The notes below the pieces were generated by a model. That model did not search any database. It saw nothing but the letters and a program-made list of their open reading frames with translations, and was not told where the DNA came from. From Streptomyces sp. WMMB 322 (GTDB lineage Bacteria > Actinomycetota > Actinomycetes > Streptomycetales > Streptomycetaceae), in NCBI RefSeq assembly GCF_900090145.1, contig NZ_FMHI01000002.1:186001-250000 (forward strand): a DNA stretch of 64,000 nt, given 5' to 3'. The translations under genes and the position numbers were made by a program. Shown one piece after another: positions 1-64,000 of this stretch. The stretch's first letter is position 1; each line of letters opens with the position of its first letter.

Positions 1-396
1 GCCGCTTCCCTGGAGCGTGCCAATTCGGCCGCGATCCCGACGGCCAGGCTGTCGGTGGGGCAGGGCGCGTACTGGTGCGAGACGCCGGAGAAGAATCACC
101 TGCGCTGGGTGATGACGCACCCGGAGGAGAAGCTGCTCGACGCGCTGGCGCGTCTGCACGCGGCGGGTGCCTCCTCGCTGGGTGAGGACACGCGTCTCGT
201 CGGCTCCTTCCGCGCGCACGGACTGATGGTGCCTGTGTGGGACCTGCCGCGCAGCATGACCTCGGAGGACTGCGAGAAGCCGGCGGCCGGGTTCAACGAG
301 CGGCTGGCGGAGGCGCTCTCCTCGGACGCGGCGCTGACCGCGGACGAGCGGCGCGCCCGCAGTGGTCTCATGAACCGGCAGATCACTCTGAGTTGA
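1..396 (+). CDS. DUF5926 family protein, C-terminal part (5' end outside window)
   Basis: Frame 1 is open from the first base to the TGA at 394-396, giving the last 131 residues of a longer protein. The stretch CETPEKNHLRWVM, the block LDALARLHAAGASSLGE and the ending GLMNRQITLS resemble the conserved C terminus of DUF5926 proteins of Streptomyces, as I remember the family. From memory, these proteins start with a SEC-C-like zinc motif that would lie upstream of this window. No enzymatic function is established. The start codon is not in the window, so the first GTG here (position 55) should not be taken as a start. Family assignment is fairly secure; the role is unknown. Confidence 0.85.
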   Translation, partial: AASLERANSAAIPTARLSVGQGAYWCETPEKNHLRWVMTHPEEKLLDALARLHAAGASSLGEDTRLVGSFRAHGLMVPVWDLPRSMTSEDCEKPAAGFNERLAEALSSDAALTADERRARSGLMNRQITLS

Positions 397-439
397 CGGA
401 GGCGACCGTTCCGCAATGAGGTCAGGGAGAAAGTGTGAC

Positions 440-453
440 GTGACACGCGTCAC
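440..453. promoter_or_regulatory. Crp-like palindrome
   Basis: GTGACACGCGTCAC is a perfect dyad and fits GTG(N6)GNCAC, the consensus I recall for Streptomyces Crp. A further TGTGAC half-site directly precedes it at 434-439. It sits 44 bases after the DUF5926 stop in a stretch with no gene. Binding is inferred from the match only. Confidence 0.4.
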
Positions 454-550
454 AACTGACTTATGAATGCGCATACCGGCAGGTAAATCGACGTCCGGAT
501 CTGCGCGATCGAATTTGCTAACGCCGGATCTCTTGTTACCTTTCTAGGAG

Positions 551-588
551 CCCGGTCGCTGGTGCATCCCCCGTCGCCAGCGACCGGG
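551..588. terminator. 12-bp perfect hairpin, likely terminator or small-RNA end
   Basis: CCCGGTCGCTGG at 551-562 pairs perfectly with CCAGCGACCGGG at 577-588 around a 14-base loop, and is followed on the + strand by TTCTTG. It lies 155 bases beyond the DUF5926 stop and 50 bases beyond the convergent gene's stop. It may end DUF5926 transcription, or be the 3' hairpin of an independent transcript starting near the Crp-like dyad. Confidence 0.55.
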
Positions 589-638
589 TTCTTGCATGTG
601 CGCTTCCGGTGCCGGTGCTTGCGGCCTCCCCAACTCGC

Positions 639-1247
639 TCAGCCTGCAACGGGGTTGCTCGCCGAACGCAGCAGCAGCCGGTCCCCGTCGGCGGTTCCCG
701 CCTCTGCCGTCGCGGCGTACGGACGGCCGCCCGCGCGGCTGAGTTCCCGGGGCGTCTCGCACACTCCGGGCCTCCCTCCGGACGGCACGGCACAGCGGGC
801 ACTCAGCGCGCTCCCGTCGGGGCGCGTGAGCGTGAGCGCGGCACTCAGCGGTGAGCCGGTGGAGTTGCGGTAGTACGTCCGCGCCCACGTGCGGCCGCCC
901 TCCGACAGGACGCAGGTCTGCGCCGACAGCCTTTCCGGAGTGGTGAGTTCGGGACCGCACGACGCCGGCGCCCGGCTCATGGACTTCCCGGCCGCGGCCT
1001 CGGCGCGACCTGGTCCGACAGTGCGGACGTGGTGCCCCGTACGGCCCCCGAGCACAGGCCCGTCCGGCGGGGACGCCGCCGGAGCGTGCGCTGCTGCAGC
1101 CGGTCCCGACGCTTCGTCCGGACCGGCGGCGGGCCCGGCGGTTGCCACCGCGATGGGCAGTACGCCGGCGAGCACGACCGTGCAGGCGAGTGCGGTCAGG
1201 GAGAGATGCGACGCGGACGTACGGGGCCGCGGCTGCTGCTGAAGCAT
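639..1247 (-). CDS. secreted hypothetical protein
   Basis: A 202-residue protein I do not recognise. The chosen ATG at 1247 begins a classic signal peptide: a basic n-region (PRPR), a hydrophobic core of about 20 residues (SLTALACTVVLAGVLPIAVA) and a likely cleavage site after ATA. The mature part is Pro/Ala/Gly-rich and contains four cysteines (CGPEL, TCVLSE, RCAVP, VCETP) that could form two disulfides outside the cell. An upstream ATG at 1370 would put 41 residues before the signal peptide and is rejected. No good ribosome site precedes 1247, so the start is moderately certain. It is convergent with DUF5926 and is preceded by the primase-polymerase gene on the same strand, 216 bases upstream. 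Confidence 0.6.
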   Translation of the reverse strand: MLQQQPRPRTSASHLSLTALACTVVLAGVLPIAVATAGPAAGPDEASGPAAAAHAPAASPPDGPVLGGRTGHHVRTVGPGRAEAAAGKSMSRAPASCGPELTTPERLSAQTCVLSEGGRTWARTYYRNSTGSPLSAALTLTRPDGSALSARCAVPSGGRPGVCETPRELSRAGGRPYAATAEAGTADGDRLLLRSASNPVAG

Positions 1248-1463
1248 GGAGGAAGGCTCACTGGCGGGGGAGGAGGTGCCGGTGCCGGCCCGGGGTGGGC
1301 GGGGCGCACCGGAGGCGGTGAGGCGAACATATCGGGCGGTAGCGACCCGCTCCCCCGCGTGACCGTCCATTCCCCGTACGGCGTCTGCCAGTTCGTACCC
1401 GTACGAGTGAAGCGGACCAGCCGGCCGCGCTGCGCTCCGGGGAGCGGGCGGCCGGCACCGGCC

Positions 1464-2267
1464 TCAATACGTGAGGCTCGTCCCGGAATCGGGTGCCGTG
1501 GCGCTCGCCTCGACGAGGACGTCGAGCACACTCTCCATGCGGGGCAGAAACGGAACGGCGGTGGTGAGGCCGCCGCGCCGCGCGGCCCGCGAGCCGCGGA
1601 AGGTGCCCCGCCGGGCTGCCTTGCGGACTGCGCCGTCCCGGCCGTCCGGGCCGTCCTTGCCGTCCGCCGCCGCGGGCTCCCGCTCCCACCGCACGCGGCC
1701 CGCGCCCGTGTGGGACGGCGGCAGCGCGATGTAGCCGCCCTCGCCGTGGAACCGGAGCGAACTCGGCACCCAGTCATGGGCGTAGAGCCGCTCGCCCAGC
1801 TCCTCCAGGCCGTACGGCGCGACGAGAAGCGTGAAGCGCGTGGGCGTCGCCACGACCGGTCCGAGCCGCTGCCCGCGCCGGTCGAGTTCGGCGAGCGCCC
1901 GGGCGCCCGCGATCGCCGGCAGGCTCAGCGCGGAGGGCGCGCGGCCGCCGGTGGCCAGAATCAGCGGTGCGGCGGGCCTGTTGGTCCACCACCAGTGGAT
2001 CATCCGCGGGTCCGTGGTCGCGGCGAGGAGCACGGGGTCGAAGGGGTGCGCACCGGGTACGACACAGTCGGCGTCGGGGCACGAGCAGACCGTGGTGAGC
2101 GGACGTTTGGAGTGGTGCGCACTGGCGGACGAGGAGGACGAAGCGGAGGAGGGAGGGGTAAGGGCAGCTCCGGGCAGTACGGGCCACTGCCAGTGGGTGG
2201 CACAGTGCAGCGCCGCGTTGCGCAGCGAAGACCGGTTCATGCGTCGCCTTCCGAGGATCTCGCGCAT
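1464..2267 (-). CDS. bifunctional DNA primase/polymerase-like (prim-pol domain) protein
   Basis: A 267-residue protein resembling the small stand-alone prim-pol proteins of Streptomyces (archaeo-eukaryotic primase N-terminal domain family). Visible signatures are the Cys cluster CSCPDADCVVPGAHP near residues 61-75, typical of this group, followed by the WWWTNRPAAPLILATG segment. No helicase domain follows, so it is not a full plasmid-type primase-helicase. Its cellular role is unknown; repair or accessory replication is only possible. The start could be ATG 2267 (preceded by AAAGGA) or ATG 2240 (preceded by GGAAGG at better spacing). The C-terminal third is Arg/Ala-rich and poorly conserved in appearance. 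Confidence 0.75.
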   Translation of the reverse strand: MREILGRRRMNRSSLRNAALHCATHWQWPVLPGAALTPPSSASSSSSASAHHSKRPLTTVCSCPDADCVVPGAHPFDPVLLAATTDPRMIHWWWTNRPAAPLILATGGRAPSALSLPAIAGARALAELDRRGQRLGPVVATPTRFTLLVAPYGLEELGERLYAHDWVPSSLRFHGEGGYIALPPSHTGAGRVRWEREPAAADGKDGPDGRDGAVRKAARRGTFRGSRAARRGGLTTAVPFLPRMESVLDVLVEASATAPDSGTSLTY

Positions 2268-2879
2268 GTGCGCTCGTTCCTTTCCGTGAACGCCAACAGA
2301 TCGTCCCGACAGAGATCGTTCAGCCCATCACAACACGTCACTCACTGCTCACTGCGCGTAGGAAAACCGCGGTCATGCCGTAGTCGAGCGTGGAACACAG
2401 CGGTGGGCGATGCGACGTCCGAGCTCGGTCGCCCTGCCGCCACCTGTGCTGGTGCCCTGGATAACGCTTGGTATTGCGCCTGTGCCGGCCGTGCTGGCTG
2501 TGCGTGTCGCCGACCGGAAAGGGGGAGGCCAACTGCCTCGTAAGACGTGCTGCTCCCTCACCGGGTTCCGTACCCGCGACAGCTGTGCCGATGCTCCGGC
2601 CTGCGCTTCCTCGGGGTCGTGGAAGCGAGCAGATGTGCGGGGCTGCTCCAGTCGACAGCAAATGCCGTCTCTCACAGGCGATTTTACGCCAACCTCGTGC
2701 AACCGCGGCCCGCCCCCCTTAAGTCAACAACGGCAAGCGGACACCATTCGTAGTGCAAGGACGATGCTGGACATCCTGTTATCGCTACGTGTACATCTTG
2801 TGCATTGCCAGCGGAGCAGCGTGACATGGGGGTTTGCGATGCAATGCAGAGAGAGGAACCACTGCGGGAGAACGCACCC
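2268..2879. other. 612-base intergenic region with no recognised gene
   Basis: This divergent spacer lies between the prim-pol gene (left) and the phosphatase (right) and must hold both promoters. The part around 2740-2830 is less GC-rich than its surroundings. I could not assign convincing -35/-10 pairs, and no reading frame here has a credible start, ribosome site and codon pattern. A small RNA cannot be excluded. Confidence 0.5.
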
Positions 2880-4373
2880 ATGAGCGCCTCGCAGCGGTCG
2901 AAAGTGGCCGGATTCAAACCCGTGATCTCCCCGCCACAGCAAACTGCGCCCCCCGCTTCGGACGCGTCGTCGGAGCAGCTCGCCGCCGTCCACGACCGGT
3001 TGGCCAGCTGGGTCACCGACCTGACGACCCTTCAGGAACTCGCGGAACGGCTGTCCGGCACCCCCACACTCGACGACGCGCTGCGCGAGACCCTCCGCGC
3101 CGGAGCAACCCTCGTCGGGGCCCGCCGCGGGCTCGTCGCGCTCGATTCCGTCGACAGCGAAAGCCCCGAACGCACCATCGGCCTCGGGCTCGGCCGCGCC
3201 GACATCGGCGAGCTGGAGACCGTGCCGCGCAGCTCCTCCTCCTACGCGCGGATCCTCGACGGCCTCCCGTCCCTCCCGGAACCGGCCGACGGCGTCCGCG
3301 CCCGCGACGCGGGCACCCCCACCGACGACGACGGCGACCTCGTCCCCGGCCGCGAGGGGAACCGGGGCTACCCCGAGATCACCCACCCCGACATCGCCAC
3401 CGACGACACCCTCGACCCCCGTCACCGCGAGGTCGCCGCCCGCCTCGGCTACGCCGCCAGCTACGCGACCCGCATCGCCACCTCCGACGCCCCGCGCATC
3501 GGCGCCGCCGTCTGGCTGTACGACGAGCCCGCCGAACCGACCGCGCGCCAGCGCCATCTGCTCGGCCTCTACCTCCGCTGCGCCAGCGAGCAGATCGCCC
3601 GGCACCTCGAACTCGCCCGTACCCGCGCCGAACTGACCGCCCTGCGCGAAGGGCTGCTGCCCTCCAGGCTCCCGCGGGTTCCCGGCGTCGCGCTGGCCGT
3701 CCGGCACCTGACCGGGCCGGGCGGCGGAGGCGACTGGTACGACGCGCTGCCGCTTCCCGAAGGGGCCCTCGGGCTCTCGGTCGGCGGCGTCACGGGCAGC
3801 GGCCCCGGCACGGTCGCGGCGATGGGGCGGCTGCGCGCCTCGCTCCGCGCGTACGCGGTGATGGAGGGCGAGGACCCGGTCGCCGTCCTCTCCGACCTGG
3901 AGCTGCTGCTGCGCCTGACGGAACCCGCCCGGTCCGCCACGGCGCTCTTCGCCTACGCCGAGCCGTCGGTGCGCCGGATCCTGCTCGCCGGCGCCGGCCA
4001 CTGCCCGCCGCTGATCGTCGGGCAGCACCGCACCGAGTACGTCGAGACGACGCTCTCCGCGCCGCTGGGCATGCTGGCCTGCTGGGAGGCGCCGAGCGTC
4101 GCGCTGTCGCTGTACGAAGGAGAAACGCTGCTGCTGTACAGCGACGGGCTGCTGCACCGCACCGGCGAGGAGATGGACCGGGCGTTCGCGCGGCTGCACT
4201 CCGCCGCAGCGTGCGCGCCTCCCGCCGCACGCTCCGACCCCGAGGCACTCGTCGACCACGTCCTGCGCACGGCCCTGCCGTCCGGCGAGAACCCGGACTC
4301 CGGCGGCACCGGACGGCCGGGCGGGCCCGGCAGCAGGGCCGAGGACGTCGTCCTGCTCGCCGCACGCTTCTGA
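2880..4373 (+). CDS. GAF-SpoIIE (PP2C-type) phosphatase-like protein with degenerate metal site
   Basis: A 497-residue soluble protein. Residues about 40-235 look like a GAF-type sensor region and residues about 245-495 are a SpoIIE/RsbU-type PP2C domain with GGGDWYDALPLP, AGAGHCPPLIV and LLLYSDGLLHRTGE. This family dephosphorylates anti-sigma-factor antagonists in partner-switching cascades. The usual second metal motif GDVxGHG reads GGVTGSG here, so the Asp is Gly (residue 303) and the His is Ser; the last motif is EDVVLL rather than DDxxxL. Reduced or lost phosphatase activity is therefore possible. Start ATG 2880 is chosen for GGGAG nine bases upstream; in-frame ATG codons also exist further upstream. 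The RsbW-like ATPase at 7.3-7.7 kb is a possible pathway partner. Confidence 0.8.
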   Translation: MSASQRSKVAGFKPVISPPQQTAPPASDASSEQLAAVHDRLASWVTDLTTLQELAERLSGTPTLDDALRETLRAGATLVGARRGLVALDSVDSESPERTIGLGLGRADIGELETVPRSSSSYARILDGLPSLPEPADGVRARDAGTPTDDDGDLVPGREGNRGYPEITHPDIATDDTLDPRHREVAARLGYAASYATRIATSDAPRIGAAVWLYDEPAEPTARQRHLLGLYLRCASEQIARHLELARTRAELTALREGLLPSRLPRVPGVALAVRHLTGPGGGGDWYDALPLPEGALGLSVGGVTGSGPGTVAAMGRLRASLRAYAVMEGEDPVAVLSDLELLLRLTEPARSATALFAYAEPSVRRILLAGAGHCPPLIVGQHRTEYVETTLSAPLGMLACWEAPSVALSLYEGETLLLYSDGLLHRTGEEMDRAFARLHSAAACAPPAARSDPEALVDHVLRTALPSGENPDSGGTGRPGGPGSRAEDVVLLAARF

Positions 4374-4481
4374 GACAAGGCCCACACGGGCCCGCCACCG
4401 GCCCGCGCAGGGCGCCGGGCGCCTCCCCCGGCCACGCCCTCGGGCCCCGCTGACCAGCTTCCGCGCACCCCCGGGCCCCCA

Positions 4482-4518
4482 TACGATGGAAAGCGGTCGA
4501 AACACCGGAATCAGGAGG
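4482..4518 (+). promoter_or_regulatory. -10 box and strong ribosome site of the aminopeptidase gene
   Basis: TACGAT at 4482-4487 is a good -10 match and AGGAGG at 4513-4518 lies five bases before the GTG start at 4524. No convincing -35 box was seen. The implied leader is about 30 bases. Confidence 0.5.
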
Positions 4519-4523
4519 CAGAC

Positions 4524-5966
4524 GTGGCGGAATCCGCCGACGAGCAGCCGATCAAGCAGCGGAAGAACGGCCTCTACCCGGCCGTTTCCGACGAGCTCGC
4601 CGAGAACATGAAGAGCGGCTGGGCCGACACCGAGCTGCGCGGTCTCGAACCCGTCCCGCAGGCCGGACACACGGCGGACCGGCGTGCCCGCCTCTCCGCC
4701 CGCTTCCCCGGTGAACGACTGGTGATCCCCGCGGGCAACCTCAAGACCCGCTCCAACGACACCGAGTACCGCTTCCGTGCGTCCGTCGAGTACGCATACC
4801 TCACCGGGGACCAGACGGAGGACGGCGTACTCGTCATGGAGCCCGACCCCGCGGGGAGCGGACACCAGTCGACGCTCTACCTGCTTCCGCGTTCGGACCG
4901 CGAGAACGGCGAGTTCTGGCTCGACGGCCAGGGCGAGCTGTGGGTGGGCCGGCGGCACAGCCTCAGCGAGGCCCAGCAGTTGTACGGGATCCAGTGCGCG
5001 GACGTGCGCGAGCTGACGGCCGAGCTGCGCACGGCCACGGGCCCCGTGCGGGTGGTGCGCAGCTACGACGCGGCGGTTGAGCAGGCGCTCACCGACAAGG
5101 TCACCGCCGAGCGCGACAACGAGTTCCAGGTCTTCCTCTCCGAAATGCGCCTGGTGAAGGACGAGTTCGAGATCGGGGAGATGGAGAAGGCCTGCGCGTC
5201 GACCGTGCGTGGCTTCGAGGACGTCGTGAAGGTGCTGGACAAGGCGGAGGCCACGTCCGAGCGCTACATCGAGGGCACGTTCTTCCTCCGCGCCCGCGTC
5301 GAGGGCAACGACGTCGGCTACGGCTCGATCTGCGCCGCCGGACCGCACGCCACCACGCTGCACTGGGTGCGCAACGACGGCGCCGTCCGCTCCGGCGAAC
5401 TGCTGCTGCTGGACGCGGGTGTCGAGACGGACACCCTCTACACGGCCGACGTCACGCGGACCCTGCCGATCGGCGGGAGCTTCACCCCGCTCCAGCGGAA
5501 GATCTACGACGCGGTCCACGAGGCCCAGGAGGCGGGCATCGCGGCCGTCAAGCCCGGCGCGAAGTACCTCGACTTCCACCTGGCCGCGCAGCGCGTCCTC
5601 GCCACGAAGCTCGTGGAATGGGGCCTGCTGGAGGGTCCGGTGGAGCGTGTTCTGGAGTTGGGGCTCCAGCGCCGCTGGACGCTGCACGGCACGGGCCACA
5701 TGCTCGGCATGGACGTGCACGACTGCGCCACCGCCCGCCGCGAGACCTACGCCGAGGGCACGCTGGAGCCGGGCATGTGCCTGACTGTGGAGCCCGGCCT
5801 GTACTTCCAGCCCGACGACTTGACAGTTCCGGAGGAATACCGCGGAATCGGTGTACGCATCGAGGACGACATCCTCGTCACCGCGGAGGGCAACCGGAAC
5901 CTTTCGGACGGACTGCCGCGCAGCAGCTCGGACGTGGAGTCCTGGATGTCGCGTCTCAGGAGCTGA
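4524..5966 (+). CDS. pepP: aminopeptidase P family protein (Xaa-Pro aminopeptidase)
   Basis: A 480-residue cytoplasmic metalloprotease expected to remove an N-terminal residue preceding proline. The N-terminal half is the creatinase-like domain (RFRASVEYAYLTGDQTEDGVL), and the C-terminal half is the pita-bread M24 domain. Dimetal ligands are visible in order: Asp297 in LLLLDAGVETD, Asp309 in TADVTRT, His392 in GTGHMLGMDVHD, Glu in TVEPGLYF and Glu in GVRIEDD. Length fits the long bacterial pepP type. GTG 4524 is the start because AGGAGG precedes it at ideal spacing. It stands between two PP2C-type genes with its own promoter and a terminator after it, so it is probably monocistronic. Confidence 0.93.
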   Translation: MAESADEQPIKQRKNGLYPAVSDELAENMKSGWADTELRGLEPVPQAGHTADRRARLSARFPGERLVIPAGNLKTRSNDTEYRFRASVEYAYLTGDQTEDGVLVMEPDPAGSGHQSTLYLLPRSDRENGEFWLDGQGELWVGRRHSLSEAQQLYGIQCADVRELTAELRTATGPVRVVRSYDAAVEQALTDKVTAERDNEFQVFLSEMRLVKDEFEIGEMEKACASTVRGFEDVVKVLDKAEATSERYIEGTFFLRARVEGNDVGYGSICAAGPHATTLHWVRNDGAVRSGELLLLDAGVETDTLYTADVTRTLPIGGSFTPLQRKIYDAVHEAQEAGIAAVKPGAKYLDFHLAAQRVLATKLVEWGLLEGPVERVLELGLQRRWTLHGTGHMLGMDVHDCATARRETYAEGTLEPGMCLTVEPGLYFQPDDLTVPEEYRGIGVRIEDDILVTAEGNRNLSDGLPRSSSDVESWMSRLRS

Positions 5967-5986
5967 CCCTCGCCGGGCCGGGGCCG

Positions 5987-6032
5987 CCGACCGCCGCGCA
6001 CCGGCGCCGGAGGCGCGGCGGGGCGGTCGGCA
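5987..6032 (+). terminator. GC-rich hairpin after pepP
   Basis: GCCGACCGCCGCGC at 5987-6000 pairs with the right arm at 6014-6032 with a small bulge. It begins 21 bases after the pepP stop and is a plausible intrinsic terminator without a strong T tract, as is usual in Streptomyces. Confidence 0.55.
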
Positions 6033-6139
6033 CAACCGTTTCCGTACCCGGTTCGTCACATAGAGGTCCGGAATCGGGGGTCAGATGCCTAATGTTGCAC
6101 GTGTCGGGCATCCGTTTCGACGGGGGAGGAGAGCTCAGG

Positions 6140-7195
6140 GTGGTCACGCTTCAGTTCCGGCCCCGGATCCTGGCCGCGCTCCCCTACGTCGCCATGGGGA
6201 TCGTGGCCGTCATCGACTTCATCTCCGGCCCCGCGGTCGGCTTCCTGCCGATGATGGCGCTGGGGCCGGCGTTCGCCGGGCTCATCGGGAACGTGCGCCG
6301 CAGTGTGGTGATCGGCGCGGTAGCGCTGACCCTGACGCTGATGCTGAGCATCTACAACGCCCAGGTGGACAACCGCCGCGGCTACACGACCCTCATCGCC
6401 GTCGCGGGGGTCGCCGTCGCCGGTGTCGCCGCGACGTCGATGCGCAAGCGGCGCGAGGCCGAACTGGCGAGCGTGCGCTCGATCGCGGAGGCCGCGCAGC
6501 GCGTACTGCTGCGCCCCGTGCCGCGCAACGCCGGTCAGCTGCGCGCCGCGGTCTCCTACACATCGGCGATGGCCGACGCCCGTATCGGCGGTGACCTGTA
6601 CGAGATGGTGACGTCGCCGACGGGCGTGCGGATCATCGTGGGCGACGTACAGGGCAAGGGCCTGGAGGCGGTGGAGACGGCGGCCGTCGTGGTGGGCGCC
6701 TTCCGCGAGGCCGCGTACGACGAACCGGATCTCATGGCGGTCGGCAAGCGTCTGGAGCGGGCGCTCGCCAGGCATCTGCTCGGCGAGAAGTTCGTGACGG
6801 CGGTGCTGGCCGAGGTGCAGGAGAGGGACGGCGCCACGCTCCTCAACTTCGGCCACCCCGCGCCGTTGATCATCCGTCCCGACGGCTCCGTCGACTACGC
6901 CGAACCCCCGGAACGTGCCCTGCCACTCGGTCTGGACCTCGAGGACGGCCCGGCGCCGACACCGCACGACGTGCCGTTCGTCCCCGGCGACCAGCTTCTC
7001 TTCTACACGGACGGAGTGAGCGAGGCCCGCGACCGCGCCAACCGCTTCTACCCGCTGGAGGAGCGCGGCGACCTGCTCAAGGACCCCGATCCGGACGCGG
7101 CGTTGACGGCCGTGCGACTCGACCTGGCCGATCACGTCGGCGGCCCGCCGCACGACGACGCCGCGATGCTGCTGCTGCGCTACCGGGGCCGGTGA
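6140..7195 (+). CDS. membrane-anchored SpoIIE-type PP2C phosphatase
   Basis: A 351-residue protein. Residues 1-110 hold about four hydrophobic segments (ILAALPYVAMGIVAVIDFI, VGFLPMMALGPAFAGLIG, VVIGAVALTLTLMLSIY, TLIAVAGVAVAGVAA); the rest is a complete SpoIIE/PP2C domain. Unlike the phosphatase at 2880, all metal motifs are intact: GGDLYEM, VGDVQGKG, LLFYTDGVSEAR and HDDAAMLL. It should act at the membrane on phosphorylated anti-anti-sigma (STAS) proteins. Start GTG 6140 is chosen for GGAGGA about ten bases upstream; ATG 6092 is possible. The convergent RsbW-like ATPase gene ends 70 bases away. Confidence 0.88.
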   Translation: MVTLQFRPRILAALPYVAMGIVAVIDFISGPAVGFLPMMALGPAFAGLIGNVRRSVVIGAVALTLTLMLSIYNAQVDNRRGYTTLIAVAGVAVAGVAATSMRKRREAELASVRSIAEAAQRVLLRPVPRNAGQLRAAVSYTSAMADARIGGDLYEMVTSPTGVRIIVGDVQGKGLEAVETAAVVVGAFREAAYDEPDLMAVGKRLERALARHLLGEKFVTAVLAEVQERDGATLLNFGHPAPLIIRPDGSVDYAEPPERALPLGLDLEDGPAPTPHDVPFVPGDQLLFYTDGVSEARDRANRFYPLEERGDLLKDPDPDAALTAVRLDLADHVGGPPHDDAAMLLLRYRGR

Positions 7196-7264
7196 CGTCA
7201 CCCGGGCACGGTCGCGGTCCCGGGCGTTCCCGAGGCGCGCGCCGGTCCGCCCCGGCCGTCGGTC

Positions 7265-7747
7265 TCACCCCGCCGCGAGCAGCGGGCTTCCTTCGCTCCC
7301 GGCCGCACGGGCACCGCTGCCCGGACCTCCCTCCGCGTGCTGCCACTTGAGGGTCTTGTCGAACGTGACGACGGCTCCCCCGCGGCCGGGGCGGTTCCGT
7401 ACGCGTACGTGGTCGGCGAGGGACTCGATCAGGAACAGCCCCCGGCCGTTCTCGGAGTCCAGGGGCACGCTGGGCGACAGGGCGGAGGTGCGGAACCCGG
7501 GACCGGAGTCGGCGACCTCGATGCGGCACCGGTCGCCGTCGAGGTAGGCGGTCACGCAGTAGGCGTCCGAGTGTTCGCCCCGGCCGTGCTCGACGGCGTT
7601 GGCACACGCCTCGGAGAGCGCGATCGACAACTCGAACGAAACCTCGCTGTCCACGCCGGCGCTGTCCATGGAATCCAGGAGCAGCCGCCGGGCGAGCGGC
7701 ACGCTGGCAGCTTCGCGCCTCAACCGGAGACACCACCACATGCTCAT
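7265..7747 (-). CDS. ATP-binding protein, RsbW/anti-sigma-regulatory kinase fold
   Basis: A 160-residue HATPase_c_2 protein. The N box is ELSIALSEACANAVEHG, the G1 box VADSGPGF and the G2 segment GRGLFLIESLADHV. Proteins like this act as serine kinases or anti-sigma factors in partner switching, and streptomycetes carry many with unknown partners. Start ATG 7747 has GGAGGG six bases upstream; a second in-frame ATG is two codons on. The C terminus after KTLKWQHAE is Gly/Ala-rich and unlikely to be structured. It is convergent with the membrane PP2C gene, and no sigma factor or STAS antagonist gene is adjacent. Confidence 0.85.
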   Translation of the reverse strand: MSMWWCLRLRREAASVPLARRLLLDSMDSAGVDSEVSFELSIALSEACANAVEHGRGEHSDAYCVTAYLDGDRCRIEVADSGPGFRTSALSPSVPLDSENGRGLFLIESLADHVRVRNRPGRGGAVVTFDKTLKWQHAEGGPGSGARAAGSEGSPLLAAG

Positions 7748-7993
7748 GCTCAACCCTCCACAGGCCGAGGCTCGACGGTTCGGCCCCCGAAGGGACCACC
7801 CCGGCCATGCGCATACGTATTGCCGGTTGTGCGGGCAGTACGCACCCGTGTCTGCGCATGCCGTCCGTTCGGAGGACGCGAGGCCGTCCGGCTGAGCCGC
7901 CGCGCTCTCGCGCACGGGCGGAAGGCGCACGATTCCGGGCGTTTCGACCCCTGGCGGATGCGGGTGCGGGCACGGTGAGATGATGACGCCGCC

Positions 7994-8905
7994 ATGACTG
8001 CCGGGGCGGATCTCAGACTCCTGCGGGCCGCGGTCTTCACCGCGGTCTGCGTGGCGTTGTCCGCGGCCGGTCACTCGCTGACGGGCGGGCACAGCATGCC
8101 GTTGTGGTCCCTGGGCCTCGGCTTCGCCGTCGTCTTCGCGGTCGCGGCGCCACTGGCGGGCAGGGAGCGCTCCCTTCCGGGGATAGCCGCGCTGCTCGCG
8201 GCGGGCCAGGTCGCCCTGCACACCCTGTTCGCCTGCGAACGCCCGGCCGCCGGGACCGCCCGCGCTGCTGCCGCCGCGACACCGCCGGCGCACGGGGCCC
8301 ACGCGGGCGGTCAGGGGGCCGAGTTGCGCAGTCTCGCGGCTCGGCTGCTGTGCGACGAGCAGTCCGCGGGGCGCATGAGCGTCTCACGGGCGCGGCAGAT
8401 CGTCTCCGAGGCCGGGCTCGACTCCGGGCGGCTCGGAAGCCGCGCGGCGCAGGCGGGCCACCCGGGCAGCAGCGGGCACGGGCACGCCGGGCACGAGGCG
8501 GCCGGCGGCGGCGCCGCCTGGGCCGACACCCCTCTGGAGTGCCTGCGCACCGCGGCGCATGCCGTCATGGGTCTGACGGACGGCCCGATGCTCCTGGGCC
8601 ACGTCCTCGCCGCCCTCGCACTCGGCTGGTTCCTGCACCGCGGTGAGGCGGCGCTGTGGCGGATCGTGCGGCTCTCGGCCCGCACGTGCCGCACGGCCGT
8701 CCGGCACGTGCGGGCGTCGCTCGGTGCCGCGCTCGCGCACGTGCGGGCCCTGCGTGGCGGAGCGGTTCCGAAGATGCCGGCCGGGGCCGGGCTCCTGGAC
8801 GCGCACCGGCACGGAACGGCTCGTTCCGTTCTGCTTCAGCACTCGGTCAACAGGCGTGGTCCGCCGCGCGGGACGCAGCAGGAGAACCTCGCACTCGCGG
8901 CCTGA
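7994..8905 (+). CDS. hypothetical integral membrane protein, His-bearing, next to copper genes
   Basis: A 303-residue protein with three hydrophobic helices in residues 1-80 (LLRAAVFTAVCVALSAAG, SLGLGFAVVFAVAAPL, GIAALLAAGQVALHTLFA) and a fourth near 200-217 (MLLGHVLAALALGWFLH). The linker contains His clusters (PPAHGAHAGG and GSSGHGHAGHEAAGG). I do not recognise a named family. Its place directly before the ycnI-like gene and the His clusters suggest a link to copper handling, which is inference. Start ATG 7994 lacks a strong ribosome site. The basic tail ends 107 bases before the next gene. Confidence 0.65.
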   Translation: MTAGADLRLLRAAVFTAVCVALSAAGHSLTGGHSMPLWSLGLGFAVVFAVAAPLAGRERSLPGIAALLAAGQVALHTLFACERPAAGTARAAAAATPPAHGAHAGGQGAELRSLAARLLCDEQSAGRMSVSRARQIVSEAGLDSGRLGSRAAQAGHPGSSGHGHAGHEAAGGGAAWADTPLECLRTAAHAVMGLTDGPMLLGHVLAALALGWFLHRGEAALWRIVRLSARTCRTAVRHVRASLGAALAHVRALRGGAVPKMPAGAGLLDAHRHGTARSVLLQHSVNRRGPPRGTQQENLALAA

Positions 8906-8992
8906 CGCACGGCGCCCAAGGACGGAACGACGGCGTGCGGCCCAGCCGCGCACCCACTGTGCGCCCGGATACGTCCGTCACGCGTTCCGTCC
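8811..8992. repeat. four copies of ACGGAACG as two inverted pairs
   Basis: ACGGAACG occurs at 8811-8818 and 8922-8929, and its complement CGTTCCGT at 8822-8829 and 8983-8990. The first pair is a tight dyad with a 3-base spacer inside the end of the membrane-protein gene. The second pair (10-bp arms) spans the intergenic region 20 bases upstream of the ycnI-like start. This may be a regulator binding array or nested RNA hairpins. Confidence 0.45.
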
Positions 8993-9012
8993 TGTCGATC
9001 AGGAGCACCACC

Positions 9013-9738
9013 ATGCAGACCAGTACGCGCCGCCGTCTGACCGCGGCAGGCACCCTCGCAGCCACGACCGTTCTGCTGTGCGCGGGGCCCGCCTTCGCGC
9101 ACGTGTCCGTCGACCCGGAGACCGCCGAGCCGGGCGGCTACAGCGTCGTGAACTTCAAGGTCCCCAACGAGCGCGACGACGCCTCGACGACGAAGCTCGA
9201 AGTCAGCCTCCCCACCGACCACCCGCTCACGTCCGCGATGCCGCAGCCGGTGCCGGGCTGGGAGGCCAAGGTCACCAAGTCCAAGCTGGACAAGCCGGTC
9301 GAGGTGCACGGCGAGAAGATCGAAGAGGCCGTCACCAAGATCACTTGGACCGGCGGCGAGGTGAAGCCGGGCGAGTTCCAGCAGTTCCCCGTCTCCATGG
9401 GTGAACTGCCCGAGGACGCCGACCAGCTCGTCTTCAAGACCCTCCAGACCTACGACAACGACGAGGTCGTGCGCTGGATCGAGGAGCCCAAGGAGGGCGA
9501 ACCCGAACCGGAGAGCCCGGCCCCGGTGCTGAAGCTGACGTCGGCGGCGGTCGGCGACGCCAAGGGCGGCGAGGGCGGGAGCTCGGAAAAGGCCTCTGCG
9601 CAGGCCGGTTCGGACGACGAAGCGGCGGCCGGCGGCGGGACGGACACCACAGCCCGCGTGCTCGGCGTCGTCGGCATCGTCGCCGGGGTCGCCGGCGTCG
9701 CCTTCGGCGTGCTCGCCGGACGGCGCCGCAGCTCATAG
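9013..9738 (+). CDS. YcnI-family (DUF1775) copper-binding membrane-anchored protein
   Basis: A 241-residue exported protein: Sec signal peptide (residues 1-31), a DUF1775/YcnI domain to about residue 160, an acidic Gly/Ser linker, then a C-terminal transmembrane helix (VLGVVGIVAGVAGVAFGVLAG) with an RRRSS stop-transfer tail. Cleavage after PAFA would leave His as the first mature residue (HVSVDPETAEPGGY), matching the N-terminal His copper brace known for YcnI. It should bind Cu(II) outside the membrane. ATG 9013 is preceded by AGGAG at 9001-9005. It heads the copper block and is followed by a strong hairpin, so it may be separately transcribed. Confidence 0.88.
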   Translation: MQTSTRRRLTAAGTLAATTVLLCAGPAFAHVSVDPETAEPGGYSVVNFKVPNERDDASTTKLEVSLPTDHPLTSAMPQPVPGWEAKVTKSKLDKPVEVHGEKIEEAVTKITWTGGEVKPGEFQQFPVSMGELPEDADQLVFKTLQTYDNDEVVRWIEEPKEGEPEPESPAPVLKLTSAAVGDAKGGEGGSSEKASAQAGSDDEAAAGGGTDTTARVLGVVGIVAGVAGVAFGVLAGRRRSS

Positions 9739-9750
9739 GGCTTCTCCGCG

Positions 9751-9799
9751 CCGGTCTCCGGGAACCGGGCCCGCGGCCTCGCGGGCCCGGGGAGACCGG
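9751..9799 (+). terminator. long hairpin after the ycnI-like gene
   Basis: CCGGTCTCC and GGGCCCGCG (9751-9775) pair with CGCGGGCCC and GGAGACCGG (9780-9799), with a 4-base loop and one asymmetric bulge. It starts 12 bases after the stop and is a likely terminator separating ycnI from sco. Confidence 0.7.
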
Positions 9800-9956
9800 C
9801 CGGAGCGGGCCCAGCCCGTCCGGTGCGGGTGCCCGTGCCCATGCGGTACGGGCGCCCGCCTCACCGGTCGACCGGTCCGTACGGCGAAATCCCAGGAGCC
9901 GCGTCCGTGCGGCGTCAGTGCTGCCGAGCAGCGACAAGTCAGAAAGCCAGTGCTCT

Positions 9957-10628
9957 ATGCGTAACACCACAACCATCGGTGCCGTGGCCCTCGCCGCGGC
10001 GGGCGTCCTCGCCCTTGCTGGATGCGGCGGCAGCGCCGAGGAAGGCGGAAAGTCAGGCGGCAGCGACAAGGCCGTCGCCTCCGGCGCACCGCAGAAGAAG
10101 GGCGGAGTCGTGCTCGACAGGCCCTTCGAGAAGCCCGACCTCACCCTCACCGACACCAAGGGAGAGAAGTACGACCTGATCGAGGAGACGAAGGGCAAGC
10201 CGGTGCTGCTGTACTTCGGCTACACCCACTGTCCGGACGTCTGCCCGCTGACGATGAGCAACATCGCCGTGGCCAGGTCCAAGCTGACGGCGGAGCAGAA
10301 GAAGCAGCTGCGGGTCGTCTTCGTCACCTCCGATCCCAAGCGGGACACCCCGAAGGAGCTGGGCAGCTGGCTCCGCGGCCAGGACCCCTCCTTCACGGGC
10401 CTGACGGGCGACTTCGACACCATCCAGGCAGGGGCGCGCACGGTCGGCGTCAGCATCGAGCCGTCCTACAAGAAGAAGAACGGCGATGTCGTCTCCAGCC
10501 ACGGCGCGCAGCTTCTCGCCTTCTCGCCGAAGGACGACAAGGCGCACGTCCTCTACACCGAGGGCAACACCGCCCCGCAGATCCTGGAGAAGGAACTCCC
10601 CGCGATCATCAAGGGGGAGAACCCGTGA
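9957..10628 (+). CDS. sco: SCO1/SenC family copper chaperone lipoprotein
   Basis: A 223-residue lipoprotein: signal peptide with lipobox LALAGC (lipid-modified Cys near residue 21), a flexible Ser/Gly/Lys linker, then a thioredoxin-fold Sco domain. The copper-binding CxxxC is in YTHCPDVCPLT and the distal His ligand in SSHGAQLLAF. Family role: metallation of the CuA site of cytochrome c oxidase on the outer face of the membrane; the S. lividans Sco is the closest characterised relative I can name. Start ATG 9957 is chosen because it opens directly onto the signal peptide; no clear ribosome site is visible. Its stop overlaps the next gene's GTG by four bases, showing translational coupling. 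Confidence 0.93.
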   Translation: MRNTTTIGAVALAAAGVLALAGCGGSAEEGGKSGGSDKAVASGAPQKKGGVVLDRPFEKPDLTLTDTKGEKYDLIEETKGKPVLLYFGYTHCPDVCPLTMSNIAVARSKLTAEQKKQLRVVFVTSDPKRDTPKELGSWLRGQDPSFTGLTGDFDTIQAGARTVGVSIEPSYKKKNGDVVSSHGAQLLAFSPKDDKAHVLYTEGNTAPQILEKELPAIIKGENP

Positions 10629-11152
10629 CGCACAGCTCCCGCTGCCGCCGCCTCGCCGCCGTGCTGCCCGTCGCGGCGGGACTGCTCGCGCTCGGCGCGT
10701 GCGGCTCCGGCCAGGGCCCGGCGTCCGGCCCGGACTCCGGGTCAGCGGGTTCCGGCTCAGGGGGCTCCGGCTCAGGTGGCTCCGTGCCGAAGTTGTCCGT
10801 GAGCGGCGCCTACATGCCGGAGCCGGTCACGAAGGACATGGCGGGCGGCTTCCTCACGTTGAAGAACACCGGCGGCACCGCCGACAGGCTGACCTCCGTG
10901 AAGAGCGGCGCCTTCGGCGAGGCGCAACTGCACGAGACCTCCGGTCAGCAGATGCACCGCGTGAAGTCGCTGAAGGTGCCCGCGGACGGAACGCTGCGGC
11001 TGAGCCGGGGCGGAAACCACATCATGTTCCTCAATCCGGAGCGGAAACCGGTCGAGGGCGAGAAGGTGCGGGTGACGCTCCACTTCAGCAAGTCCGGCGA
11101 CATCGACGTCTCGATGCCGGTCGAGGCGACGAACTTCGTACCGAAGAAATGA
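10625..11152 (+). CDS. ecuC: PCuAC-type extracytoplasmic copper chaperone
   Basis: A 175-residue lipoprotein-like protein: signal peptide ending in a lipobox (ALGAC), a Ser/Gly-rich linker, then a PCuAC (DUF461) domain. The Cu(I)-binding H-M-H-M pattern is visible as LHETSGQQMHRV and NHIMFLNPER. It should pass Cu(I) to Sco or directly to apo-oxidase outside the membrane. The start GTG 10625 overlaps the sco stop in GTGA, so both are made from one message. The gene symbol follows the S. lividans ECuC protein that occupies the same position next to sco. Family length is typical. Confidence 0.88.
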   Translation: MTHSSRCRRLAAVLPVAAGLLALGACGSGQGPASGPDSGSAGSGSGGSGSGGSVPKLSVSGAYMPEPVTKDMAGGFLTLKNTGGTADRLTSVKSGAFGEAQLHETSGQQMHRVKSLKVPADGTLRLSRGGNHIMFLNPERKPVEGEKVRVTLHFSKSGDIDVSMPVEATNFVPKK

Positions 11153-11163
11153 GGGACTGACCC

Positions 11164-13467
11164 GTGCCGCTCACCACCTGGCGTCCCCGCCCGCGCCGGC
11201 GCGCCGCCGCGCACAGCGCCACACCCGCCGCGCTGTTCCTCGCGCTGCTGGGCACGGCGCTGTGCGCGCTGCTCACCGTGGTCGTCACCGCCGGTCCGGC
11301 AGCGGCCCACGCCGTGCAGACCGACAGCACGCCGGCGGAGGGCCGGGTGGTGAGCAGCGCCCCCGAGAAGGTCACCGTGACCTTCTCCGAGGGCGTCTCG
11401 ATGTCGGACGGTTCGATACGTGTGCTCGGACCGGACGGCAAGCGCCTCGACACGAACAAGGTCAGCGAGGTGCCCGGCAAGGCGAACACACGCGCCGTCG
11501 ACCTGAAGCCCGACGGGCCGAAGGGCACCTACACCGTCGCGTGGAAGGCCGTCTCGGACGACAGCCACCCCGTCTCCGGGGCGTTCACGTTCTCCGTCGG
11601 ACACCCTTCGCAGACGTCGGCGAACGTCTCGGACGAGAGTCAGGGGACGGGCGGCGGACCGGCCGGAGCGCTCTACCAGGTGGGCCGCTACGCCGCATAC
11701 ACGGGCTTCATCCTGCTCGTCGGCGGGGCCGCCTTCGTCCTGGTGTGCAGGCCCGAGAGGGCCGCGGTGCGGCGGCTCCAACGGCTCGTCGTCACGGGGT
11801 GGCTGACGCTCACCGGAGCCACCCTGCTGATGCTTCTGCTGCGCAACGCCTATACGGGCACGGGCCAGTTGAGCGAGGTCTTCGACCTGGGCGGTCTGAA
11901 GGACGCGCTCGGTTCGAAGTCCGGAGCCTCCCTCGCCGCCAGGCTGCTGCTGCTGGGGACGGCGGCAGTGATCATCTCGGTGCTCTTCGGCTCGTACGGG
12001 TCCGGCAGCGACGGGCGGGCGTCCGAAGAACACCCCGAGGAGCAGCACGAGGAGCAGCACGAGGGACAGCACGAGGGTGAGGGCGAGGGCGAGCGCGAGG
12101 CACCCTCCGAGAAGCGGCGCGAAGAGGAACGCGGGGCGCGGGAGAAGGAGGACCGCGGGCGCGACGTCACGCTGGGACTCACCCTCGGCGGCGGCGTGGT
12201 CGCCGTCGGGCTCGCGACGACATGGGCCGTCGCCGAGCACGCCTCCACGGGGCCGCAGGCTCAGGTCGCGATGCCCGTGGACGTGGTCCATCTGCTGGCG
12301 GTCGCCACGTGGCTGGGCGGGCTGGCCTCCCTTCTGACGGTGCTCCACCGTGGGCCGTCCCCCGGGCGCGCCGTCGTGCGGCGCTTCTCGCAGGTCGCGT
12401 TCGGCAGCGTGGTGGTGCTGGCGGTCACGGGGCTGTACCAGTCCTGGCGGCAGCTGGGCACGTTCACCGCGCTCACCGGTACGTCGTTCGGGCGGCTCCT
12501 GCTGACGAAGGTGGGCCTCGTCGTGCTGCTCGTCGGCCTCGCGTACGTCTCGCGGCAGTGGACGTCACGGCTGGGAGAGGTGCGCGCCGGGACGGGCAAG
12601 GACACCGCCGCCGAATCCGCCGAGGCGGAAGCCAGCGGGGCCGAAGCCGCCGGGGAGGCCGCCGTACGGGTGGAGGCGCCGGCGACCGTCGGCGCGGCTG
12701 CGCGCAGCACCGCCCCCGGCACGGCGCCCGGGACCGGCGCCCACGAAGAGGCGGGCGCAGACGGTGGCGAGCCCGGTTCCGGTGCGGGTTCCGCCGGTGC
12801 CGCGGAGGCCGCCGGCTCCGGCGACGCGGCAGCTGAGCCCGCCGGAACCGCCGCAACCCCCGCGGCCACGGCGTCCACCGATCGTGCCGCCCAACTCGCC
12901 CGCCAGCGCGCCGCCGTGGCCCGCGAGCGCCGCAGGAAGGAGCGCGAGGCGGACCCCGAGCGTGCCGGTCTGCGCCGCTCCGTACTCGCCGAGGCAGCCG
13001 TTGCAGTCGTGCTGCTCGTCGTGACGACGGCCCTGACCGACACCCAGCCCGGCCGCACGGAGGAACTCACGAAGTCCGGCGGCACCCCGGGGGCCGCCAC
13101 CGGGCAGGTGAGGGAAGGCCTCAACCTCAAGCAGAAGATCCCCTTCGACACCGGCGGCCCGAACGGCAAGGGCACGGCCGTGCTTTGGATCACGCCCGGC
13201 CAGGCGGGGGGCAACGCCCTGCGGATCATGACGAAGGACCCGGACGGGAAGCAGCTGCGCACCGAGGAGGTGAAGGCCGCGCTCACCCTCCCCGAACAGG
13301 ACCTCGGCCCGTTCCAGGTCGAGTTCGAGCGGATCAACGACGCGAAGGGCCGCTGGCGTTCGGAGATCGTCCAGCTACCGGTGGCCGGACGGTGGAAGGC
13401 CTCCGTCACCATCCGCACCTCGGACATCGACCAGGTCACCGAGAGCAAGACCGTGCAGCTCGACTGA
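11164..13467 (+). CDS. CopC-CopD fusion copper transport protein
   Basis: A 767-residue membrane protein. It has a Sec signal (cleavage near AAA-HAV, giving an N-terminal His), a CopC domain to about residue 145 with the Cu ligand segment DDSHPVSGAF, then a CopD multi-helix region. A charged loop near residues 288-335 is extremely Glu-rich with several His (EEHPEEQHEEQHEGQHEG). A second low-complexity Ala/Gly/Glu segment covers about 480-620, followed by a last helix and an extracellular C-terminal domain. The family imports or buffers copper. It begins 11 bases after the chaperone gene, so sco-ecuC-copCD form one operon. The low-complexity insertions make it longer than I would expect for the family. 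Confidence 0.88.
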   Translation: MPLTTWRPRPRRRAAAHSATPAALFLALLGTALCALLTVVVTAGPAAAHAVQTDSTPAEGRVVSSAPEKVTVTFSEGVSMSDGSIRVLGPDGKRLDTNKVSEVPGKANTRAVDLKPDGPKGTYTVAWKAVSDDSHPVSGAFTFSVGHPSQTSANVSDESQGTGGGPAGALYQVGRYAAYTGFILLVGGAAFVLVCRPERAAVRRLQRLVVTGWLTLTGATLLMLLLRNAYTGTGQLSEVFDLGGLKDALGSKSGASLAARLLLLGTAAVIISVLFGSYGSGSDGRASEEHPEEQHEEQHEGQHEGEGEGEREAPSEKRREEERGAREKEDRGRDVTLGLTLGGGVVAVGLATTWAVAEHASTGPQAQVAMPVDVVHLLAVATWLGGLASLLTVLHRGPSPGRAVVRRFSQVAFGSVVVLAVTGLYQSWRQLGTFTALTGTSFGRLLLTKVGLVVLLVGLAYVSRQWTSRLGEVRAGTGKDTAAESAEAEASGAEAAGEAAVRVEAPATVGAAARSTAPGTAPGTGAHEEAGADGGEPGSGAGSAGAAEAAGSGDAAAEPAGTAATPAATASTDRAAQLARQRAAVARERRRKEREADPERAGLRRSVLAEAAVAVVLLVVTTALTDTQPGRTEELTKSGGTPGAATGQVREGLNLKQKIPFDTGGPNGKGTAVLWITPGQAGGNALRIMTKDPDGKQLRTEEVKAALTLPEQDLGPFQVEFERINDAKGRWRSEIVQLPVAGRWKASVTIRTSDIDQVTESKTVQLD

Positions 13468-13551
13468 GGCGCCCCGGACACCGTGACCCCGACACAGACG
13501 GACGAACCATGTGAACTCCGGCTGGTTCCGAGATATAGCTGAACATCACGA

Positions 13552-13598
13552 GCGCGACGTTCAAGGTGCGCGACATCCACAGTGCGCGACGTCCAGGT
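13552..13598 (+). repeat. three tandem 16-bp repeats before dtpA
   Basis: GCGCGACGTTCAAGGT (13552-13567), GCGCGACATCCACAGT (13568-13583) and GCGCGACGTCCAGGT (13584-13598) follow each other without gaps. They lie 38 bases before the small reading frame that leads into dtpA and could be an iterated binding site. Confidence 0.5.
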
Positions 13599-13635
13599 GC
13601 CCTGGTCCGGCACGAGGAGAGAAGCAGGTGCACAC

Positions 13636-13713
13636 ATGAACGAGCGCGGCCCACGCCCCCCACCCGTACACACGTCCCCCGCACACACGCCGGACGACGC
13701 CAGGAAGCAGTGA
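13636..13713 (+). CDS. possible 25-residue leader peptide coupled to dtpA
   Basis: An ATG at 13636 opens 25 codons rich in Pro and His (starting MNERGPRPPPVHTS) that end in a TGA overlapping the dtpA ATG as TGATG. The overlap geometry is the usual one for translational coupling. The ribosome site is weak: AGG about seven bases upstream, with GAGGAGAG further away. It may be a true leader frame or a chance one; no function is claimed. Confidence 0.3.
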   Translation: MNERGPRPPPVHTSPAHTPDDARKQ

Positions 13714-14963
13714 TGACACAACACGACCACGAACCTCAGGGCGTCTCGCGCCGCCGGCTCGTCAGCACGGTCGGAGCGGCGGGCGCCACCGGTCTGGCCG
13801 TCGGCGCGACGGGCGGCGCGGTCGCGCAGGCCGTGGCCCGGGACGACCGCGCGGCCCCGAAACCGCTCACGTCCGTCGGCTCGACGCGCGTGGCCTTCCA
13901 CGGAAAGCACCAGGCCGGCATCCTCACGCCGCTGCAGTCCGTCGGCCATCTGCTCGCCTTCGACCTCGTCGCCGGCGCCAGGCGCAAGCAGGCCGCCGCG
14001 CTGCTGAAGCGCTGGTCGAGGACGGCACGCGAACTCATGGCGGACAAGCCGACCGCGAACCCGACGGGCATCTCCTACGACGCCGGGCCCTCCTCGCTCA
14101 CCATCACGTTCGGCTTCGGCCGCTCCTTCTTCTCCCGCACCGGTCTGGAGAAGCAGCGGCCCCGCGAACTGGCGCCGCTTCCCGACTTCTCCGGCGACGC
14201 CCTCGACAAGAGCCGCTCCGACGGCGACCTGTGGGTGCAGATCGGCAGCAACGACGCGCTGGTCGCCTTCGACGCGCTGCGGGAGATCCAGCGTCAGGCC
14301 GAGGGAACGGCACGGGTGCGCTGGCAGATGAACGGCTTCACGCGCACGCCCGGAGCCACCCGCCGCCCGATGACCATGCGCAACCTGATGGGCCAGGTCG
14401 ACGGCACCAACAACCCCGAGCGCTCCGAACCTGACTTCGACAGGCGCATCTTCGTACCCTCCTCAGGGTCGCCTGCGTGGATGGCGGACGGCTCGTACGC
14501 CGTCGTGCGCCGCATCCGGATGCTCCTCGACGACTGGGACAAGAAGTCGCGCAAGGAGCAGGAGAAGGTCATCGGCCGGCGCAAGTCCGACGGTGCCCCG
14601 CTCAGCGGCGGCACCGAGAAGACCGAGCCCGATCTCGACGCGCGGAGCGCCGACGGCACCCCCGTCATCGCCGCCGACGCCCACGCGCGGGTCGCCGCGC
14701 CCGAGACGAACGGGGGAGCGGCCATGCTGCGGCGCCCCTTCTCGTACCACGACGGCTTCCGCGACGACGGTGCGCCGGACGCCGGCCTGCTCTTCATCGC
14801 CTGGCAGGCGGACCCTCAGCGGGGCTTCGTACCGGTGCAGCGGAAACTCGACCGCGGCGACGCGCTGTCGCGGTTCATCCGGCACGAGGCCAGCGGACTG
14901 TTCGCCGTCCCGGGCGGCCCCGCCAAGGGCGAGTACGTCGGGGAGCGCCTGCTGGAGGGATGA
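13713..14963 (+). CDS. dtpA: Tat-exported dye-decolorizing heme peroxidase (DtpA type)
   Basis: A 416-residue DyP-type peroxidase. The N terminus has a twin-arginine signal (SRRRLVSTVG followed by a Gly/Ala hydrophobic stretch to AQA), so the folded heme protein is exported by Tat. Family marks are the distal GxxDG motif in GQVDGTNNP and a proximal His candidate in ADAHARVAAP; the end (HEASGLFAVPGGP) is typical. In S. lividans the orthologue lies beside sco and ecuC and is tied to copper-dependent GlxA maturation and hydrogen peroxide use. ATG 13713 is preceded by AGGAAG. It follows copCD by 246 bases and ends at a strong terminator. Confidence 0.93.
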   Translation: MTQHDHEPQGVSRRRLVSTVGAAGATGLAVGATGGAVAQAVARDDRAAPKPLTSVGSTRVAFHGKHQAGILTPLQSVGHLLAFDLVAGARRKQAAALLKRWSRTARELMADKPTANPTGISYDAGPSSLTITFGFGRSFFSRTGLEKQRPRELAPLPDFSGDALDKSRSDGDLWVQIGSNDALVAFDALREIQRQAEGTARVRWQMNGFTRTPGATRRPMTMRNLMGQVDGTNNPERSEPDFDRRIFVPSSGSPAWMADGSYAVVRRIRMLLDDWDKKSRKEQEKVIGRRKSDGAPLSGGTEKTEPDLDARSADGTPVIAADAHARVAAPETNGGAAMLRRPFSYHDGFRDDGAPDAGLLFIAWQADPQRGFVPVQRKLDRGDALSRFIRHEASGLFAVPGGPAKGEYVGERLLEG

Positions 14964-14968
14964 CCGCA

Positions 14969-15010
14969 GCGCGCCGGGACGGCCTGTCCAGGGTTGCCGT
15001 CCCGGCGCGC
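14969..15010. terminator. perfect 15-bp hairpin between convergent genes
   Basis: GCGCGCCGGGACGGC (14969-14983) pairs perfectly with GCCGTCCCGGCGCGC (14996-15010) over a 12-base loop. It lies five bases after the dtpA stop and 25 bases from the convergent FAD oxidoreductase stop, so it can serve both. Confidence 0.8.
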
Positions 15011-15034
15011 TGCTCTGTTGTCGCCGTCCCGGCG

Positions 15035-16471
15035 CTATGGACCGTGCCGGCCCTGCGGCTGATCGCGGGCCAGGGGCACATGGTGGAAGCGGAAGAGGTT
15101 CGACGGGTCGGCCGAAGCCTTCAGCCCGGTGAGACGCGCGTGGTCGTCCGGCGAGAACGCAGCCGCCGTTCCACCGGGCACGGCCCCCGCTGAACGCCCG
15201 TAGCGGAAGTTGAGGTTCGAGCCGACCGTCCACGGTGCCACCGCTTCCAGCACCCGCTCCTGGACCCGGCGCAGCTCCTCTCCGGACGAGGAACCGGCCG
15301 GCACCGTCAGCACCACCAGCAGATAGCCCGCGTCGCGTCCCCCCACGGCGTTCGGCACCGCGGGCTGCCGCGAGAGGGCGCCGCCCATGTGTCGGAGGGC
15401 GAGCACAACCATCCCCCGCGCGTCCGGGCCGGTCGCCTCCAGCACGGAACGCAGTGTCGCCCGGTCCGGCAACTCCTTCCCGAGCAGCGCGTTGGTGCCC
15501 TCGTAGGGGTGCGGCCGGTCCGGTTCGTTGTAGACGCTCCAGGATTCGGTCCAGGGCATCGTCCGCAACGTCTCGGCGATGCGCGGGCCGGCCGCGCGCA
15601 GCGGGGCGACCAGCCGCTCACCGTCCGCCTCGTCGCCGTCGTACGCGATCTGCACCTGCGCCACGTGTCTGCCGCGCAGACCGCCGGGGAGCACCGGGAT
15701 GTCAGGGTAGGTCATCACGGTCACCGACGAGGTCAGGCGTTCCGGAACGGTCGCCGTCCACCACCGCCACGCCTCCAGCACGTCCCCCGCCGACTCGCCG
15801 TCGAAGATCAACTGGCCGCCGTAGAACCGCTCGACGGGTACCAGCCCGATCTCCAGACCCGTCACGACGCCGAAGCTGCCTCCCCCGCCGCGCAGCGACC
15901 GGAAGAGTTCCGGATCGCTGTCCGCGGTGACGTGCCGCACCCGCCCGTCGGACGTGACGACCTCGGCGGCGCTCACGTGGTCTGCGGCGTAGCCGAACTC
16001 GCGGGCCAGCAGCCCGACGCCGCCGTGCAGCGTGTACGAGACCGCGCCGACCCCGGGACCGGAGCCGCTCAGCGGGGCGAGCCCGAACCGCCCGGCCTCC
16101 TCGACGACTTCGCCCCAGCGCACCCCCGCTCCGATCCACGCGGTGCGGGCGCCGGCATTCACGCGCACGTCCGTCATGCGCCGGGTGCTCACCAGCACAC
16201 CGCCCGGCAGCGGCACGGACAGACCGTGGCCGGTCGCCTGCACGGCCAGGGGCAGCCGGTGCGCCGCCGCGTACTCCACGGCGGCCGAGACGTCGGCGGC
16301 GTCCGTCGCGCAGACGACCACTTCGGGGTGGTGCCGGTAACCCGACTGGAAGCCGGAGACCTCCGCGAGGTACCGCTCGTCGGAGGGCAGCAGGACCGGG
16401 CCGCGGACGCGTCCGGCGGGAAAGGCGGGAACTTCCGCCCGCGATGCGGCCGTCGGCGAACCGTCATCCAC
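15035..16471 (-). CDS. FAD-binding oxidoreductase, BBE (berberine bridge) family
   Basis: A 478-residue flavoprotein. The N-terminal FAD_binding_4 domain shows QATGHGLSVPLPGG (the His is the usual site of covalent 8-alpha flavin attachment) and GSGPGVGAVSYTLHGGVGLLAREFGYAADHV. The usual second, cysteinyl attachment position does not hold a Cys here. The C-terminal BBE tail DPSNLFRFHHVP is present. Substrate is unknown; relatives oxidise alcohols, sugars or secondary metabolites. The GTG start at 16471 overlaps the upstream DinB-like gene's stop by eight bases (GTGGATGA), so the two are co-translated. No secretion signal is apparent. Confidence 0.85.
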   Translation of the reverse strand: MDDGSPTAASRAEVPAFPAGRVRGPVLLPSDERYLAEVSGFQSGYRHHPEVVVCATDAADVSAAVEYAAAHRLPLAVQATGHGLSVPLPGGVLVSTRRMTDVRVNAGARTAWIGAGVRWGEVVEEAGRFGLAPLSGSGPGVGAVSYTLHGGVGLLAREFGYAADHVSAAEVVTSDGRVRHVTADSDPELFRSLRGGGGSFGVVTGLEIGLVPVERFYGGQLIFDGESAGDVLEAWRWWTATVPERLTSSVTVMTYPDIPVLPGGLRGRHVAQVQIAYDGDEADGERLVAPLRAAGPRIAETLRTMPWTESWSVYNEPDRPHPYEGTNALLGKELPDRATLRSVLEATGPDARGMVVLALRHMGGALSRQPAVPNAVGGRDAGYLLVVLTVPAGSSSGEELRRVQERVLEAVAPWTVGSNLNFRYGRSAGAVPGGTAAAFSPDDHARLTGLKASADPSNLFRFHHVPLARDQPQGRHGP

Positions 16472-17153
16472 GCGCGCCGTCCTGCTTCTCCTCCGGGCGG
16501 CCGGCCGGGCCGTCGCCGCCGGTCCTCGCGCCCGCATCCCATTCGCGGCCGAGCCACGCCGCCAGGCGGCCGTAGTCGTCCGCGTCCTCGGGAACGCTCA
16601 CCGGGGGCCCGAACGGCATGCCCTCACCGCGCTCCTCCGGGACCGCCTGACGGGCCACGCCCAGCGCGAACGTGCCCAGTGCAGGGTCCAGCAGGTCCTG
16701 CCGTCCGAGCGCCTGTGCCAGGTCCCAGGAGTGCGTGACGACTTCCATGACGCAGCCCGCCAGCGCGACCCGGCCCGGCATGGTGCCCCACGGGACGGTG
16801 ACGGGTGCGTCGAGCTTCGCATCGTCGGCCCAGGCCGCCGCGAACCGCTCGCGGGCCTGCGCGTACGGCTCCCGCCAGCCCTTCTCGGGTACGCCGGAGA
16901 GCCCCGAGTCGACCCGGGCGTCCGGGTCGACCTCGCCGGGGCCGCCGCCCTCACCGGCCTGTGCGGTGCGGAGCGTGCCTCCGACCACATGGCTGAGCAG
17001 GCTGCCCACGTCGAACCCGGCGCAGGGGGTGGGGGCGGTGAGGTCTCCGGGCCCGACCGCGTCGAAGAGGCGGGCCATCTGTTCGGCTGCCCGTTCGTGG
17101 ACGGGCCGGGGATCGGTCGCGGGGTCCCGGGGGGCGGCGGAATCGGCGTTCAT
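16464..17153 (-). CDS. TIGR03086-type / mycothiol-dependent maleylpyruvate isomerase-like metal-binding protein
   Basis: A 229-residue DinB/MDMPI-fold protein. The motifs are MARLFDAVGPGDLTAPTPCAGFDVGSLLSHVVGG and the metal-binding segment VMEVVTHSWDLAQALG, whose His and Glu normally hold a divalent metal with the first His. Such proteins use or detoxify with mycothiol in actinobacteria, but most, including this one, have no known substrate. Start ATG 17153 has GGAG eight bases upstream. It is first in a two-gene unit with the FAD oxidoreductase and divergent from the WYL regulator, which may control it. Confidence 0.8.
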   Translation of the reverse strand: MNADSAAPRDPATDPRPVHERAAEQMARLFDAVGPGDLTAPTPCAGFDVGSLLSHVVGGTLRTAQAGEGGGPGEVDPDARVDSGLSGVPEKGWREPYAQARERFAAAWADDAKLDAPVTVPWGTMPGRVALAGCVMEVVTHSWDLAQALGRQDLLDPALGTFALGVARQAVPEERGEGMPFGPPVSVPEDADDYGRLAAWLGREWDAGARTGGDGPAGRPEEKQDGARG

Positions 17154-17359
17154 GGGATGGGCTCCGTTCGGACTCGGAAGGTCGGGCGGCACGGGCAGGC
17201 GGACCGGACGCATCAGATGTGCCGGAAGCCGGGGCACGGACTCGGCCGTCCTCGGGTTCCGTGACGCGCAGCCGCACGCCACGGGCCTGGGTTCGGCCTG
17301 CGGTGCGGGTCGTACCGGCCGCTCCGGCCTGCGGACCCTGAGACCTTCCCGTCTTTTCC

Positions 17360-17374
17360 TGACACCGGCCGTCA
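17360..17374. promoter_or_regulatory. candidate WYL-regulator operator
   Basis: TGACACCGGCCGTCA is an inverted repeat (TGAC/GTCA arms, 7-base spacer) lying 11 bases before the WYL gene's first ATG, in the divergent region shared with the DinB-like gene. YafY-type WYL regulators often bind such TGAC/GTCA dyads next to their own gene. Binding is inferred. Confidence 0.45.
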
Positions 17375-17385
17375 AGTTTTCCGGC

Positions 17386-18411
17386 ATGCTGGCGAATGTG
17401 AAGTCGGACCGCCTGCTCTCGATTCTCCTGCTTCTCCAGACCCGTGGCCGCGTGCCCGCCGACGAGCTCGCACGCCGCCTGGAGGTCTCCGCCCGCACCA
17501 TCTACCGCGATGTCGAGTCCCTCTCCGCCGCCGGCGTCCCCGTCTACGCGGAACGCGGCAGACACGGCGGCATCTCGCTGCTCGCGGGGTTCCGCACCGA
17601 CGTCACCGGCCTCACCTCGAACGAGGCTCGCGCGCTGTTCGTACTCGCCGCACAGGGCGCACACTCGGCACTGGGTCTGGACGGCGCGCTCGGTTCCGCC
17701 CTGCGCAAGGTCATGGCCGCGCTGCCCGCCCCGCACAGGCCCGCCGCGGAACTCACCAGCCGCCGCATCCTCGTCGACCCCGACAGGTGGCTGGCCCGGC
17801 CGCGGCCGTCCGTCGACCTCGACACCCTCAACACCGCCGTCTTCACGGACCGGCGGCTGCGCATCCGCTACAGGCACGGCGGCGAGACCACCGCGCACAC
17901 CTACACGGTCGACCCGTACGGCCTGGTGGCGAAGGCCGGCACCTGGTATCTCGTGGCGGACCGGCGCGGCCGTGCCCAGCTCTTCCGCGCGGACCGCGTC
18001 CTGGAGGCGACCGTGACGGATGCGCCGGTGCAGCGGAGGAAGGGCGTCGAACTCGCCGACGCCTGGGAGGTGTTGCGGCGCCAGGTGGAGGAACGGCCCG
18101 CGAACGTACGGATCGAGGCGCGCGTCCGCCGTCGGCGCCTGGAGATGTTCCGGCGGATCGTCGGCCCGTTCGTGCTGGACGTGCACGACCGGGCAGCGGC
18201 CGGGGAGGAGGCGGCGGAACCGGGCGACGACGAGTGGGTGCCCGTCGAGGTCGCCTACCCGGTGCTGTCCGCCGTCCGCCAGCTCCTGCAGTTCGGCGCG
18301 GACGTCGAGGTCACCGGACCGGCGGAGGCCCGCACCGAACTCGCCGGCGCGGCAGCGTCCCTCACCGCCCTGTACGGCGGGGCGGGAAGGGACGACCAGG
18401 GCTGCCGGTAG
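17386..18411 (+). CDS. WYL domain / HTH_11 transcriptional regulator (YafY type)
   Basis: A 341-residue regulator. Residues about 6-60 form a DeoR-like winged helix (SDRLLSILLLLQTRGRVPADELARRLEVSARTIYRDVESL), followed by the YafY linker and a WYL domain near residues 140-210 (RIRYRHGG...YTVDPYGLVAKAGTWYLVA) and a C-terminal WCX region. WYL domains sense nucleotides or single-stranded nucleic acids in characterised cases. Start ATG 17386 is close to the dyad at 17360-17374; GTG 17398 is an alternative. It is divergent from the DinB-like and FAD oxidoreductase genes and probably represses them and itself. Confidence 0.9.
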   Translation: MLANVKSDRLLSILLLLQTRGRVPADELARRLEVSARTIYRDVESLSAAGVPVYAERGRHGGISLLAGFRTDVTGLTSNEARALFVLAAQGAHSALGLDGALGSALRKVMAALPAPHRPAAELTSRRILVDPDRWLARPRPSVDLDTLNTAVFTDRRLRIRYRHGGETTAHTYTVDPYGLVAKAGTWYLVADRRGRAQLFRADRVLEATVTDAPVQRRKGVELADAWEVLRRQVEERPANVRIEARVRRRRLEMFRRIVGPFVLDVHDRAAAGEEAAEPGDDEWVPVEVAYPVLSAVRQLLQFGADVEVTGPAEARTELAGAAASLTALYGGAGRDDQGCR

Positions 18412-18450
18412 GGCACGCCGGGCCTGCCGGACTCCCCGCCGGACTCCCGT

Positions 18451-19305
18451 TCAGGCGGCGAGCAGCCGCTCCAGCAGCACGGCGATGCCGTCCGCCTCGT
18501 TGGATTCGGTGATCTCGTCGGCGACAGCGAGGAGTTCGGGGTGCGCGTTGGCCATCGCGACACCGTGGGCGGCCCACGCCAGCATGGGAAGATCGTTCGG
18601 CATGTCGCCGAACGCGATCGTCTCGCGTGCCCGGACGCCCAGCCGCCGCGCCGCGATCGACAGGCCCTTCGCCTTGCTGAGTCCCAGCGGAATCATCTCC
18701 ACCAGGTCCTCGCCGGACATCGTGATGCTCACGAGGTCGCCCGCCACCATGCTCGCGGCCTTCGCCAGTTCGTCGGTGCCGAGGCCGGGGTGCTGGAGAT
18801 ACAGCTTGTTCAGCGGCTGCGCCCACAGCTCGTCCCGGTGGGTGCACATGACGACCGGCAGGCCCTTGCCCTGTTCGCGGTAGCCGGGGCCGATCAGCAC
18901 CTCGCCGTCCATGCCGTCCTGCGATGCGGCCACCGCCAGCGGGCCGGTCTCCGCCTCGATCTTGGCGATGGCCAGCTGTGCCAGCCTCCGGTCCAGCGTC
19001 ACCGACGTCAGTACGCGCTCCGCGCCCGCGTCGTAGACCTGCGCGCCCTGTCCGCACACCGCCAGGCCCGTGTAACCCAGGTCGGCCAGGATGTGCTTCG
19101 TCCAGGGCACGGACCGGCCGGTCACCACGATGTGCGCCGCGCCCCGCGCCGCCGCGGCGGCGAGCGCCTCGACCGTACGGGGTGAGGCGGTCGCGTCGTC
19201 CCGGAGCAGGGTGCCGTCGAGGTCGGTCGCGATCAGCCGGTACGGGAACGGGCCCTCGGCTCCCGAGCCGCCGGACCGGCTGTGCACGCCCGTCTCCGCG
19301 GTCAC
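18451..19305 (-). CDS. HAD superfamily Cof-type phosphatase
   Basis: A 284-residue haloacid-dehalogenase hydrolase of the Cof/IIB type. Motif I is [13 protein letters not shown] (nucleophile Asp and acid/base Asp), motif II VVTGRS, motif III the Lys in LSKAKGLS, and motif [13 protein letters not shown]. Substrates are sugar or nucleotide phosphates and cannot be predicted. Its GTG start (19305) overlaps the serS stop in GTGA, so it is translated from the serS message. It resembles the HAD protein at 34.7-35.7 kb, sharing [14 protein letters not shown] and MANAHPE, so the two are probably paralogues. Confidence 0.9.
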
Positions 19306-20579
19306 TCGCTCACCGGCTCCAGAAGCTCCCGCCCGCCCAGATAGGGACGGAGCGGTTCCGGCACCCGGACGGAACCGTCGGCCTGCTGGTGGTTCTCCAG
19401 CAGCGCGACGATAGTGCGGGGCACGGCGCACAGGGTGCCGTTGAGCGTCGCCAGCGGGCGCACCTGCTTGCCGTCGCGCATCCGGACGGACAGCCGCCGG
19501 GACTGGAACTCGGTGCAGTCGGAGGTCGAGGTCAGCTCGCGGTACTTGCCCTGGGTCGGGATCCACGCCTCGCAGTCGTACTTGCGGGCCGCGGAGGAGC
19601 CGAGGTCGCCCGTCGCCACGTCGATCACCTGGAAGGGCAGCCCGAGCCCGGTGAGCCACTGCTTCTCCCACTCCAGCAGGCGCAGATGCTCGGCCTCGGA
19701 CTCCTCGGGCGCGACGTAGGAGAACATCTCGACCTTGTCGAACTGATGGACGCGGAAGATGCCGCGGGTGTCCTTGCCGTACGAACCGGCCTCGCGCCGG
19801 AAGCAGGGCGAGAAGGCGACGTAGCGCAGCGGCAGCCGCGAGGCCTCGATGATCTCGTCCATGTGGTAGCCGGCGAGGGGGACTTCGGACGTGCCGACCA
19901 GGTACAGCTCGTCCTTCTCCAGGTGGTAGACGTCCTGCGCGGCCTGGCCGAGGAAGCCGGTGCCGTCCATGGCCTGCGGCTTGACGAGTGCCGGGGTCAG
20001 CATGGGCGTGAAGCCCGCCTCGGTGGCCTGCGCGATCGCGGCGTTGACCAGGGCGAGTTCCAGCAGGGCGCCGACGCCGGTGAGGTAATAGAAGCGCGAG
20101 CCGGAGACCTTCGCACCCCGCTCGACGTCGATCGCGCCGAGCAGCTGCCCGAGTTCGAGGTGGTCCTTCGGCTCGAAGCCCTCCGCGGCGAAGTCGCGGG
20201 GCGAGCCGATCGTCTCGCGGACGGTGAAGTCCTCCTCGCCGCCGACCGGTACGTCGGGATACACGACGTTGCCGAGCCGGCGCAGCAGGCGCTGGGTCTC
20301 CTCGGCAGCCTCGTTCTGCTCGGCGTCGGCGGCCTTCACGGCGGCGGACAACTCGCCTGCCTTCTTGAGCAGTTCGGCCTTCTCGTCGCCGTCCGCCCTG
20401 GGGATCAGCTTGCCGAGCTGCTTCTGCTCGGAGCGCAGTTCGTCGAACCTGACACCGGACGACCTTCGCCGTTCGTCGGCGGCGAGGAGGGCGTCGACGA
20501 TGCCGACGTCCTCTCCGCGGGAGCGCTGGGATTCGCGGACGCGGTCGGGGTCGTCGCGGAGGAGTCGGAGGTCAATCAC
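19302..20579 (-). CDS. serS: seryl-tRNA synthetase
   Basis: A 425-residue class II aminoacyl-tRNA synthetase. The N-terminal coiled-coil tRNA-binding arm spans about residues 30-105 (heptad-rich, [10 protein letters not shown]...[11 protein letters not shown]). The catalytic core shows motif 2 in [21 protein letters not shown] and motif 3 in [20 protein letters not shown]. It charges tRNA-Ser and tRNA-Sec with serine. Start GTG 20579 ([12 protein letters not shown]) is the normal serS N terminus. A -10 TACCCT (20591-20586) ends six bases before it, so the mRNA is probably leaderless. It is followed by a 4-base overlap with the HAD gene. Confidence 0.97.
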
Positions 20580-20585
20580 CCCGCC

Positions 20586-20591
20586 AGGGTA
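20586..20591 (-). promoter_or_regulatory. -10 box of leaderless serS
   Basis: TACCCT on the minus strand fits TANNNT and ends six bases before the serS GTG, placing the transcript start at the start codon. Confidence 0.5.
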
Positions 20592-20799
20592 CCGGTGGGA
20601 CCGCGCCGGCTCGACCGAGTACCCGCCCCCGGGATTCGCGGAAACGGGCACGCCGCAACGGAGTCGAGCGCGGTGCGCGGGGCCGTCGGGGACATCGCCG
20701 AAGGCAGGCGCAGACGACGGCCGCGGGCGCCTTCACCTGCCATCTCACCGCTGCACGAAGGGAGTTGAGGAAGCGTCGGACAGCGGCGGGGCGGAGAAC

Positions 20800-20808
20800 T
20801 TATCCACA
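20800..20808 (+). promoter_or_regulatory. DnaA box, perfect TTATCCACA
   Basis: An exact match to the classical 9-mer DnaA box, 23 bases from a second exact copy in the same orientation. Confidence 0.75.
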
Positions 20809-20830
20809 GAGCATGCAACCCCTCGCGTTG

Positions 20831-20839
20831 TTATCCACA
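20831..20839 (+). promoter_or_regulatory. DnaA box, perfect TTATCCACA
   Basis: An exact match located in the loop of the CCCCTCG/CGAGGGG hairpin. A degenerate inverse box (TGTGGATTG) follows at 20856-20864. Confidence 0.75.
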
Positions 20840-21090
20840 GGAGATGCCGAGGGGCTGTGGATTGCGGAGGAGATCGTTCCTGGGAATCCGCCGCCACCCG
20901 GGAGATCCCGGAACAAACCTGTAATAAGCACTCATTCGAGGGGGGTTGACTCACACGGAAGAGGGACCTGAGGGAATTGCAGTGACGAAACCGCACGCCA
21001 CGCGTTGGGGACGCGTTTGTGGTCTCCATGTAGTTTTGTCCGTAACGCCCTTTTCGTTCCCGCTAGTTGTGCACAACCCACCCGAGAGCC

Positions 21091-21099
21091 TGTGGATAA
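21091..21099 (-). promoter_or_regulatory. DnaA box, perfect TTATCCACA on minus strand
   Basis: TGTGGATAA on the plus strand is an exact inverse box, 15 bases after the palindrome TTGTGCACAA, which differs by one base from the TTGTCCACA type on both strands. Confidence 0.75.
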
Positions 21100-21148
21100 C
21101 TTTGGGCGCCGCACGGATGTCCCTGCACAGCGCCGCGCACAGCCTCGT

Positions 21149-22078
21149 TCAGCCCCGCCCGTCCAGGCACCGCGTCAGCCAGTCGGCAGCCTCCACGAAC
21201 TCCGCGTCCGTCGTCCCCGGACGCTCCGGCGCGTGACCGCCGTCGGCACGCGGATACGAGCCGAGATAGCGCACCTGTTCGCAAGCGCGCTTCAGGCCCA
21301 TGAGCACGTCCCCCACCCGGCGGTCCTGCAGATGGCCCTCGCAGTCCACCGAGAAGCAGTAGCGGCCGATCCCCTCGCCCGTCGGCCGCGACTCGATGCG
21401 CATCATGTTCACGCCGCGCGACGCGAACTCCTGAAGCACCTCCAGCAGCGCACCCGGATGGTCGTCGCGCAGCCAGAAGACGACCGAGGTCTTGTCCGAA
21501 CCGGTCGCCGCCGCCGGCCGCGCCGGGCGTCCCACGAGGACGAAGCGGGTCGCCGCGTTGTCCGCGTCGTGGATGTCCGTCACCAGCGGCTCCAGCCCGT
21601 ACGTGGCCGCCGCGAACTCACCGGCGAACGCCGCGTCGTAGCGGCCCTCCTGCACCAGCCGCGCACCGTCCGCGTTGGACGCCGCGGACTCCCACAGCGC
21701 ATCGGGGATGTGCTCCGCCATCCAGCGCCGCACCTGCGGCTGCGCCACCGGGTGACCCGTCACGGTCTTGATGCTCTCCAGCGGGGTGCCCGGGCGGGCC
21801 AGCAGCGCGAAGGCGATGGGCAGCAGGACCTCGCGGTAGATCATCAGCGGGCGGCCGCTCGCCAGCTCGTCGAGCGTCGCGGTGACGCCGCCCTCCACCG
21901 AGTTCTCGATCGGCACGAAGGCCGCCGCGGCCTCGCCGTTGCGTACGGCGTCGAGGGCCACGGGCACGGACACCATCGGGATCAGTTCGCGGGTGGCGGC
22001 TTCCGGGAGGGTGCGCAGGGCGGCCTCGGTGAAGGTCCCCTCGGGACCGAGGTACGTGTAGCGGCTCGCTGATGACAT
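21149..22078 (-). CDS. pheA: prephenate dehydratase
   Basis: A 309-residue monofunctional prephenate dehydratase, converting prephenate to phenylpyruvate in phenylalanine synthesis. The catalytic domain starts with TYLGPEGTFTEAAL and contains FVPIENSVEGGVTATLDEL; a C-terminal ACT domain (about residues 195-275) carries the GALLEVLQEFASRGVNMMRIESRPT segment that binds phenylalanine for feedback control. Unlike the E. coli P-protein there is no chorismate mutase domain. The ATG at 22078 gives the expected N terminus. It lies between the DnaA-box spacer and the ABC operon's terminator. Confidence 0.96.
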   Translation of the reverse strand: MSSASRYTYLGPEGTFTEAALRTLPEAATRELIPMVSVPVALDAVRNGEAAAAFVPIENSVEGGVTATLDELASGRPLMIYREVLLPIAFALLARPGTPLESIKTVTGHPVAQPQVRRWMAEHIPDALWESAASNADGARLVQEGRYDAAFAGEFAAATYGLEPLVTDIHDADNAATRFVLVGRPARPAAATGSDKTSVVFWLRDDHPGALLEVLQEFASRGVNMMRIESRPTGEGIGRYCFSVDCEGHLQDRRVGDVLMGLKRACEQVRYLGSYPRADGGHAPERPGTTDAEFVEAADWLTRCLDGRG

Positions 22079-22253
22079 GAGCCCACGTTAGCCGCGCCGG
22101 CGACGGAGCGTTTCCGGCGTCTCACCAGCCGGGCGACCCGCCGGGCGCTCGTTGACGCGAGGCGCCCGCGCCGCACGACAGCAGCCGCACGAGGGCAGCC
22201 GCTCGGCGGCTTCTGCACGACGGCTGCCGTTCGGCGGCGGCGACAGCGCGAGA

Positions 22254-22291
22254 CGAACGGGGCCACGGTCGCGTGACCGTTGCCCCGTTCG
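22254..22291 (-). terminator. hairpin ending the ABC operon
   Basis: The 17-base arms 22254-22270 and 22275-22291 pair with a single mismatch and a 4-base loop. The hairpin lies 36 bases past the stop of the last ABC permease, in the correct direction, and before the pheA start. Confidence 0.75.
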
Positions 22292-22326
22292 CCGTCCCGC
22301 CGGATGCCGACGGCGGGAAGGCGGTC

Positions 22327-23049
22327 TCACTCCTCCCCGGCGAGGGTGAAGACGCGCAGCCTGCGGGCCGCGTACCAGGCACCCCCAAGGGTGGCGACGA
22401 CCAGCAGCGTCACACCCGTGGCCGTGCCGACCTCCGAGGTGATGCCCGCGCCGCTGCCGCCGACCTTCTGCGCCAGCGTCAGGGCCCACTGCTGCACGGA
22501 CAGCTCACGCGCCCCCGGCACCAGGCTGCCGAAGAGGGCCTCCCAGATCAGGGCGTAGACCAGGCCGAACACCACGGCGTGCCGTGAGACGGTGCCCAGC
22601 AGCAGGAACAGCGCGCTGTAGGCGACGGATGCCGCGGCCGCGGCGACCGCGTAGGCCACGGCGATCTGCTGCCCGTTGCCGTTGAGGATGTAGCCGGCGA
22701 GGAACATCGGGACGGCCGAGAAGGCGACCGTCACACCGATCGCGACGAGCAGCTTCGTCACGACGATGCTGGATCGCCTGACCGGTTTGGCCAGCAGGTA
22801 GACGACCGAGCCGTCGTCGATCTCCGGTCCGATGGCGCCCGTACCGGCGACGACGCCGATGAGCGGCACGATCGTGGCCATCGCGAAGCCGCCCAGCAGC
22901 TGCTTGGTGACGTCGTCGTCCACGTCGCCGAGCAGGCGCACCGCCACGGCGACGAGGAGCAGCAGCGCCGGGAGGGCGCAGAGCAGAAGTGCGCGGCGGC
23001 GCCCGAGCAGGGCCCTCCAGGTGAGCCGTGCGACTGTCGTGTTGTACAT
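22327..23049 (-). CDS. ABC transporter permease (ABC-2 type)
   Basis: A 240-residue membrane protein with about six helices, starting MYNTTVARLTWRALLGRRR. It pairs with the ATPase encoded 14 bases upstream. The segment IDDGSVVYLLAKPVRRSSIVVTKLL is typical of ABC-2 permeases (NatB/YhaP-like). Export of a drug, lipid or peptide is likely, but substrate is unknown. It is the last gene of a four-gene unit of two ATPase/permease pairs, followed by a terminator. Confidence 0.85.
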   Translation of the reverse strand: MYNTTVARLTWRALLGRRRALLLCALPALLLLVAVAVRLLGDVDDDVTKQLLGGFAMATIVPLIGVVAGTGAIGPEIDDGSVVYLLAKPVRRSSIVVTKLLVAIGVTVAFSAVPMFLAGYILNGNGQQIAVAYAVAAAAASVAYSALFLLLGTVSRHAVVFGLVYALIWEALFGSLVPGARELSVQQWALTLAQKVGGSGAGITSEVGTATGVTLLVVATLGGAWYAARRLRVFTLAGEE

Positions 23050-23063
23050 CGAGAGGGCTCCCT

Positions 23064-23981
23064 TCAGGCCGCGACGAGGTACGAGAAGACGCTCTCCAGG
23101 GACTCGTCCGAGGGCGAGACCGTGTAGAGCCGGATGCCGTGCTCGCGGGCGAGCCGGGGAAGGACCTGAGTGAACCGGCCGAAGTCGATGGCCTGGATCT
23201 GCAGAGCCTTCTCGTTCCAGTCCAGCTCGATGGCCGCCGTGGAGTCGTCGGCGATGAGGGCCGCCGCGAGGCGCCGGTCGTCGCTGGAGCGCACGAGGTA
23301 GCGGTGCGGGCGGTCCGTCATCAGGCGGCGGATCTTGCGGAAGTCGCCGCTGGCCGCGTGCCTGCCGGCGACGACGACCTCGATGTGGGACGCGAGCTGC
23401 TCGACCTCCTCCAGGATGTGCGAGGAGAAGAGCACCGTGCGGCCCGCGTCGCCCATCTGCCGCAGCAGCTGCATCAGCTGCATGCGCTGGCGCGGGTCCA
23501 TGCCGTTGAACGGCTCGTCGAGCAGCAGCACCGAGGGGTCGTGCACCAGCGCGGACGCCATCTTCACGCGCTGGCGCATGCCCTTGCTGTACGTGGAGAT
23601 CTTGCGGTCCTGCGCCTGCTCCATCTCGACGGTGGCCAGCGCCCTGCGGGTGGCCGCCGCCGGGTCGGACAGCTTGTGCAGTTCGGCGTTGGCCAGTACG
23701 AAGTCCCAGCCGGTGAGGAAGTCGTACATCCCCTCACGCTCGGGGACGAGGCCGATCTCCTTGTAGGCCGCCTGGTTGCGCCAGATCGGCGCCCCGTCCA
23801 GCGTGACGGTCCCGGTCGACGGCGGCAGGAACCCGCCCATCATGTTGATCAGCGTCGACTTGCCCGCACCGTTCGGGCCCAGCAGGCCCGTCACGCCGGG
23901 GCCGATGTCCATGGTGATGTCGTTGACGGCGACGACGTTCCCGAACCAGCGGGAGGTGTGGTCGATATGCAGCGTTGTCAT
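23064..23981 (-). CDS. ABC transporter ATP-binding protein
   Basis: A 305-residue ATPase: Walker A GPNGAGKST, signature YSKGMRQRVKMASALVHDP, Walker B VLLLDEPFNGMD and the switch His in FSSHILEE. A C-terminal extension of about 80 residues (from RHAASGDF) follows the core. It energises the 240-residue permease. It starts at ATG 23981, 49 bases after the preceding permease gene. Confidence 0.9.
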   Translation of the reverse strand: MTTLHIDHTSRWFGNVVAVNDITMDIGPGVTGLLGPNGAGKSTLINMMGGFLPPSTGTVTLDGAPIWRNQAAYKEIGLVPEREGMYDFLTGWDFVLANAELHKLSDPAAATRRALATVEMEQAQDRKISTYSKGMRQRVKMASALVHDPSVLLLDEPFNGMDPRQRMQLMQLLRQMGDAGRTVLFSSHILEEVEQLASHIEVVVAGRHAASGDFRKIRRLMTDRPHRYLVRSSDDRRLAAALIADDSTAAIELDWNEKALQIQAIDFGRFTQVLPRLAREHGIRLYTVSPSDESLESVFSYLVAA

Positions 23982-24030
23982 GGGCGTGGCCCGTTCCTTC
24001 CGAGGATGACGGCGGGCAACCGGCCGGGCC

Positions 24031-24969
24031 TCACAGCCCGGCCTTCCGGTAGCGGCGCAGCAGCAGGGCGTACGTGCCGGCGACGAGTACGGCGGTCAGC
24101 ACGGCGTACGCCGCCGCCTGCGCGTTCGTCAGGTCCGGCGGGCCGCCCGGGAAGGCGTGGGTGCCGTCCAGGAACTTGCTCTGCAGGCCGTCGATGAGCG
24201 AACCCGGCGACGCCAGGCCGATCCAGCCGATGGCGGAGGTGTTGTCCTGGGAGGCGGTGATCCCCTGCAGGGCGCTGACGAGCATGTAGGGGATCGTCAG
24301 CACGGCGATGATGGCGGCGACCCCGAAGCCGCGCCTCGGTGTCGCCGCGGCCACCGTGAGTGCGAGGCCGGCGTGCAGCACCGAGAAGACGGCGCAGCAG
24401 ACGAGTCCGTACGCGAAGCCCTTCGTCTCGTCGCCGAAGTCGAGCTTCGCCAGCATCGCCCCGACGTAGAGGATGAGGACGGACGTCGCCGTGAAGACGA
24501 AGATCGCGGCGGCGAGCGCGGCGTACTTGGCACCGACGTAGTCCCCGCGCCGGATGGGACGCGAGAAGTACAGCGGCACGACGCGGAAGCGCAGGTCGAG
24601 GGAGACGGCCTGCGGTGCCATGGCGGCGATGTAGACGCCGATGACGGGCTGCATCTGGATGACGTACGCGTTGTAGTCGATCGGCATCTCCTTGGCCTTG
24701 GTGAAGACCGTGACGGCGACGACGATCGCGGCGGGCACGCACATGACCGCGAAGAGGATCATGGGCAGCACCTTGGACTTGGCCGACCGGCCGAGTCCGT
24801 AGGCGCCGCGCAGCGACTGCGCGAAGAGGGACTTCCGGGCGTAGCCGCGGCCCAGGCGCGGGCCCTCGTAGTTGCGGTAGCCGATGTTGTGGATGACGTC
24901 CTCGCCGCGCTGCCCCGGCGGCTTGCCGGCGGTCGCGACGGGCGTGCTGCCGTGAGGCTCAGGCGACAT
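24031..24969 (-). CDS. ABC transporter permease (ABC-2 type)
   Basis: A 312-residue membrane protein with a cytoplasmic N-terminal tail (about 70 residues, including HNIGYRNYEGPRLGRGYARKSLFAQSLRGAYGLGRSAKSK) and about six helices. The start ATG 24969 is chosen because it gives the usual MSPEPHGS-like N terminus and overlaps the upstream ATPase stop by 11 bases. It works with the 349-residue ATPase. Substrate unknown. Confidence 0.87.
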   Translation of the reverse strand: MSPEPHGSTPVATAGKPPGQRGEDVIHNIGYRNYEGPRLGRGYARKSLFAQSLRGAYGLGRSAKSKVLPMILFAVMCVPAAIVVAVTVFTKAKEMPIDYNAYVIQMQPVIGVYIAAMAPQAVSLDLRFRVVPLYFSRPIRRGDYVGAKYAALAAAIFVFTATSVLILYVGAMLAKLDFGDETKGFAYGLVCCAVFSVLHAGLALTVAAATPRRGFGVAAIIAVLTIPYMLVSALQGITASQDNTSAIGWIGLASPGSLIDGLQSKFLDGTHAFPGGPPDLTNAQAAAYAVLTAVLVAGTYALLLRRYRKAGL

Positions 24970-26008
24970 CGCCGCTGCCTCCCTTCTGCGGCTGGAGTTC
25001 ACGGCCGGCCGCGGGAGCGCCGGAGCCGGCCGCGGCATCGGCGGAGTGGTCGGCGTGGGCGGAAGTCCCGGCGCCGGGCTCCGAGTTGAAGACCTCCGCG
25101 ATGTGGTGGCGGCGCTGTTCCATCCGCACCAGGCCGAGGCCGAGTTCTATGACGGTGTCGCGGACGGTGTCGTACGCCGACTCGTCGGTGGCGTCGACCA
25201 TGAGCACATGTCCTGCCCCGGGCGCGCCCGCCGTGCCGGGGGGCTGCGCGGACAGCCCGGCGGCGGCCAGCGCGGAGCGCAGCGCCTCCGTCCCGTCCGG
25301 GTGGGCGTCGGTGTCGGTGACCTCCACCGCCAGGGACGCGGTGCTCTTGGTGAAGTCGGCCGTGCTGGAGGCGCGCAGCAGCTTGCCGCCGTCGATGACG
25401 ACGACGTGGTCGCAGGTGCGTTCCAGCTCGCCCAGCAGGTGGGACGTGACGAGCACGGAGATGCCGAAGTCCGTGTGGACGCGGCGGATCAGCGCGAGCA
25501 TCTCGTCGCGGCCGACGGGGTCGAGGCCGTTGGTCGGCTCGTCGAGCAGCACCAGCTTCGGGTCGTGCACGAGAGCCTGCGCGAGCTTCACGCGCTGCTT
25601 CATTCCCGTCGAATAGCCGCCCATCGGGCGGTAGCGCTCCTCGTACAGACCCACGTGGCGCAGGGTGTCGGCCGTGCGTTCACGTGCGGCGGTGAAGGGG
25701 AGCCCGGACATGCGCGCCATGTGGACGACGAACTCCGTCGCGGAGACGTCGGGCGGCAGGCAGTCGTGCTCGGGCATGTATCCGACGCGCTCGCGGATCG
25801 CCTCGCCCTCCCGTGCCACGTCCAGTCCGAGGACGGTTGCGCCGCCCTGGGTCGCGGGGGAGAGACCGAGCAGGATCTTGATGAGGGTCGACTTTCCGGC
25901 CCCGTTGGCGCCCACCAGGCCGGTAACACCCGGTGTGATGCCCACGGTCAGCCGGTCCAGCGCGGTCACCCGTGGGTACCGCTTGGTCAGGCTTTCGATA
26001 GCAATCAC
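24959..26008 (-). CDS. ABC transporter ATP-binding protein
   Basis: A 349-residue ATPase with Walker A GANGAGKST, signature YSTGMKQRVKLAQALVHDP, Walker B LVLLDEPTNGLD and VTSHLLGELE. The core is followed by an extension of about 140 residues that ends in a low-complexity Ala/Gly/His tail. GTG 26008 (MIAIESLTKRYPRVT) is preferred over GTG 26014 because GGAGG lies six bases before it. It is the first gene of the four-gene exporter unit. Confidence 0.9.
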   Translation of the reverse strand: MIAIESLTKRYPRVTALDRLTVGITPGVTGLVGANGAGKSTLIKILLGLSPATQGGATVLGLDVAREGEAIRERVGYMPEHDCLPPDVSATEFVVHMARMSGLPFTAARERTADTLRHVGLYEERYRPMGGYSTGMKQRVKLAQALVHDPKLVLLDEPTNGLDPVGRDEMLALIRRVHTDFGISVLVTSHLLGELERTCDHVVVIDGGKLLRASSTADFTKSTASLAVEVTDTDAHPDGTEALRSALAAAGLSAQPPGTAGAPGAGHVLMVDATDESAYDTVRDTVIELGLGLVRMEQRRHHIAEVFNSEPGAGTSAHADHSADAAAGSGAPAAGRELQPQKGGSGDVA

Positions 26009-26287
26009 AGTCACCCTCCAGACGCTATGGCCTCGGGGCCGTGTGTCACGTCCCTCTGGGGGGCTGGATGCGACTGGTACCGAAGGGTGATGCTCCCTTA
26101 AGGGGGTCGTAGGACAAGGCAGGCGAAAACCCCGTGGGCCAGGCGGCCCGCCAATGGATCACCGCTGTTTTCCACAGGCTTGAGCGGCCTGTTGACTCCG
26201 CCATCGTCCGTTGTCACATTGACCGGTGTCGGATACGCGGCGGGGTGGGGCGTGGGTCCTGTCCCGCCTCGAAGGGCTGGGGGAACT

Positions 26288-28195
26288 GTGGGCGAGCGGA
26301 ACGGCGGCGGGGGCGGCGGAGCGGGCGGGGAGCAGGGCACGGGCCGGCGCAGGGAGCCTCCCTCCGGGGGGCCGGACACGGGTGCGGGTCGGGGCCCGCG
26401 CGCGGACGCGGAGGAGGGGCTGGAGGGCGCGCGCGAGCGACGGGTGCGCACGCCGGAGGGCGTCGAGCTGTGCGTGGCGGAGCTGGGTGATCCGGAGGCC
26501 CCCGCAGTGGTGCTGATCCACGGCTACCCGGACAGCAAGGAGGTCTGGTCGAGGGTCGCCTCCCGGCTGAGCGACCGCTTCCACGTGGTGCTCTACGACG
26601 TCCGCGGTTGCGGCCGCTCCTCCGCCCCGAAGCCGCTGCGCGGCGGTTTCACGCTGGAGAAGCTGACGCAGGACTTCCTGGCCGTCGCGGGCGCGGTGTC
26701 CCCCGGGCGGCCCGTGCACGTGGTCGGGCACGACTGGGGCTCCGTGCAGGGCTGGGAGTTCGCCACCTCGGCGGAGACCAGGGGCCGTATCGCCTCGTTC
26801 ACCTCGATGTCGGGCCCGTCCCTCGACCACTTCGGCCACTGGCTCAGGAAGCGGGTGAGGCGGCCCGCCCCGCGGCGGCTCGCGCAGGCCGCCGGCCAGG
26901 GTGCCCGCTCCTGGTACGTCTACATGCTGCACACCCCGGTGCTGCCCGAACTGGCGTGGCGCGGGCCGCTGTCGCGGGCCTGGCCGAAGCTGCTGCGCAG
27001 GGCCGAGAAGCTTCCGGCCGACGGCTACCCCACGTCCTCGCTCGCGCGCGACGCCGCGCACGGCGCATGGCTCTACCGCGACAACGTCCGCTTCAGGCTG
27101 CGGCACCCCCGCGAGGACTGCCACGCCCATGTGCCCGTCCAGATGATCATCCCGACCCGCGACGCCTTCCTGAGTGAACGGCTGTACGACGACGTCGAGT
27201 CGTGGGCGCCCGGCCTCGTCCGCCGGACCCTGGACGCCAAGCACTGGATCCCGCGCAGCCGGCCCGATCAACTCGCCGTCTGGATCGGCGACTTCGTCGA
27301 CGCGCAGGAGTCCGGCAGGGCCGCCGGCCCCGACGAGCCCGTGCGCGTGTACCCGGGCGGCGGCCCGTACGCGGAGCGGTTCGGCGGTTCACTCGTGCTG
27401 GTCACCGGGGCGGGAAGCGGCATCGGCAGAGCCACGGCCCTCGCTTTCGCCGCTGCCGGTGCGCGGATCGTGGCGGTCGACGTCGACGGCGAACGGGCCG
27501 CGCGCACCGCCGAGTCGGCGGAGCGGGCCGGAGCCCCGCGGGCCTGGGCCGAGACGGCCGACGTCGGCGACCAGCACCAGATGGAGAAGCTGGCCGCCAG
27601 GGTCGCGGCGGACCACGGAGTCCTCGACGTACTCGTCAACAACGCCGGCATAGGCGTCTCCGGTCCCTTCCTCGACACCACTGTCGAGGACTGGAAGCGG
27701 ACACTGGACGTCAATCTGTGGGGCGTCATCCACGGCTGCCGTCTCTTCGGCAGGCAGATGGCGGAGCGGGGCCAGGGCGGGCACATCGTCAACGTCGCCT
27801 CGGAGGCGGCCTACCAGCCCACGCGGCTGCTGCCCGCGTACGGCACGTCGAAGGCCGCGGTCCTGATGCTCAGCGAGTGCCTGCGCGCCGAACTGGCAGG
27901 GCGGGGCATCGGTGTCACCGCGGTCTGTCCCGGTCCGGTCGACACCGACATCACCAGGACGGCACGCTTCGTCGGCCTCGACGAGGCGGCGCAGCAACGC
28001 CGCCGGGAGCGGGTGGCCCGCCTGTACAAGCTGCGCAACTATCCTCCGGAGAAGGCCGCGAAGGCCATCATGCGGGCGGTCGTGCGCAACCAGGCGGTGG
28101 CCCCGGTGACGCCGGAGGCCCGCGTCGTCCGGGTGCTCTCCCGGGTGGCTCCGCGCGTAGTGCGGGGCATCGCGCGGATCGAGCCACCGCTGTGA
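26288..28195 (+). CDS. alpha/beta hydrolase - short-chain dehydrogenase fusion
   Basis: A 635-residue two-domain enzyme. After a Gly-rich, probably disordered N terminus of about 45 residues comes an epoxide-hydrolase-like alpha/beta hydrolase with oxyanion motif HGYPDS and nucleophile Asp in GHDWGSVQGW. From about residue 370 an SDR domain has TGAGSGIGRATALAFA (NAD(P) binding), NNAGIG and catalytic Ser/Tyr/Lys in VASEAAY...YGTSKAA. Relatives in Mycobacterium and Streptomyces are known only by sequence; lipid or xenobiotic turnover is a guess. Start GTG 26288 follows GGGGGA; an upstream TTG is less credible. The stop overlaps the MerR gene's GTG (GTGA). Confidence 0.85.
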   Translation: MGERNGGGGGGAGGEQGTGRRREPPSGGPDTGAGRGPRADAEEGLEGARERRVRTPEGVELCVAELGDPEAPAVVLIHGYPDSKEVWSRVASRLSDRFHVVLYDVRGCGRSSAPKPLRGGFTLEKLTQDFLAVAGAVSPGRPVHVVGHDWGSVQGWEFATSAETRGRIASFTSMSGPSLDHFGHWLRKRVRRPAPRRLAQAAGQGARSWYVYMLHTPVLPELAWRGPLSRAWPKLLRRAEKLPADGYPTSSLARDAAHGAWLYRDNVRFRLRHPREDCHAHVPVQMIIPTRDAFLSERLYDDVESWAPGLVRRTLDAKHWIPRSRPDQLAVWIGDFVDAQESGRAAGPDEPVRVYPGGGPYAERFGGSLVLVTGAGSGIGRATALAFAAAGARIVAVDVDGERAARTAESAERAGAPRAWAETADVGDQHQMEKLAARVAADHGVLDVLVNNAGIGVSGPFLDTTVEDWKRTLDVNLWGVIHGCRLFGRQMAERGQGGHIVNVASEAAYQPTRLLPAYGTSKAAVLMLSECLRAELAGRGIGVTAVCPGPVDTDITRTARFVGLDEAAQQRRRERVARLYKLRNYPPEKAAKAIMRAVVRNQAVAPVTPEARVVRVLSRVAPRVVRGIARIEPPL

Positions 28196-29502
28196 CGGTG
28201 GGCCGTGACGGCCTCGCCGGACGCAGCACCGGAGGTCGGTACCGCATCGAGGACCTGGCCGGGCACAGCGGGGCCACCGTCCGCACGATCCGCGCCTACC
28301 AGGACCGGGGCCTGCTCCCCCGGCCCGGCAGACGCGGACGGGCCAACGTCTACGACGACACCCACCTGACACGGCTCAGACAGATATCCGCACTGCTGGA
28401 GCGGGGGTACACGCTCGCGTCCATCAAGGAACTGCTGGAGGCGTGGGACGAAGGCCGCGGGCTGAGCGGTGTCCTGGGGCTCGTCTCGGAAGTCGAGGGG
28501 CCGTGGACCGACGAGGAGCCGGAGCGCATGACCCGTTCCGAGCTGGACGAACTCTTCGGCGGGGGTTCCGGCGACACCGACGGCGCCGTGGCCGAGGCGG
28601 TCGAGCTGGGGGTGCTGGTGCCGCTGCCGGAAAGGCCGGGCGAGTATCTCCTCCCCAGCCCGCAGGAACTTGCCGTGGCCGCCGAACTGCACCGGGCAGG
28701 CGTGCCGTTGCTCGCGCTCACCGAGCACCTGCGCGAACTGCGCACCCAGGTGGAGGGCATAGCGGCCCGCTTCATGGAACTCACCGACGAGCACATCTTC
28801 CGGCGCTGCCTGCATCCAAACCCCTCGGACGAGGACGCCTCGGAGACGGCAGGCCTCGTACGGCGGCTGCGCCCACTGGCGAAGCAGACCGTCGACGCCG
28901 AACTGGCCCGCGCCATGCGGACGTTCGCCTCCCGCAGCCTTCGCGAACATCTGCGGCGGGCCGCGGACGGGGTGGAGGACGCGGGGTCGGGTGGGGTGGA
29001 GTGGGACGGGTACGGGCGGGAGGACGTGCGGCCCGACGGCGCCGGGCCGGGCACCTCGGCCGGAGAAGCGCCGGGCACGTCGGCCGGAGAAGCGCCGGGC
29101 ACGCAGGCGACGCTCCCGGAACCGGCGGGCACGGAAGCGCCGGCAACGCATGCGTCCGCCCCGCATGCGACCGCCCCAGTGATGAGAGGCGCAGAAGCGA
29201 CGCTCCCGGAACCGGCAGACACGAAAACACCGGGCACGAAAACACCGGGCACGGAAACACCGGGCACGGAAACACCGGGCACGGAAACGGCGGAGACGAG
29301 AACACCAGGCACGGAAGCGCCGGCCGGGGAGCCGGTGCGGCTCCCCGCCGCGACTCTGGCCGCCGTGAGGAAACTGGTCGGGGCCGAGCAGGCCGCCGCC
29401 TTCATAGCGGCGGCGGCCGAGCGCGAGGTCCGGGCCCGCGCCATGGACCGCCTCGCAGGCATCGGCGAGACCCCGGCCGGACGAACGCCGGGTTCCCGCT
29501 AG
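28192..29502 (+). CDS. MerR-family transcriptional regulator with repeat-rich tail
   Basis: A 436-residue protein. Residues about 15-85 are a MerR winged helix (YRIEDLAGHSGATVRTIRAYQDRGLLPRPGRRGRANVYDDTHLTRLRQI). The middle has helical segments that may bind a ligand. Residues about 285-385 are low complexity, built of TPGTE/TPGTK units and AGEAP units encoded by tandem repeats, followed by a short conserved-looking end (LAAVRKLVGAEQAAAFIAAAAEREVRARAMDRL). GTG 28192 overlaps the fusion enzyme's stop, so regulator and enzyme are co-translated. It lacks a B12 domain. Confidence 0.8.
   Translation: MTVGRDGLAGRSTGGRYRIEDLAGHSGATVRTIRAYQDRGLLPRPGRRGRANVYDDTHLTRLRQISALLERGYTLASIKELLEAWDEGRGLSGVLGLVSEVEGPWTDEEPERMTRSELDELFGGGSGDTDGAVAEAVELGVLVPLPERPGEYLLPSPQELAVAAELHRAGVPLLALTEHLRELRTQVEGIAARFMELTDEHIFRRCLHPNPSDEDASETAGLVRRLRPLAKQTVDAELARAMRTFASRSLREHLRRAADGVEDAGSGGVEWDGYGREDVRPDGAGPGTSAGEAPGTSAGEAPGTQATLPEPAGTEAPATHASAPHATAPVMRGAEATLPEPADTKTPGTKTPGTETPGTETPGTETAETRTPGTEAPAGEPVRLPAATLAAVRKLVGAEQAAAFIAAAAEREVRARAMDRLAGIGETPAGRTPGSR
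29050..29097 (+). repeat. two 24-bp tandem repeats in the MerR gene
   Basis: The unit encodes GTSAGEAP and is present twice (29050-29073, 29074-29097) with one base difference, in frame. Confidence 0.8.
29221..29325 (+). repeat. seven 15-bp in-frame tandem repeats in the MerR gene
   Basis: The unit ACGAAAACACCGGGC or variants runs seven times (29221-29325), the first four almost identical and the last three diverged. Each encodes a five-residue T-x-T-P-G-like step, so gain or loss of a unit keeps the frame. Confidence 0.85.
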
Positions 29503-29873
29503 CGCCAACCGGCAGCCTCGACCACCCGCACGCGCCCGACCGCACCCGCACCCGCACCCGCACCCGCACCCTTACCCTCCGCACCGCACCCGACCACACC
29601 GCACCGCCACCACCCCCACCACGCCGCACACACTCCCCCACACCGCACCCTCGCCCGTCGTCCCACTCCACCCCACCGGAACCTGCGCCTCACCCTCGGC
29701 GTCCCCCGCCCCTGCCGTAGGTCTCCCGCCCCCTGCCGGAGCTTCCCCGCCGCGGGCCGCCCCAGCGGAGGCCGCCCCACTCGCCGCGGGCCGCCCCACC
29801 TGGGCCGCGCACGCCACCCTCCGGTGGACCGTCCGCGTGTGCGGAGCACGCCGTGCTGCCGCAGTGTGGGTGG
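29503..29873. other. 371-base spacer with low-complexity C-rich strand
   Basis: No gene is credible here. Positions 29541-29571 are about five copies of CCGCAC/CACCCG hexamers, followed by further CCACCCC-rich sequence up to 29680 and then GCCGCCCC-rich blocks. The strand asymmetry is strong (C-rich on plus). The promoter of the photolyase gene must lie near the right end, but no convincing boxes were seen. Confidence 0.6.
29541..29571 (+). repeat. CCGCAC hexamer repeat
   Basis: Five consecutive CCGCAC units just after the MerR gene, in a C-rich stretch without a gene. Confidence 0.75.
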
Positions 29874-31352
29874 ATGGCAGATCCAGAGCGCCGCTGGTGT
29901 TTCGCGGACCAGCTGGGCCCGCACTTCCTGGACGGCAAGGACCAGCCGGTACTGCTGATCGAGTCGCGCGCGGTGCTGCGCCGCCGCCGCTTCCACCGGC
30001 AGAAGGCCCATCTGGTGCTCTCGGCGCTGCGGCACAGGGCCGCGGAGCTGGGCGAGCAGGCACTCTTCGTCCGGGCCGACACCTACCGGGACGCGCTCGC
30101 TCGCGTGCGCGGACCGCTGACGGTCTGCGGGCCCACGTCCCGTGCCGCCGCCGACTTCGTGCGGAGTCTCGACGGAGTGAGAGTCCTCCCGTCACGCGGA
30201 TTCGCCACCGGCCGCGACCACTTCGAGGAGTGGGCGGCCCGGCGCGGCGACAGCCAGCTGCGTATGGAGGACTTCTACCGCGGCGCCCGCAGAGCGACCG
30301 GCCTCCTGATGGACGGCGACGAACCCGCCGGCGGGCAGTGGAACCTCGACAAGGAGAACAGGGAGCCGCCGCCCGAAGCCGGCCGGCTGTCCCTTCCCCC
30401 GCCGTACGTCCCGAAGGAGGACGACATCGACGCCGAGGTGCGCGCGGACCTCGACGAGGCCGAACGCAGGGGCGAGGTCGCCTTCGTCGGCCGCGACGGA
30501 CCGCGGCAGTTCCCCGCGACCCGGGCCGAGGCCCGTCGAGCCCTGAGGTCCTTCGTCGAGAAGCGGCTGCCCACCTTCGGCCCCTATGAGGACGCCATGC
30601 TGGCCGGCGATCCCGACATGAGCCACAGCAGGCTCTCCGCGGCCCTGAACCTCGGCCTGCTGGATCCCATGGAGTGCGTGCGGGCCGCCGAGAAGGCGTG
30701 GCGCGAGGGCAGGGTGCCGCTGCGCAGCGCCGAGGGTTACATCCGTCAGGTCATCGGGTGGCGTGACTACATGTGGCACACCTACTGGCACTTCGGACGC
30801 GGATACGCGAAGCGCAACGCGCTGCGGGCACGACGGCGCCTGCCGGACTGGTTCGCGGGGCTCGACGCCGAGGACGTGCGGGCTCGCTGTCTGTCCACCG
30901 TGCTGCGGGACGTGCGCGACCGGGGCTGGACGCACCACATCCCGCGCCTGATGATCCTCGGCAACTACGGCCTGCAGCGCGGCTGGAACCCCGCCGAGCT
31001 CTGCGACTGGTTCCACCGCTGCTTCGTCGACGGCTACGAATGGGTCATGGCCGCCAACGTCATCGGCATGTCCCAGTACGCGGACGGCGGCCGGATCACC
31101 ACCAAGCCGTACGCGGCGGGCGGGGCCTACATCAACCGGATGAGCGACTTCTGCCACGACTGCGTCTACCGCCCGACGGCGCGCACCGGTGACGAGGCGT
31201 GTCCGTACACCGCCGGGTACTGGTGGTTCCTCTCCCGCAACGAAGCCCGGCTGGCGGGCAATTGGCGCATCGCTCCGCAGCTGCGCAACCTCCACCGCAT
31301 CGCCGACCTGGACGAGGTGGTGGCGCAGGAACGCGCACGGCGGCGCCCCTGA
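29874..31352 (+). CDS. iron-sulfur bacterial cryptochrome/photolyase (FeS-BCP, PhrB type)
   Basis: A 492-residue flavoprotein of the DPRP/FeS-BCP family. Bacterial members repair (6-4) photoproducts using light, FAD, a lumazine antenna and a [4Fe-4S] cluster. The four cluster cysteines of PhrB have visible counterparts: Cys in PAELCDWF, the pair in SDFCHDCVY and Cys in DEACPYTAGYWW. The catalytic region WTHHIPRLMILGNYGLQRGW and VMAANVIGMSQYADGG is well conserved. The start ATG 29874 (MADPERRW) is chosen over upstream codons because it gives the usual N terminus close to the first beta strand. It follows the MerR gene but is separated by 371 bases. Confidence 0.92.
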   Translation: MADPERRWCFADQLGPHFLDGKDQPVLLIESRAVLRRRRFHRQKAHLVLSALRHRAAELGEQALFVRADTYRDALARVRGPLTVCGPTSRAAADFVRSLDGVRVLPSRGFATGRDHFEEWAARRGDSQLRMEDFYRGARRATGLLMDGDEPAGGQWNLDKENREPPPEAGRLSLPPPYVPKEDDIDAEVRADLDEAERRGEVAFVGRDGPRQFPATRAEARRALRSFVEKRLPTFGPYEDAMLAGDPDMSHSRLSAALNLGLLDPMECVRAAEKAWREGRVPLRSAEGYIRQVIGWRDYMWHTYWHFGRGYAKRNALRARRRLPDWFAGLDAEDVRARCLSTVLRDVRDRGWTHHIPRLMILGNYGLQRGWNPAELCDWFHRCFVDGYEWVMAANVIGMSQYADGGRITTKPYAAGGAYINRMSDFCHDCVYRPTARTGDEACPYTAGYWWFLSRNEARLAGNWRIAPQLRNLHRIADLDEVVAQERARRRP

Positions 31353-31404
31353 CCCGCTCCGGAGACCCTGTCCGGGAGACCCGCTCCGGAGACCCTGTCC
31401 CGGA
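31353..31404 (+). repeat. 27-bp tandem repeat after the photolyase gene
   Basis: A unit starting CCCGCTCCGGAGACCCTGTC occurs at 31353-31379 and again at 31380-31404 (slightly shorter), with decayed fragments continuing to about 31455. Confidence 0.75.
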
Positions 31405-31519
31405 GCTCCTGTCCCGGAGACCAGCTCCGGTGGCCGCTCTCCGGTGGCCCCTCTCCGGCCGTCCGGAGCCCGGGGCCGAGCCGCCTCAGGACCGTAGAGC
31501 CCCCTCAGGGCCCCGCCCC

Positions 31520-31572
31520 GCCGAGCGGCCCCGTAATCCCGGCCGAGCGGCCCCGTAATCCCCGCCGAGCGG
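31520..31572 (+). repeat. 22-bp period tandem repeat between convergent genes
   Basis: GCCGAGCGGCCCCGTAATCC plus one C occurs at 31520-31540 and 31542-31562, with a third partial copy at 31564-31572, just beyond the pspAB stop. Confidence 0.75.
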
Positions 31573-31579
31573 AGCGGGC

Positions 31580-32260
31580 TCAGAGGCCGGGCGCTCCCCA
31601 GACGGGGAACCAGCGGCCGAGGTCCTCCTCGACGGGCAGGTCGTCGGTCAGCAGCCCGCGTATCTGCAGCTCCAGTGCGCTGTCCCGCTTCTCCTTCCGC
31701 CCGGCCCGAGGGGCGAACGGATAGAAGGTGCCGCGCTTGTAGAGGTAGACGAGGGCGAGCGAGCGCGCCGCGGCCCCTTCGCTCTCCGTCTCCTCCGCCC
31801 CCCGGAAGCCCACGAGCGAACACAGCAGCTGGGGCCCGAACCCGTTCTCTTCGAGCAGGGTGTTCACGGCGTGCAGATCGTTGACGAGCTCGACCGTCTC
31901 CTCGGGCTCGTGCCTGGCCACGAGCCAGGTGTAGCCGTACTCGTCCCGGCTGAACTCCACGGGGACACCTCCCCCCGCATCCCCCGCACCGCCGGCCCCG
32001 GTCCCTCCCCCTGTGCCTCCGGCCCGGGAGGAGTTCCCGGCACGGTCGGTGTCGAGCAGCTGCCGCACGTCGCGCTGCAACTGCTTGAAGGCGCCGCCCT
32101 CCACGCTCGCGAAGCACACCGACCCCAGCCCCGTCGGTACGAGGTCCGCACCGGCCTGAAGGGTGATGGCGGCCGACGGCAGAGCGAAGAGCTGGTCGAG
32201 GTCGGGGCGCACGGGTTTGCTGCGGCCGAGAAGTGCGTCGAGAAGGCCCACGGAGTTCAC
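31580..32260 (-). CDS. pspAB: PspA-associated protein PspAB
   Basis: A 226-residue cytoplasmic protein matching the PspAB family: start MNSVGLLDALLGRSKPVRPDLDQLFALPSAA, the core VEFSRDEYGYTWLVARHEPEETVELVNDLHAVN, and the end LPVEEDLGRWFPVWGAPGL. The family travels with phage-shock PspA and membrane-stress genes in actinobacteria, and its biochemical role is unknown. A Gly-rich insertion of about 20 residues sits near residue 80-100. It starts 31 bases after htpX, so the two form a membrane-stress operon. No pspA gene is visible in the window. Confidence 0.9.
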   Translation of the reverse strand: MNSVGLLDALLGRSKPVRPDLDQLFALPSAAITLQAGADLVPTGLGSVCFASVEGGAFKQLQRDVRQLLDTDRAGNSSRAGGTGGGTGAGGAGDAGGGVPVEFSRDEYGYTWLVARHEPEETVELVNDLHAVNTLLEENGFGPQLLCSLVGFRGAEETESEGAAARSLALVYLYKRGTFYPFAPRAGRKEKRDSALELQIRGLLTDDLPVEEDLGRWFPVWGAPGL

Positions 32261-32291
32261 GTCCCTCGTACTGGTGCGCGGCGGTTTCTGA

Positions 32292-33203
32292 TCACTGCTG
32301 CCCGAGCTGCGCCGAGATGCGGCTCAGCTGCTCCAGGCGCCGCTCCAGCGGCGGGTGCGAGGAGAACAGCGTGGCGACGGTCTCGCCGGAGAAGGCGGGC
32401 GCGAAGAAGAAGGCGTTGAAGGGCTCGGCCTTCCGCAGATCGCGGGTGGGGATGCGGGACATCTGGCCCGTGACCTTGGTCAGTGCGGAGGCCAGCGCGG
32501 ACGGCCGGCCCGTGAGCAGCGCGCCCGCGCGGTCCGCGGACAGTTCGCGGTAGCGCGAGAGCAGCCGGGTCAGCATGAAGCTGAGGATGTAGACGACGAT
32601 GCTCACCAGCGGGACCACCAGCAGGATGATCCCGAGGCCGCTCTGGTCGTTGCGTCCGGCTCCGCTGAGGCCGCTCCACAGGGCGACCCTGGTCAGCACG
32701 CCGGCCAGTACGCCCAGGAACGAGGCGATGGTCATCACGGCGACGTCGCGGTGTGCGACGTGCGACAGCTCGTGCGAGAGGACGCCCTCGACCTCCTCCG
32801 GTTCGAGGCGCCGCATCAGGCCCGTCGTCGCGCAGACCATCGAATTGCGCTGACTGCGCCCCGTGGCGAAGGCGTTGGGGACGTCGCTCTCGGCCATGGC
32901 CACCTTGGGCTTCGGGACGTCGGCGAGCGCACAGAGCCGGTCGACGGCACCGTGCAGTTCGGGTGCCTGTTCCGGAGTCACCTCACGGGCCCCCATGCTG
33001 AAGGCCGCGATGCGGTCGCTGAACCAGAACTGGGCGACGAACAGGCCGCCCACCACGATCACGATCAGCGGCCACGCGTTGCCCAGCAGTGCGATCAGCA
33101 CGCCCACCAGCAGCACGTACAGCAGCCCGATGAGGAACATCGTGATCACCATGCGGCTGGTCAGTCCACGGTCGGCGACATACCGCCCACGAGCTGCTGC
33201 CAT
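32292..33203 (-). CDS. htpX: zinc metalloprotease HtpX
   Basis: A 303-residue membrane protease of the M48 family with two N-terminal helices (MVITMFLIGLLYVLLVGVLI, WPLIVIVVGGLFVAQFWF), the zinc motif HELSH followed by VAHRD, and further helices (FLGVLAGVLTRVAL, GIILLVVPLVSIVVYILS). The third zinc ligand is the Glu in the YRELSADR segment. It degrades damaged membrane proteins in the cytoplasmic-side quality-control pathway. ATG 33203 has GGGAGGAG nine bases upstream. Operon with pspAB. Confidence 0.95.
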   Translation of the reverse strand: MAAARGRYVADRGLTSRMVITMFLIGLLYVLLVGVLIALLGNAWPLIVIVVGGLFVAQFWFSDRIAAFSMGAREVTPEQAPELHGAVDRLCALADVPKPKVAMAESDVPNAFATGRSQRNSMVCATTGLMRRLEPEEVEGVLSHELSHVAHRDVAVMTIASFLGVLAGVLTRVALWSGLSGAGRNDQSGLGIILLVVPLVSIVVYILSFMLTRLLSRYRELSADRAGALLTGRPSALASALTKVTGQMSRIPTRDLRKAEPFNAFFFAPAFSGETVATLFSSHPPLERRLEQLSRISAQLGQQ

Positions 33204-33474
33204 GACGGACGCTCCTCCCTCACTTCTGCGGAAGCGGGGCAACGGTGCCACCGGCGGGTGCCGGTCCGGACGACGCCCGGCGGGCGCCGGATCCCCGCGC
33301 TTCCTGGCTGTGCCGTACCGCTCTTCCCGCCTCGGGCCGGGCGCCCGCGGCAGGCTCGAGCCGCGTTCAGCACGCCACTTATGAGGCAATTGTCCACTCT
33401 TCACCTTCGTTCTGGCGAATGACGGAAAGGAGCCGGAACCTGACCCGCCGCTACCGGCCGGCGGCCGCCCGCCG

Positions 33475-33480
33475 TACGCT
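33475..33480 (+). promoter_or_regulatory. -10 box of leaderless LLM gene
   Basis: TACGCT lies seven bases before the ATG at 33488, with no ribosome site between, indicating a leaderless mRNA. Confidence 0.45.
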
Positions 33481-33487
33481 CGGCGCC

Positions 33488-34468
33488 ATGGCCGATTCCC
33501 CTCTCCCCCCGCCCGGAGCGCGTCCCTCGCGGGCCGGGTCACAGGCCGGGTCCGCCCCGGTACTGAGCACCGTGATCCTCCCCGTACTGCGCTGGCACGA
33601 GGGCGGACGCGACCGGTGGCAGCGTGCCGAGGAACTGGGCTTCGGCACCGCCTACACCTACGACCACCTCTCGTGGCGGGCCAACTTCCGCGACGGACCG
33701 TGGTTCGGCGCCCTGCCGACCCTGACCGCTGCCGCGTCGGCCACATCACGCATGCGCCTGGGCACCCTCGTCACCTCGCCCAACTTCCGGCATCCCGTGA
33801 CGCTGGCCAAGGAACTGATGTCCCTGGACGACATCAGCGGCGGCCGCCTCACCCTGGGCATCGGCGCGGGCGGCAACGGCTTCGACGCGACGGCGCTCGG
33901 CCAGGAGCCGTGGACGCCGCGGGAGCGCGCGGAGCGCTTCGGGGAGTTCGTGCCGCTGCTGGACAGGCTGCTCCGCGAACCGGTCGTCTCCCACCGGGGC
34001 GCCTTCTACTCGGCCGACGAGGTGCGCGGCATCCCCGGTTGTGTGCAGCGCCCCCGCCTGCCCTTCGCAGTGGCCGCGACGGGCCCCCGCGGCATGCTGC
34101 TCGCCGCGCGCCACGGCCGGGCCTGGGTGACGACGGGCGATCCGCGCATCGCCGCGACGGGCACCCCCGCCGAGGGGCTCCAGGCCGTACGCGACCAGAT
34201 CGAGCGGCTCGGCACGGCCTGCGACCAGGCCGGACGGGAGGCGTCGGAGCTGGAGAAGGTCCTGCTCACCGGGTTCGTGCCGGGTACGCCCCTGGACTCC
34301 GTGGACGCCTTCGTCGACTTCGCCGGGAAGTACGCGGAGGCGGGCATCACCGAGATCGTGCTGCACTGGCCGATTCCCGACTCGCAGTTCGCCGCCGACG
34401 AGAAGGTCTTCGAGCGCATCGCCACCGAGGGCCCGTCGCAGCTCAGGAGCCCGGCGGCACAGCAGTAG
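33488..34468 (+). CDS. LLM class flavin-dependent oxidoreductase
   Basis: A 326-residue luciferase-like monooxygenase-fold protein. Marks include the N-terminal strand VLSTVILPVLRWHEGGRDRWQRAEELGFGTAYTYDHLSW, the cofactor segment GTLVTSPNFRHPVTLAKELMSLDDISGGRLTLGIGAGG, and FAVAATGPRGMLLAARHGRAWVT. It binds FMN or F420, which sequence alone does not settle. The substrate is unknown. The ATG at 33488 directly follows a -10 box, consistent with a leaderless transcript. It is divergent from htpX. Confidence 0.88.
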   Translation: MADSPLPPPGARPSRAGSQAGSAPVLSTVILPVLRWHEGGRDRWQRAEELGFGTAYTYDHLSWRANFRDGPWFGALPTLTAAASATSRMRLGTLVTSPNFRHPVTLAKELMSLDDISGGRLTLGIGAGGNGFDATALGQEPWTPRERAERFGEFVPLLDRLLREPVVSHRGAFYSADEVRGIPGCVQRPRLPFAVAATGPRGMLLAARHGRAWVTTGDPRIAATGTPAEGLQAVRDQIERLGTACDQAGREASELEKVLLTGFVPGTPLDSVDAFVDFAGKYAEAGITEIVLHWPIPDSQFAADEKVFERIATEGPSQLRSPAAQQ

Positions 34469-34652
34469 ACCCACAGCGCGAGAACCGCGGGGGCAGTGCG
34501 CGAGCCGCGCGAGGTGCGAGAACCACGCGGGGGCAGTGCGGGACGCCGGCCGGGAGGCGCTCCCGCCGCCGCGGAGGGCACATGCCCCGTTCGCCGCTCA
34601 TCAGGGGAGCCCTCCGCACTGGTGTGCGTGCATATGCGGGAAGATGGTCGCT

Positions 34653-35690
34653 GTGACTGAGCCGCCCGCATTCCGCGCACCCAGCGCTCCCCCCGCCGAT
34701 CCGGCAGCCGGTTCCCCCCGGGCCGCCCGGGTCCGCGCCGCCGCTCCCGCGGTCGTGTCCGTGTCCGCCCCGGCCCACCCCGTACGGCCCCGCCTGATCG
34801 CGACCGACCTCGACGGCACGCTGCTGCGTGACGACAAGACCGTCTCCGAACGCACCGTCGCCACCCTCGCCGCCGCGGAGGCCGCGGGCCTCGACGTCTT
34901 CTTCGTCACAGGGCGCCCCGCCCGCTGGATGGACGTCGTCAGCGACCACGTCCACGGCCACGGCCTCGCCATCTGTGCGAACGGCGCCGCGGTCGTCGAC
35001 CTGCACCGCGGACGTCAGGTCGTCGACGTACGGGCGCTGGAGCGGTACGACGCGCTCGCGGTGGTCGGAGCGCTCCGCGAGGCGGCTCCCGGCGTGAGCT
35101 TCGCCGTCGAACGCGTCGGCGGCCTCCACCTCGACCCGCAGTACCCGGCGCTGCACCCCGACCCCGTGCGGATCGTCGCACCCGTGGAGAAGCTGCTGGG
35201 CCCGGAGGACGAGGAGCCCGTGCTGAAGCTGCTGGCCCACCACCCGGAGCTGGAGCCGGACGAGTTCCTCGCCCTGGGACGCGAAGTGGCCGGCACGCAC
35301 GCCCAGTTCACCCGCTCCAGCAAGTCCGCGCTGCTGGAGATCAGCGGTACGGGTGTGAGCAAGGCCAGCACGCTTGCGCGGTGCTGTGCGCAGCGCGGCG
35401 TCAGGCCCGAGGAGGTCGTGGCGTTCGGGGACATGCCGAACGACCTGGAGATGCTGAGCTGGGCCGGCACGTCGTACGCGATGGCCAACGCGCATCCCGA
35501 GGTGCTTGCCGCCACCACCGACCACACGTCCTCCAACGAGGCCGACGGTGTCGCCGAGGTCATCGAGAACCTGCTGCTCCGGTACGGGCAACGGCTGCCG
35601 GACGGCGGTCCGCGGGGGGCGCGGGGCGGCGTGGGCGGTCACGGCGCGCCGGGGCGTCGCTCGCCGCTTCGCGGGCAAGCATCCGGCTGA
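34653..35690 (+). CDS. HAD superfamily Cof-type phosphatase
   Basis: A 345-residue protein: an N-terminal Pro/Ala-rich stretch of about 45 residues, then a Cof/IIB HAD domain with [28 protein letters not shown], a Lys in GTGVSKASTLARC and [17 protein letters not shown] 34653 is preferred because GGGAAGA lies eight bases upstream; ATG 34644 is the alternative. Substrate unknown. The last 131 bases overlap the end of the convergent cydDC gene, the coding tail being low-complexity (GGPRGARGGVGGHGAPGR). It is a probable paralogue of the HAD gene downstream of serS. Confidence 0.85.
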   Translation: MTEPPAFRAPSAPPADPAAGSPRAARVRAAAPAVVSVSAPAHPVRPRLIATDLDGTLLRDDKTVSERTVATLAAAEAAGLDVFFVTGRPARWMDVVSDHVHGHGLAICANGAAVVDLHRGRQVVDVRALERYDALAVVGALREAAPGVSFAVERVGGLHLDPQYPALHPDPVRIVAPVEKLLGPEDEEPVLKLLAHHPELEPDEFLALGREVAGTHAQFTRSSKSALLEISGTGVSKASTLARCCAQRGVRPEEVVAFGDMPNDLEMLSWAGTSYAMANAHPEVLAATTDHTSSNEADGVAEVIENLLLRYGQRLPDGGPRGARGGVGGHGAPGRRSPLRGQASG

Positions 35691-38600
35691 ACGGCCCGCC
35701 GGCGGCGGCCAGTTCACCGTACGTGCCGCGTTCGACGGTTCGGCCCGCGTCGAGCACGACCACCTCGTCCACTGCCTCCAGTCCCTTCAGCCGGTGCGTG
35801 ATCAGGACGGTGGTGCGGCCCTCGGTGGCGGCCAGCAGGTCGGCGGTGAGCGCGTCCGCCGTGGGCAGGTCTAGGTGTTCTGCGGGCTCGTCCAGCACGA
35901 GGACGGGGAAGTCCGCGAGCAACGCACGGGCGAGCGCGAGCCGTTGACGCTCCCCGCCGGAGAGGCGTGCACCGTGCTCCCCGACGAGCGTGTCCAGGCC
36001 GTCGGGCAGCAGGTCCGTCCAGGAGTCGAGGCGGGCCCCGGCCAGGGCGCTGCGCAGTTCGCCGTCCGTGGCGTCCTTGCGCGCGAGGAGCAGATTCTCG
36101 CGCAGCGAGCTGTCGAAGACGTGGGCGTCCTGGGCGCACAGTCCCACGAAGCGGCGCACCGTGTCCGAGTTGAGTGCGGTGGCCGGTACTCCGCCGTCGG
36201 CGGGTGCGCCGCCGAGCGTGTACGAGCCGCGCTCCGCGTCGAGGAAGCGCAGCAAGGTACGGGCGAGCGTGGTCTTGCCGGAGCCCGAGGCGCCGACGAC
36301 GGCGACGCGGTGACCGGGGGTGAGCTCCAGGTCGAAACCGGAGAGGGGCGGGGGCGGTTGCCGCCTTGCGGCGTCCTGGCGCGGAGCGTCCGGACGAAGC
36401 GTGCCGGGGCGCTCGGTGCGCTCCGTGTCCGGGTAGCGCGCCGTGACGGAGCGGAGGACGAGCGGGAACGGCGATTCGGGTGCGGGCAGCGGGTGTTCCG
36501 GCTCCCGCACGGGTTCCGGCGCGTCCACGACGTCCCGCACACGACGGGCCGAGCGCAGGGCGCGCTGCCGGTGACTGACGGCGAGGGGCATCCCGTTCAC
36601 CGCCTCGAACGCCGCGAGCGGCGTGAGTACGACGGCGGCGAGCCACACCCCGTCGAGGCGTCCCGCGTGCACCGCCGCGGTTCCGGCCCAGGCGGCGGCG
36701 GTGACCGTGAGGCCGCAGGCGAGGGCCGTCAGACCGGAGCCGAGCGCGGCCGCGGCGGAGGAGCGGGCGGCGATGCGGGTGAGGCGCCGGTCAGCGGCGC
36801 GGGCCGCCTCCTTGCGCGCGGGCAGCGCGCCCGCGACCGTCAACTCCCCGGTGCCGGTGAGGAGATCGACCACCTGCGTCGTCAACACGGCCCGTGCCGG
36901 GGCGAGTCTGCGCTCCGCCCGACGCGAGACCGCGGCCGTGAGTGCCGGGACGGCGACGCCGGCCGCCAGCAGTCCGGCGGCGAGTGCCGCACCGGCCGAC
37001 GGGAGAAGCGCGCCGGTGAATGCGACGGCCGCCGCTCCGGTGACCGCCGCGACGACGGCCGGCAGCAGCCAGCGCAGGTAGCGGTCCTGGAGGGCGTCGA
37101 CGTCGCTGACGAGACGGGTGAGCAGGTCCCCGCGGTGCATGAACCGGAGACCGGCCGGTGCGAGGGGTTCGAGCCTGCGGTAGATGCGGACCCGTACGTC
37201 GGCGAGGACGCGGAGGACCGCGTCGTGCGAGACGAGGCGCTCGGCGTAGCGGAACACGGCGCGTCCGATACCGAAGGTCCTGGTGGCTGTGACGGCGACC
37301 ATCAGGTACAGCACGGGCGGGTGCTGTGAGGCGCGGGAGATCAGCCAGCCCGAGGTGGCCATGAGGCCGACGGCGCAGAGCAGGGCGAGCGAACCGAGCA
37401 CGGCCGCGAGCGTCAGACGGGCCCCGGGCCCGCGCTCATCCGCGGACACGGGCGGGCCGGGATCGTCGCCAGTGCCCGGCCCGGGGGTCTCGCGGGGCGC
37501 GTCCGCCCGTCCGTCCCCCTGTCCGTTCTCCGTATCGACGGACCCCGTACGCACGTGAGTTGTGCCCACGGATGTCGCATTCGGCAGCGGAACGGCCGTG
37601 GACGCGGCGGGCACCGGCGGTGCGAGTGCGACCACCCGGTCCGCCGTGGCCAGCAGGGCCGGGCGGTGCGTGACGAGCAGGACCGTGCGGTCCTCGGAGA
37701 TGCGGCGCAGCGTCGCGGCGACCGAGGACTCGGTCTCGCCGTCGAGGGCCGCGGTCGGCTCGTCGAGCAGGAGGAGCGGCCGGTCGGTGAGGAACGCCCT
37801 TGCCAGGGCGACGCGTTGGCGCTGCCCCGCGGAGATCCCGGCACCCGCTTCACCGACGGCCGTCGCCGGGTCGAGGCCGGCTCCCGCGGCGGTCAGCGCG
37901 GCGGTCACCTGCTCGTCGGTCGCGGTGGGCCGTGCCAGGCGGACGTTGTCGGCGACGGTGCCCGCGAACAGGTGCGGGTGCTGAGGCACCCAGGCGATCT
38001 GGGCGTGCCAGCCGCCGGGGTCGAGGTCGCGCACGTCGGTGCCGTCGACGCGGACGGCGCCCGAGGCGGGCCGTGCGAAGCCCAGCACCGCCTGGAGCAG
38101 CGTCGACTTTCCCGCGCCGGACGGTCCCGTCAGGGCGACCGTCTCGCCGGGGCGCAGGGTCAGGTCCGTCGCGGGCAGCGAGTCGTGGGCGCGGCCTTCG
38201 TGGCGTACGCGGAGCCCGTCGACGGTGAGGGTGGCCGTCCGCAGGTCGGGGGCGGGTGCGCCGGAACCGCGCGGGAGCGGTTCGGCGAGGACGTCGAAGA
38301 CCTCCTCGGCGGGGGACAGCCCTTCGGCGGCCGCGTGGTAGTGGGTGCCGACCTGGCGCAGCGGCAGATAGGCCTCCGGGGCGAGCACGAGGACGAGCAG
38401 GCCGGTGTACAGGTCGAGTTCGCCGTGCACCAGCCGCATCCCGATGCCGACCGCCACCAGCGCGACCGAGATGGTGGCGAGGAGTTCCAGCACGAGGGAC
38501 GAGAGGAAGGCGATGCGCAGGGTGCGCAGGGTGGCACGGCGGTAGTCGTCGGTGATGGCGCGGATGTTGCGGGCCTGGGCCTTCGCGCGGCCGAAGATCT

Positions 38601-39222
38601 TGAGTGTGGGCAGTCCCGACACGACGTCCAGGAAGTGGCCGGACAGCCGGGAGAGCAGGCGCCACCGGCGGTCGGTGTGGGCCTGCGTCGCCCAGCCGAC
38701 GAGGGCCATGAACAGCGGGATGAGGGGGAGTGTGACGAGGATGACCGCGGCGGAGATCCAGTCGGCGCCGACGACGCGGATCAGCACGGCGACGGGCACG
38801 ACGACGGCCAGGGCGAGCTGGGGAAGGTAGCGGGAGAAGTAGCCGTCGAGGGCGTCGATTCCGCGGGTGGCGAGGTTGGCCAGCTCGCCGGTCCGCCGGT
38901 CCGGGAGCCCGGACGGGCCGAGGGCGAGCACGTGGTCCAGGAGGCGTGTGCGCAGCTGGGACTTCACGGCCGCGCTGGAGCGGTGCGCCGCGAGTTCCGT
39001 GAGCCAGGAGACCAGGGCACGGCCGGCGGTGACGGCGAGGAGCAGCAGGAGCTGGTCGTGCACACCCGCGCCGTCCTCGAACGCGCGGACGACGAGGTCC
39101 GCGATCAGCACGGCCTGCCCGATCACGAGCAGCGCCGAGACGAGCCCCAGCACAACCGAGGCGGCGAGGAAGACGCGGGTGGTGCGGGCGTGGGCCAGCA
39201 GCCGCGGGTCGACGGGCCTCAT
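35560..39222 (-). CDS. cydDC: fused thiol-reductant ABC exporter CydDC
   Basis: A 1220-residue fusion of two ABC half-transporters. The N-terminal (CydD-like) half has five to six helices and Walker A GPSGAGKST with signature SAGQRQRVALARAF; the C-terminal (CydC-like) half has Walker A GASGSGKTT, signature LSGGERQRLALARAL and VLVLDEPAEHLD. A long hydrophilic linker near residues 540-600 joins them. The complex exports glutathione/cysteine in E. coli and is needed to assemble cytochrome bd; in actinobacteria the physiological thiol is unclear. ATG 39222 is preceded by GGGAG nine bases away, 13 bases after cydB. Its end overlaps the convergent HAD gene by 131 bases. Confidence 0.94.
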   Translation of the reverse strand: MRPVDPRLLAHARTTRVFLAASVVLGLVSALLVIGQAVLIADLVVRAFEDGAGVHDQLLLLLAVTAGRALVSWLTELAAHRSSAAVKSQLRTRLLDHVLALGPSGLPDRRTGELANLATRGIDALDGYFSRYLPQLALAVVVPVAVLIRVVGADWISAAVILVTLPLIPLFMALVGWATQAHTDRRWRLLSRLSGHFLDVVSGLPTLKIFGRAKAQARNIRAITDDYRRATLRTLRIAFLSSLVLELLATISVALVAVGIGMRLVHGELDLYTGLLVLVLAPEAYLPLRQVGTHYHAAAEGLSPAEEVFDVLAEPLPRGSGAPAPDLRTATLTVDGLRVRHEGRAHDSLPATDLTLRPGETVALTGPSGAGKSTLLQAVLGFARPASGAVRVDGTDVRDLDPGGWHAQIAWVPQHPHLFAGTVADNVRLARPTATDEQVTAALTAAGAGLDPATAVGEAGAGISAGQRQRVALARAFLTDRPLLLLDEPTAALDGETESSVAATLRRISEDRTVLLVTHRPALLATADRVVALAPPVPAASTAVPLPNATSVGTTHVRTGSVDTENGQGDGRADAPRETPGPGTGDDPGPPVSADERGPGARLTLAAVLGSLALLCAVGLMATSGWLISRASQHPPVLYLMVAVTATRTFGIGRAVFRYAERLVSHDAVLRVLADVRVRIYRRLEPLAPAGLRFMHRGDLLTRLVSDVDALQDRYLRWLLPAVVAAVTGAAAVAFTGALLPSAGAALAAGLLAAGVAVPALTAAVSRRAERRLAPARAVLTTQVVDLLTGTGELTVAGALPARKEAARAADRRLTRIAARSSAAAALGSGLTALACGLTVTAAAWAGTAAVHAGRLDGVWLAAVVLTPLAAFEAVNGMPLAVSHRQRALRSARRVRDVVDAPEPVREPEHPLPAPESPFPLVLRSVTARYPDTERTERPGTLRPDAPRQDAARRQPPPPLSGFDLELTPGHRVAVVGASGSGKTTLARTLLRFLDAERGSYTLGGAPADGGVPATALNSDTVRRFVGLCAQDAHVFDSSLRENLLLARKDATDGELRSALAGARLDSWTDLLPDGLDTLVGEHGARLSGGERQRLALARALLADFPVLVLDEPAEHLDLPTADALTADLLAATEGRTTVLITHRLKGLEAVDEVVVLDAGRTVERGTYGELAAAGGPFSRMLAREAASDAPARRDRPRRPAPPADRRPAAVARTGAAGSR

Positions 39223-39235
39223 CGGCGGCGCTCCC

Positions 39236-40237
39236 TCAGTGGTTCCCGGCGATGTGCCGGGTTCCGATGCGCTTGCGGAAGACCCAGTACGTCCAGCCCT
39301 GGTAGAGCATCACGACCGGGGTGGCGAACGCCGCGCACCACGTCATGATCTTCAGGGTGTACGGGTTGGAGGCGGCGTTCTCAGCCGTCAGGCTCCAGCG
39401 CGGGTCGAGCGAGGAGGGCATGACGTCCGGGAAGAGCGCGAAGAACAGCGCCGCCGTCCACGCGGCAACGGTCACCCCGGACAGACCGAACGCCCAGCCC
39501 TCGCGGGCGGCGCCGCCCGCCACGACGGCGGCGAGGAGGGCGGCCACGGCGACCGCGGACGCGACGAGGCTCCTGCCGTCGCCGGAGTCCAGCTGCGTCC
39601 AGGTGAGGAATCCGGCGGTGATCACGCCGCAGAACGGGCCCGTCACCGTGGCCAGGCGCCGGGCGCGCGGACGGATGCCGCCCGTCGTCTTGAGCGCGGT
39701 GAACACCGCCCCGTGGAAGGTGAAGAGGGTGAGCGTCACGAGCCCGCCGAGCAGCGCGTACGGGCCGAGGAGGTCGGCGAGCCCGCCCGCGTAGTTCTTG
39801 TCCGCGTCGATGGGAACGCCCCGTACGAGGTTGGCGAAGACCAGACCCCACAGGAAGGCCGGCAGCAGCGAGGTGACGAACAGGGCCCGCTCCCAGCGGT
39901 CCTGCCACTTCGTCTCCTGGCGCTTGGCGCGGTACTCGAAGGCGACTCCGCGGACGATAAGGCAGACCAGGATGACCAGCAGCGGCAGGTAGAAGCCGGA
40001 GAAGAGCGTCGCGTACCAGTCGGGGAACGCGGCGAAGGTGGCGCTGGCGGCCGTGATCAGCCACACCTCGTTGCCGTCCCACACGGGCCCGATGGTGTTG
40101 ATCAGCACCCGCCGCTCCCCGCGGTCGCGGGCGAGGAGCCGGGTGAGGACCCCGACGCCGAAGTCGAAGCCTTCGAGGAAGAAGTAGCCGGTCCACAGCA
40201 CGGCGATCACCGCGAACCAGAGGTCGTGAAGCTGCAT
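39236..40237 (-). CDS. cydB: cytochrome bd ubiquinol/menaquinol oxidase subunit II
   Basis: A 333-residue integral membrane subunit with about eight or nine helices, beginning MQLHDLWFAVIAVLWTGYFFLEGFDFGVGVLT, the standard CydB N terminus, and containing IGPVWDGNEVWLIT. With CydA it forms the high-oxygen-affinity quinol oxidase of microaerobic growth. It starts ten bases after cydA and is followed 13 bases later by the assembly exporter, in the order cydA-cydB-cydDC. Confidence 0.97.
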   Translation of the reverse strand: MQLHDLWFAVIAVLWTGYFFLEGFDFGVGVLTRLLARDRGERRVLINTIGPVWDGNEVWLITAASATFAAFPDWYATLFSGFYLPLLVILVCLIVRGVAFEYRAKRQETKWQDRWERALFVTSLLPAFLWGLVFANLVRGVPIDADKNYAGGLADLLGPYALLGGLVTLTLFTFHGAVFTALKTTGGIRPRARRLATVTGPFCGVITAGFLTWTQLDSGDGRSLVASAVAVAALLAAVVAGGAAREGWAFGLSGVTVAAWTAALFFALFPDVMPSSLDPRWSLTAENAASNPYTLKIMTWCAAFATPVVMLYQGWTYWVFRKRIGTRHIAGNH

Positions 40238-40247
40238 CGCGTGCTCC

Positions 40248-41774
40248 TCAGTACGAGAAGGCCATGGGCCGGTCGGGGTCGTCGCTGTCGTGCCCGCCGA
40301 TCCGGGTGGGCGGGTTGAGGTCGGATTCGGTCAGCTCCGGCGGTCCGGCCTTGACGTACTTCGCCAGCAGCTTGACCTCGATGGCGGCGAGCAGCGCGTA
40401 CAGGGCGATGAAGACGCTCATGGAGGTGACCACTTCGCCCTGGCTGACGCTGGGGGAGACCCCCGCGGCCGTGGGCAGCACACCGAAGACGACCCAGGGC
40501 TGGCGGCCGGTCTCGGTGAAGATCCAGCCCCACGAGTTGGCGATCAGCGGGAACGCCAGGGTGTACAGCGCGAGGCGCCAGTACCAGCGGGTGAGGGCGG
40601 GGCCGAGTTCGCGGTCGCGGGTGAGGGCCAGTCGCGGAACCTCGTCGTCGGCGGTGCGCAGGCGTGGTGAGAGCCAGAGCCTGCGCCGGGTGAGATACAG
40701 CCCTGCCGCACCGAGCGCGAAGGAGGTCATCCCGAAGCCGATCATCCACCGGAACGACCAGTAGGCGAGCGGGATGTTGGGCCGGAAGTCGTCGATGCCG
40801 AGCTTGTCGCCGTACTTCTCGCGCATCGCCTCGTTGGTGTCGTTGATGCCGGGCACGGCCTCGGAGAAGTTGTCGTGCGCGAGGAACGAGAGCAGTCCGG
40901 GGACCTCCAGGGCGACCTCGTTGTGGCCCTTCTCCACGTCGCCGTAGGCGAAGAGCGAGAACGGCGCGGGCGCCTGGGTGTCCCAGAGCGCTTCGGCGGA
41001 GGCCATCTTCATCGGCTGCTGCTCGTACATGATCTTCGCCAGCCGGTCGCCGGTGACGGCCGTGAGCACTCCGGCCACCACCATCACGACCAGTCCGAGC
41101 CGCATCGAGGAGCGCATCACGGGCACGTGCCGCCCCCGCATCAGGTGGTACGCGGCGATGCCGACCATGAACGCCCCGCCGGTGAGGAAGGCGGCGACGA
41201 GGGTGTGCCCGAACTGCGCCAGCGCCGTGTTCTGCGTGAGCACCTGCATGAAGTCGGTGAGTTCGGCACGTCCGTTCTCGGCGTTCATGCGGTAGCCGAC
41301 GGGGTGCTGCATCCAGGAGTTGGCGGCGAGGATGAAGTACGCGGACAGGACGGTGCCGAGAGCCACCATCCACATGCATCCCGCGTGGATGTGCTTGGGC
41401 AGCTTGTCCCAGCCGAAGATCCACAGGCCGATGAAGGTGGACTCGAAGAAGAACGCGACGAGCGCCTCGAAGGCGAGGGGCGCTCCGAAGACGTCGCCGA
41501 CGAACCGGGAGTAGTCCGACCAGTTCATGCCGAACTGGAACTCCTGCAGGATGCCGGTCACCACACCGAGGGCGATATTGATCAGGAAGAGCTTGCCCCA
41601 GAACTTGGTGGACCTGAGGTACATCTCCCTGCCCGTGCGCACCCAGGCCGTCTCCAGGCCGGCGACGAGCGCGGCGAGGGAGATCGTCAGCGGGACGAAC
41701 AGGAAGTGGTAGACGGTCGTGACGCCGAACTGCCAGCGCGCCAGGGTCTCCGGCGCCAGTGCTGCCATCTCCAC
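40248..41774 (-). CDS. cydA: cytochrome bd ubiquinol/menaquinol oxidase subunit I
   Basis: A 508-residue heme-bearing subunit. It has about nine helices, with TVYHFLFVPLTISLAAL near the N terminus (His ligand to heme b595 or d), EFQFGMNWSDYSRFVGDVFGAPLAFE, and the quinol-site motif NSWGWIFTETGRQPW. The Q loop appears short. The enzyme reduces oxygen without proton pumping when oxygen is low. The GTG at 41774 is chosen because GGAGAG lies six bases before it; ATG 41768 is possible. A Rex operator lies 92 bases upstream of the start. Confidence 0.97.
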   Translation of the reverse strand: MEMAALAPETLARWQFGVTTVYHFLFVPLTISLAALVAGLETAWVRTGREMYLRSTKFWGKLFLINIALGVVTGILQEFQFGMNWSDYSRFVGDVFGAPLAFEALVAFFFESTFIGLWIFGWDKLPKHIHAGCMWMVALGTVLSAYFILAANSWMQHPVGYRMNAENGRAELTDFMQVLTQNTALAQFGHTLVAAFLTGGAFMVGIAAYHLMRGRHVPVMRSSMRLGLVVMVVAGVLTAVTGDRLAKIMYEQQPMKMASAEALWDTQAPAPFSLFAYGDVEKGHNEVALEVPGLLSFLAHDNFSEAVPGINDTNEAMREKYGDKLGIDDFRPNIPLAYWSFRWMIGFGMTSFALGAAGLYLTRRRLWLSPRLRTADDEVPRLALTRDRELGPALTRWYWRLALYTLAFPLIANSWGWIFTETGRQPWVVFGVLPTAAGVSPSVSQGEVVTSMSVFIALYALLAAIEVKLLAKYVKAGPPELTESDLNPPTRIGGHDSDDPDRPMAFSY

Positions 41775-41865
41775 GGGCTCTCTCCTTTGCCTCGCGGCTG
41801 CGGCCGGTAGCCGGCGAGAGATTCATCCGCGTTCGGACGGCTGTGACCGGACCGCACAAGGTACT

Positions 41866-41881
41866 CGTGAATGCGTTCACA
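41866..41881. promoter_or_regulatory. Rex operator of the cyd operon
   Basis: On the minus strand this reads TGTGAACGCATTCACG, one base from the Streptomyces Rex consensus TGTGAACGNNTTCACA. A -10 box TACGAT (minus strand, 41897-41892) ends ten bases upstream, so the operator sits at or just past the transcript start. Rex-NAD+ would repress cyd, and high NADH would release it under oxygen limitation; cydABCD is an established Rex target in S. coelicolor. Confidence 0.85.
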
Positions 41882-41891
41882 TTCACAAGAC

Positions 41892-41897
41892 ATCGTA
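41892..41897 (-). promoter_or_regulatory. -10 box of the cyd operon
   Basis: TACGAT on the minus strand, directly upstream of the Rex operator; -35 not confidently seen. Confidence 0.5.
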
Positions 41898-41938
41898 CGA
41901 CCGGGCTTTTCGGACACGGCGAGGGGGTCCCCGGAACG

Positions 41939-41982
41939 CGGAACGCCCCCCGCACCAGGCTTCAGGTGCGGGGGCCGTTCCG
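41939..41982 (-). terminator. 18-bp hairpin between hisC and cydA
   Basis: Arms 41939-41956 and 41965-41982 pair with one mismatch around an 8-base loop. It lies 19 bases past the hisC stop, so it separates hisC transcription from the downstream cyd promoter. Confidence 0.75.
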
Positions 41983-42001
41983 CGGGGACGGAAGCCGGGG
42001 G

Positions 42002-43081
42002 TCAGAACTCGCTCTTGCGGAAGGCCGCGGCGGTCTGCAGGAAGATGTCGTTCGCCTCGCTCTCCCCCACCGTGACTCGCACTCCCTCGCCCGGGAACGG
42101 CCTGATCATCACGCCCGCCTTCTCGCACAGCCCGGCGAAGGCGCTCGTACGGTCCCCGAGACGCAGCCACACGAAGTTGGCCTGCGAGGCCGGAACCGTC
42201 CAGCCCTGTGCGACCAGTTCGCGCGAGACGCGGGCGCGCTCGGCGACGAGCCCTTCGACCCTCTCGAGCAGTTCGTTCTCGCTGCGCAGCGAGGCGACCG
42301 CCGCGTCCTGGGCGACCTGGCTGACGCCGAAGGGCACCGCGGTCTTGCGCAGCGCGGCGGCGACGGGCTCGTGCGCGACCGCGAAGCCGACCCGGAGGCC
42401 GGCCAGGCCGTACGCCTTGGAGAAGGTGCGCAGCACGCACACGTTGGGGCGGTCACGGTAGAGATCCAGGCCGTCGACGACGGTCTCGTCGCGCACGAAC
42501 TCGCGGTAGGCCTCGTCCAGAACCACCAGGACATCGTCCGGGACCCGGTCGAGGAACCGCTCCAGGGCGTCCCGCGGGATGGCCACGCCCGTCGGGTTGT
42601 TGGGGTTGCAGACGAAGATCAGCCGGGTGCGGTCGGTGACGGCGTCGGCCATGGCGTCCAGGTCGTGCTCCTCGCCGTCGGTGAGGGGCACCTGCACCGA
42701 CGCGGCGCCGGAGATCTGGGTGATGATCGGGTACGCCTCGAACGACCGCCAGGCGTAGATCACTTCGTCACCGGGGCCCGCCGTGCTCTGCAGCAGCTGC
42801 TGTGCGACGCCGACCGAGCCGGTGCCGGTGGCCACATGCTCGACGGGGACGCCGAAGCGGCTCGCGATCGCCTCCATCAGGCCGGTGCAGGCCATGTCCG
42901 GGTAGCGGTTGGCCGCGCCGGCGGCGGCGGTCATCGCCTCCAGCACGCCGGGGAGCGGGGGGCAGGGGTTCTCGTTCGAGGACAGCTTGTACGCGGCGGG
43001 CCCCGAGGAGGCCGGCCGGCCCGGCTTGTACGTGGGAATGCCTTCGAGCGCGCCGCGCAGCCTGGGCTTGTTCTCACTCAC
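42002..43081 (-). CDS. hisC: histidinol-phosphate/aromatic aminotransferase
   Basis: A 359-residue class I/II PLP aminotransferase. Marks are [15 protein letters not shown] (N terminus), [21 protein letters not shown] and the PLP lysine in [17 protein letters not shown]. It acts on histidinol phosphate and possibly aromatic amino acids. It stands alone, not in a his operon, as is common for a second hisC copy. GTG 43081 has GGAGGAG seven bases upstream. A -10-like TAGGGT occurs at 43130-43125 on the minus strand. Confidence 0.9.
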
Positions 43082-43425
43082 CGCTGACTCCTCCTCGTCC
43101 CTGCCGCCTGCATCAATGCTGCTAACCCTAAGAGGAATCAGGCAAGGAGCGTACGGGCTTGCACCATGAGCCCTCTCACGCCCTTCCGCGCTGGTGGCTT
43201 GAGCCGTGGCGCGCATCACTCATGAAGGTGAGTTGAGACCTCCTCGCAACATGGCCGTGTCCGTCGGCGCAACCGCCCACCGAGGAGGCCAAAGTTCATG
43301 ATGGATCGTCAACTTCCATGTATTGCAAGGCAGTTGGCGTGCTCCGCACATGCAGAATCGTGCCTTCTGGGGTCACACTGGAGTGTCCGGCACCCCCTCC
43401 GCCACGTGCCTACGATCGGGGCGCC
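43082..43425. other. 344-base divergent spacer between hisC and lacI
   Basis: Contains the GGAGGAG site and possible -10 (43130-43125, minus) of hisC, and TACGAT (43411-43416) of the LacI gene. A short dyad-like stretch around 43210-43230 (TCACTCATGAAGGTGAG) is present. I see no gene in it. Confidence 0.5.
43411..43416 (+). promoter_or_regulatory. -10 box of leaderless lacI-family gene
   Basis: TACGAT lies nine bases before the ATG at 43426 with no room for a ribosome site, so the transcript is probably leaderless. Confidence 0.5.
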
Positions 43426-44577
43426 ATGACAGCAGCAGAGAAGCATCAGGTAAGCCGGACATCGGCCTCGCGCCGGGCACGCGGGGGGAGCCGGCTGAGC
43501 GGACGCGCGGGCATCCGCGATGTCGCCGCCGCGGCCGGTGTCTCGATCACGACTGTCTCCGACGCGCTCAACGGCAAGGGCCGCCTCCCCGACGCCACCC
43601 GCAGCCACGTGCGCGAGGTCGCCCAGCGCCTGGGCTACCGGCCCTCGGCGGCCGCCCGTACGCTCCGCACCGGAAAGTCCGGCCTGATCGGACTCACGGT
43701 CACCACGTACGGCGAAGAACCGTTCACCTTCACCGAGTTCGCCTACTTCGCCGAGATGGCCAGGGCCGCCACCTCGGCAGCGCTCGCACGGGGATACGCG
43801 CTGGTGATTCTTCCCGCCACCTCCTGGCACGACCTGTGGTCGAACGTCGCACTCGACGGCACCGTCGTCATCGACCCCTCCGACGAGGACCCGGTCGTCA
43901 CCGAACTCGTCCGCTCGGGTCTGCCCGTCGTCTCCGACGGGCGCCCCGCCGGCTCGCTGCCCGTCACCGCCTGGGTCGACAACGACCACGAGGAGGCCGT
44001 CCGAGGCCTCCTCGACCACCTCGCCGAGTCAGGCGCCCGCCGCATCGGACTGCTCACCGGCACCAGCACCGACACCTACACGCGGCTGTCGACCACCGCC
44101 TACCTGGACTGGTGCGCCCGCGTCGGCCAGGAACCCGTCTACGAGCACTACCCGGCGCACGACCACTGCGCCGGCGCCGTCGCCGCCGACCGGCTGCTGG
44201 CCAGGCCCGACCGCCCCGACGCGGTGTACGGACTCTTCGACCCCAACGGCACGGACCTGCTGGCGGCAGCACGCCGCTACGGGCTGCGCGTGCCCGAGGA
44301 CCTGCTGCTGGTGTGCTGCAGCGAGTCCGGCGTCTACGCCACGACGGAGCCCCCCATCACCACGCTCTCGCTCAAGCCCGGCCGCATCGGCAACACCGTC
44401 ATCCAGCTCCTGATCGACGCCATCGAGGGCGTCGGCGGCGACGCGCCGGTCCACCATGTGATGCCGACGGACCTCGTCGTCCGCACGTCCTCCCAGCGCC
44501 GCCCGCCCCGCACCACCGTCAGCGCGCCCCGCTCCCCCGGGAACAAGCCCGGGCCGGCCGGTCCGGCGGACCCCTGA
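43426..44577 (+). CDS. LacI-family transcriptional regulator
   Basis: A 383-residue regulator: N-terminal extension of about 25 residues, HTH with hinge (GIRDVAAAAGVSITTVSDALNGKGRLPDATRSHVREVAQRLGYRP, RTLRTGKSGLIGL), then a periplasmic-binding-like effector domain with VDNDHEEAVRGLLDHL and TDLVVRTSSQRR. The effector is probably a sugar or metabolite. No transport or catabolic operon is adjacent, so the target is unknown. It stands alone and divergent from hisC. Confidence 0.9.
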   Translation: MTAAEKHQVSRTSASRRARGGSRLSGRAGIRDVAAAAGVSITTVSDALNGKGRLPDATRSHVREVAQRLGYRPSAAARTLRTGKSGLIGLTVTTYGEEPFTFTEFAYFAEMARAATSAALARGYALVILPATSWHDLWSNVALDGTVVIDPSDEDPVVTELVRSGLPVVSDGRPAGSLPVTAWVDNDHEEAVRGLLDHLAESGARRIGLLTGTSTDTYTRLSTTAYLDWCARVGQEPVYEHYPAHDHCAGAVAADRLLARPDRPDAVYGLFDPNGTDLLAAARRYGLRVPEDLLLVCCSESGVYATTEPPITTLSLKPGRIGNTVIQLLIDAIEGVGGDAPVHHVMPTDLVVRTSSQRRPPRTTVSAPRSPGNKPGPAGPADP

Positions 44578-44701
44578 CAGGCATTCGGACCATGCGACGA
44601 GCCGCCGACGAGAGGGGGATTTGCGGAGGAATGCGCCAGCCACCGCTCCGCGAGCCGCAATTGCCGCCCCCAGGTGCGTCACAAGCCCCCACCGGCGTTC
44701 C

Positions 44702-44707
44702 TATGAT
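44702..44707 (+). promoter_or_regulatory. -10 box before the metallophosphoesterase gene
   Basis: TATGAT, a near-ideal -10, lies about 150 bases upstream of the start, giving a leader of about 140 bases. No obvious -35. Confidence 0.4.
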
Positions 44708-44854
44708 GGGGCGCACGACACCGGGACCCGATCCCGGCCTGTGCAAGTGTGGACCCCTGGTTCGGCGTGACAGGCGAGGGGCGGGCGGCCCCGTCGGAGC
44801 AGGCAGGGCGAGGTCCGGACAGGTGCACGGCGGCACGCGATGGTGGAGGGGTCG

Positions 44855-46039
44855 ATGACTCAGGGGGCCGGTCGAGGACCCGCGATGTGGCAGGGCGGCG
44901 ATGCCGCCGCGCACGGAACCGGGGACCGGGGAACACCCGGGACTCCCGCCGCGCAGCCCCCCGCGGCCGGCACCGTCCCTCACGGCGAGCACGTGCGCAC
45001 GCCCCCGTCCGCGTGGGAAGACACGTCCGCTCCGTCGCGGGAGACCCCGCGGGAGAAGGAGCACCCCGGCGAACCCGACGAGGGATACACGCCCACCGAG
45101 CGGGACCTGCCGGTGGTCGGCTCCGGCGCCTCGGGCGAGGGACACGAGCCGACGCTCGTCGACGTCGCCACCGAGCCCGTGACCGAGGAGGGCTCCGGCC
45201 CGCTGTACGTCGTAGGCGATGTGCACGGCTACCTCGACGAGCTGCGCGACGCGCTGCGCGACGCGGGCATCACCGACAGGGACGACAACTGGGCGGCGGG
45301 CAACACCCGGCTGTGGTTCCTCGGTGACTTCACCGACCGCGGTCCCGACGGCATCGGCGTCATCGACCTCGTCATGCATCTCTCCGCGCAGGCCGCCGCG
45401 GCGGGCGGCTACTGCAAGGCGCTGATGGGCAATCACGAACTCCTTCTCATCGGAGCCAAGAAGTTCGGGGACACGCCCGTCAACTCCAGTGCCGGGACTG
45501 CCTCGTTCCAGGCCGCGTGGCTGCTCAACGGCGGCCAGCAGTCGGACATGGAACGGCTCGAGGACCACCACATCCAGTGGATGTCACGCCTCGACGCGAT
45601 GGCCCTCGCCGACGGCCATCTCCTGCTCCACTCCGACGCCACCTGCTATCTCGAGTACGGCACGACGATCGAAGCCGTCAACGACGCCGTCACCGAAGCC
45701 CTGCAGCGCAACGACGCCGACGAGACCTGGGACCTGTTCCGCAAGTTCACCAAGCGCTTCGCGTTCCGCGAGGAGACCGGTTCACTGGCCGCACGCGAGC
45801 TGCTCACCGTCTTCGGCGGGCGGCAGATCGTGCACGGCCACAGCCCCATCCCGTATCTGCTCGGCGAAGCGGCGGGCAACGGCGCCGTCGGCACGGGCGA
45901 CGGAGCGGAGGCCGAGGAGGACGCACTCCCCGAGGTGACCGGCCCGCACCTGTACGCCGACGGTCTCGCCATCGCCATGGACGGCGGCGTGACGATGGAC
46001 GGGAAACTCCTCGTCACACAACTGCCGTTGGGCGACTGA
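44855..46039 (+). CDS. metallophosphoesterase
   Basis: A 394-residue calcineurin-like phosphatase. The first 115 residues are Pro/Ala/Glu-rich and probably disordered. The catalytic core has all PPP-type motifs: GDVHGYLDEL, GDFTDRGPDG, GNHELLLIG, a His in LADGHLLLHSD and GHSPIPYLL. It could be a serine/threonine protein phosphatase or a nucleotide phosphatase. ATG 44855 follows GGAGGGG at good spacing; ATG 44840 is an alternative. It is a single gene with its own promoter. Confidence 0.85.
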   Translation: MTQGAGRGPAMWQGGDAAAHGTGDRGTPGTPAAQPPAAGTVPHGEHVRTPPSAWEDTSAPSRETPREKEHPGEPDEGYTPTERDLPVVGSGASGEGHEPTLVDVATEPVTEEGSGPLYVVGDVHGYLDELRDALRDAGITDRDDNWAAGNTRLWFLGDFTDRGPDGIGVIDLVMHLSAQAAAAGGYCKALMGNHELLLIGAKKFGDTPVNSSAGTASFQAAWLLNGGQQSDMERLEDHHIQWMSRLDAMALADGHLLLHSDATCYLEYGTTIEAVNDAVTEALQRNDADETWDLFRKFTKRFAFREETGSLAARELLTVFGGRQIVHGHSPIPYLLGEAAGNGAVGTGDGAEAEEDALPEVTGPHLYADGLAIAMDGGVTMDGKLLVTQLPLGD

Positions 46040-46364
46040 ACAGCCGGGTCCTCCTCCTCGCAACCCGCCGGCGAAACCCCACCCCTCGCTCTGCCGGGGG
46101 CCCCGTCCCCGCCGCCCGGCCCGGAAGGCAGCCGGGCGTACGCGGGCCCGGGCAGGCGCACAACGGCGCGGAACGCATTGCTGCGAAGGGTCAATTACCG
46201 GAAACTCACCCTCGGGAAGTGCCAAGCTCCCTCTAATATCGGTTCTGCCACTGCGAATTCGCCTATCCTTCGCCGGGGCTGCCCCGCCCTCCCCCTTGGC
46301 CTGGTGGCAAGGGAGGCGCCCCCAACCGGCCGCCGAAGGCCCTACGGAGCATCGGGGGATGCAC
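46040..46364. other. 325-base spacer with possible promoter
   Basis: No gene seen. The stretch 46180-46260 is more AT-rich than its surroundings and contains TAATAT at 46234-46239, a possible -10 for the downstream membrane protein. The left part is GC-rich and may hold a terminator, not defined. Confidence 0.4.
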
Positions 46365-47369
46365 ATGAACACCGCTCCGCACCTGCTGCCCGAAGACCGG
46401 CCCGATTTCGAACGGGCGGTTGACGAGGCTCTGCGTGACGCAGGCAGGCGTCCTGTCCTGGCTGCGGTGGGCGAGCACATCAGCGCGCAGCAGCTGCGCG
46501 TCATGGCTCTCAGCTCAGCGAGCGCCATCGCCGCGGACGCCGCCGAGGAGTACGAGCGGTACGTCGCTCTGCGAACCCGGCTGCGGGGGCCCGCAGCCGA
46601 CGTCTCCGGCACCGCGGAGTCCGGCCCGTCGTCCTCGGGCCGGCGACCGGACGGCGACGGAAGAGCCGGCGACGGCGAACATCCGGGCGCCGGAGGCGGG
46701 TTGAGCCTGGCCGGCGTGAACGCGGGAGTCGGCGAGACGGCGGGCGCAGGCCTGCTCGCCATGGTCTCCGTGCTGGTTCCGCTGCTGGCGGGGTCGGCAG
46801 CGGTCATCTTCCTGCTGCTGGGAAATCTGCTGCGGGTGCTCTCGCCGGAGCCGTCCATCGCGTCGCCGATGCGCGACGCGGGCTGGGTCTTCGCCGTGCT
46901 GGCCGCCGCCGGGATCGTCGTGGCGATGACCGAGCTGTGGCTCACGGCCAGACGGCACGGGGCGGGCGCCCTCAGGGGCGAGGCGGCGGGAACGGCCGAC
47001 GGCGCGGAGGGCGAGACCCGGCTGGCCGGGGAGGTCTCGGCTGCCCGCTCGGTCTGGCGCGAAGCGCTGCTGGAACGCGGGATAGTGCCCTTCCTCGCAG
47101 ACGTTCTGGCAGCTCAGCCGGGCGGGGAGCCGACCGGAGCAGGCACCGGCGGCGACGCCCGTGGGCGTGCGGACCGCGGCCCGGGCTCCTCGTCCGCGTC
47201 TGCGACGGATGCAGCGCGCAGCGAGGAGCGAACCCCACGGCTCGGCTACTCGGGCCCCGACTTCTCCAGCCGCAGTCCGTCGGACGGCAAGGAGAGTCTC
47301 CGCCCGCGCTACTCGAGCCCGGACTACTCCAGCCCGGACTACGGCGGCCCCGACCACAAACCGGAGTAG
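46365..47369 (+). CDS. hypothetical membrane protein
   Basis: A 334-residue protein I do not recognise. Residues 1-65 are helical and soluble (TAPHLLPEDRPDFERAVDEALRDAG...AAEEYERYVALRTRL). Two membrane helices lie near residues 125-165 (GLLAMVSVLVPLLAGSAAVIFLLLGNLLRVL) and 175-200 (AGWVFAVLAAAGIVVAMTELWLTA). The remainder is cytoplasmic: a conserved-looking segment (AARSVWREALLERGIVPFLADVLA) and a long Ser/Pro/Gly-rich tail ending with short YSSPDY repeats. ATG 46365 has GGGGGA five bases before it; ATG 46359 also fits. Function unknown. Confidence 0.7.
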   Translation: MNTAPHLLPEDRPDFERAVDEALRDAGRRPVLAAVGEHISAQQLRVMALSSASAIAADAAEEYERYVALRTRLRGPAADVSGTAESGPSSSGRRPDGDGRAGDGEHPGAGGGLSLAGVNAGVGETAGAGLLAMVSVLVPLLAGSAAVIFLLLGNLLRVLSPEPSIASPMRDAGWVFAVLAAAGIVVAMTELWLTARRHGAGALRGEAAGTADGAEGETRLAGEVSAARSVWREALLERGIVPFLADVLAAQPGGEPTGAGTGGDARGRADRGPGSSSASATDAARSEERTPRLGYSGPDFSSRSPSDGKESLRPRYSSPDYSSPDYGGPDHKPE

Positions 47370-47443
47370 CCACCCGCACCCGCGCCGGGACGCACCGGCG
47401 TGCCCCGCAGCTGCGGGACGGCCTATTACGACCTCCCTGGACA

Positions 47444-48607
47444 TCACGACCTGGGACGTTCCGCTGCGGCCACGTCCAGGGCGCGCAGCACGTCCGCCGT
47501 CAGATCGTCCGGGTCCTCCACACCGACCGACATCCGCACGAAGCCCTCCGGCACGGCGTCCCCGCCCCACCGCCCGCGCCGCTCGGCCGTGGAGCGCACG
47601 CCGCCGAAGCTGGTCGCCTCGTCGACGAGGCGCAGCGCCCCGAGGAACCGTTCCGCGTGCTCCTTGCCGGGCAGCGTGAACGAGACGACGCAGCCGAAGC
47701 GCCGCATCTGCCGCACAGCCGTCCCGTACGCGGGGTCGTCCGGCAGGCCGGGGTGCCGCACGCCGGTGACCTCCGGGCGGTCGAGCAGTGCGCGTGCGAC
47801 GGCTAGGGCACCGGCCGCCTGCCGGTGGGTGCGCAGGTCGAGCGTCGCCAGTGAGCGGTGCGCGAGCCAGGCTTCCATCGGCCCGGGAATCGCCCCGGCC
47901 AGCTTGCGCCACTGCCGTACCGAGCCGGCGAGTCCGGCGTCGCGGCAGCTGACGTATCCCAGGAGCACGTCGCCGTGTCCGGTGAGCGCCTTGGTGCCGC
48001 TCGCCACGGAGAAGTCCGCGCCGAGTTCGAGGGGACGCTGGCCGAGCGGCGTGGCGAGGGTGTTGTCGACGGCGACCAGCGCGCCGCGTTCGTGCGCGGC
48101 GTCTGCCAGCCGCCGGATGTCGCACACGTCCAGGCCGGGGTTGGACGGCGATTCGATCCACAGCAGCGAGGCCCCCTCGAGCAGGCCGAGTTGGGCGTCG
48201 CCGGCGGTCGGTGCGGTGCGGACCTCCACGCCGAGTTCGCTGAGGCGCTCCCGCACCGGTACGAGGAGGTTGTAGCCGTCGTCGGGCAGTACGACGGCAC
48301 TGCCGGGGCGGGCACGGGAGAGCAGCACGGCGGAGACGGCGCCCATGCCGGAGGCGAAGGAGACGGTGTGCACGCCCGTTCCGCCGGCGCGCGGCCCGCC
48401 GTCCGGCGACTCCAGCTCGCCGATGGCACTTTCGAGGGCGGTCCACGTGGGGTTGGCGTCCCGCCCGTACGCGTAGGGTGCGTCGCCGACGTCTCCCGGC
48501 AGGTGGTAGTGGGCCGCGAAGACGGGCCCGGGCAGCGGGGGTTCGTACGGCTGCTCCTCCGGCAGTCCGGCCCGTACGACCCTTGTGGCGTCGCTGTCAC
48601 TGGTCAT
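47444..48607 (-). CDS. cystathionine gamma-lyase/synthase-family PLP enzyme
   Basis: A 387-residue Cys/Met metabolism PLP enzyme. Marks: YAYGRDANPTWTALE (phosphate-binding Tyr/Arg loop), FASGMGAVSAVLLS, VAVDNTLATPLGQRPLELGAD and the PLP lysine in SGTKALTGHGDVLLG. The family carries out gamma-elimination or gamma-replacement on cystathionine; which reaction applies is not settled by sequence. ATG 48607 is preceded by GGGAGAG. It is followed by a convergent hypothetical gene at 47369. Confidence 0.88.
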   Translation of the reverse strand: MTSDSDATRVVRAGLPEEQPYEPPLPGPVFAAHYHLPGDVGDAPYAYGRDANPTWTALESAIGELESPDGGPRAGGTGVHTVSFASGMGAVSAVLLSRARPGSAVVLPDDGYNLLVPVRERLSELGVEVRTAPTAGDAQLGLLEGASLLWIESPSNPGLDVCDIRRLADAAHERGALVAVDNTLATPLGQRPLELGADFSVASGTKALTGHGDVLLGYVSCRDAGLAGSVRQWRKLAGAIPGPMEAWLAHRSLATLDLRTHRQAAGALAVARALLDRPEVTGVRHPGLPDDPAYGTAVRQMRRFGCVVSFTLPGKEHAERFLGALRLVDEATSFGGVRSTAERRGRWGGDAVPEGFVRMSVGVEDPDDLTADVLRALDVAAAERPRS

Positions 48608-48718
48608 GGTTGTGCTCTCCCGTGATGCGCGGCTGCAGGGCCGGTGCCCTGTGCGTCTCCTGGGGCGTGCGTCTCCTGTGCGTCTCCTGGGCGTGCGTTG
48701 CCCGTGGGAGTGCGCTCC

Positions 48719-49642
48719 TCAGCCCAGCGCGGCACGCGCGGCTTCCCCGCACTTCGCGCCGTAGCCCGGCCCGAAAAGGACCGCGTGCACCAGCAGATGG
48801 TGGAGCTGATGGAGAGGGACCCGCTCGGCCCGCCCCTCGATGGGACGTACCTCCTCGTACGCGGCGAGGATACGGGAGAGCTGCGGACAGCCGAACAGTT
48901 CGAGAAACGCCAGGTCCGTCTCCGGATGACCTCCCTGCGCGGCCGGGTCGATGAGGCGGGCGCGAGGACCACCGCCGGTGGCGGGCAGGGCGCCGGGGGC
49001 TGCGGACGTGGTCCAGTGCACGTTGCCGGACCACAGGTCGCCGTGGATGAGCGCCGGCGGCTGCGGCGGGCCGGCGATACGGTCGATCCGCTCGCACAGC
49101 CGCTCCACGTCACGGGCGTCGGCGGGTTCGATGCCGCCGCGGTCGACCGCCTGGCGCAGGAACGGCAGAAGCCGGTACTCGGCGTGGAAGGCCGGCCACT
49201 CGGCGGGATCGGTGACGGCCGCCGAGGGGGACGGCAGCGGCAGCGACCCGATGTAGGCGCTGCGGCCGGGAGTTCCGTAGGAGAGCGCACTGGTCCGGTG
49301 CAGCGCGGCCAGGTCGCGTCCGAGGCTGTGGGCCTGCTCGGGAGTGGGCTCCCCGGGCTCCAGCCATTCCAGTACGAGCAGGTCGTCCTCGACGGCGAGG
49401 ACGTCCGGCACGGCCACGGTGCCCGTCACCGCGAGGAGGGTGAGCCCGGCGGCCTCGGCGGCGAAGAAGCCGGGCGGGCTGTCGGAGAGGGTCTTCGCGA
49501 ACACCTTGCGGTGCATTCCGTGGCGTCCGCCCCGCAGCATGATGCTCCAGGCGTCGCAGATGTCCCCGCCCTCCACGGGGAAAGCCCGTGTGGCCTCGTC
49601 GGCACCGGTCAGCTGGGCCACTCGGTCGGCGAGCGCGGGCAT
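48719..49642 (-). CDS. fructosamine kinase family protein
   Basis: A 307-residue protein kinase-fold enzyme of the FN3K/APH type. The catalytic Asp is in LIHGDLWSGNVHW, the metal-binding Asp in PRARLIDPAAQGGHPETDLAFLELFG, and the nucleotide Lys in MHRKVFAKTLSD. The family phosphorylates ribulosamines or fructosamines on glycated proteins so that they fall off spontaneously. Its ATG 49642 shares one base with the stop of the low-molecular-weight phosphatase (TGATG). These two are often paired in actinobacteria, suggesting coupled protein repair. Confidence 0.92.
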   Translation of the reverse strand: MPALADRVAQLTGADEATRAFPVEGGDICDAWSIMLRGGRHGMHRKVFAKTLSDSPPGFFAAEAAGLTLLAVTGTVAVPDVLAVEDDLLVLEWLEPGEPTPEQAHSLGRDLAALHRTSALSYGTPGRSAYIGSLPLPSPSAAVTDPAEWPAFHAEYRLLPFLRQAVDRGGIEPADARDVERLCERIDRIAGPPQPPALIHGDLWSGNVHWTTSAAPGALPATGGGPRARLIDPAAQGGHPETDLAFLELFGCPQLSRILAAYEEVRPIEGRAERVPLHQLHHLLVHAVLFGPGYGAKCGEAARAALG

Positions 49643-50220
49643 CAGGAAGTCTCTTCCCCGTGGTGACCGCCGGCGGCGCCCGCGAGCCGTTCCTCCAGGG
49701 CCGCGGCCGCCTCGGCGAGGACGCCGGGCACGGCCGCCTCGATGAGGCGAAGCACCTCGTCGAAGCCGTCCGCTCCGCCGTAGTACGGGTCGGGCACGTC
49801 GAGGCCGAAGCGATCGTTCACCCCCGTCCCCCCTGACGGGCCCGGGGGGATCCCCGCCGACGCGGCCGGGTCGTAGCTGCGCAGCAGGCGAACCTTCGCG
49901 ACGTCGTCCGGGGTTCGGGCCATGGCGCGCAGTTCGCGCTCGTGCCCCTCGTCCAGCGCGACGACAAGGTCGTGCTCCCCGAACCAGCCCGGCTCGAACT
50001 GCCTTGCACGGTGGGCCAGTTCGTACCCGGCGGCCTCCAGCGTCCCGGTGGTGCGCCGATCGGCCGGCTCACCGACGTGCCAGCCGCCTGTGCCGGCGCT
50101 GCTCACCGTGATCCGGTCCTCCAGGCCGGCCTCCGTCACATGGGCGCGGAGGACCGCCTCGGCCATGGGGGAGCGGCAGATGTTGCCGGTGCAGACGAAA
50201 CAGACGCGGAAGGTGTCCAT
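49642..50220 (-). CDS. low-molecular-weight protein-tyrosine phosphatase
   Basis: A 192-residue phosphatase with P-loop VCTGNICRSPMAEA (CX5R, starting at about residue 9) and the catalytic acid Asp in VPDPYYGGADGFDEVL. The usual family length is about 155; the extra residues are a C-terminal Ala-rich tail and a Gly-rich loop (GIPPGPSGGTGVND). It acts on phosphotyrosine or on small phosphates. ATG 50220 is chosen because it places the P-loop at the usual distance; GGAGAG precedes it. The following fructosamine kinase gene overlaps by one base. Confidence 0.92.
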   Translation of the reverse strand: MDTFRVCFVCTGNICRSPMAEAVLRAHVTEAGLEDRITVSSAGTGGWHVGEPADRRTTGTLEAAGYELAHRARQFEPGWFGEHDLVVALDEGHERELRAMARTPDDVAKVRLLRSYDPAASAGIPPGPSGGTGVNDRFGLDVPDPYYGGADGFDEVLRLIEAAVPGVLAEAAAALEERLAGAAGGHHGEETS

Positions 50221-50314
50221 GCGCTCTCCGTGTTCGCTGTGGTGCCGGGCGCGGGGTCCCGGCCCGGTTACCGGGCTGTCGTTCTCGCTCTCCATCCTCG
50301 CGCGCGGGACCGGT

Positions 50315-50695
50315 CTATCGGTCCCGGTCGGGGAGAACCATGTGCAGGGCCCACGCCACGATCGAGATGATCAGGCCGCCCAGGAACGCCGTTCCGAAGC
50401 CGTCGACGTGGAAACTCACGTCGAGCCGGTCCGACAGCCACGAGGTGAGCATCAGCATCAGCGCGTTGATGACCAGCGTGAACAGGCCGAGGGTGAGCAC
50501 CAGAAGGGGCAGGGATATGAACTTCAGCAGCGGCTTGACCACGAAGTTCACGACACCGAAGATCAGCGCCACGACGACCAGCGTCAGCGCCTTCGAAGCG
50601 GTGTCGGCGCCGGTGAGTTCGATGCCGGACACGAGCCACGTCGCGATCGCGAGCGCACCCGCGTTCGCGACCGTCTTGATGAGGAAATTCGTCAT
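50315..50695 (-). CDS. phage holin family protein (membrane protein)
   Basis: A 126-residue protein with four hydrophobic helices (ANAGALAIATWLVSGIEL, ALTLVVVALIFGVVNFVV, LPLLVLTLGLFTLVINALMLMLTSWL, FLGGLIISIVAWALHMVL), matching the holin-4/YvlD-like family. Despite the name, chromosomal members have no phage link and the function is unknown. ATG 50695 lacks an AGGAGG site; a leaderless start is possible. It is divergent from the cupin gene. Confidence 0.8.
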   Translation of the reverse strand: MTNFLIKTVANAGALAIATWLVSGIELTGADTASKALTLVVVALIFGVVNFVVKPLLKFISLPLLVLTLGLFTLVINALMLMLTSWLSDRLDVSFHVDGFGTAFLGGLIISIVAWALHMVLPDRDR

Positions 50696-50816
50696 AGTGT
50701 GATCGTTGCAGAGGCGGACGCCGGGGTCGCACACGGGCCCGCAAGGTCTCCGCGGGGCGATGGGCGGAACGGCGGCGCGCGGGCGCGAGGACGATCGACA
50801 AGGGGTGGACGGGGAG

Positions 50817-51134
50817 ATGAAGGAGTTCCGGCTGGAGGAGCTGGAGGCTCAGCGCCTCGTTCACGAGGGCGCATACCTCCAGTTCCTGCGGGAGCGCCAC
50901 ATGTCCGTCGGGCTCTACGCCCTGGACCGGGGCACGAGCGATCCGCAGACTCCGCACAAGCAGGACGAGGTGTACTTCGTCGTCAGCGGCCGCGGAGCGA
51001 TCACGGTGGGGAACGAGACCACCGCCGTCGCACGGGGCAGCATCGTCTATGTGCCGGCGGGGGTGCCGCACAAGTTCCACCACATCACCGAGGACCTGCG
51101 GGTGATGGTCGTCTTCGCGCCGCCGGAGAGCTGA
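50817..51134 (+). CDS. small cupin-domain protein
   Basis: A 105-residue single cupin. The first motif is TPHKQDEVYFVVSGRGAITVG (His, Glu and His-equivalent metal ligands) and the second GSIVYVPAGVPHKFHHI. Such proteins bind a metal and act as isomerases, dioxygenases or sensors; the substrate is not predictable. The ATG at 50817 is preceded immediately by GGGGAG, with another AAGGGG farther upstream. It is followed by a short gap before the DUF5326 gene. Confidence 0.85.
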   Translation: MKEFRLEELEAQRLVHEGAYLQFLRERHMSVGLYALDRGTSDPQTPHKQDEVYFVVSGRGAITVGNETTAVARGSIVYVPAGVPHKFHHITEDLRVMVVFAPPES

Positions 51135-51381
51135 ATCCTCCGGGTCCGTCCCGTCCGCACGGCTCAGGGTCGCGGTGGGGGAAGGATCAGGGGAGGGCCG
51201 GGGTCCGCGGCACTCCCGGCCCGGCCCCCGGCGCTCTAGCATCGAAAGTGCCGCGATCGAACGAGCAGCGAGAGAACGCACGCGATCGACGCGGAGCGGT
51301 GGCCGAGGGTGCCGCCGCGCAGCAGCCCGTAACGCGCCGGTCCGCCCCGAGCGGGACCGGCCCGGCCGACAGGAGCCATGC

Positions 51382-51606
51382 ATGGACGCCAAGGGGATCT
51401 TGAGAAGCCTGCCGTGGTGGGTGAAGTGGGTCGCGATCCCGGTCATCGCCGTCGTCGTCTTCGGGGGTCTGATCGCCAGCGTCGTCGGTTTCCTGATCGG
51501 TCTCCTCTTCAAGGTGCTGATCTTCGCCGCCCTCGTCGGTGGCCTCATCTACCTGGTCCGGCACTTCACTTCGGCTTCCTCCTCTTCCCGCCGCGACGAG
51601 TGGTGA
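51382..51606 (+). CDS. DUF5326 family small membrane protein
   Basis: A 74-residue protein with two adjacent hydrophobic helices (WWVKWVAIPVIAVVVFGGLIASVVGFLIGLLF and VLIFAALVGGLIYLV), matching my recollection of Streptomyces DUF5326. Function unknown. ATG 51382 has AGGAG at 51371-51375, six bases before. Its last 41 bases overlap the convergent YibE/F gene's end. Confidence 0.85.
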   Translation: MDAKGILRSLPWWVKWVAIPVIAVVVFGGLIASVVGFLIGLLFKVLIFAALVGGLIYLVRHFTSASSSSRRDEW

Positions 51607-53107
51607 CCTCGGGCTCCGTGCGCCCCCGCGGGTACGCCGGCGCGGGCGCGGGCCCGTCGGGGGCCACGGACGTTCCCGTCGGTGCGGTCGCACCTCCTGA
51701 GGCACCGGCCGCCGCCCGCCCCCGCCCGGAGGAGACGACCAGGGCGGCCAGCAGCGTCGTGACCGGCACCGAGGCGACCAGCCCGATCGAGCCGACGAGC
51801 GTGCGGACGATCTCCTCCGCCACGACCTCGCTCGTCGCCACGGCCGTCACGCCGCTGCGGGCTATGGAGAACAGCAGCATGAGGGGCAGCGCGGCGCCCG
51901 CGTAGGCCAGTACCAGGGTGTTGACCACCGAGGCGATGTGGTCGCGCCCGATGCGCATCGCCGCGCCGTACAGCTTCCGCCAGCCGGCGCCCGGATCGGC
52001 CTCCTTCAGTTCCCACACCGCCGAGGTCTGCGTGACCGTCACGTCGTCGAGCACGCCGAGCGAGCCGATCAGCACCCCTGCCAGCAGCAGGCCCTGGATG
52101 CCGATGCCGGGGAAGAGCCCGTGCACCAGGCCGGTCTGGTCGTCGGTGTTGCCCGTCAGATTCGCCCAGCCGATGAAGAGCGAACCGAGCACGCCGATCA
52201 GCAGCAGCGAGATCAGCGTTCCGAGCACGGCCACGGACGTACGGGCGGACAGCCCGTGGCACAGATACAGCGTCGCCAGCATGATCGCGCTGCCCCCGAC
52301 GACAGCCACCACCAGCGGATTCGAACCCTGGAGTATCGCCGGCAGGATGAACAGGCTCAGCACCGCGAAACTCAGCCCGAGACCCACCAGCGCCCGCACG
52401 CCGCGCAGCCGCCCCACCAGCACGACGAACAGCGCGAAGACGCCCGCGAGGACCACCATCGGCAGCTTCCGGTCGACGTCGATGACGCTGTAGCGCAACT
52501 CCTTCGGCGCCTTCGCCGCGTAGGCGACGACGACGTCCTGCCCGGCGGAGTAGGTGCGGGTGGCGTCGGGAGTGACGACCTCCGTGAACGTGGAGCCCTT
52601 GTCCTTGCCTGCGGTGACCTCGACGGTCGCCTTGCGGCACGCGCCGCCGGGCTTCCCGGTGCCGCCCTGGCCGCCGGCGCCCGCGGACTGGCCGGGGGCC
52701 TGGCCGGGCTGCTGCTGCCCGCCGGACGGCTGCGCGTTCACGTCCTCGCAGTCGACGACCCGCACCGCCGTGACACGTGCCGGCAGGGTGGGCCGGTCGA
52801 ATCCGACGCCGCTGGGCCCGCCCTTCTCGGGCAACCCGCCGGGCCACAGCAGGACGAGCCCCGCGACGACGGCCACGGCGAAGGGGATCAGAACCGCCGC
52901 GATGACCTTGCGCAGATGCCGGGAGACGGGAGCCGGGGGGCCGTGGGCGTGCGCGTGGGAGTGCCCGTGCTCGTGCGCACGCCCCTGCCGGCGCTGGTAC
53001 GCGAGCGCGGCGCGGCGTTCCTCGTCCCGCTCCTGTTCCGGAACCGGAGCGGGTTCGGGGGAGCCTGCTGCGTGCCGGTCCGTCCCGGACCTCGGAGTAG
53101 GAGTCAC
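51566..53107 (-). CDS. YibE/F family membrane protein
   Basis: A 513-residue transporter-like protein with about nine helices. The N-terminal tail is His-rich (HEHGHSHAHAHG), followed by a first helix, a soluble extracellular region with two cysteines (VVDCEDV and GACRKATVEVT) and then a run of helices including VLAGVFALFVVLVG and VAVVGGSAIMLATLYLCHGL, ending in LDDVTVTQTSAVWEL, the conserved YibE/F motif. Family function is unproven; the His tail could bind metal. GTG 53107 is near a CAATGAT -10-like box, suggesting a leaderless start. It is divergent from the thiC riboswitch. Confidence 0.85.
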   Translation of the reverse strand: MTPTPRSGTDRHAAGSPEPAPVPEQERDEERRAALAYQRRQGRAHEHGHSHAHAHGPPAPVSRHLRKVIAAVLIPFAVAVVAGLVLLWPGGLPEKGGPSGVGFDRPTLPARVTAVRVVDCEDVNAQPSGGQQQPGQAPGQSAGAGGQGGTGKPGGACRKATVEVTAGKDKGSTFTEVVTPDATRTYSAGQDVVVAYAAKAPKELRYSVIDVDRKLPMVVLAGVFALFVVLVGRLRGVRALVGLGLSFAVLSLFILPAILQGSNPLVVAVVGGSAIMLATLYLCHGLSARTSVAVLGTLISLLLIGVLGSLFIGWANLTGNTDDQTGLVHGLFPGIGIQGLLLAGVLIGSLGVLDDVTVTQTSAVWELKEADPGAGWRKLYGAAMRIGRDHIASVVNTLVLAYAGAALPLMLLFSIARSGVTAVATSEVVAEEIVRTLVGSIGLVASVPVTTLLAALVVSSGRGRAAAGASGGATAPTGTSVAPDGPAPAPAYPRGRTEPEVTTRRGGKRRKPK

Positions 53108-53194
53108 GCCCCGATCATTGCAAAGCCTCCGTCGAAGGGCGGTCTGTTCATCACCACCGTCATACGGCTAGCGTGGGAGTGCCTTTGCAATCGC

Positions 53195-55162
<1,968 letters not shown>

Positions 55163-55253
55163 CCTGCTCCCGGCTTTCCCGCTGACGCTCCGCCGGTGCC
55201 GCCGGCCTCGGGGAAGCCCCGAGTGACACCGAGCGGTGTCGACCGGCAGCAGC

Positions 55254-55300
55254 CTGCCCCCGGCCCGGCCCCGTTTTCGCGGGGCCCGGCCCGGGGGCAG
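55254..55300 (+). terminator. 20-bp near-perfect hairpin after thiC
   Basis: Arms 55254-55273 and about 55278-55300 pair with one bulge, with CGTTTTCG at the loop. It lies 91 bases after the thiC stop. Confidence 0.8.
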
Positions 55301-55416
55301 CGCTGTTCTTCCGGCTGCGGGGCGGAACTTGGGGGCGGTACGGGAGGGGGCGGCACCGAGTGCACGGACCGGAGCCGGCAGGGCTCGACGGCCGAACCCG
55401 AACCCCCTTGCAGGGC

Positions 55417-55457
55417 GGGGCGGTTCGAGGCTCCCCCCTCATGCCTCGAACCGCCCC
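55417..55457. terminator. 14-bp perfect hairpin
   Basis: GGGGCGGTTCGAGG (55417-55430) pairs perfectly with CCTCGAACCGCCCC (55444-55457) over 13 bases. Its proximity to the AT-rich dyad suggests a second terminator, or a boundary ahead of a promoter. Confidence 0.65.
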
Positions 55458-55527
55458 CGTGGCGGCTCAACGCGCGAAGAACCGTCCATTCCAGATTAGT
55501 TGACTCTGCGTCAGTGTCCAGTGACAG

Positions 55528-55551
55528 AGAGGATATTATCGATATACCTCT
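55528..55551. promoter_or_regulatory. AT-rich inverted repeat, candidate operator
   Basis: AGAGGATAT (55528-55536) and ATATACCTCT (55542-55551) form an inverted repeat with one extra base in the right arm, centred on TATCGATA, in DNA otherwise over 70 percent G+C. PadR-type regulators often bind ATATCGATAT-like dyads, but no such gene is in the window. Confidence 0.45.
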
Positions 55552-55613
55552 GTGGAGATATTCGCCACGCCCTGTGCACGTTTCCGGGACCGGGGGCTCC
55601 GCCGGGGTCGCAG

Positions 55614-55656
55614 GTACGGATGTCCGTACACCCGCCGCGGATGTCCGTACACCCGC
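55614..55656. promoter_or_regulatory. palindrome and 21-bp direct repeat before Nudix gene
   Basis: GTACGGATGTCCGTAC (55614-55629) is a near-complete palindrome (7-bp arms, two central bases). CGGATGTCCGTACACCCGC occurs twice, at 55617-55635 and 55638-55656. It lies about 50-90 bases before the Nudix ATG and could be an operator. Confidence 0.45.
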
Positions 55657-55705
55657 GGCGGGCAATCAGGGTTTGATACGGCACGCCGCGGGCCAGACGT
55701 CATCC

Positions 55706-56206
55706 ATGACCCATGAACGTCCCGTGGTCAAGCGCACCGCCCGCGCCCTCCTCCTCGACTCGGACGGCACCGGCACACCCCGCCTCGTCCTGATCAAACG
55801 CACCAAGCCCGGCCGCGAGCCGTACTGGATCACTCCCGGCGGCGGCGTGGAGCCGGGCGTGGACGGCACCGTGATCGACGCCCTGCACCGCGAGGTCGAC
55901 GAGGAACTCGGGGCGAAGGTCACGGACGTGGTCCCCGCCTTCGTCGACACGGTCCCGCACACCACCGAGGACGGCGAGGAAGGCGTGAAGGTGCAGCACT
56001 TCTTCGTCTGCCGCCTCGAGTCGATGGACCTCTCACGCAGGCACGGCCCCGAAGTGGACGAGCCGTGCGGCCTGTACGAATTCGTACGGGTGCCCTTCAC
56101 GCGGCAGGGCATCGCGTCCGTCGACGTCGTGCCTCCCACGCTGAGCGCATACCTCGACAAGAACATCGAAGGCGTACTGGCGCTCCTCGCCCCCGACATG
56201 GGATGA
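55706..56206 (+). CDS. Nudix hydrolase
   Basis: A 166-residue Nudix hydrolase. The Nudix box is complete: GGGVEPGVDGTVIDALHREVDEELGA (Gly, REVxEEL). It hydrolyses a nucleoside diphosphate linked to another group; substrate not predictable. The N terminus (MTHERPVVKRTARALLLDSDG) is normal, but ATG 55706 has no ribosome site and no clear -10 box. A pair of 21-bp repeats lies upstream. It is convergent with the PNPOx-family gene. Confidence 0.85.
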   Translation: MTHERPVVKRTARALLLDSDGTGTPRLVLIKRTKPGREPYWITPGGGVEPGVDGTVIDALHREVDEELGAKVTDVVPAFVDTVPHTTEDGEEGVKVQHFFVCRLESMDLSRRHGPEVDEPCGLYEFVRVPFTRQGIASVDVVPPTLSAYLDKNIEGVLALLAPDMG

Positions 56207-56252
56207 GCCGCCGGGGGCGCGCCCGGGGAGACCCGCGTTGCCGCCGCTCCCC

Positions 56253-57698
56253 TCAGCCGAACCAGCCCTCGAAGGGCCCGGTTTCTCTCACGCCGCGTCG
56301 CTGCGCCTCCGCCAGCGCACGCTCGGCCTCCTGACGCCACGCCTCGGGGTCGGAACCGCTCACGGGGAAGCCCGCGGACTGCGCGGCACGTGCGGCGAGC
56401 GCTCCGGAGGCCCCGTCCATCGCCGTCGCTCCGGTCTGCTCGCGGGATTCGGCGGAGGCCGCGGCGGCCGGTGAAGCCGAGGATGCGGACGAAGGCTCCG
56501 CACCGTCGGGCGCCGCACCGTCGGGCGCCGCAACGTCGGGCGACTCCAGGGCCGGGGAGCGCCGCTGCTCCGGAACGCTGCCGGCCATGAAGGAGATGCG
56601 CTGCTCCGTCACCCCGGCCTCCCGGGGAACGGAGTCGACCTCCAGTACGTCGCCCGCCCTGCGGGAGGCGGAAGGGGAGACTGCGTCCGCGCGGCCCTCT
56701 TCCCGTGTGTGGCCCGGCAGTTCGCCGTGCGGGGCCGGGAAGGACGACGACGCCGAAGGGGAGGCGGAGGACGGCAGCGAGGACGCCGGCTCCGAAGGGG
56801 ACGATGAGGACGACGCAGACGATGAGGAGGGAGAGGACGACGAGGACGGCGAAGAGGAGGACGGGACGAAGAGCGACGGCCCGGCCCTCTCCCCGGTCTC
56901 CTGCCGCACCGGCGACGCGGGCTCCTGCCGCACCGGCGACGGGGTCTCCTCGCGCCGCGCATGCTCACGTGCCCCGGCTCCGGCCGCGTCCGACGCGACC
57001 CGCTCGCGCGCGTCGCGCGCCGTGCCGAAGAAGTCGCCGCCCTTGCGCTTGTAGTCGTCCGTGCCCCAGTCGCGGGCGGTGCGCCGCGGCGCCTTCTGCA
57101 TCTGCGGTATGTGCTTCGCGCAGTGGATGTAGGCCTCTTCGACCTCGACCCGCACCCACAGCTGTGCCCGCCGGCCCGGCACGGGGTCCTCGGCCAGGTG
57201 CGGATACGAGGCGCGAAGTTCCGCGTCCTCGAAGATGGCGGCCCGGCCGTTGATGTGCAGGCCGATGCCCGCCCGGGTGAAGTCGATCAGCATGATGCCC
57301 AGGTGCGGGTTCTCCTGGATGTTGCCGAGGCTGGCGTTCACGCCGTTGCCGCGGTACTCCGGGTAGGCCAGCATCCGTTCGCCCAGCACCTGGAGGAACC
57401 CGGCCGGACCGGCGCGGAAGCTGCTGTCGCACTCGCCGGAGGCGTCCGCGGTGGCCAGGAAGAACATCTCCTGACGCTCCACGAACTCCCGCATCCGGTC
57501 GTTGAGATGGTCGAGGACCTGCTCGTTGTAGAAGCGCTCCGCGCGGTCGGACGTGCCGAGCCGGCGCTGGAGCACCCGCTCTCCGTCACTGCCCGGCCGG
57601 TGCCGTCGTCCCTCGGGTGCCGCCCTGTCGTGTTCGTGCTCGTGCCGCGTCCGTGAGTCCTGCCCGACCCACGGACGTGGCTCCTCCGCCTCAGCCAC
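56253..57698 (-). CDS. PNPOx-fold (pyridoxamine 5'-phosphate oxidase-like) protein with long Ser-rich tail
   Basis: A 481-residue protein. Residues about 50-215 are a split-barrel flavin/heme-binding domain of the PNPOx superfamily: MREFVERQEMFFLATADASGECDSSFRAGPAGFLQVL, AYPEYRGNGVNASLGNIQENPHLGIMLIDFTRAGIGLHINGRAAIFED. The remaining 260 residues are low complexity, with long poly-Ser runs, ending in an EAWRQEAERALAEAQRR helix. Such tails are not part of the enzyme fold. Start GTG 57698 follows AAGGGG about nine bases upstream; upstream DNA is an 18-bp repeat region, so the exact start is uncertain. Role unknown. The globin-reductase gene lies upstream on the same strand. Confidence 0.75.
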   Translation of the reverse strand: MAEAEEPRPWVGQDSRTRHEHEHDRAAPEGRRHRPGSDGERVLQRRLGTSDRAERFYNEQVLDHLNDRMREFVERQEMFFLATADASGECDSSFRAGPAGFLQVLGERMLAYPEYRGNGVNASLGNIQENPHLGIMLIDFTRAGIGLHINGRAAIFEDAELRASYPHLAEDPVPGRRAQLWVRVEVEEAYIHCAKHIPQMQKAPRRTARDWGTDDYKRKGGDFFGTARDARERVASDAAGAGAREHARREETPSPVRQEPASPVRQETGERAGPSLFVPSSSSPSSSSSPSSSSASSSSSPSEPASSLPSSASPSASSSFPAPHGELPGHTREEGRADAVSPSASRRAGDVLEVDSVPREAGVTEQRISFMAGSVPEQRRSPALESPDVAAPDGAAPDGAEPSSASSASPAAAASAESREQTGATAMDGASGALAARAAQSAGFPVSGSDPEAWRQEAERALAEAQRRGVRETGPFEGWFG

Positions 57699-57723
57699 GC
57701 CGCTGACCCCTTCCCCTTCCTCT

Positions 57724-57777
57724 TTCCTGCTGTCGCTCGCGTTCCTGCTGTCGCTCGCGTTCCTGCTCCCGCCCGCG
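57724..57777 (-). repeat. three 18-bp tandem repeats upstream of the PNPOx gene
   Basis: TTCCTGCTGTCGCTCGCG occurs at 57724-57741 and 57742-57759, with a diverged third copy to 57777. They lie 26 bases beyond the chosen start, in a stretch that could be coding only if the start is further upstream. Confidence 0.75.
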
Positions 57778-57900
57778 TTCCCTTTCCAGTGCGCCCGGCG
57801 CCGCCCTCCTGTTACGCCCGGGAGCCTCGCGCGTGCCGGTGACGGCGCCGCGCGGGTGCGTCTCCCGCGCCCGGCCAGCCGGGACCCGGTCCGTACGGGC

Positions 57901-59724
57901 TCATCCGGACGTCCGCTCACCGCTGAGGATCAGCTCCGCCAGCGAGTCGTGCCGTATCCGTTCGGCAGGAACACCCGAGGCCACCAGCGCATCGACGCCA
58001 CTGCGGATCAGGCCGGGCGGGCCCGAGAGGTAGCCGTCGTACGCGGACCACGGCCCGTGCTGCCGCACGGCGTCCGGGAGCTGCCCCGCGAGCGCGTTCG
58101 CGAACGCCGACCCGGGCGGGGTGGCGACCACGGGACGCACGGAGAGCCAGCGGTGCTCGCGCTCCAGCCGCATCATCGTGTCCAGGTCGTAGAGATCGTG
58201 GTCGCTGCGCGCGCCGTAGAAGACCTCGACGGGTCGGGAACGGCCGTGCTGCGCGACATCCTCCACCAGTGCCCTGATGGGGGCTATCCCTGTGCCGCCG
58301 CCGACGCAGAGCATCCCGCTGTCGGTGTCGTGGTCCACGGTCATGTTTCCGGCCGGCGGGCCCAGGCGCAGCACATCGCCGGGGCGGGCCCGGTTCACGA
58401 GCGCGCTGGAGACCCACCCGGTGGGGACGGCCTTCACATGGAAGGTGAGCAGCCCGTCGGAGCGCGGCGAGGACGCGAAGGAGTAGTGCCGCCACACGCG
58501 CGGCCACCAGGGCGTCTCGACGCTGGTGTACTGGCCCGCGAGGAACGGGTACGGCTGGTCCGGCCGGAGAGTGATCACGGCGATCTCCGACGTGCGCAGC
58601 TCGTGCGAGACGACCTCGGCGTTCCACCAGGCCGGTGCGCGCTGCGCGTCTTCGGCGGCGGCATCGATCATGACCTGCGAGATCGTCGTGTAGGCGCGGA
58701 CCCAGGCCTGCTCGGTCTCGGGGCTCCAGCTCTTCGGCGCGTACTGGGCGAGGGCGCCCAGCAGGCATTCGCCCACGGCGGGATAGTGCTCGGGGAGCGT
58801 TCCGTACTTGCGGTGACCGCGGCCCAGGCCCGACAGGTATTCGGACAGCGCGTCCGCCTCGTCGGCCAGCTGCACTGCGGTGAGCAGCGCCCTGAAGAGG
58901 CGGTCGCGCTGCGAGTCCATCGACGCGGGGAAGAGGTCGCGAAGCTGGGGCTGCTGGACGAAGAGCAGCGCGTAGAAGTACGCGGTGGCCGCGTCGGCCC
59001 GGGGCTCGACCTCTTCGAGCGTCCTGCGTATCAGCTCGGCGTCCTCCGGCCCGGCCGCCTGCGCGGGCGGCGGCGCGGGCGGCGGCGCCGGAGCGGCTTC
59101 GTACGGATCGGGGGCGCTTCGGGGCTGCGGCTGTCTCTCGGCCTGCGGGCGGGAGGCGGGCGGTGTCCGGCCGGGCCCGGGAGGCGGCGAGTGGGGCGGG
59201 GACTGGGGCCGGGGGGCGGCCGCCGGGGCGGCGGTCCCGTTGCCGCCGTACTGGGCCGGTGCCGGATGTTCCCGCGGCGCCTCCGGGCCGCCGCCGTACC
59301 AGGCGCCGGGTGCGGGCGCTCCGCGCTCCTCCTCGCCGGTGCGGGCGGGGCCGGTGCCGGCGGCGTACGGGTCCGGCGGCGCGGGCACCGGCTCCGCGGC
59401 CTCTTCGGGCGTCTCGGCCCAGCGCGCCCGGCCGGCTCCGGTGCCGTCGACGATGGGGCTCAGCGGCCGGACGGTCCAGCCTCCGTCGCCCACCGGGCGG
59501 CGGGCGGGCCCGCGCTGCTCGTTCTGCCCGCCGGGCTGCCTGTTCTGCTCGGGGCCCCGCTGCGTCCGCTGCCTCTGCTCGTCCTGCTGATCGTGCTGGT
59601 CCTGCTCTTGGGACGCTGCTGCTTCCGTGGCAGGCCGTGAGCGGGTGAACCAGCCCCAGCCGCTGTCGTCGTCTCTTCTGCCGTCCCCCGCGGACGGACC
59701 GTTTCCGGCCGATGTGGTCGTCAT
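57901..59724 (-). CDS. globin and FAD/NAD(P)-reductase fusion with disordered N terminus (flavohemoglobin-like)
   Basis: A 607-residue protein. The first 225 residues are Pro/Gly/Gln-rich and disordered. A globin domain follows: EDAELIRRTLEEVEPRADAATAYFYALLFVQQPQLRDLFPASM, then the proximal His in LGRGHRKYGTLPEHYPAVGECLL. Then an FAD-binding segment (RHYSFASSPR, FHVKAVPTGWVSSALV) and an NAD(P)-binding part (MLCVGGGTGIAPIRALVED) end the protein. Flavohemoglobins oxidise nitric oxide to nitrate using oxygen and NAD(P)H; whether this one does depends on residues that need a structure check. ATG 59724 has GAGGCAG upstream. Promoter TTGTGT/TATGGT lies about 120 bases upstream. Confidence 0.88.
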   Translation of the reverse strand: MTTTSAGNGPSAGDGRRDDDSGWGWFTRSRPATEAAASQEQDQHDQQDEQRQRTQRGPEQNRQPGGQNEQRGPARRPVGDGGWTVRPLSPIVDGTGAGRARWAETPEEAAEPVPAPPDPYAAGTGPARTGEEERGAPAPGAWYGGGPEAPREHPAPAQYGGNGTAAPAAAPRPQSPPHSPPPGPGRTPPASRPQAERQPQPRSAPDPYEAAPAPPPAPPPAQAAGPEDAELIRRTLEEVEPRADAATAYFYALLFVQQPQLRDLFPASMDSQRDRLFRALLTAVQLADEADALSEYLSGLGRGHRKYGTLPEHYPAVGECLLGALAQYAPKSWSPETEQAWVRAYTTISQVMIDAAAEDAQRAPAWWNAEVVSHELRTSEIAVITLRPDQPYPFLAGQYTSVETPWWPRVWRHYSFASSPRSDGLLTFHVKAVPTGWVSSALVNRARPGDVLRLGPPAGNMTVDHDTDSGMLCVGGGTGIAPIRALVEDVAQHGRSRPVEVFYGARSDHDLYDLDTMMRLEREHRWLSVRPVVATPPGSAFANALAGQLPDAVRQHGPWSAYDGYLSGPPGLIRSGVDALVASGVPAERIRHDSLAELILSGERTSG

Positions 59725-59848
59725 GGTCTGCCTCGCCTCGAACTCGTACGAAGAATCTGCGCAGCACGCATTCGGAACGCGTTCTGGTGGTGCCGCCCCC
59801 TGACACCGACTGCGGAATCTCTGCCGTACCGCGCGCGATGCGGAGTCG

Positions 59849-59876
59849 ACCATACCGTTATCACTTCGCCACACAA
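59849..59876 (-). promoter_or_regulatory. promoter of the globin-reductase gene
   Basis: On the minus strand TTGTGT (59876-59871) and TATGGT (59854-59849) are separated by 16 bases. A palindrome GAACGCGTTC (59775-59784) lies in the resulting leader. Confidence 0.45.
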
Positions 59877-59927
59877 GTCCCATCCGGGCAGGGGGCGAAT
59901 TACGTGACGTGCACCACTCGCGGGGAA

Positions 59928-60716
59928 CTACCGACTCTTGCGGACAAGTCCGTAGGCCTCACGAAGATCTTTTCCCACGTACTCGGCGGTGGCGAGGTCT
60001 CTGACGTGGCTGTCGGCATTCACCGCCACCGACACCGGCACCGCGGCGAACAGCGCCGCGTCCGACATCGAGTCGCCGTAGGCCACGCATTCGTTTCTCG
60101 ATACACCGAATTCCGCGCAGAGTTCGTCCGCTATCCGTACCTTGGCCTCCGCTGAGAGAATCCCGGCCGGATCCGGTTGCCGCCGGAAGGGGACGGCGGG
60201 CCAGCGGGAGCCGTACGTGGCGTCCACGCCTCCGCCTTCGGCGCCCCCGTCGTCCGTACCACCGGTCCTCGCACCGGTGCGGAGGGCGCCGGCCGGATCA
60301 CCCGGTGAGGTGCTCGGAGCATGCGGAAGTTCCGGGGAACGCGACGGCGGAGCCCGGTGAAGCAGTCTGCCGACGAAGAAATCCGGCGAGAGCGATATCA
60401 CGGCGGAGCGCTCGCCACGCTCGCGGATCTCCGCCCACACTTCGCGAATTCCCGAAAGCCACGGGGCTCCCATGAAAGCCGCGGTAATGTGATCCTCCGT
60501 CAGTTCCGACCACAGCGCGCAGGCGCGGCCGGCGAAATCCGGCGGCGTCATTCCCCCTGCGGCGAAGGCCAGTTCGAGCTCGCGAATCTCCGCGTCGAGG
60601 CCGAGTTGACGTGAAATCTCCACGGCCGCCGAAGAACCGTGGATCAACGTCCCGTCGAGGTCGAAGAGATGAAGCCTGGGCGGACGCCCTGACGACCGGG
60701 AGAACGAAGAGGCCAT
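59928..60716 (-). CDS. HAD-IB family phosphatase
   Basis: A 262-residue HAD phosphatase of the PSPase-like IB type: LHLFDLDGTLIHGSSAAVEISRQLGLDAEI (nucleophile), AVISLSPDFFVG, and AYGDSMSDAALFAAV (motif III/IV). A long Gly/Ala/Ser-rich insertion (about residues 120-175) separates the cap region from the end. Related IB enzymes dephosphorylate phosphoserine or similar small compounds. The start is ATG 60716; a -10 box TACGAT (minus, 60729-60724) ends seven bases before it, so the mRNA is probably leaderless. Confidence 0.85.
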   Translation of the reverse strand: MASSFSRSSGRPPRLHLFDLDGTLIHGSSAAVEISRQLGLDAEIRELELAFAAGGMTPPDFAGRACALWSELTEDHITAAFMGAPWLSGIREVWAEIRERGERSAVISLSPDFFVGRLLHRAPPSRSPELPHAPSTSPGDPAGALRTGARTGGTDDGGAEGGGVDATYGSRWPAVPFRRQPDPAGILSAEAKVRIADELCAEFGVSRNECVAYGDSMSDAALFAAVPVSVAVNADSHVRDLATAEYVGKDLREAYGLVRKSR

Positions 60717-60723
60717 ACCGCCG

Positions 60724-60729
60724 ATCGTA
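60724..60729 (-). promoter_or_regulatory. -10 box of leaderless HAD-IB gene
   Basis: TACGAT on the minus strand, seven bases before ATG 60716. Confidence 0.5.
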
Positions 60730-61015
60730 GTGCGGACCCGTGAACCGGCCGAGGCCGCTGCGAGCCGGCCGCCGGAGAGACGGGCCCGCCGGCACGGCCG
60801 GACGCCGGGACGACGAGGACGCGGGACGACAAGGGCGCGGACAGAGGTGAGCGCGAAACGACGTGCGGAGTCGCACTGCGACCGATGCAACAAGCGTGCG
60901 GTCAGGGCGGGTTCGTTGCGAAAACCGGCCCAACACCGCAGAGCCCGCAGACGTTGCACACAAGCCCGGTTGCGCACTTTCCGACCGAGTCCAACCTCTG
61001 GCCAATACCGGGGCG

Positions 61016-61021
61016 TAAGCT
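61016..61021 (+). promoter_or_regulatory. -10 box of leaderless GNAT gene
   Basis: TAAGCT fits TANNNT and lies six bases before ATG 61028. Confidence 0.45.
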
Positions 61022-61027
61022 GCGATC

Positions 61028-61543
61028 ATGAGCACCGGGACCCCATCCACGCCGTCAAAGCCGTCGTCACCGGCAGCGGCACCGTCACCGTCGAGGCCGA
61101 TCACCATGCGGCGCGCGACGGCCGGCGACGTACCGGCCCTCGTCTCCATGCTCGCCGACGACCACCTCGGCGCCCAACGGGAGAGCCCCGACGAACCCGC
61201 CGTCTACCGCGAGGCGTTCGACCGCATCGACGCGGACCCGCACCAGCACCTCGTCGTCGCGGAACGCGAGGGCCGTCCCGTCGGCACTCTCCAACTCACC
61301 GTCATCCCCGGCCTGTCCAGGAAGGGATCGAGCCGCGCCCTCATCGAGGGGGTCCGCGTCCGCGCGGACGTACGCGGTGACGGCCTCGGCAGCAGACTGA
61401 TCCAGTGGGCCGTCGACGAGGCCCGCCGCCAGGGCTGCGCCATCGTGCAGCTCACCTCCGACGCCACGCGCATCGAAGCCCACCGCTTCTACGAACGGCT
61501 CGGCTTCGAAGCGTCCCACCTGGGCTTCAAGATGCAGCTCTGA
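61028..61543 (+). CDS. GNAT family N-acetyltransferase
   Basis: A 171-residue acetyltransferase: after a Ser/Pro-rich start (residues 1-24), RPITMRRATAGDVPALVSMLADDHLG, a central strand HLVVAEREGRPVGTLQLTVIPG, the acetyl-CoA loop VRADVRGDGLGSRLIQWAVDEARRQGC (Q/RxxGxG/A) and the end ATRIEAHRFYERLGFEASHLGFKMQL. Substrate unknown. It starts right after a -10 box, consistent with a leaderless transcript. An 18-bp duplication repeats its last three codons and stop. Confidence 0.9.
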   Translation: MSTGTPSTPSKPSSPAAAPSPSRPITMRRATAGDVPALVSMLADDHLGAQRESPDEPAVYREAFDRIDADPHQHLVVAEREGRPVGTLQLTVIPGLSRKGSSRALIEGVRVRADVRGDGLGSRLIQWAVDEARRQGCAIVQLTSDATRIEAHRFYERLGFEASHLGFKMQL

Positions 61544-61566
61544 CGCAGGATGCAGCTCTGACGCGG
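61531..61566 (+). repeat. 18-bp duplication across the GNAT stop codon
   Basis: GATGCAGCTCTGACGCAG (61531-61548) is repeated as GATGCAGCTCTGACGCGG (61549-61566). The stop TGA is thus present twice in the same frame. Confidence 0.8.
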
Positions 61567-61694
61567 CGGATTCCGTCGTCGGGGCGTCGGCCTGCGGACG
61601 GGCGTCGACCTTCGAGCGGGCGTCGGCCCGGAGCGGGAGCTCGGCGCCAACGAGACGTGCGCTTGCCGGCCGCGCTCAAGTCCCCTCTGATTGA

Positions 61695-61760
61695 CCGGTC
61701 CTGCTCACCGGTCCTGTTCACCGGTCCTGTTCGCCGGTCCTGTTCGCCGGTTCTGATTCA
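61695..61760. repeat. five 13-bp tandem repeats across the HxlR stop
   Basis: Units CCGGTCCTGCTCA, CCGGTCCTGTTCA, CCGGTCCTGTTCG (twice) and CCGGTTCTGATTCA (one base longer) run from 61695 to 61760. They cover the last codons and stop (61718) of the regulator gene. Because 13 is not a multiple of 3, a change in unit number would shift the frame. Confidence 0.85.
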
Positions 61761-62197
61761 CCGGTCTCCGGCAGTACGGCGTCACCGGCCCCCGCCCTCT
61801 CCCCGCAGGATGTGCACACGATCCCGGCGTCCAGCTGCCCGCCACAGCCGTGGGTGAAGACCGTCGGACCCGCCGGGGCACCGGGAACCCACCGCATGCC
61901 CCAGCGCATGAGGCCGAGCATCGCCGGCGCGAGCTCCCGGCCGGCCCGGGTGAGGTGGTATTCGTCGCGTGGCGGACGCTCCGAGTACGGCACTCTCCTC
62001 AGGACGCCACCGTCGACGAGCGTGCGCAGCCGGGTGGCGAGCACGTCGCGGGGGGCACCGGTGTTGCGGACGATGCCGTCGAATCGGTGCACGCCGTAGA
62101 ACACCTCGCGCAGCGCCAGCAGCGACCACTTCTCGCCGACGACGTTCAGCGCCGAAGCCAGCGAGCACTCCCGCGGGTTCACCTCTCTCCTCGCCAT
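61718..62197 (-). CDS. HxlR-family (MarR-like) transcriptional regulator
   Basis: A 159-residue DUF24/HxlR regulator. The winged helix is clear: CSLASALNVVGEKWSLLALREVFYGVHRFDGIVRNTGAPRDVLATRLRTLVDGGVLRRVPYSERPPRDEYHLT. The conserved redox or ligand Cys is in NPRECSLAS (Cys near residue 11), and further Cys pairs (GCGGQLDAGIVCTSCGE) near the C terminus could bind a metal. ATG 62197 gives the usual start. Divergent from the DUF1304 gene, which it probably regulates via TTGG/CCAA dyads. The C terminus (EPANRTGEQDR) is made of the 13-bp repeats. Confidence 0.9.
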   Translation of the reverse strand: MARREVNPRECSLASALNVVGEKWSLLALREVFYGVHRFDGIVRNTGAPRDVLATRLRTLVDGGVLRRVPYSERPPRDEYHLTRAGRELAPAMLGLMRWGMRWVPGAPAGPTVFTHGCGGQLDAGIVCTSCGERAGAGDAVLPETGESEPANRTGEQDR

Positions 62198-62221
62198 GCG
62201 GTCATCCAACCAGGCGCACGG

Positions 62222-62233
62222 TTGGAAAACCAA
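62222..62233. promoter_or_regulatory. TTGGAAAACCAA dyad and -35 region
   Basis: TTGGAAAACCAA is a perfect palindrome overlapping a possible -35 (TTGGAA); TAGGGT (62244-62249) is a -10 16 bases away, driving DUF1304. The HxlR regulator probably binds here. Confidence 0.6.
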
Positions 62234-62259
62234 ACCCTTGTGCTAGGGTCCACGAGCCA

Positions 62260-62278
62260 GTTGGTTGTGAATTCCAAC
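62260..62278. promoter_or_regulatory. second TTGG/CCAA dyad
   Basis: GTTGGTTGTGAATTCCAAC has GTTGG/CCAAC arms with a 9-base centre, 13 bases after the SD-less part of the leader begins. It lies downstream of the -10 and could serve as a second operator site. Confidence 0.5.
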
Positions 62279-62301
62279 TCACCCCGTTCCGGGAGGACTT
62301 C

Positions 62302-62661
62302 GTGCACAGCGCAGCTCTCGCGCTCACCGCCCTCGTCGCCGCTCTCCACCTCGGCTTTCTGATACTGGAGATGTTCCTGTGGCGCACACCCCGCGGCCGG
62401 GCCGTCTTCGGCACCACGGCCGAATTCGCCGAGCAGTCCGCCCCTCTCGCGGCCAACCAGGGCCTCTACAACGGCTTCCTGTCCGCAGGGCTGGCGTGGG
62501 GCCTCGTCGCACAGGAGCCGACGGGCCCCCAGGCACGGATCTTCTTCCTGTGCTGCGTCGTCGCCGCGGGTCTCTACGGCGCCCTGACCGTCAGCCGCCG
62601 CATCCTCTACGTCCAGGCCCTTCCGGCTGCCGCGGCGCTGGCCCTGACACTCGCCGCCTGA
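62302..62661 (+). CDS. DUF1304 domain-containing membrane protein
   Basis: A 119-residue protein with about four helices (ALALTALVAALHLGFLILEMFLW, NQGLYNGFLSAGLAWGLVA, FLCCVVAAGLYGALTV, LPAAAALALTLAA), including the conserved FLILEMFLWRTPRGRAVF and AANQGLYNGFLSAGL motifs. Function unknown; often paired with HxlR/MarR regulators. GTG 62302 follows GGGAGG at 62291-62296 by five bases. Its stop is followed by a six-unit 10-bp repeat. Confidence 0.9.
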   Translation: MHSAALALTALVAALHLGFLILEMFLWRTPRGRAVFGTTAEFAEQSAPLAANQGLYNGFLSAGLAWGLVAQEPTGPQARIFFLCCVVAAGLYGALTVSRRILYVQALPAAAALALTLAA

Positions 62662-62662
62662 A

Positions 62663-62722
62663 GCGAGGAACGGCGAGGAACGGCGAGGAACGGCGAGGGA
62701 CGGTGAGGGACGGTGAGGGACG
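62663..62722 (+). repeat. six 10-bp tandem repeats after DUF1304
   Basis: GCGAGGAACG three times (62663-62692), then GCGAGGGACG and two copies of GTGAGGGACG end at 62722. The period equals about one DNA helical turn. Confidence 0.85.
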
Positions 62723-62884
62723 GGGGTCGACGGTCACGGACTGGTCCCACGCGGCACGCTCCGCCAGGACTTCCAGGAGCAATCCGGCCGTCCCCCGTGA
62801 ACCGTCCTCGGCGAGGAGGTGCCGGGCCCCTTCCGTCCGCACCCGCAGCGGACCAGGAACGGCCGTGGCCACGCCGGCACGTGG

Positions 62885-63394
62885 TCAATACCGCCACAAC
62901 GTCCGGGAAGGCTGCAGGACTTGAGCGTCGTGGAGAGGCTCGCAGAGGGCGCGGAGCGGCGCCTGCCAGAAGCGGCGCAGGGCTTTGACGGCCAGGAGTC
63001 TGGACTCGATGTCCAAAGAGCCGGCAGCGGACGTGGCAGCACCGAGGCCGTTCGACTGCAGGACTTCGACAAGGTGATGGAGGGTGCCTCCGCAGATGCC
63101 GGTCACAGCGGGGGTGTCGGTGACGTTGGAGAGCGTGCCGCCGGTCGCCCGGGCGCTGGTCTCCAACGAGGCCACCAGCCGCACGAGGTGGACGGGCCCG
63201 TCGTGGGAATCCTGGACCACCTCGCGCGAGACCGCTTCGAGTTCGTCACCGCCGGTCCCCGACCAGGCGGCGAGGAGCCGGGTCAGCGGCGCGGGATCGA
63301 TCAGCCGGTCCTCGGTGCCGCCGTAGTCGGCCGCCTTCACCCACGGAATAGGCAGGTGGCGTGCAGGGTCCTCGCGAGAGCTCCTACGGGACAT
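62885..63394 (-). CDS. hypothetical protein
   Basis: A 169-residue protein I do not recognise. It begins MSRRSSREDPARHLPIPWVKAADYGGTEDRL and has no signal peptide or membrane helix. Helical segments (PLTRLLAAWSG, GGTLHHLVEVLQSNGLGAA, AVKALRRFWQAPLRALCEPL) suggest a soluble mostly helical fold. ATG 63394 is preceded by GGGGGG four bases away. It stands alone. The codon pattern and the ribosome site support it as a gene, but the region around it is repetitive and conservation is not known. Confidence 0.6.
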   Translation of the reverse strand: MSRRSSREDPARHLPIPWVKAADYGGTEDRLIDPAPLTRLLAAWSGTGGDELEAVSREVVQDSHDGPVHLVRLVASLETSARATGGTLSNVTDTPAVTGICGGTLHHLVEVLQSNGLGAATSAAGSLDIESRLLAVKALRRFWQAPLRALCEPLHDAQVLQPSRTLWRY

Positions 63395-63844
63395 GCACCC
63401 CCCGTTTCGCTGCTCGCGCGCGGTCTCACCGGGAGGTCGCAGTCGCCCGTCCCTGCTGCAGTCTCGGCTCCAGGGCTTCCGGCTCGCATTGCCGACTCCC
63501 GGAAGTCTTCGGCGGCCCTCGGCTTCCGCATCGCCGTGTGCGCGGACGCGTCGACGGTCTCCCGGCGGGCAGGCCGATAGCCCGTACCGGAGGCCGCCTC
63601 CGCGCCGCACGCCCGATGCCGGGCCTGATGCTGTGCGATGCCGGTGCGGTACGGGGCCGGCCCGGCCTGTACGCCGAACCGGCCCCTTCCCGCACAGGAG
63701 GCTCGTCAAGTCACCCCGGGAACACCCCCCTTCCGGGCCGCGAGCGGGGCACGCACGTTCCGCCCCCGGGCTCCGGGCCAGTGACACTCGGCCCGGAGCA
63801 CATGGGCGTCCCGCCTCACACCTGCCTCCTCACCCCTGTCCCCC
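63395..63844. other. 450-base spacer with no recognised gene
   Basis: Both frames here are open for stretches but none has a start, ribosome site and plausible protein. The right end carries CTCACCCCTG repeats next to the stop of the last gene. Confidence 0.45.
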
Positions 63845-64000
63845 TCACCCCTGCCTCCTCCTGCGCACAGCGAGCGCCGACCCGCCGACGGCCAGAACGG
63901 AGGCCGCCGCCATGACCACGAGCGCCACGGTGCGGTCGACCCCCAGAATCGTCCCGCCCTCGTCCGGCTTCGCTTCGGCGACGGGCTCCGCGAGTTTCCG
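63845..64000 (-). CDS. C-terminal membrane-anchored protein fragment (truncated by window end)
   Basis: Read from the minus strand, the last 51 residues of a protein are present: a charged segment (RKLAEPVAEAKPDEGG), a hydrophobic helix (VALVVMAAASVLAVGGSALAV) and a basic tail RRRRQG. This is the arrangement of an exported protein anchored by one C-terminal transmembrane helix. The rest of the gene lies beyond the window. No name can be given. Confidence 0.65.
   Translation of the reverse strand, partial: RKLAEPVAEAKPDEGGTILGVDRTVALVVMAAASVLAVGGSALAVRRRRQG

Follow-up and report, generated by a model that had tools for sequence, protein, structure and literature searches.

In the 64-kb window analysed here (the whole stretch of DNA presented, at its full length), the minus-strand genes pheA and serS are separated by a spacer of 569 bp that contains a cluster of DnaA boxes (Table 1). 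A scan of the window located three exact copies of TTATCCACA, two in direct orientation (31 bp apart start to start, with 22 bp between them) and one inverted, and no further exact copy; matches with one mismatch occur at two other places. The GC content reaches a minimum of 56 % in the spacer, as opposed to 66–79 % across the remainder of the 19.5–22.5 kb region outside it. The boxes, a palindrome, a degenerate box and the low GC content of the spacer, all described in an earlier note on this DNA, were recovered by the scan. The whole genome (6,597,054 bases in 32 contigs) holds only 11 copies of TTATCCACA and 24 of TTGTCCACA, and the cluster therefore cannot be attributed to chance; by our own arithmetic from these genome-wide counts, the chance of three exact copies in 300 bp is of the order of 1e-6, in agreement with what the earlier note had asserted. 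A further claim, that the box at 20831 lies in the loop of a hairpin, did not hold, as the hairpin was no better than that of shuffled sequence (z -1.0), and a hairpin was rejected as the key feature of the spacer (z -1.0 and -0.3 against shuffled sequence). No Rfam RNA matched the window at gathering score, and a simple scan of 20400–21400 detected neither a sigma-70-type promoter nor a terminator. In searches of 150 and of 119 genomes, every genome had a relative of serS.

Table 1. Coordinates of the genes and of the parts of the element in the window
Feature	Position	Strand	Remark
serS, seryl-tRNA synthetase	19338..20579	-	ORF, its coding part serving as query; name given by eye and from synteny with sco3961 serS
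Probable -10, TACCCT	20586..20591	-	Putative near-leaderless serS promoter, just outside the element
Box C2, TTATCCACA	20800..20808	+	Outer strong box of arm 2 (serS side); exact match
Box C, TTATCCACA	20831..20839	+	Inner strong box of arm 2; exact match; 260 bp from box A, the modal class
Weak box P, CAATCCACA	20856..20864	-	Degenerate; faces box C
Conserved loop with non-DnaA landmarks	20865..21066	-	Consensus of 144 loci
Loop landmarks in this genome	GATC ~20875; GTTTG 20914-20918; CGAA 20935-20938; GTCA 20983-20986; G2 ~21037-21044		G2 degenerate
Stretch matching in position the ScbR2 site predicted for the S. coelicolor serS promoter	20971..20998	-	Candidate site by position
Weak box W, TGTGCACAA	21067..21075	-	Within the palindrome TTGTGCACAA (21067-21076); faces box A, 24 bp away
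Box A, TTATCCACA	21091..21099	-	Strong box of arm 1 (pheA side); exact match
pheA, prephenate dehydratase	21149..22078	-	ORF; relatives found; named by eye and from SCO3962 being given as pheA (PMC6585502)

The cluster had been described as far from any origin gene, which requires correction. The sole match to the DnaA C-terminal domain in the genome is located at C20:296,013-296,213, on the contig (C20) that also carries the window, and is followed by a box-rich spacer extending as far as a gene recognized by eye as dnaN (C20:296-297 kb); oriC thus lies only 89 kb from the cluster. The statement that dnaA is absent from the window is borne out by this position, which falls outside it. With its three exact boxes at 89 kb, the cluster has the at least three strong boxes outside but near oriC that characterize D78-type clusters, and it lacks the adjacent dnaA and dnaN that characterize oriC, dnaA being located at C20:296-297 kb.

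The genome-wide comparison of box density proposed in the earlier note revealed only two groups of at least three exact TTRTCCACA within 350 bp in this genome and two in genome G389, hence many equally dense clusters are not present. The second non-oriC group of this genome comprises three exact TTRTCCACA in 200 bp (C20:324,227-324,426, about 18227-18426 of locus L007), flanked by what appear by eye to be rhomboid protease and crgA genes; the DnaA domain and box-rich spacer at C20:296-297 kb rule out that this group is oriC. G389 has 51 exact TTRTCCACA, its two groups being the one upstream of serS and another 112 kb further (4282994-4283206) that resembles the C20:324 kb group. At C20:256674-256763, about 40 kb from oriC, one TTATCCACA and two facing TTCTCCACA are found within 90 bp.

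Mirror-image arms around a conserved loop

The element is composed of two mirror-image arms around a conserved loop and is single-copy, symmetric and in helical register. In the order from pheA to serS, arm 1 comprises an outer box A', box A and a facing weak box W, and arm 2 comprises the weak box P, the facing box C and then C2. In 73 of 140 loci, A' is present 12–13 bp before A and has no more than one mismatch. W, defined as the 9-mer just before the first GTCGAC, reads TGGGGAYAA in 103 of 132 loci, and its distance from A is 23–26 bp in 101 and 35–37 bp in 31 of these 132 loci. The distance from P to C, start to start, is 25 bp in 140 of the 142 loci having both motifs, and that from C to C2 is 29–33 bp in all 137 loci, of 144 aligned, in which both were found. 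The pairs A–W and P–C, each with the weak box 25 bp inside the strong one, consequently form inverted pairs of equal length (34 bp) in which the strong box is the outer one. In two loci (L010 and L148), a one-turn insert in arm 1 resembles, by eye, an extra copy of W ten bases from the first.

The arms are about 200 bp apart, and the consensus of the intervening loop (144 loci) includes GTCGACA twice (G1 and G2) as well as GTCA, CAAC, CGAA, GTTTG, GAATC and GATC as landmarks. A profile of the element matches its own locus weakly on the opposite strand (E 8e-7 in G093 and 0.004 in this genome), which fits the mirror symmetry of the arms. In the window, the distances from A are 55 (G2), 113 (GTCA), 161 (CGAA), 181 (GTTTG), 224 (GATC), 235 (P), 260 (C) and 291 bp (C2), and this register is modal for GTCA, CGAA, GTTTG, GATC, P, C and C2 despite the divergence of the landmarks, the first GTCGACA being lost, the second largely lost and CAAC lying about 18 bp later than expected.

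A PheA scan yielded 80 loci, of which one (L070) was dropped since the serS start was absent; a forward and a reverse box 200–400 bp apart were found in 78 of the remaining 79, in addition to the window. The family sample comprised 150 genomes from 17 genera, all 150 with a serS match, from which 120 upstream regions were taken. After removal of 15 duplicates from 200 loci, 185 distinct loci of Streptomyces and its relatives remained, and 167 of them have facing DnaA-box arms upstream of serS. The 18 loci without facing arms belong to g2, g5 and g15 (seven in all, with pheA absent within the 1.5 kb examined), g10 and g11 (four in all), g14 (4 of 11), g7 (1 of 35) and g1 (2 of 37); in the two armless-scoring g1 genomes, G286 and G280, the element profile still matches (E 1e-31 and 1e-44). 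In ten serS upstream regions from other families of the order, pheA and exact boxes were both absent from the 1.5 kb examined.

The strict arm pattern, with an A–C distance of 249–279 bp, occurs in 322 of 392 genomes of the genus, and the reversed control pattern in none of the 392. A profile search of 24 genomes returned one strong match (E 1e-31 to 7e-71) in ten of them, at least two of which (G000, which is this genome, and G013) had supplied rows of the profile, and nothing else above 31 bits in those ten. The strong match lies just upstream of the located serS in seven of the ten, the position of serS not having been located in the other three. The remaining 14 genomes gave weak matches only (E 7e-8 or worse), among them matches about 200 bp (G221) and about 1.8 kb (G212) from serS that are perhaps decayed or moved copies. 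In locus L128, a gene on the opposite strand, polysaccharide deacetylase-like by eye, lies between the box element and serS.

Spacing classes and the helical turn

The spacings within the element fall into classes about 10.5 bp, or one helical turn, apart. In the alignment of 144 loci, from which g3, g4, g12 and g14 (23 loci) were left out, the distances are 33–36 or 45–47 bp for A–G1, 21–23, 32–35 or 43–45 for G1–G2, 55–57, 65–69, 77 or 86 for G2–GTCA and 26–30, 37 or 47 for AAC–CGAA; the interval counts keep the loci with the motif at most 3 bases from its column (65 to 142 of 144; on the tree, 65 to 141). Each of the 11 non-modal classes corresponds to 0.86–1.08, 1.90–2.05 or 2.88 turns, and 84 of 86 single deviations of at least 4 bp are in phase. 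As the classes were formed by a 3-bp gap rule and the landmarks could shift by 3 bases, the procedure has no built-in preference for 10.5. The modal classes of two intervals are broad (GAAT–GATC, 28–35; GATC–P, 12–19). On a pheA tree of 168 loci, built without 17 of the 185 (five because pheA was short and 12 because the stretch lacked it), parsimony counts 32 changes, distributed as 4, 11, 8, 4, 1, 3 and 1 over seven intervals, with none in four others.

The same classes were obtained by alignment-free regular expressions, with A–G1 at 32–35 or 44–46 bp in 135 of 137 loci (56 and 57 in the other two) and G1–G2 at 21–23 or 32–35 bp in 100 of 100. A second sample, searched by pattern only, comprised 142 genomes among the matches listed, of which 134 were new by handle and some may be twins of named loci; the inner start was counted where there were two, and an opposite-strand match (G509) was left out. 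Within the search range of 249–279 bp, the A–C distances in this sample are 250, 256–261, 267–272 and 278–279 and nothing else, 132 of 134 being in phase, and 24 of the 25 non-modal distances are in phase as against 48 % by chance, kinship being ignored.

For the whole A–C distance, 127 of 140 loci, including 66 of the 75 non-modal ones, are in phase; the 13 off-register values are 255, 255, 256, 263, 267, 273, 274, 274, 276, 294, 295, 295 and 295. Disjoint sister pairs give a weaker signal for this distance, 19 of 29 being in phase (P 0.005). The distant genera g3 and g14 have arm spacings of their own (217–251 and 244–245 bp, respectively). An explanation of the off-phase distances of 285–306 bp as the choice of the outer box of a 13-bp pair was set aside, as it mends L096 (260) and not L014 (273); in other such cases the box taken as C looks by eye like C2 (L040), and some are unexplained.

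A predicted ScbR2 site within the loop

ScbR2 is a developmental regulator and a homologue of antibiotic-signalling receptors. The serS gene sco3961 is listed among 42 ScbR2 promoters confirmed by EMSA following from ChIP-seq, and the site printed for it in Table 2 of the same paper is a 28-mer that represents a MEME prediction and not a footprint (PMC4595836). This 28-mer of the S. coelicolor serS promoter occurs exactly in one of the 392 genomes of the genus, G389, where it occupies positions +101 to +128 from A, in the loop of an element upstream of serS that is fully canonical (A', A, W, both GTCGAC, P, C at 260, and C2). The next best match, in L097, has one mismatch and the same position (+101 to +128), and in the remaining loci at least four bases differ, so that ScbR2 may not bind throughout. 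The site predicted for ScbR2 in an S. coelicolor promoter that EMSA confirmed as a target falls within the loop, and ScbR2 may have a role there.

Candidate function of the phased element

Three clusters around the S. coelicolor oriC, H69, H24 and D78, were reportedly described by Smulczyk-Krawczyszyn in 2006 (J Bacteriol), D78 being said to bind tightest; its deletion is said to raise the origin-to-end ratio and to speed aerial growth, and extra copies are said to repress. The cluster on cosmid D78 is positioned, we assume, between pheA and serS. We infer that the present cluster very likely corresponds, in this genome, to the D78 cluster of S. coelicolor. One of the options offered by the earlier note, a local version of such a cluster, is supported by the presence of the same arms between pheA and serS in most of the Streptomyces loci compared, including G389. 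Three papers describe S. coelicolor DnaA-box clusters as repressors of untimely initiation, one of them placing the clusters 'close to oriC' (PMC4585315, PMC5742627, PMC10950094). Like D78, the cluster belongs to a Streptomyces, contains strong DnaA boxes near oriC and is one of two non-oriC groups; unlike D78, it is another species' copy, with mirror arms, a loop, a helical register and a candidate ScbR2 site that are undescribed for D78 as far as found. A limited literature search returned no description of these features and no passage naming D78 or its cosmid. The cluster itself is of a known kind and very likely a known locus, and the apparently new part is its phase-locked mirror-arm architecture, for which novelty in print is not claimed.

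Spacing that stays near whole turns implies that all the parts must lie on one face of the helix, a classic indication that proteins touch across DNA that is bent or looped. At the E. coli oriC, a one-turn change in the spacing of boxes is reported to be tolerated and a part-turn change to be highly detrimental (PMC4285127, citing Woelker and Messer 1993); unlike at that origin, the rule is seen here in the natural variation of a non-origin element and extends to non-DnaA landmarks. For Streptomyces DnaA, contacts through domain I and a long domain II have been proposed to link distant box clusters (PMC13270200). A looped DnaA complex is favoured by the whole-turn phasing together with the oriC precedent and this proposed bridging. 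The locus is therefore probably best read as a D78 orthologue, a single-copy cis element whose phased arms would be looped by DnaA and which would restrain initiation. DnaA would bind both mirror arms, A together with the weak W and C together with the weak P, with an extra outer box (A' or C2), and the fixed rotational register would allow DnaA on one arm to contact DnaA on the other across the loop of about 200 bp, which may also carry conserved sites for one or more other proteins. The complex would sequester or inactivate DnaA, and fewer initiations would follow. We infer DnaA binding at this locus, looping, sequestration or nucleotide hydrolysis, and second loop proteins from the arrangement of sites, and the helical phasing suggests a folded protein–DNA machine rather than a mere sponge.

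A plain titration sink, for which box number and affinity matter and spacing is incidental, appears unlikely. It would accord with the high local density of boxes and with the repression reported for extra D78 copies, but it needs neither loop motifs nor helical register, and both are conserved. Titration was the function suggested by the earlier note, and the part of that suggestion that makes the cluster a local version of the S. coelicolor type is supported, whereas plain titration is too simple in view of the conserved loop and the helical phasing, which point to a fixed architecture.

A real rival, albeit an improbable one, is that DnaA controls transcription of serS, whether or not the element also acts on replication, and that the complex touches RNA polymerase at a near-leaderless promoter. 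The serS promoter is probably of this type here, and in 128 of 148 tails GGTANCCT, the probable -10, precedes the serS start by 14–15 bp. Moreover, the distance between arm 2 and serS, examined as a third control, shows a preference for whole turns (23 of 34 pair differences, P 0.001), hence the complex may reach the serS promoter, or the spacer may have a constraint of its own, and part of the constraint may be transcriptional. On the other hand, the arms remain beside pheA in 7 of 14 g3 loci despite a spacer of 1280–1357 bp to serS, and the serS level reported for an scbR2 mutant is 0.947-fold even though ScbR2 binds the promoter (PMC4595836). Roles in replication and in serS expression could both be true, since E. 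coli datA is described as tied to transcription through it (PMC10950094).

It is very unlikely that the phasing arose as an artefact of mutation, for example from a bias towards duplications of 10–11 bp. Some inserts do resemble, as judged by eye, a weak box copied in tandem (L010, L148), but two neighbouring spacers of the same genomes lack such steps, with 11 of 28 in phase for pheA to A and 3 of 9 for the upstream gene to pheA (40 % expected in both; gene pairs farther from pheA, with two values each, were unusable as controls), and within the element hardly any insertion or deletion measures about half a turn (2 of 86 deviations). That the element is a cryptic or backup origin of replication is hardly credible, for despite box arms around a relatively AT-rich loop, the sole DnaA C-terminal domain and its box-rich spacer are 89 kb away, and clusters of this class are reported to repress initiation (PMC4585315).

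The looped, initiation-restraining element proposed here can be set beside other regulatory DnaA-box sites. In E. coli, an IHF site between the DnaA boxes of datA activates DnaA-ATP hydrolysis, and DARS1 and DARS2 exchange ADP for ATP on DnaA; the Streptomyces sIHF is not known to be sequence specific. Like datA, which is described as a non-coding DnaA-box cluster that restrains initiation, with an IHF site and transcription running through it (PMC10950094), the present element is a non-coding DnaA-box cluster, restraint being reported for the S. coelicolor clusters and proposed here, and it differs from datA in gene context. DARS1 and DARS2, which are given as non-coding DnaA-dependent regulatory sites (PMC4585315), are unlike it in that they reactivate DnaA, the Streptomyces clusters being reported to repress. 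The non-oriC DnaA-box clusters of Bacillus subtilis, likewise from a Gram-positive organism and likened by description only, are reported to repress initiation (Okumura 2012, cited in PMC4585315 and PMC5742627).

It is possible, though doubtful, that ScbR2 in the loop tunes the capture of DnaA by a stereospecific looped machine and thereby couples antibiotic or quorum signals to replication frequency, serS expression remaining unchanged. Non-oriC DnaA clusters are often described as sponges, and a helical register maintained over hundreds of genomes provides a simple, testable sign of a cluster that may act as a folded complex. The presence of a predicted ScbR2 site inside a DnaA control element may indicate a link between antibiotic signalling and replication.
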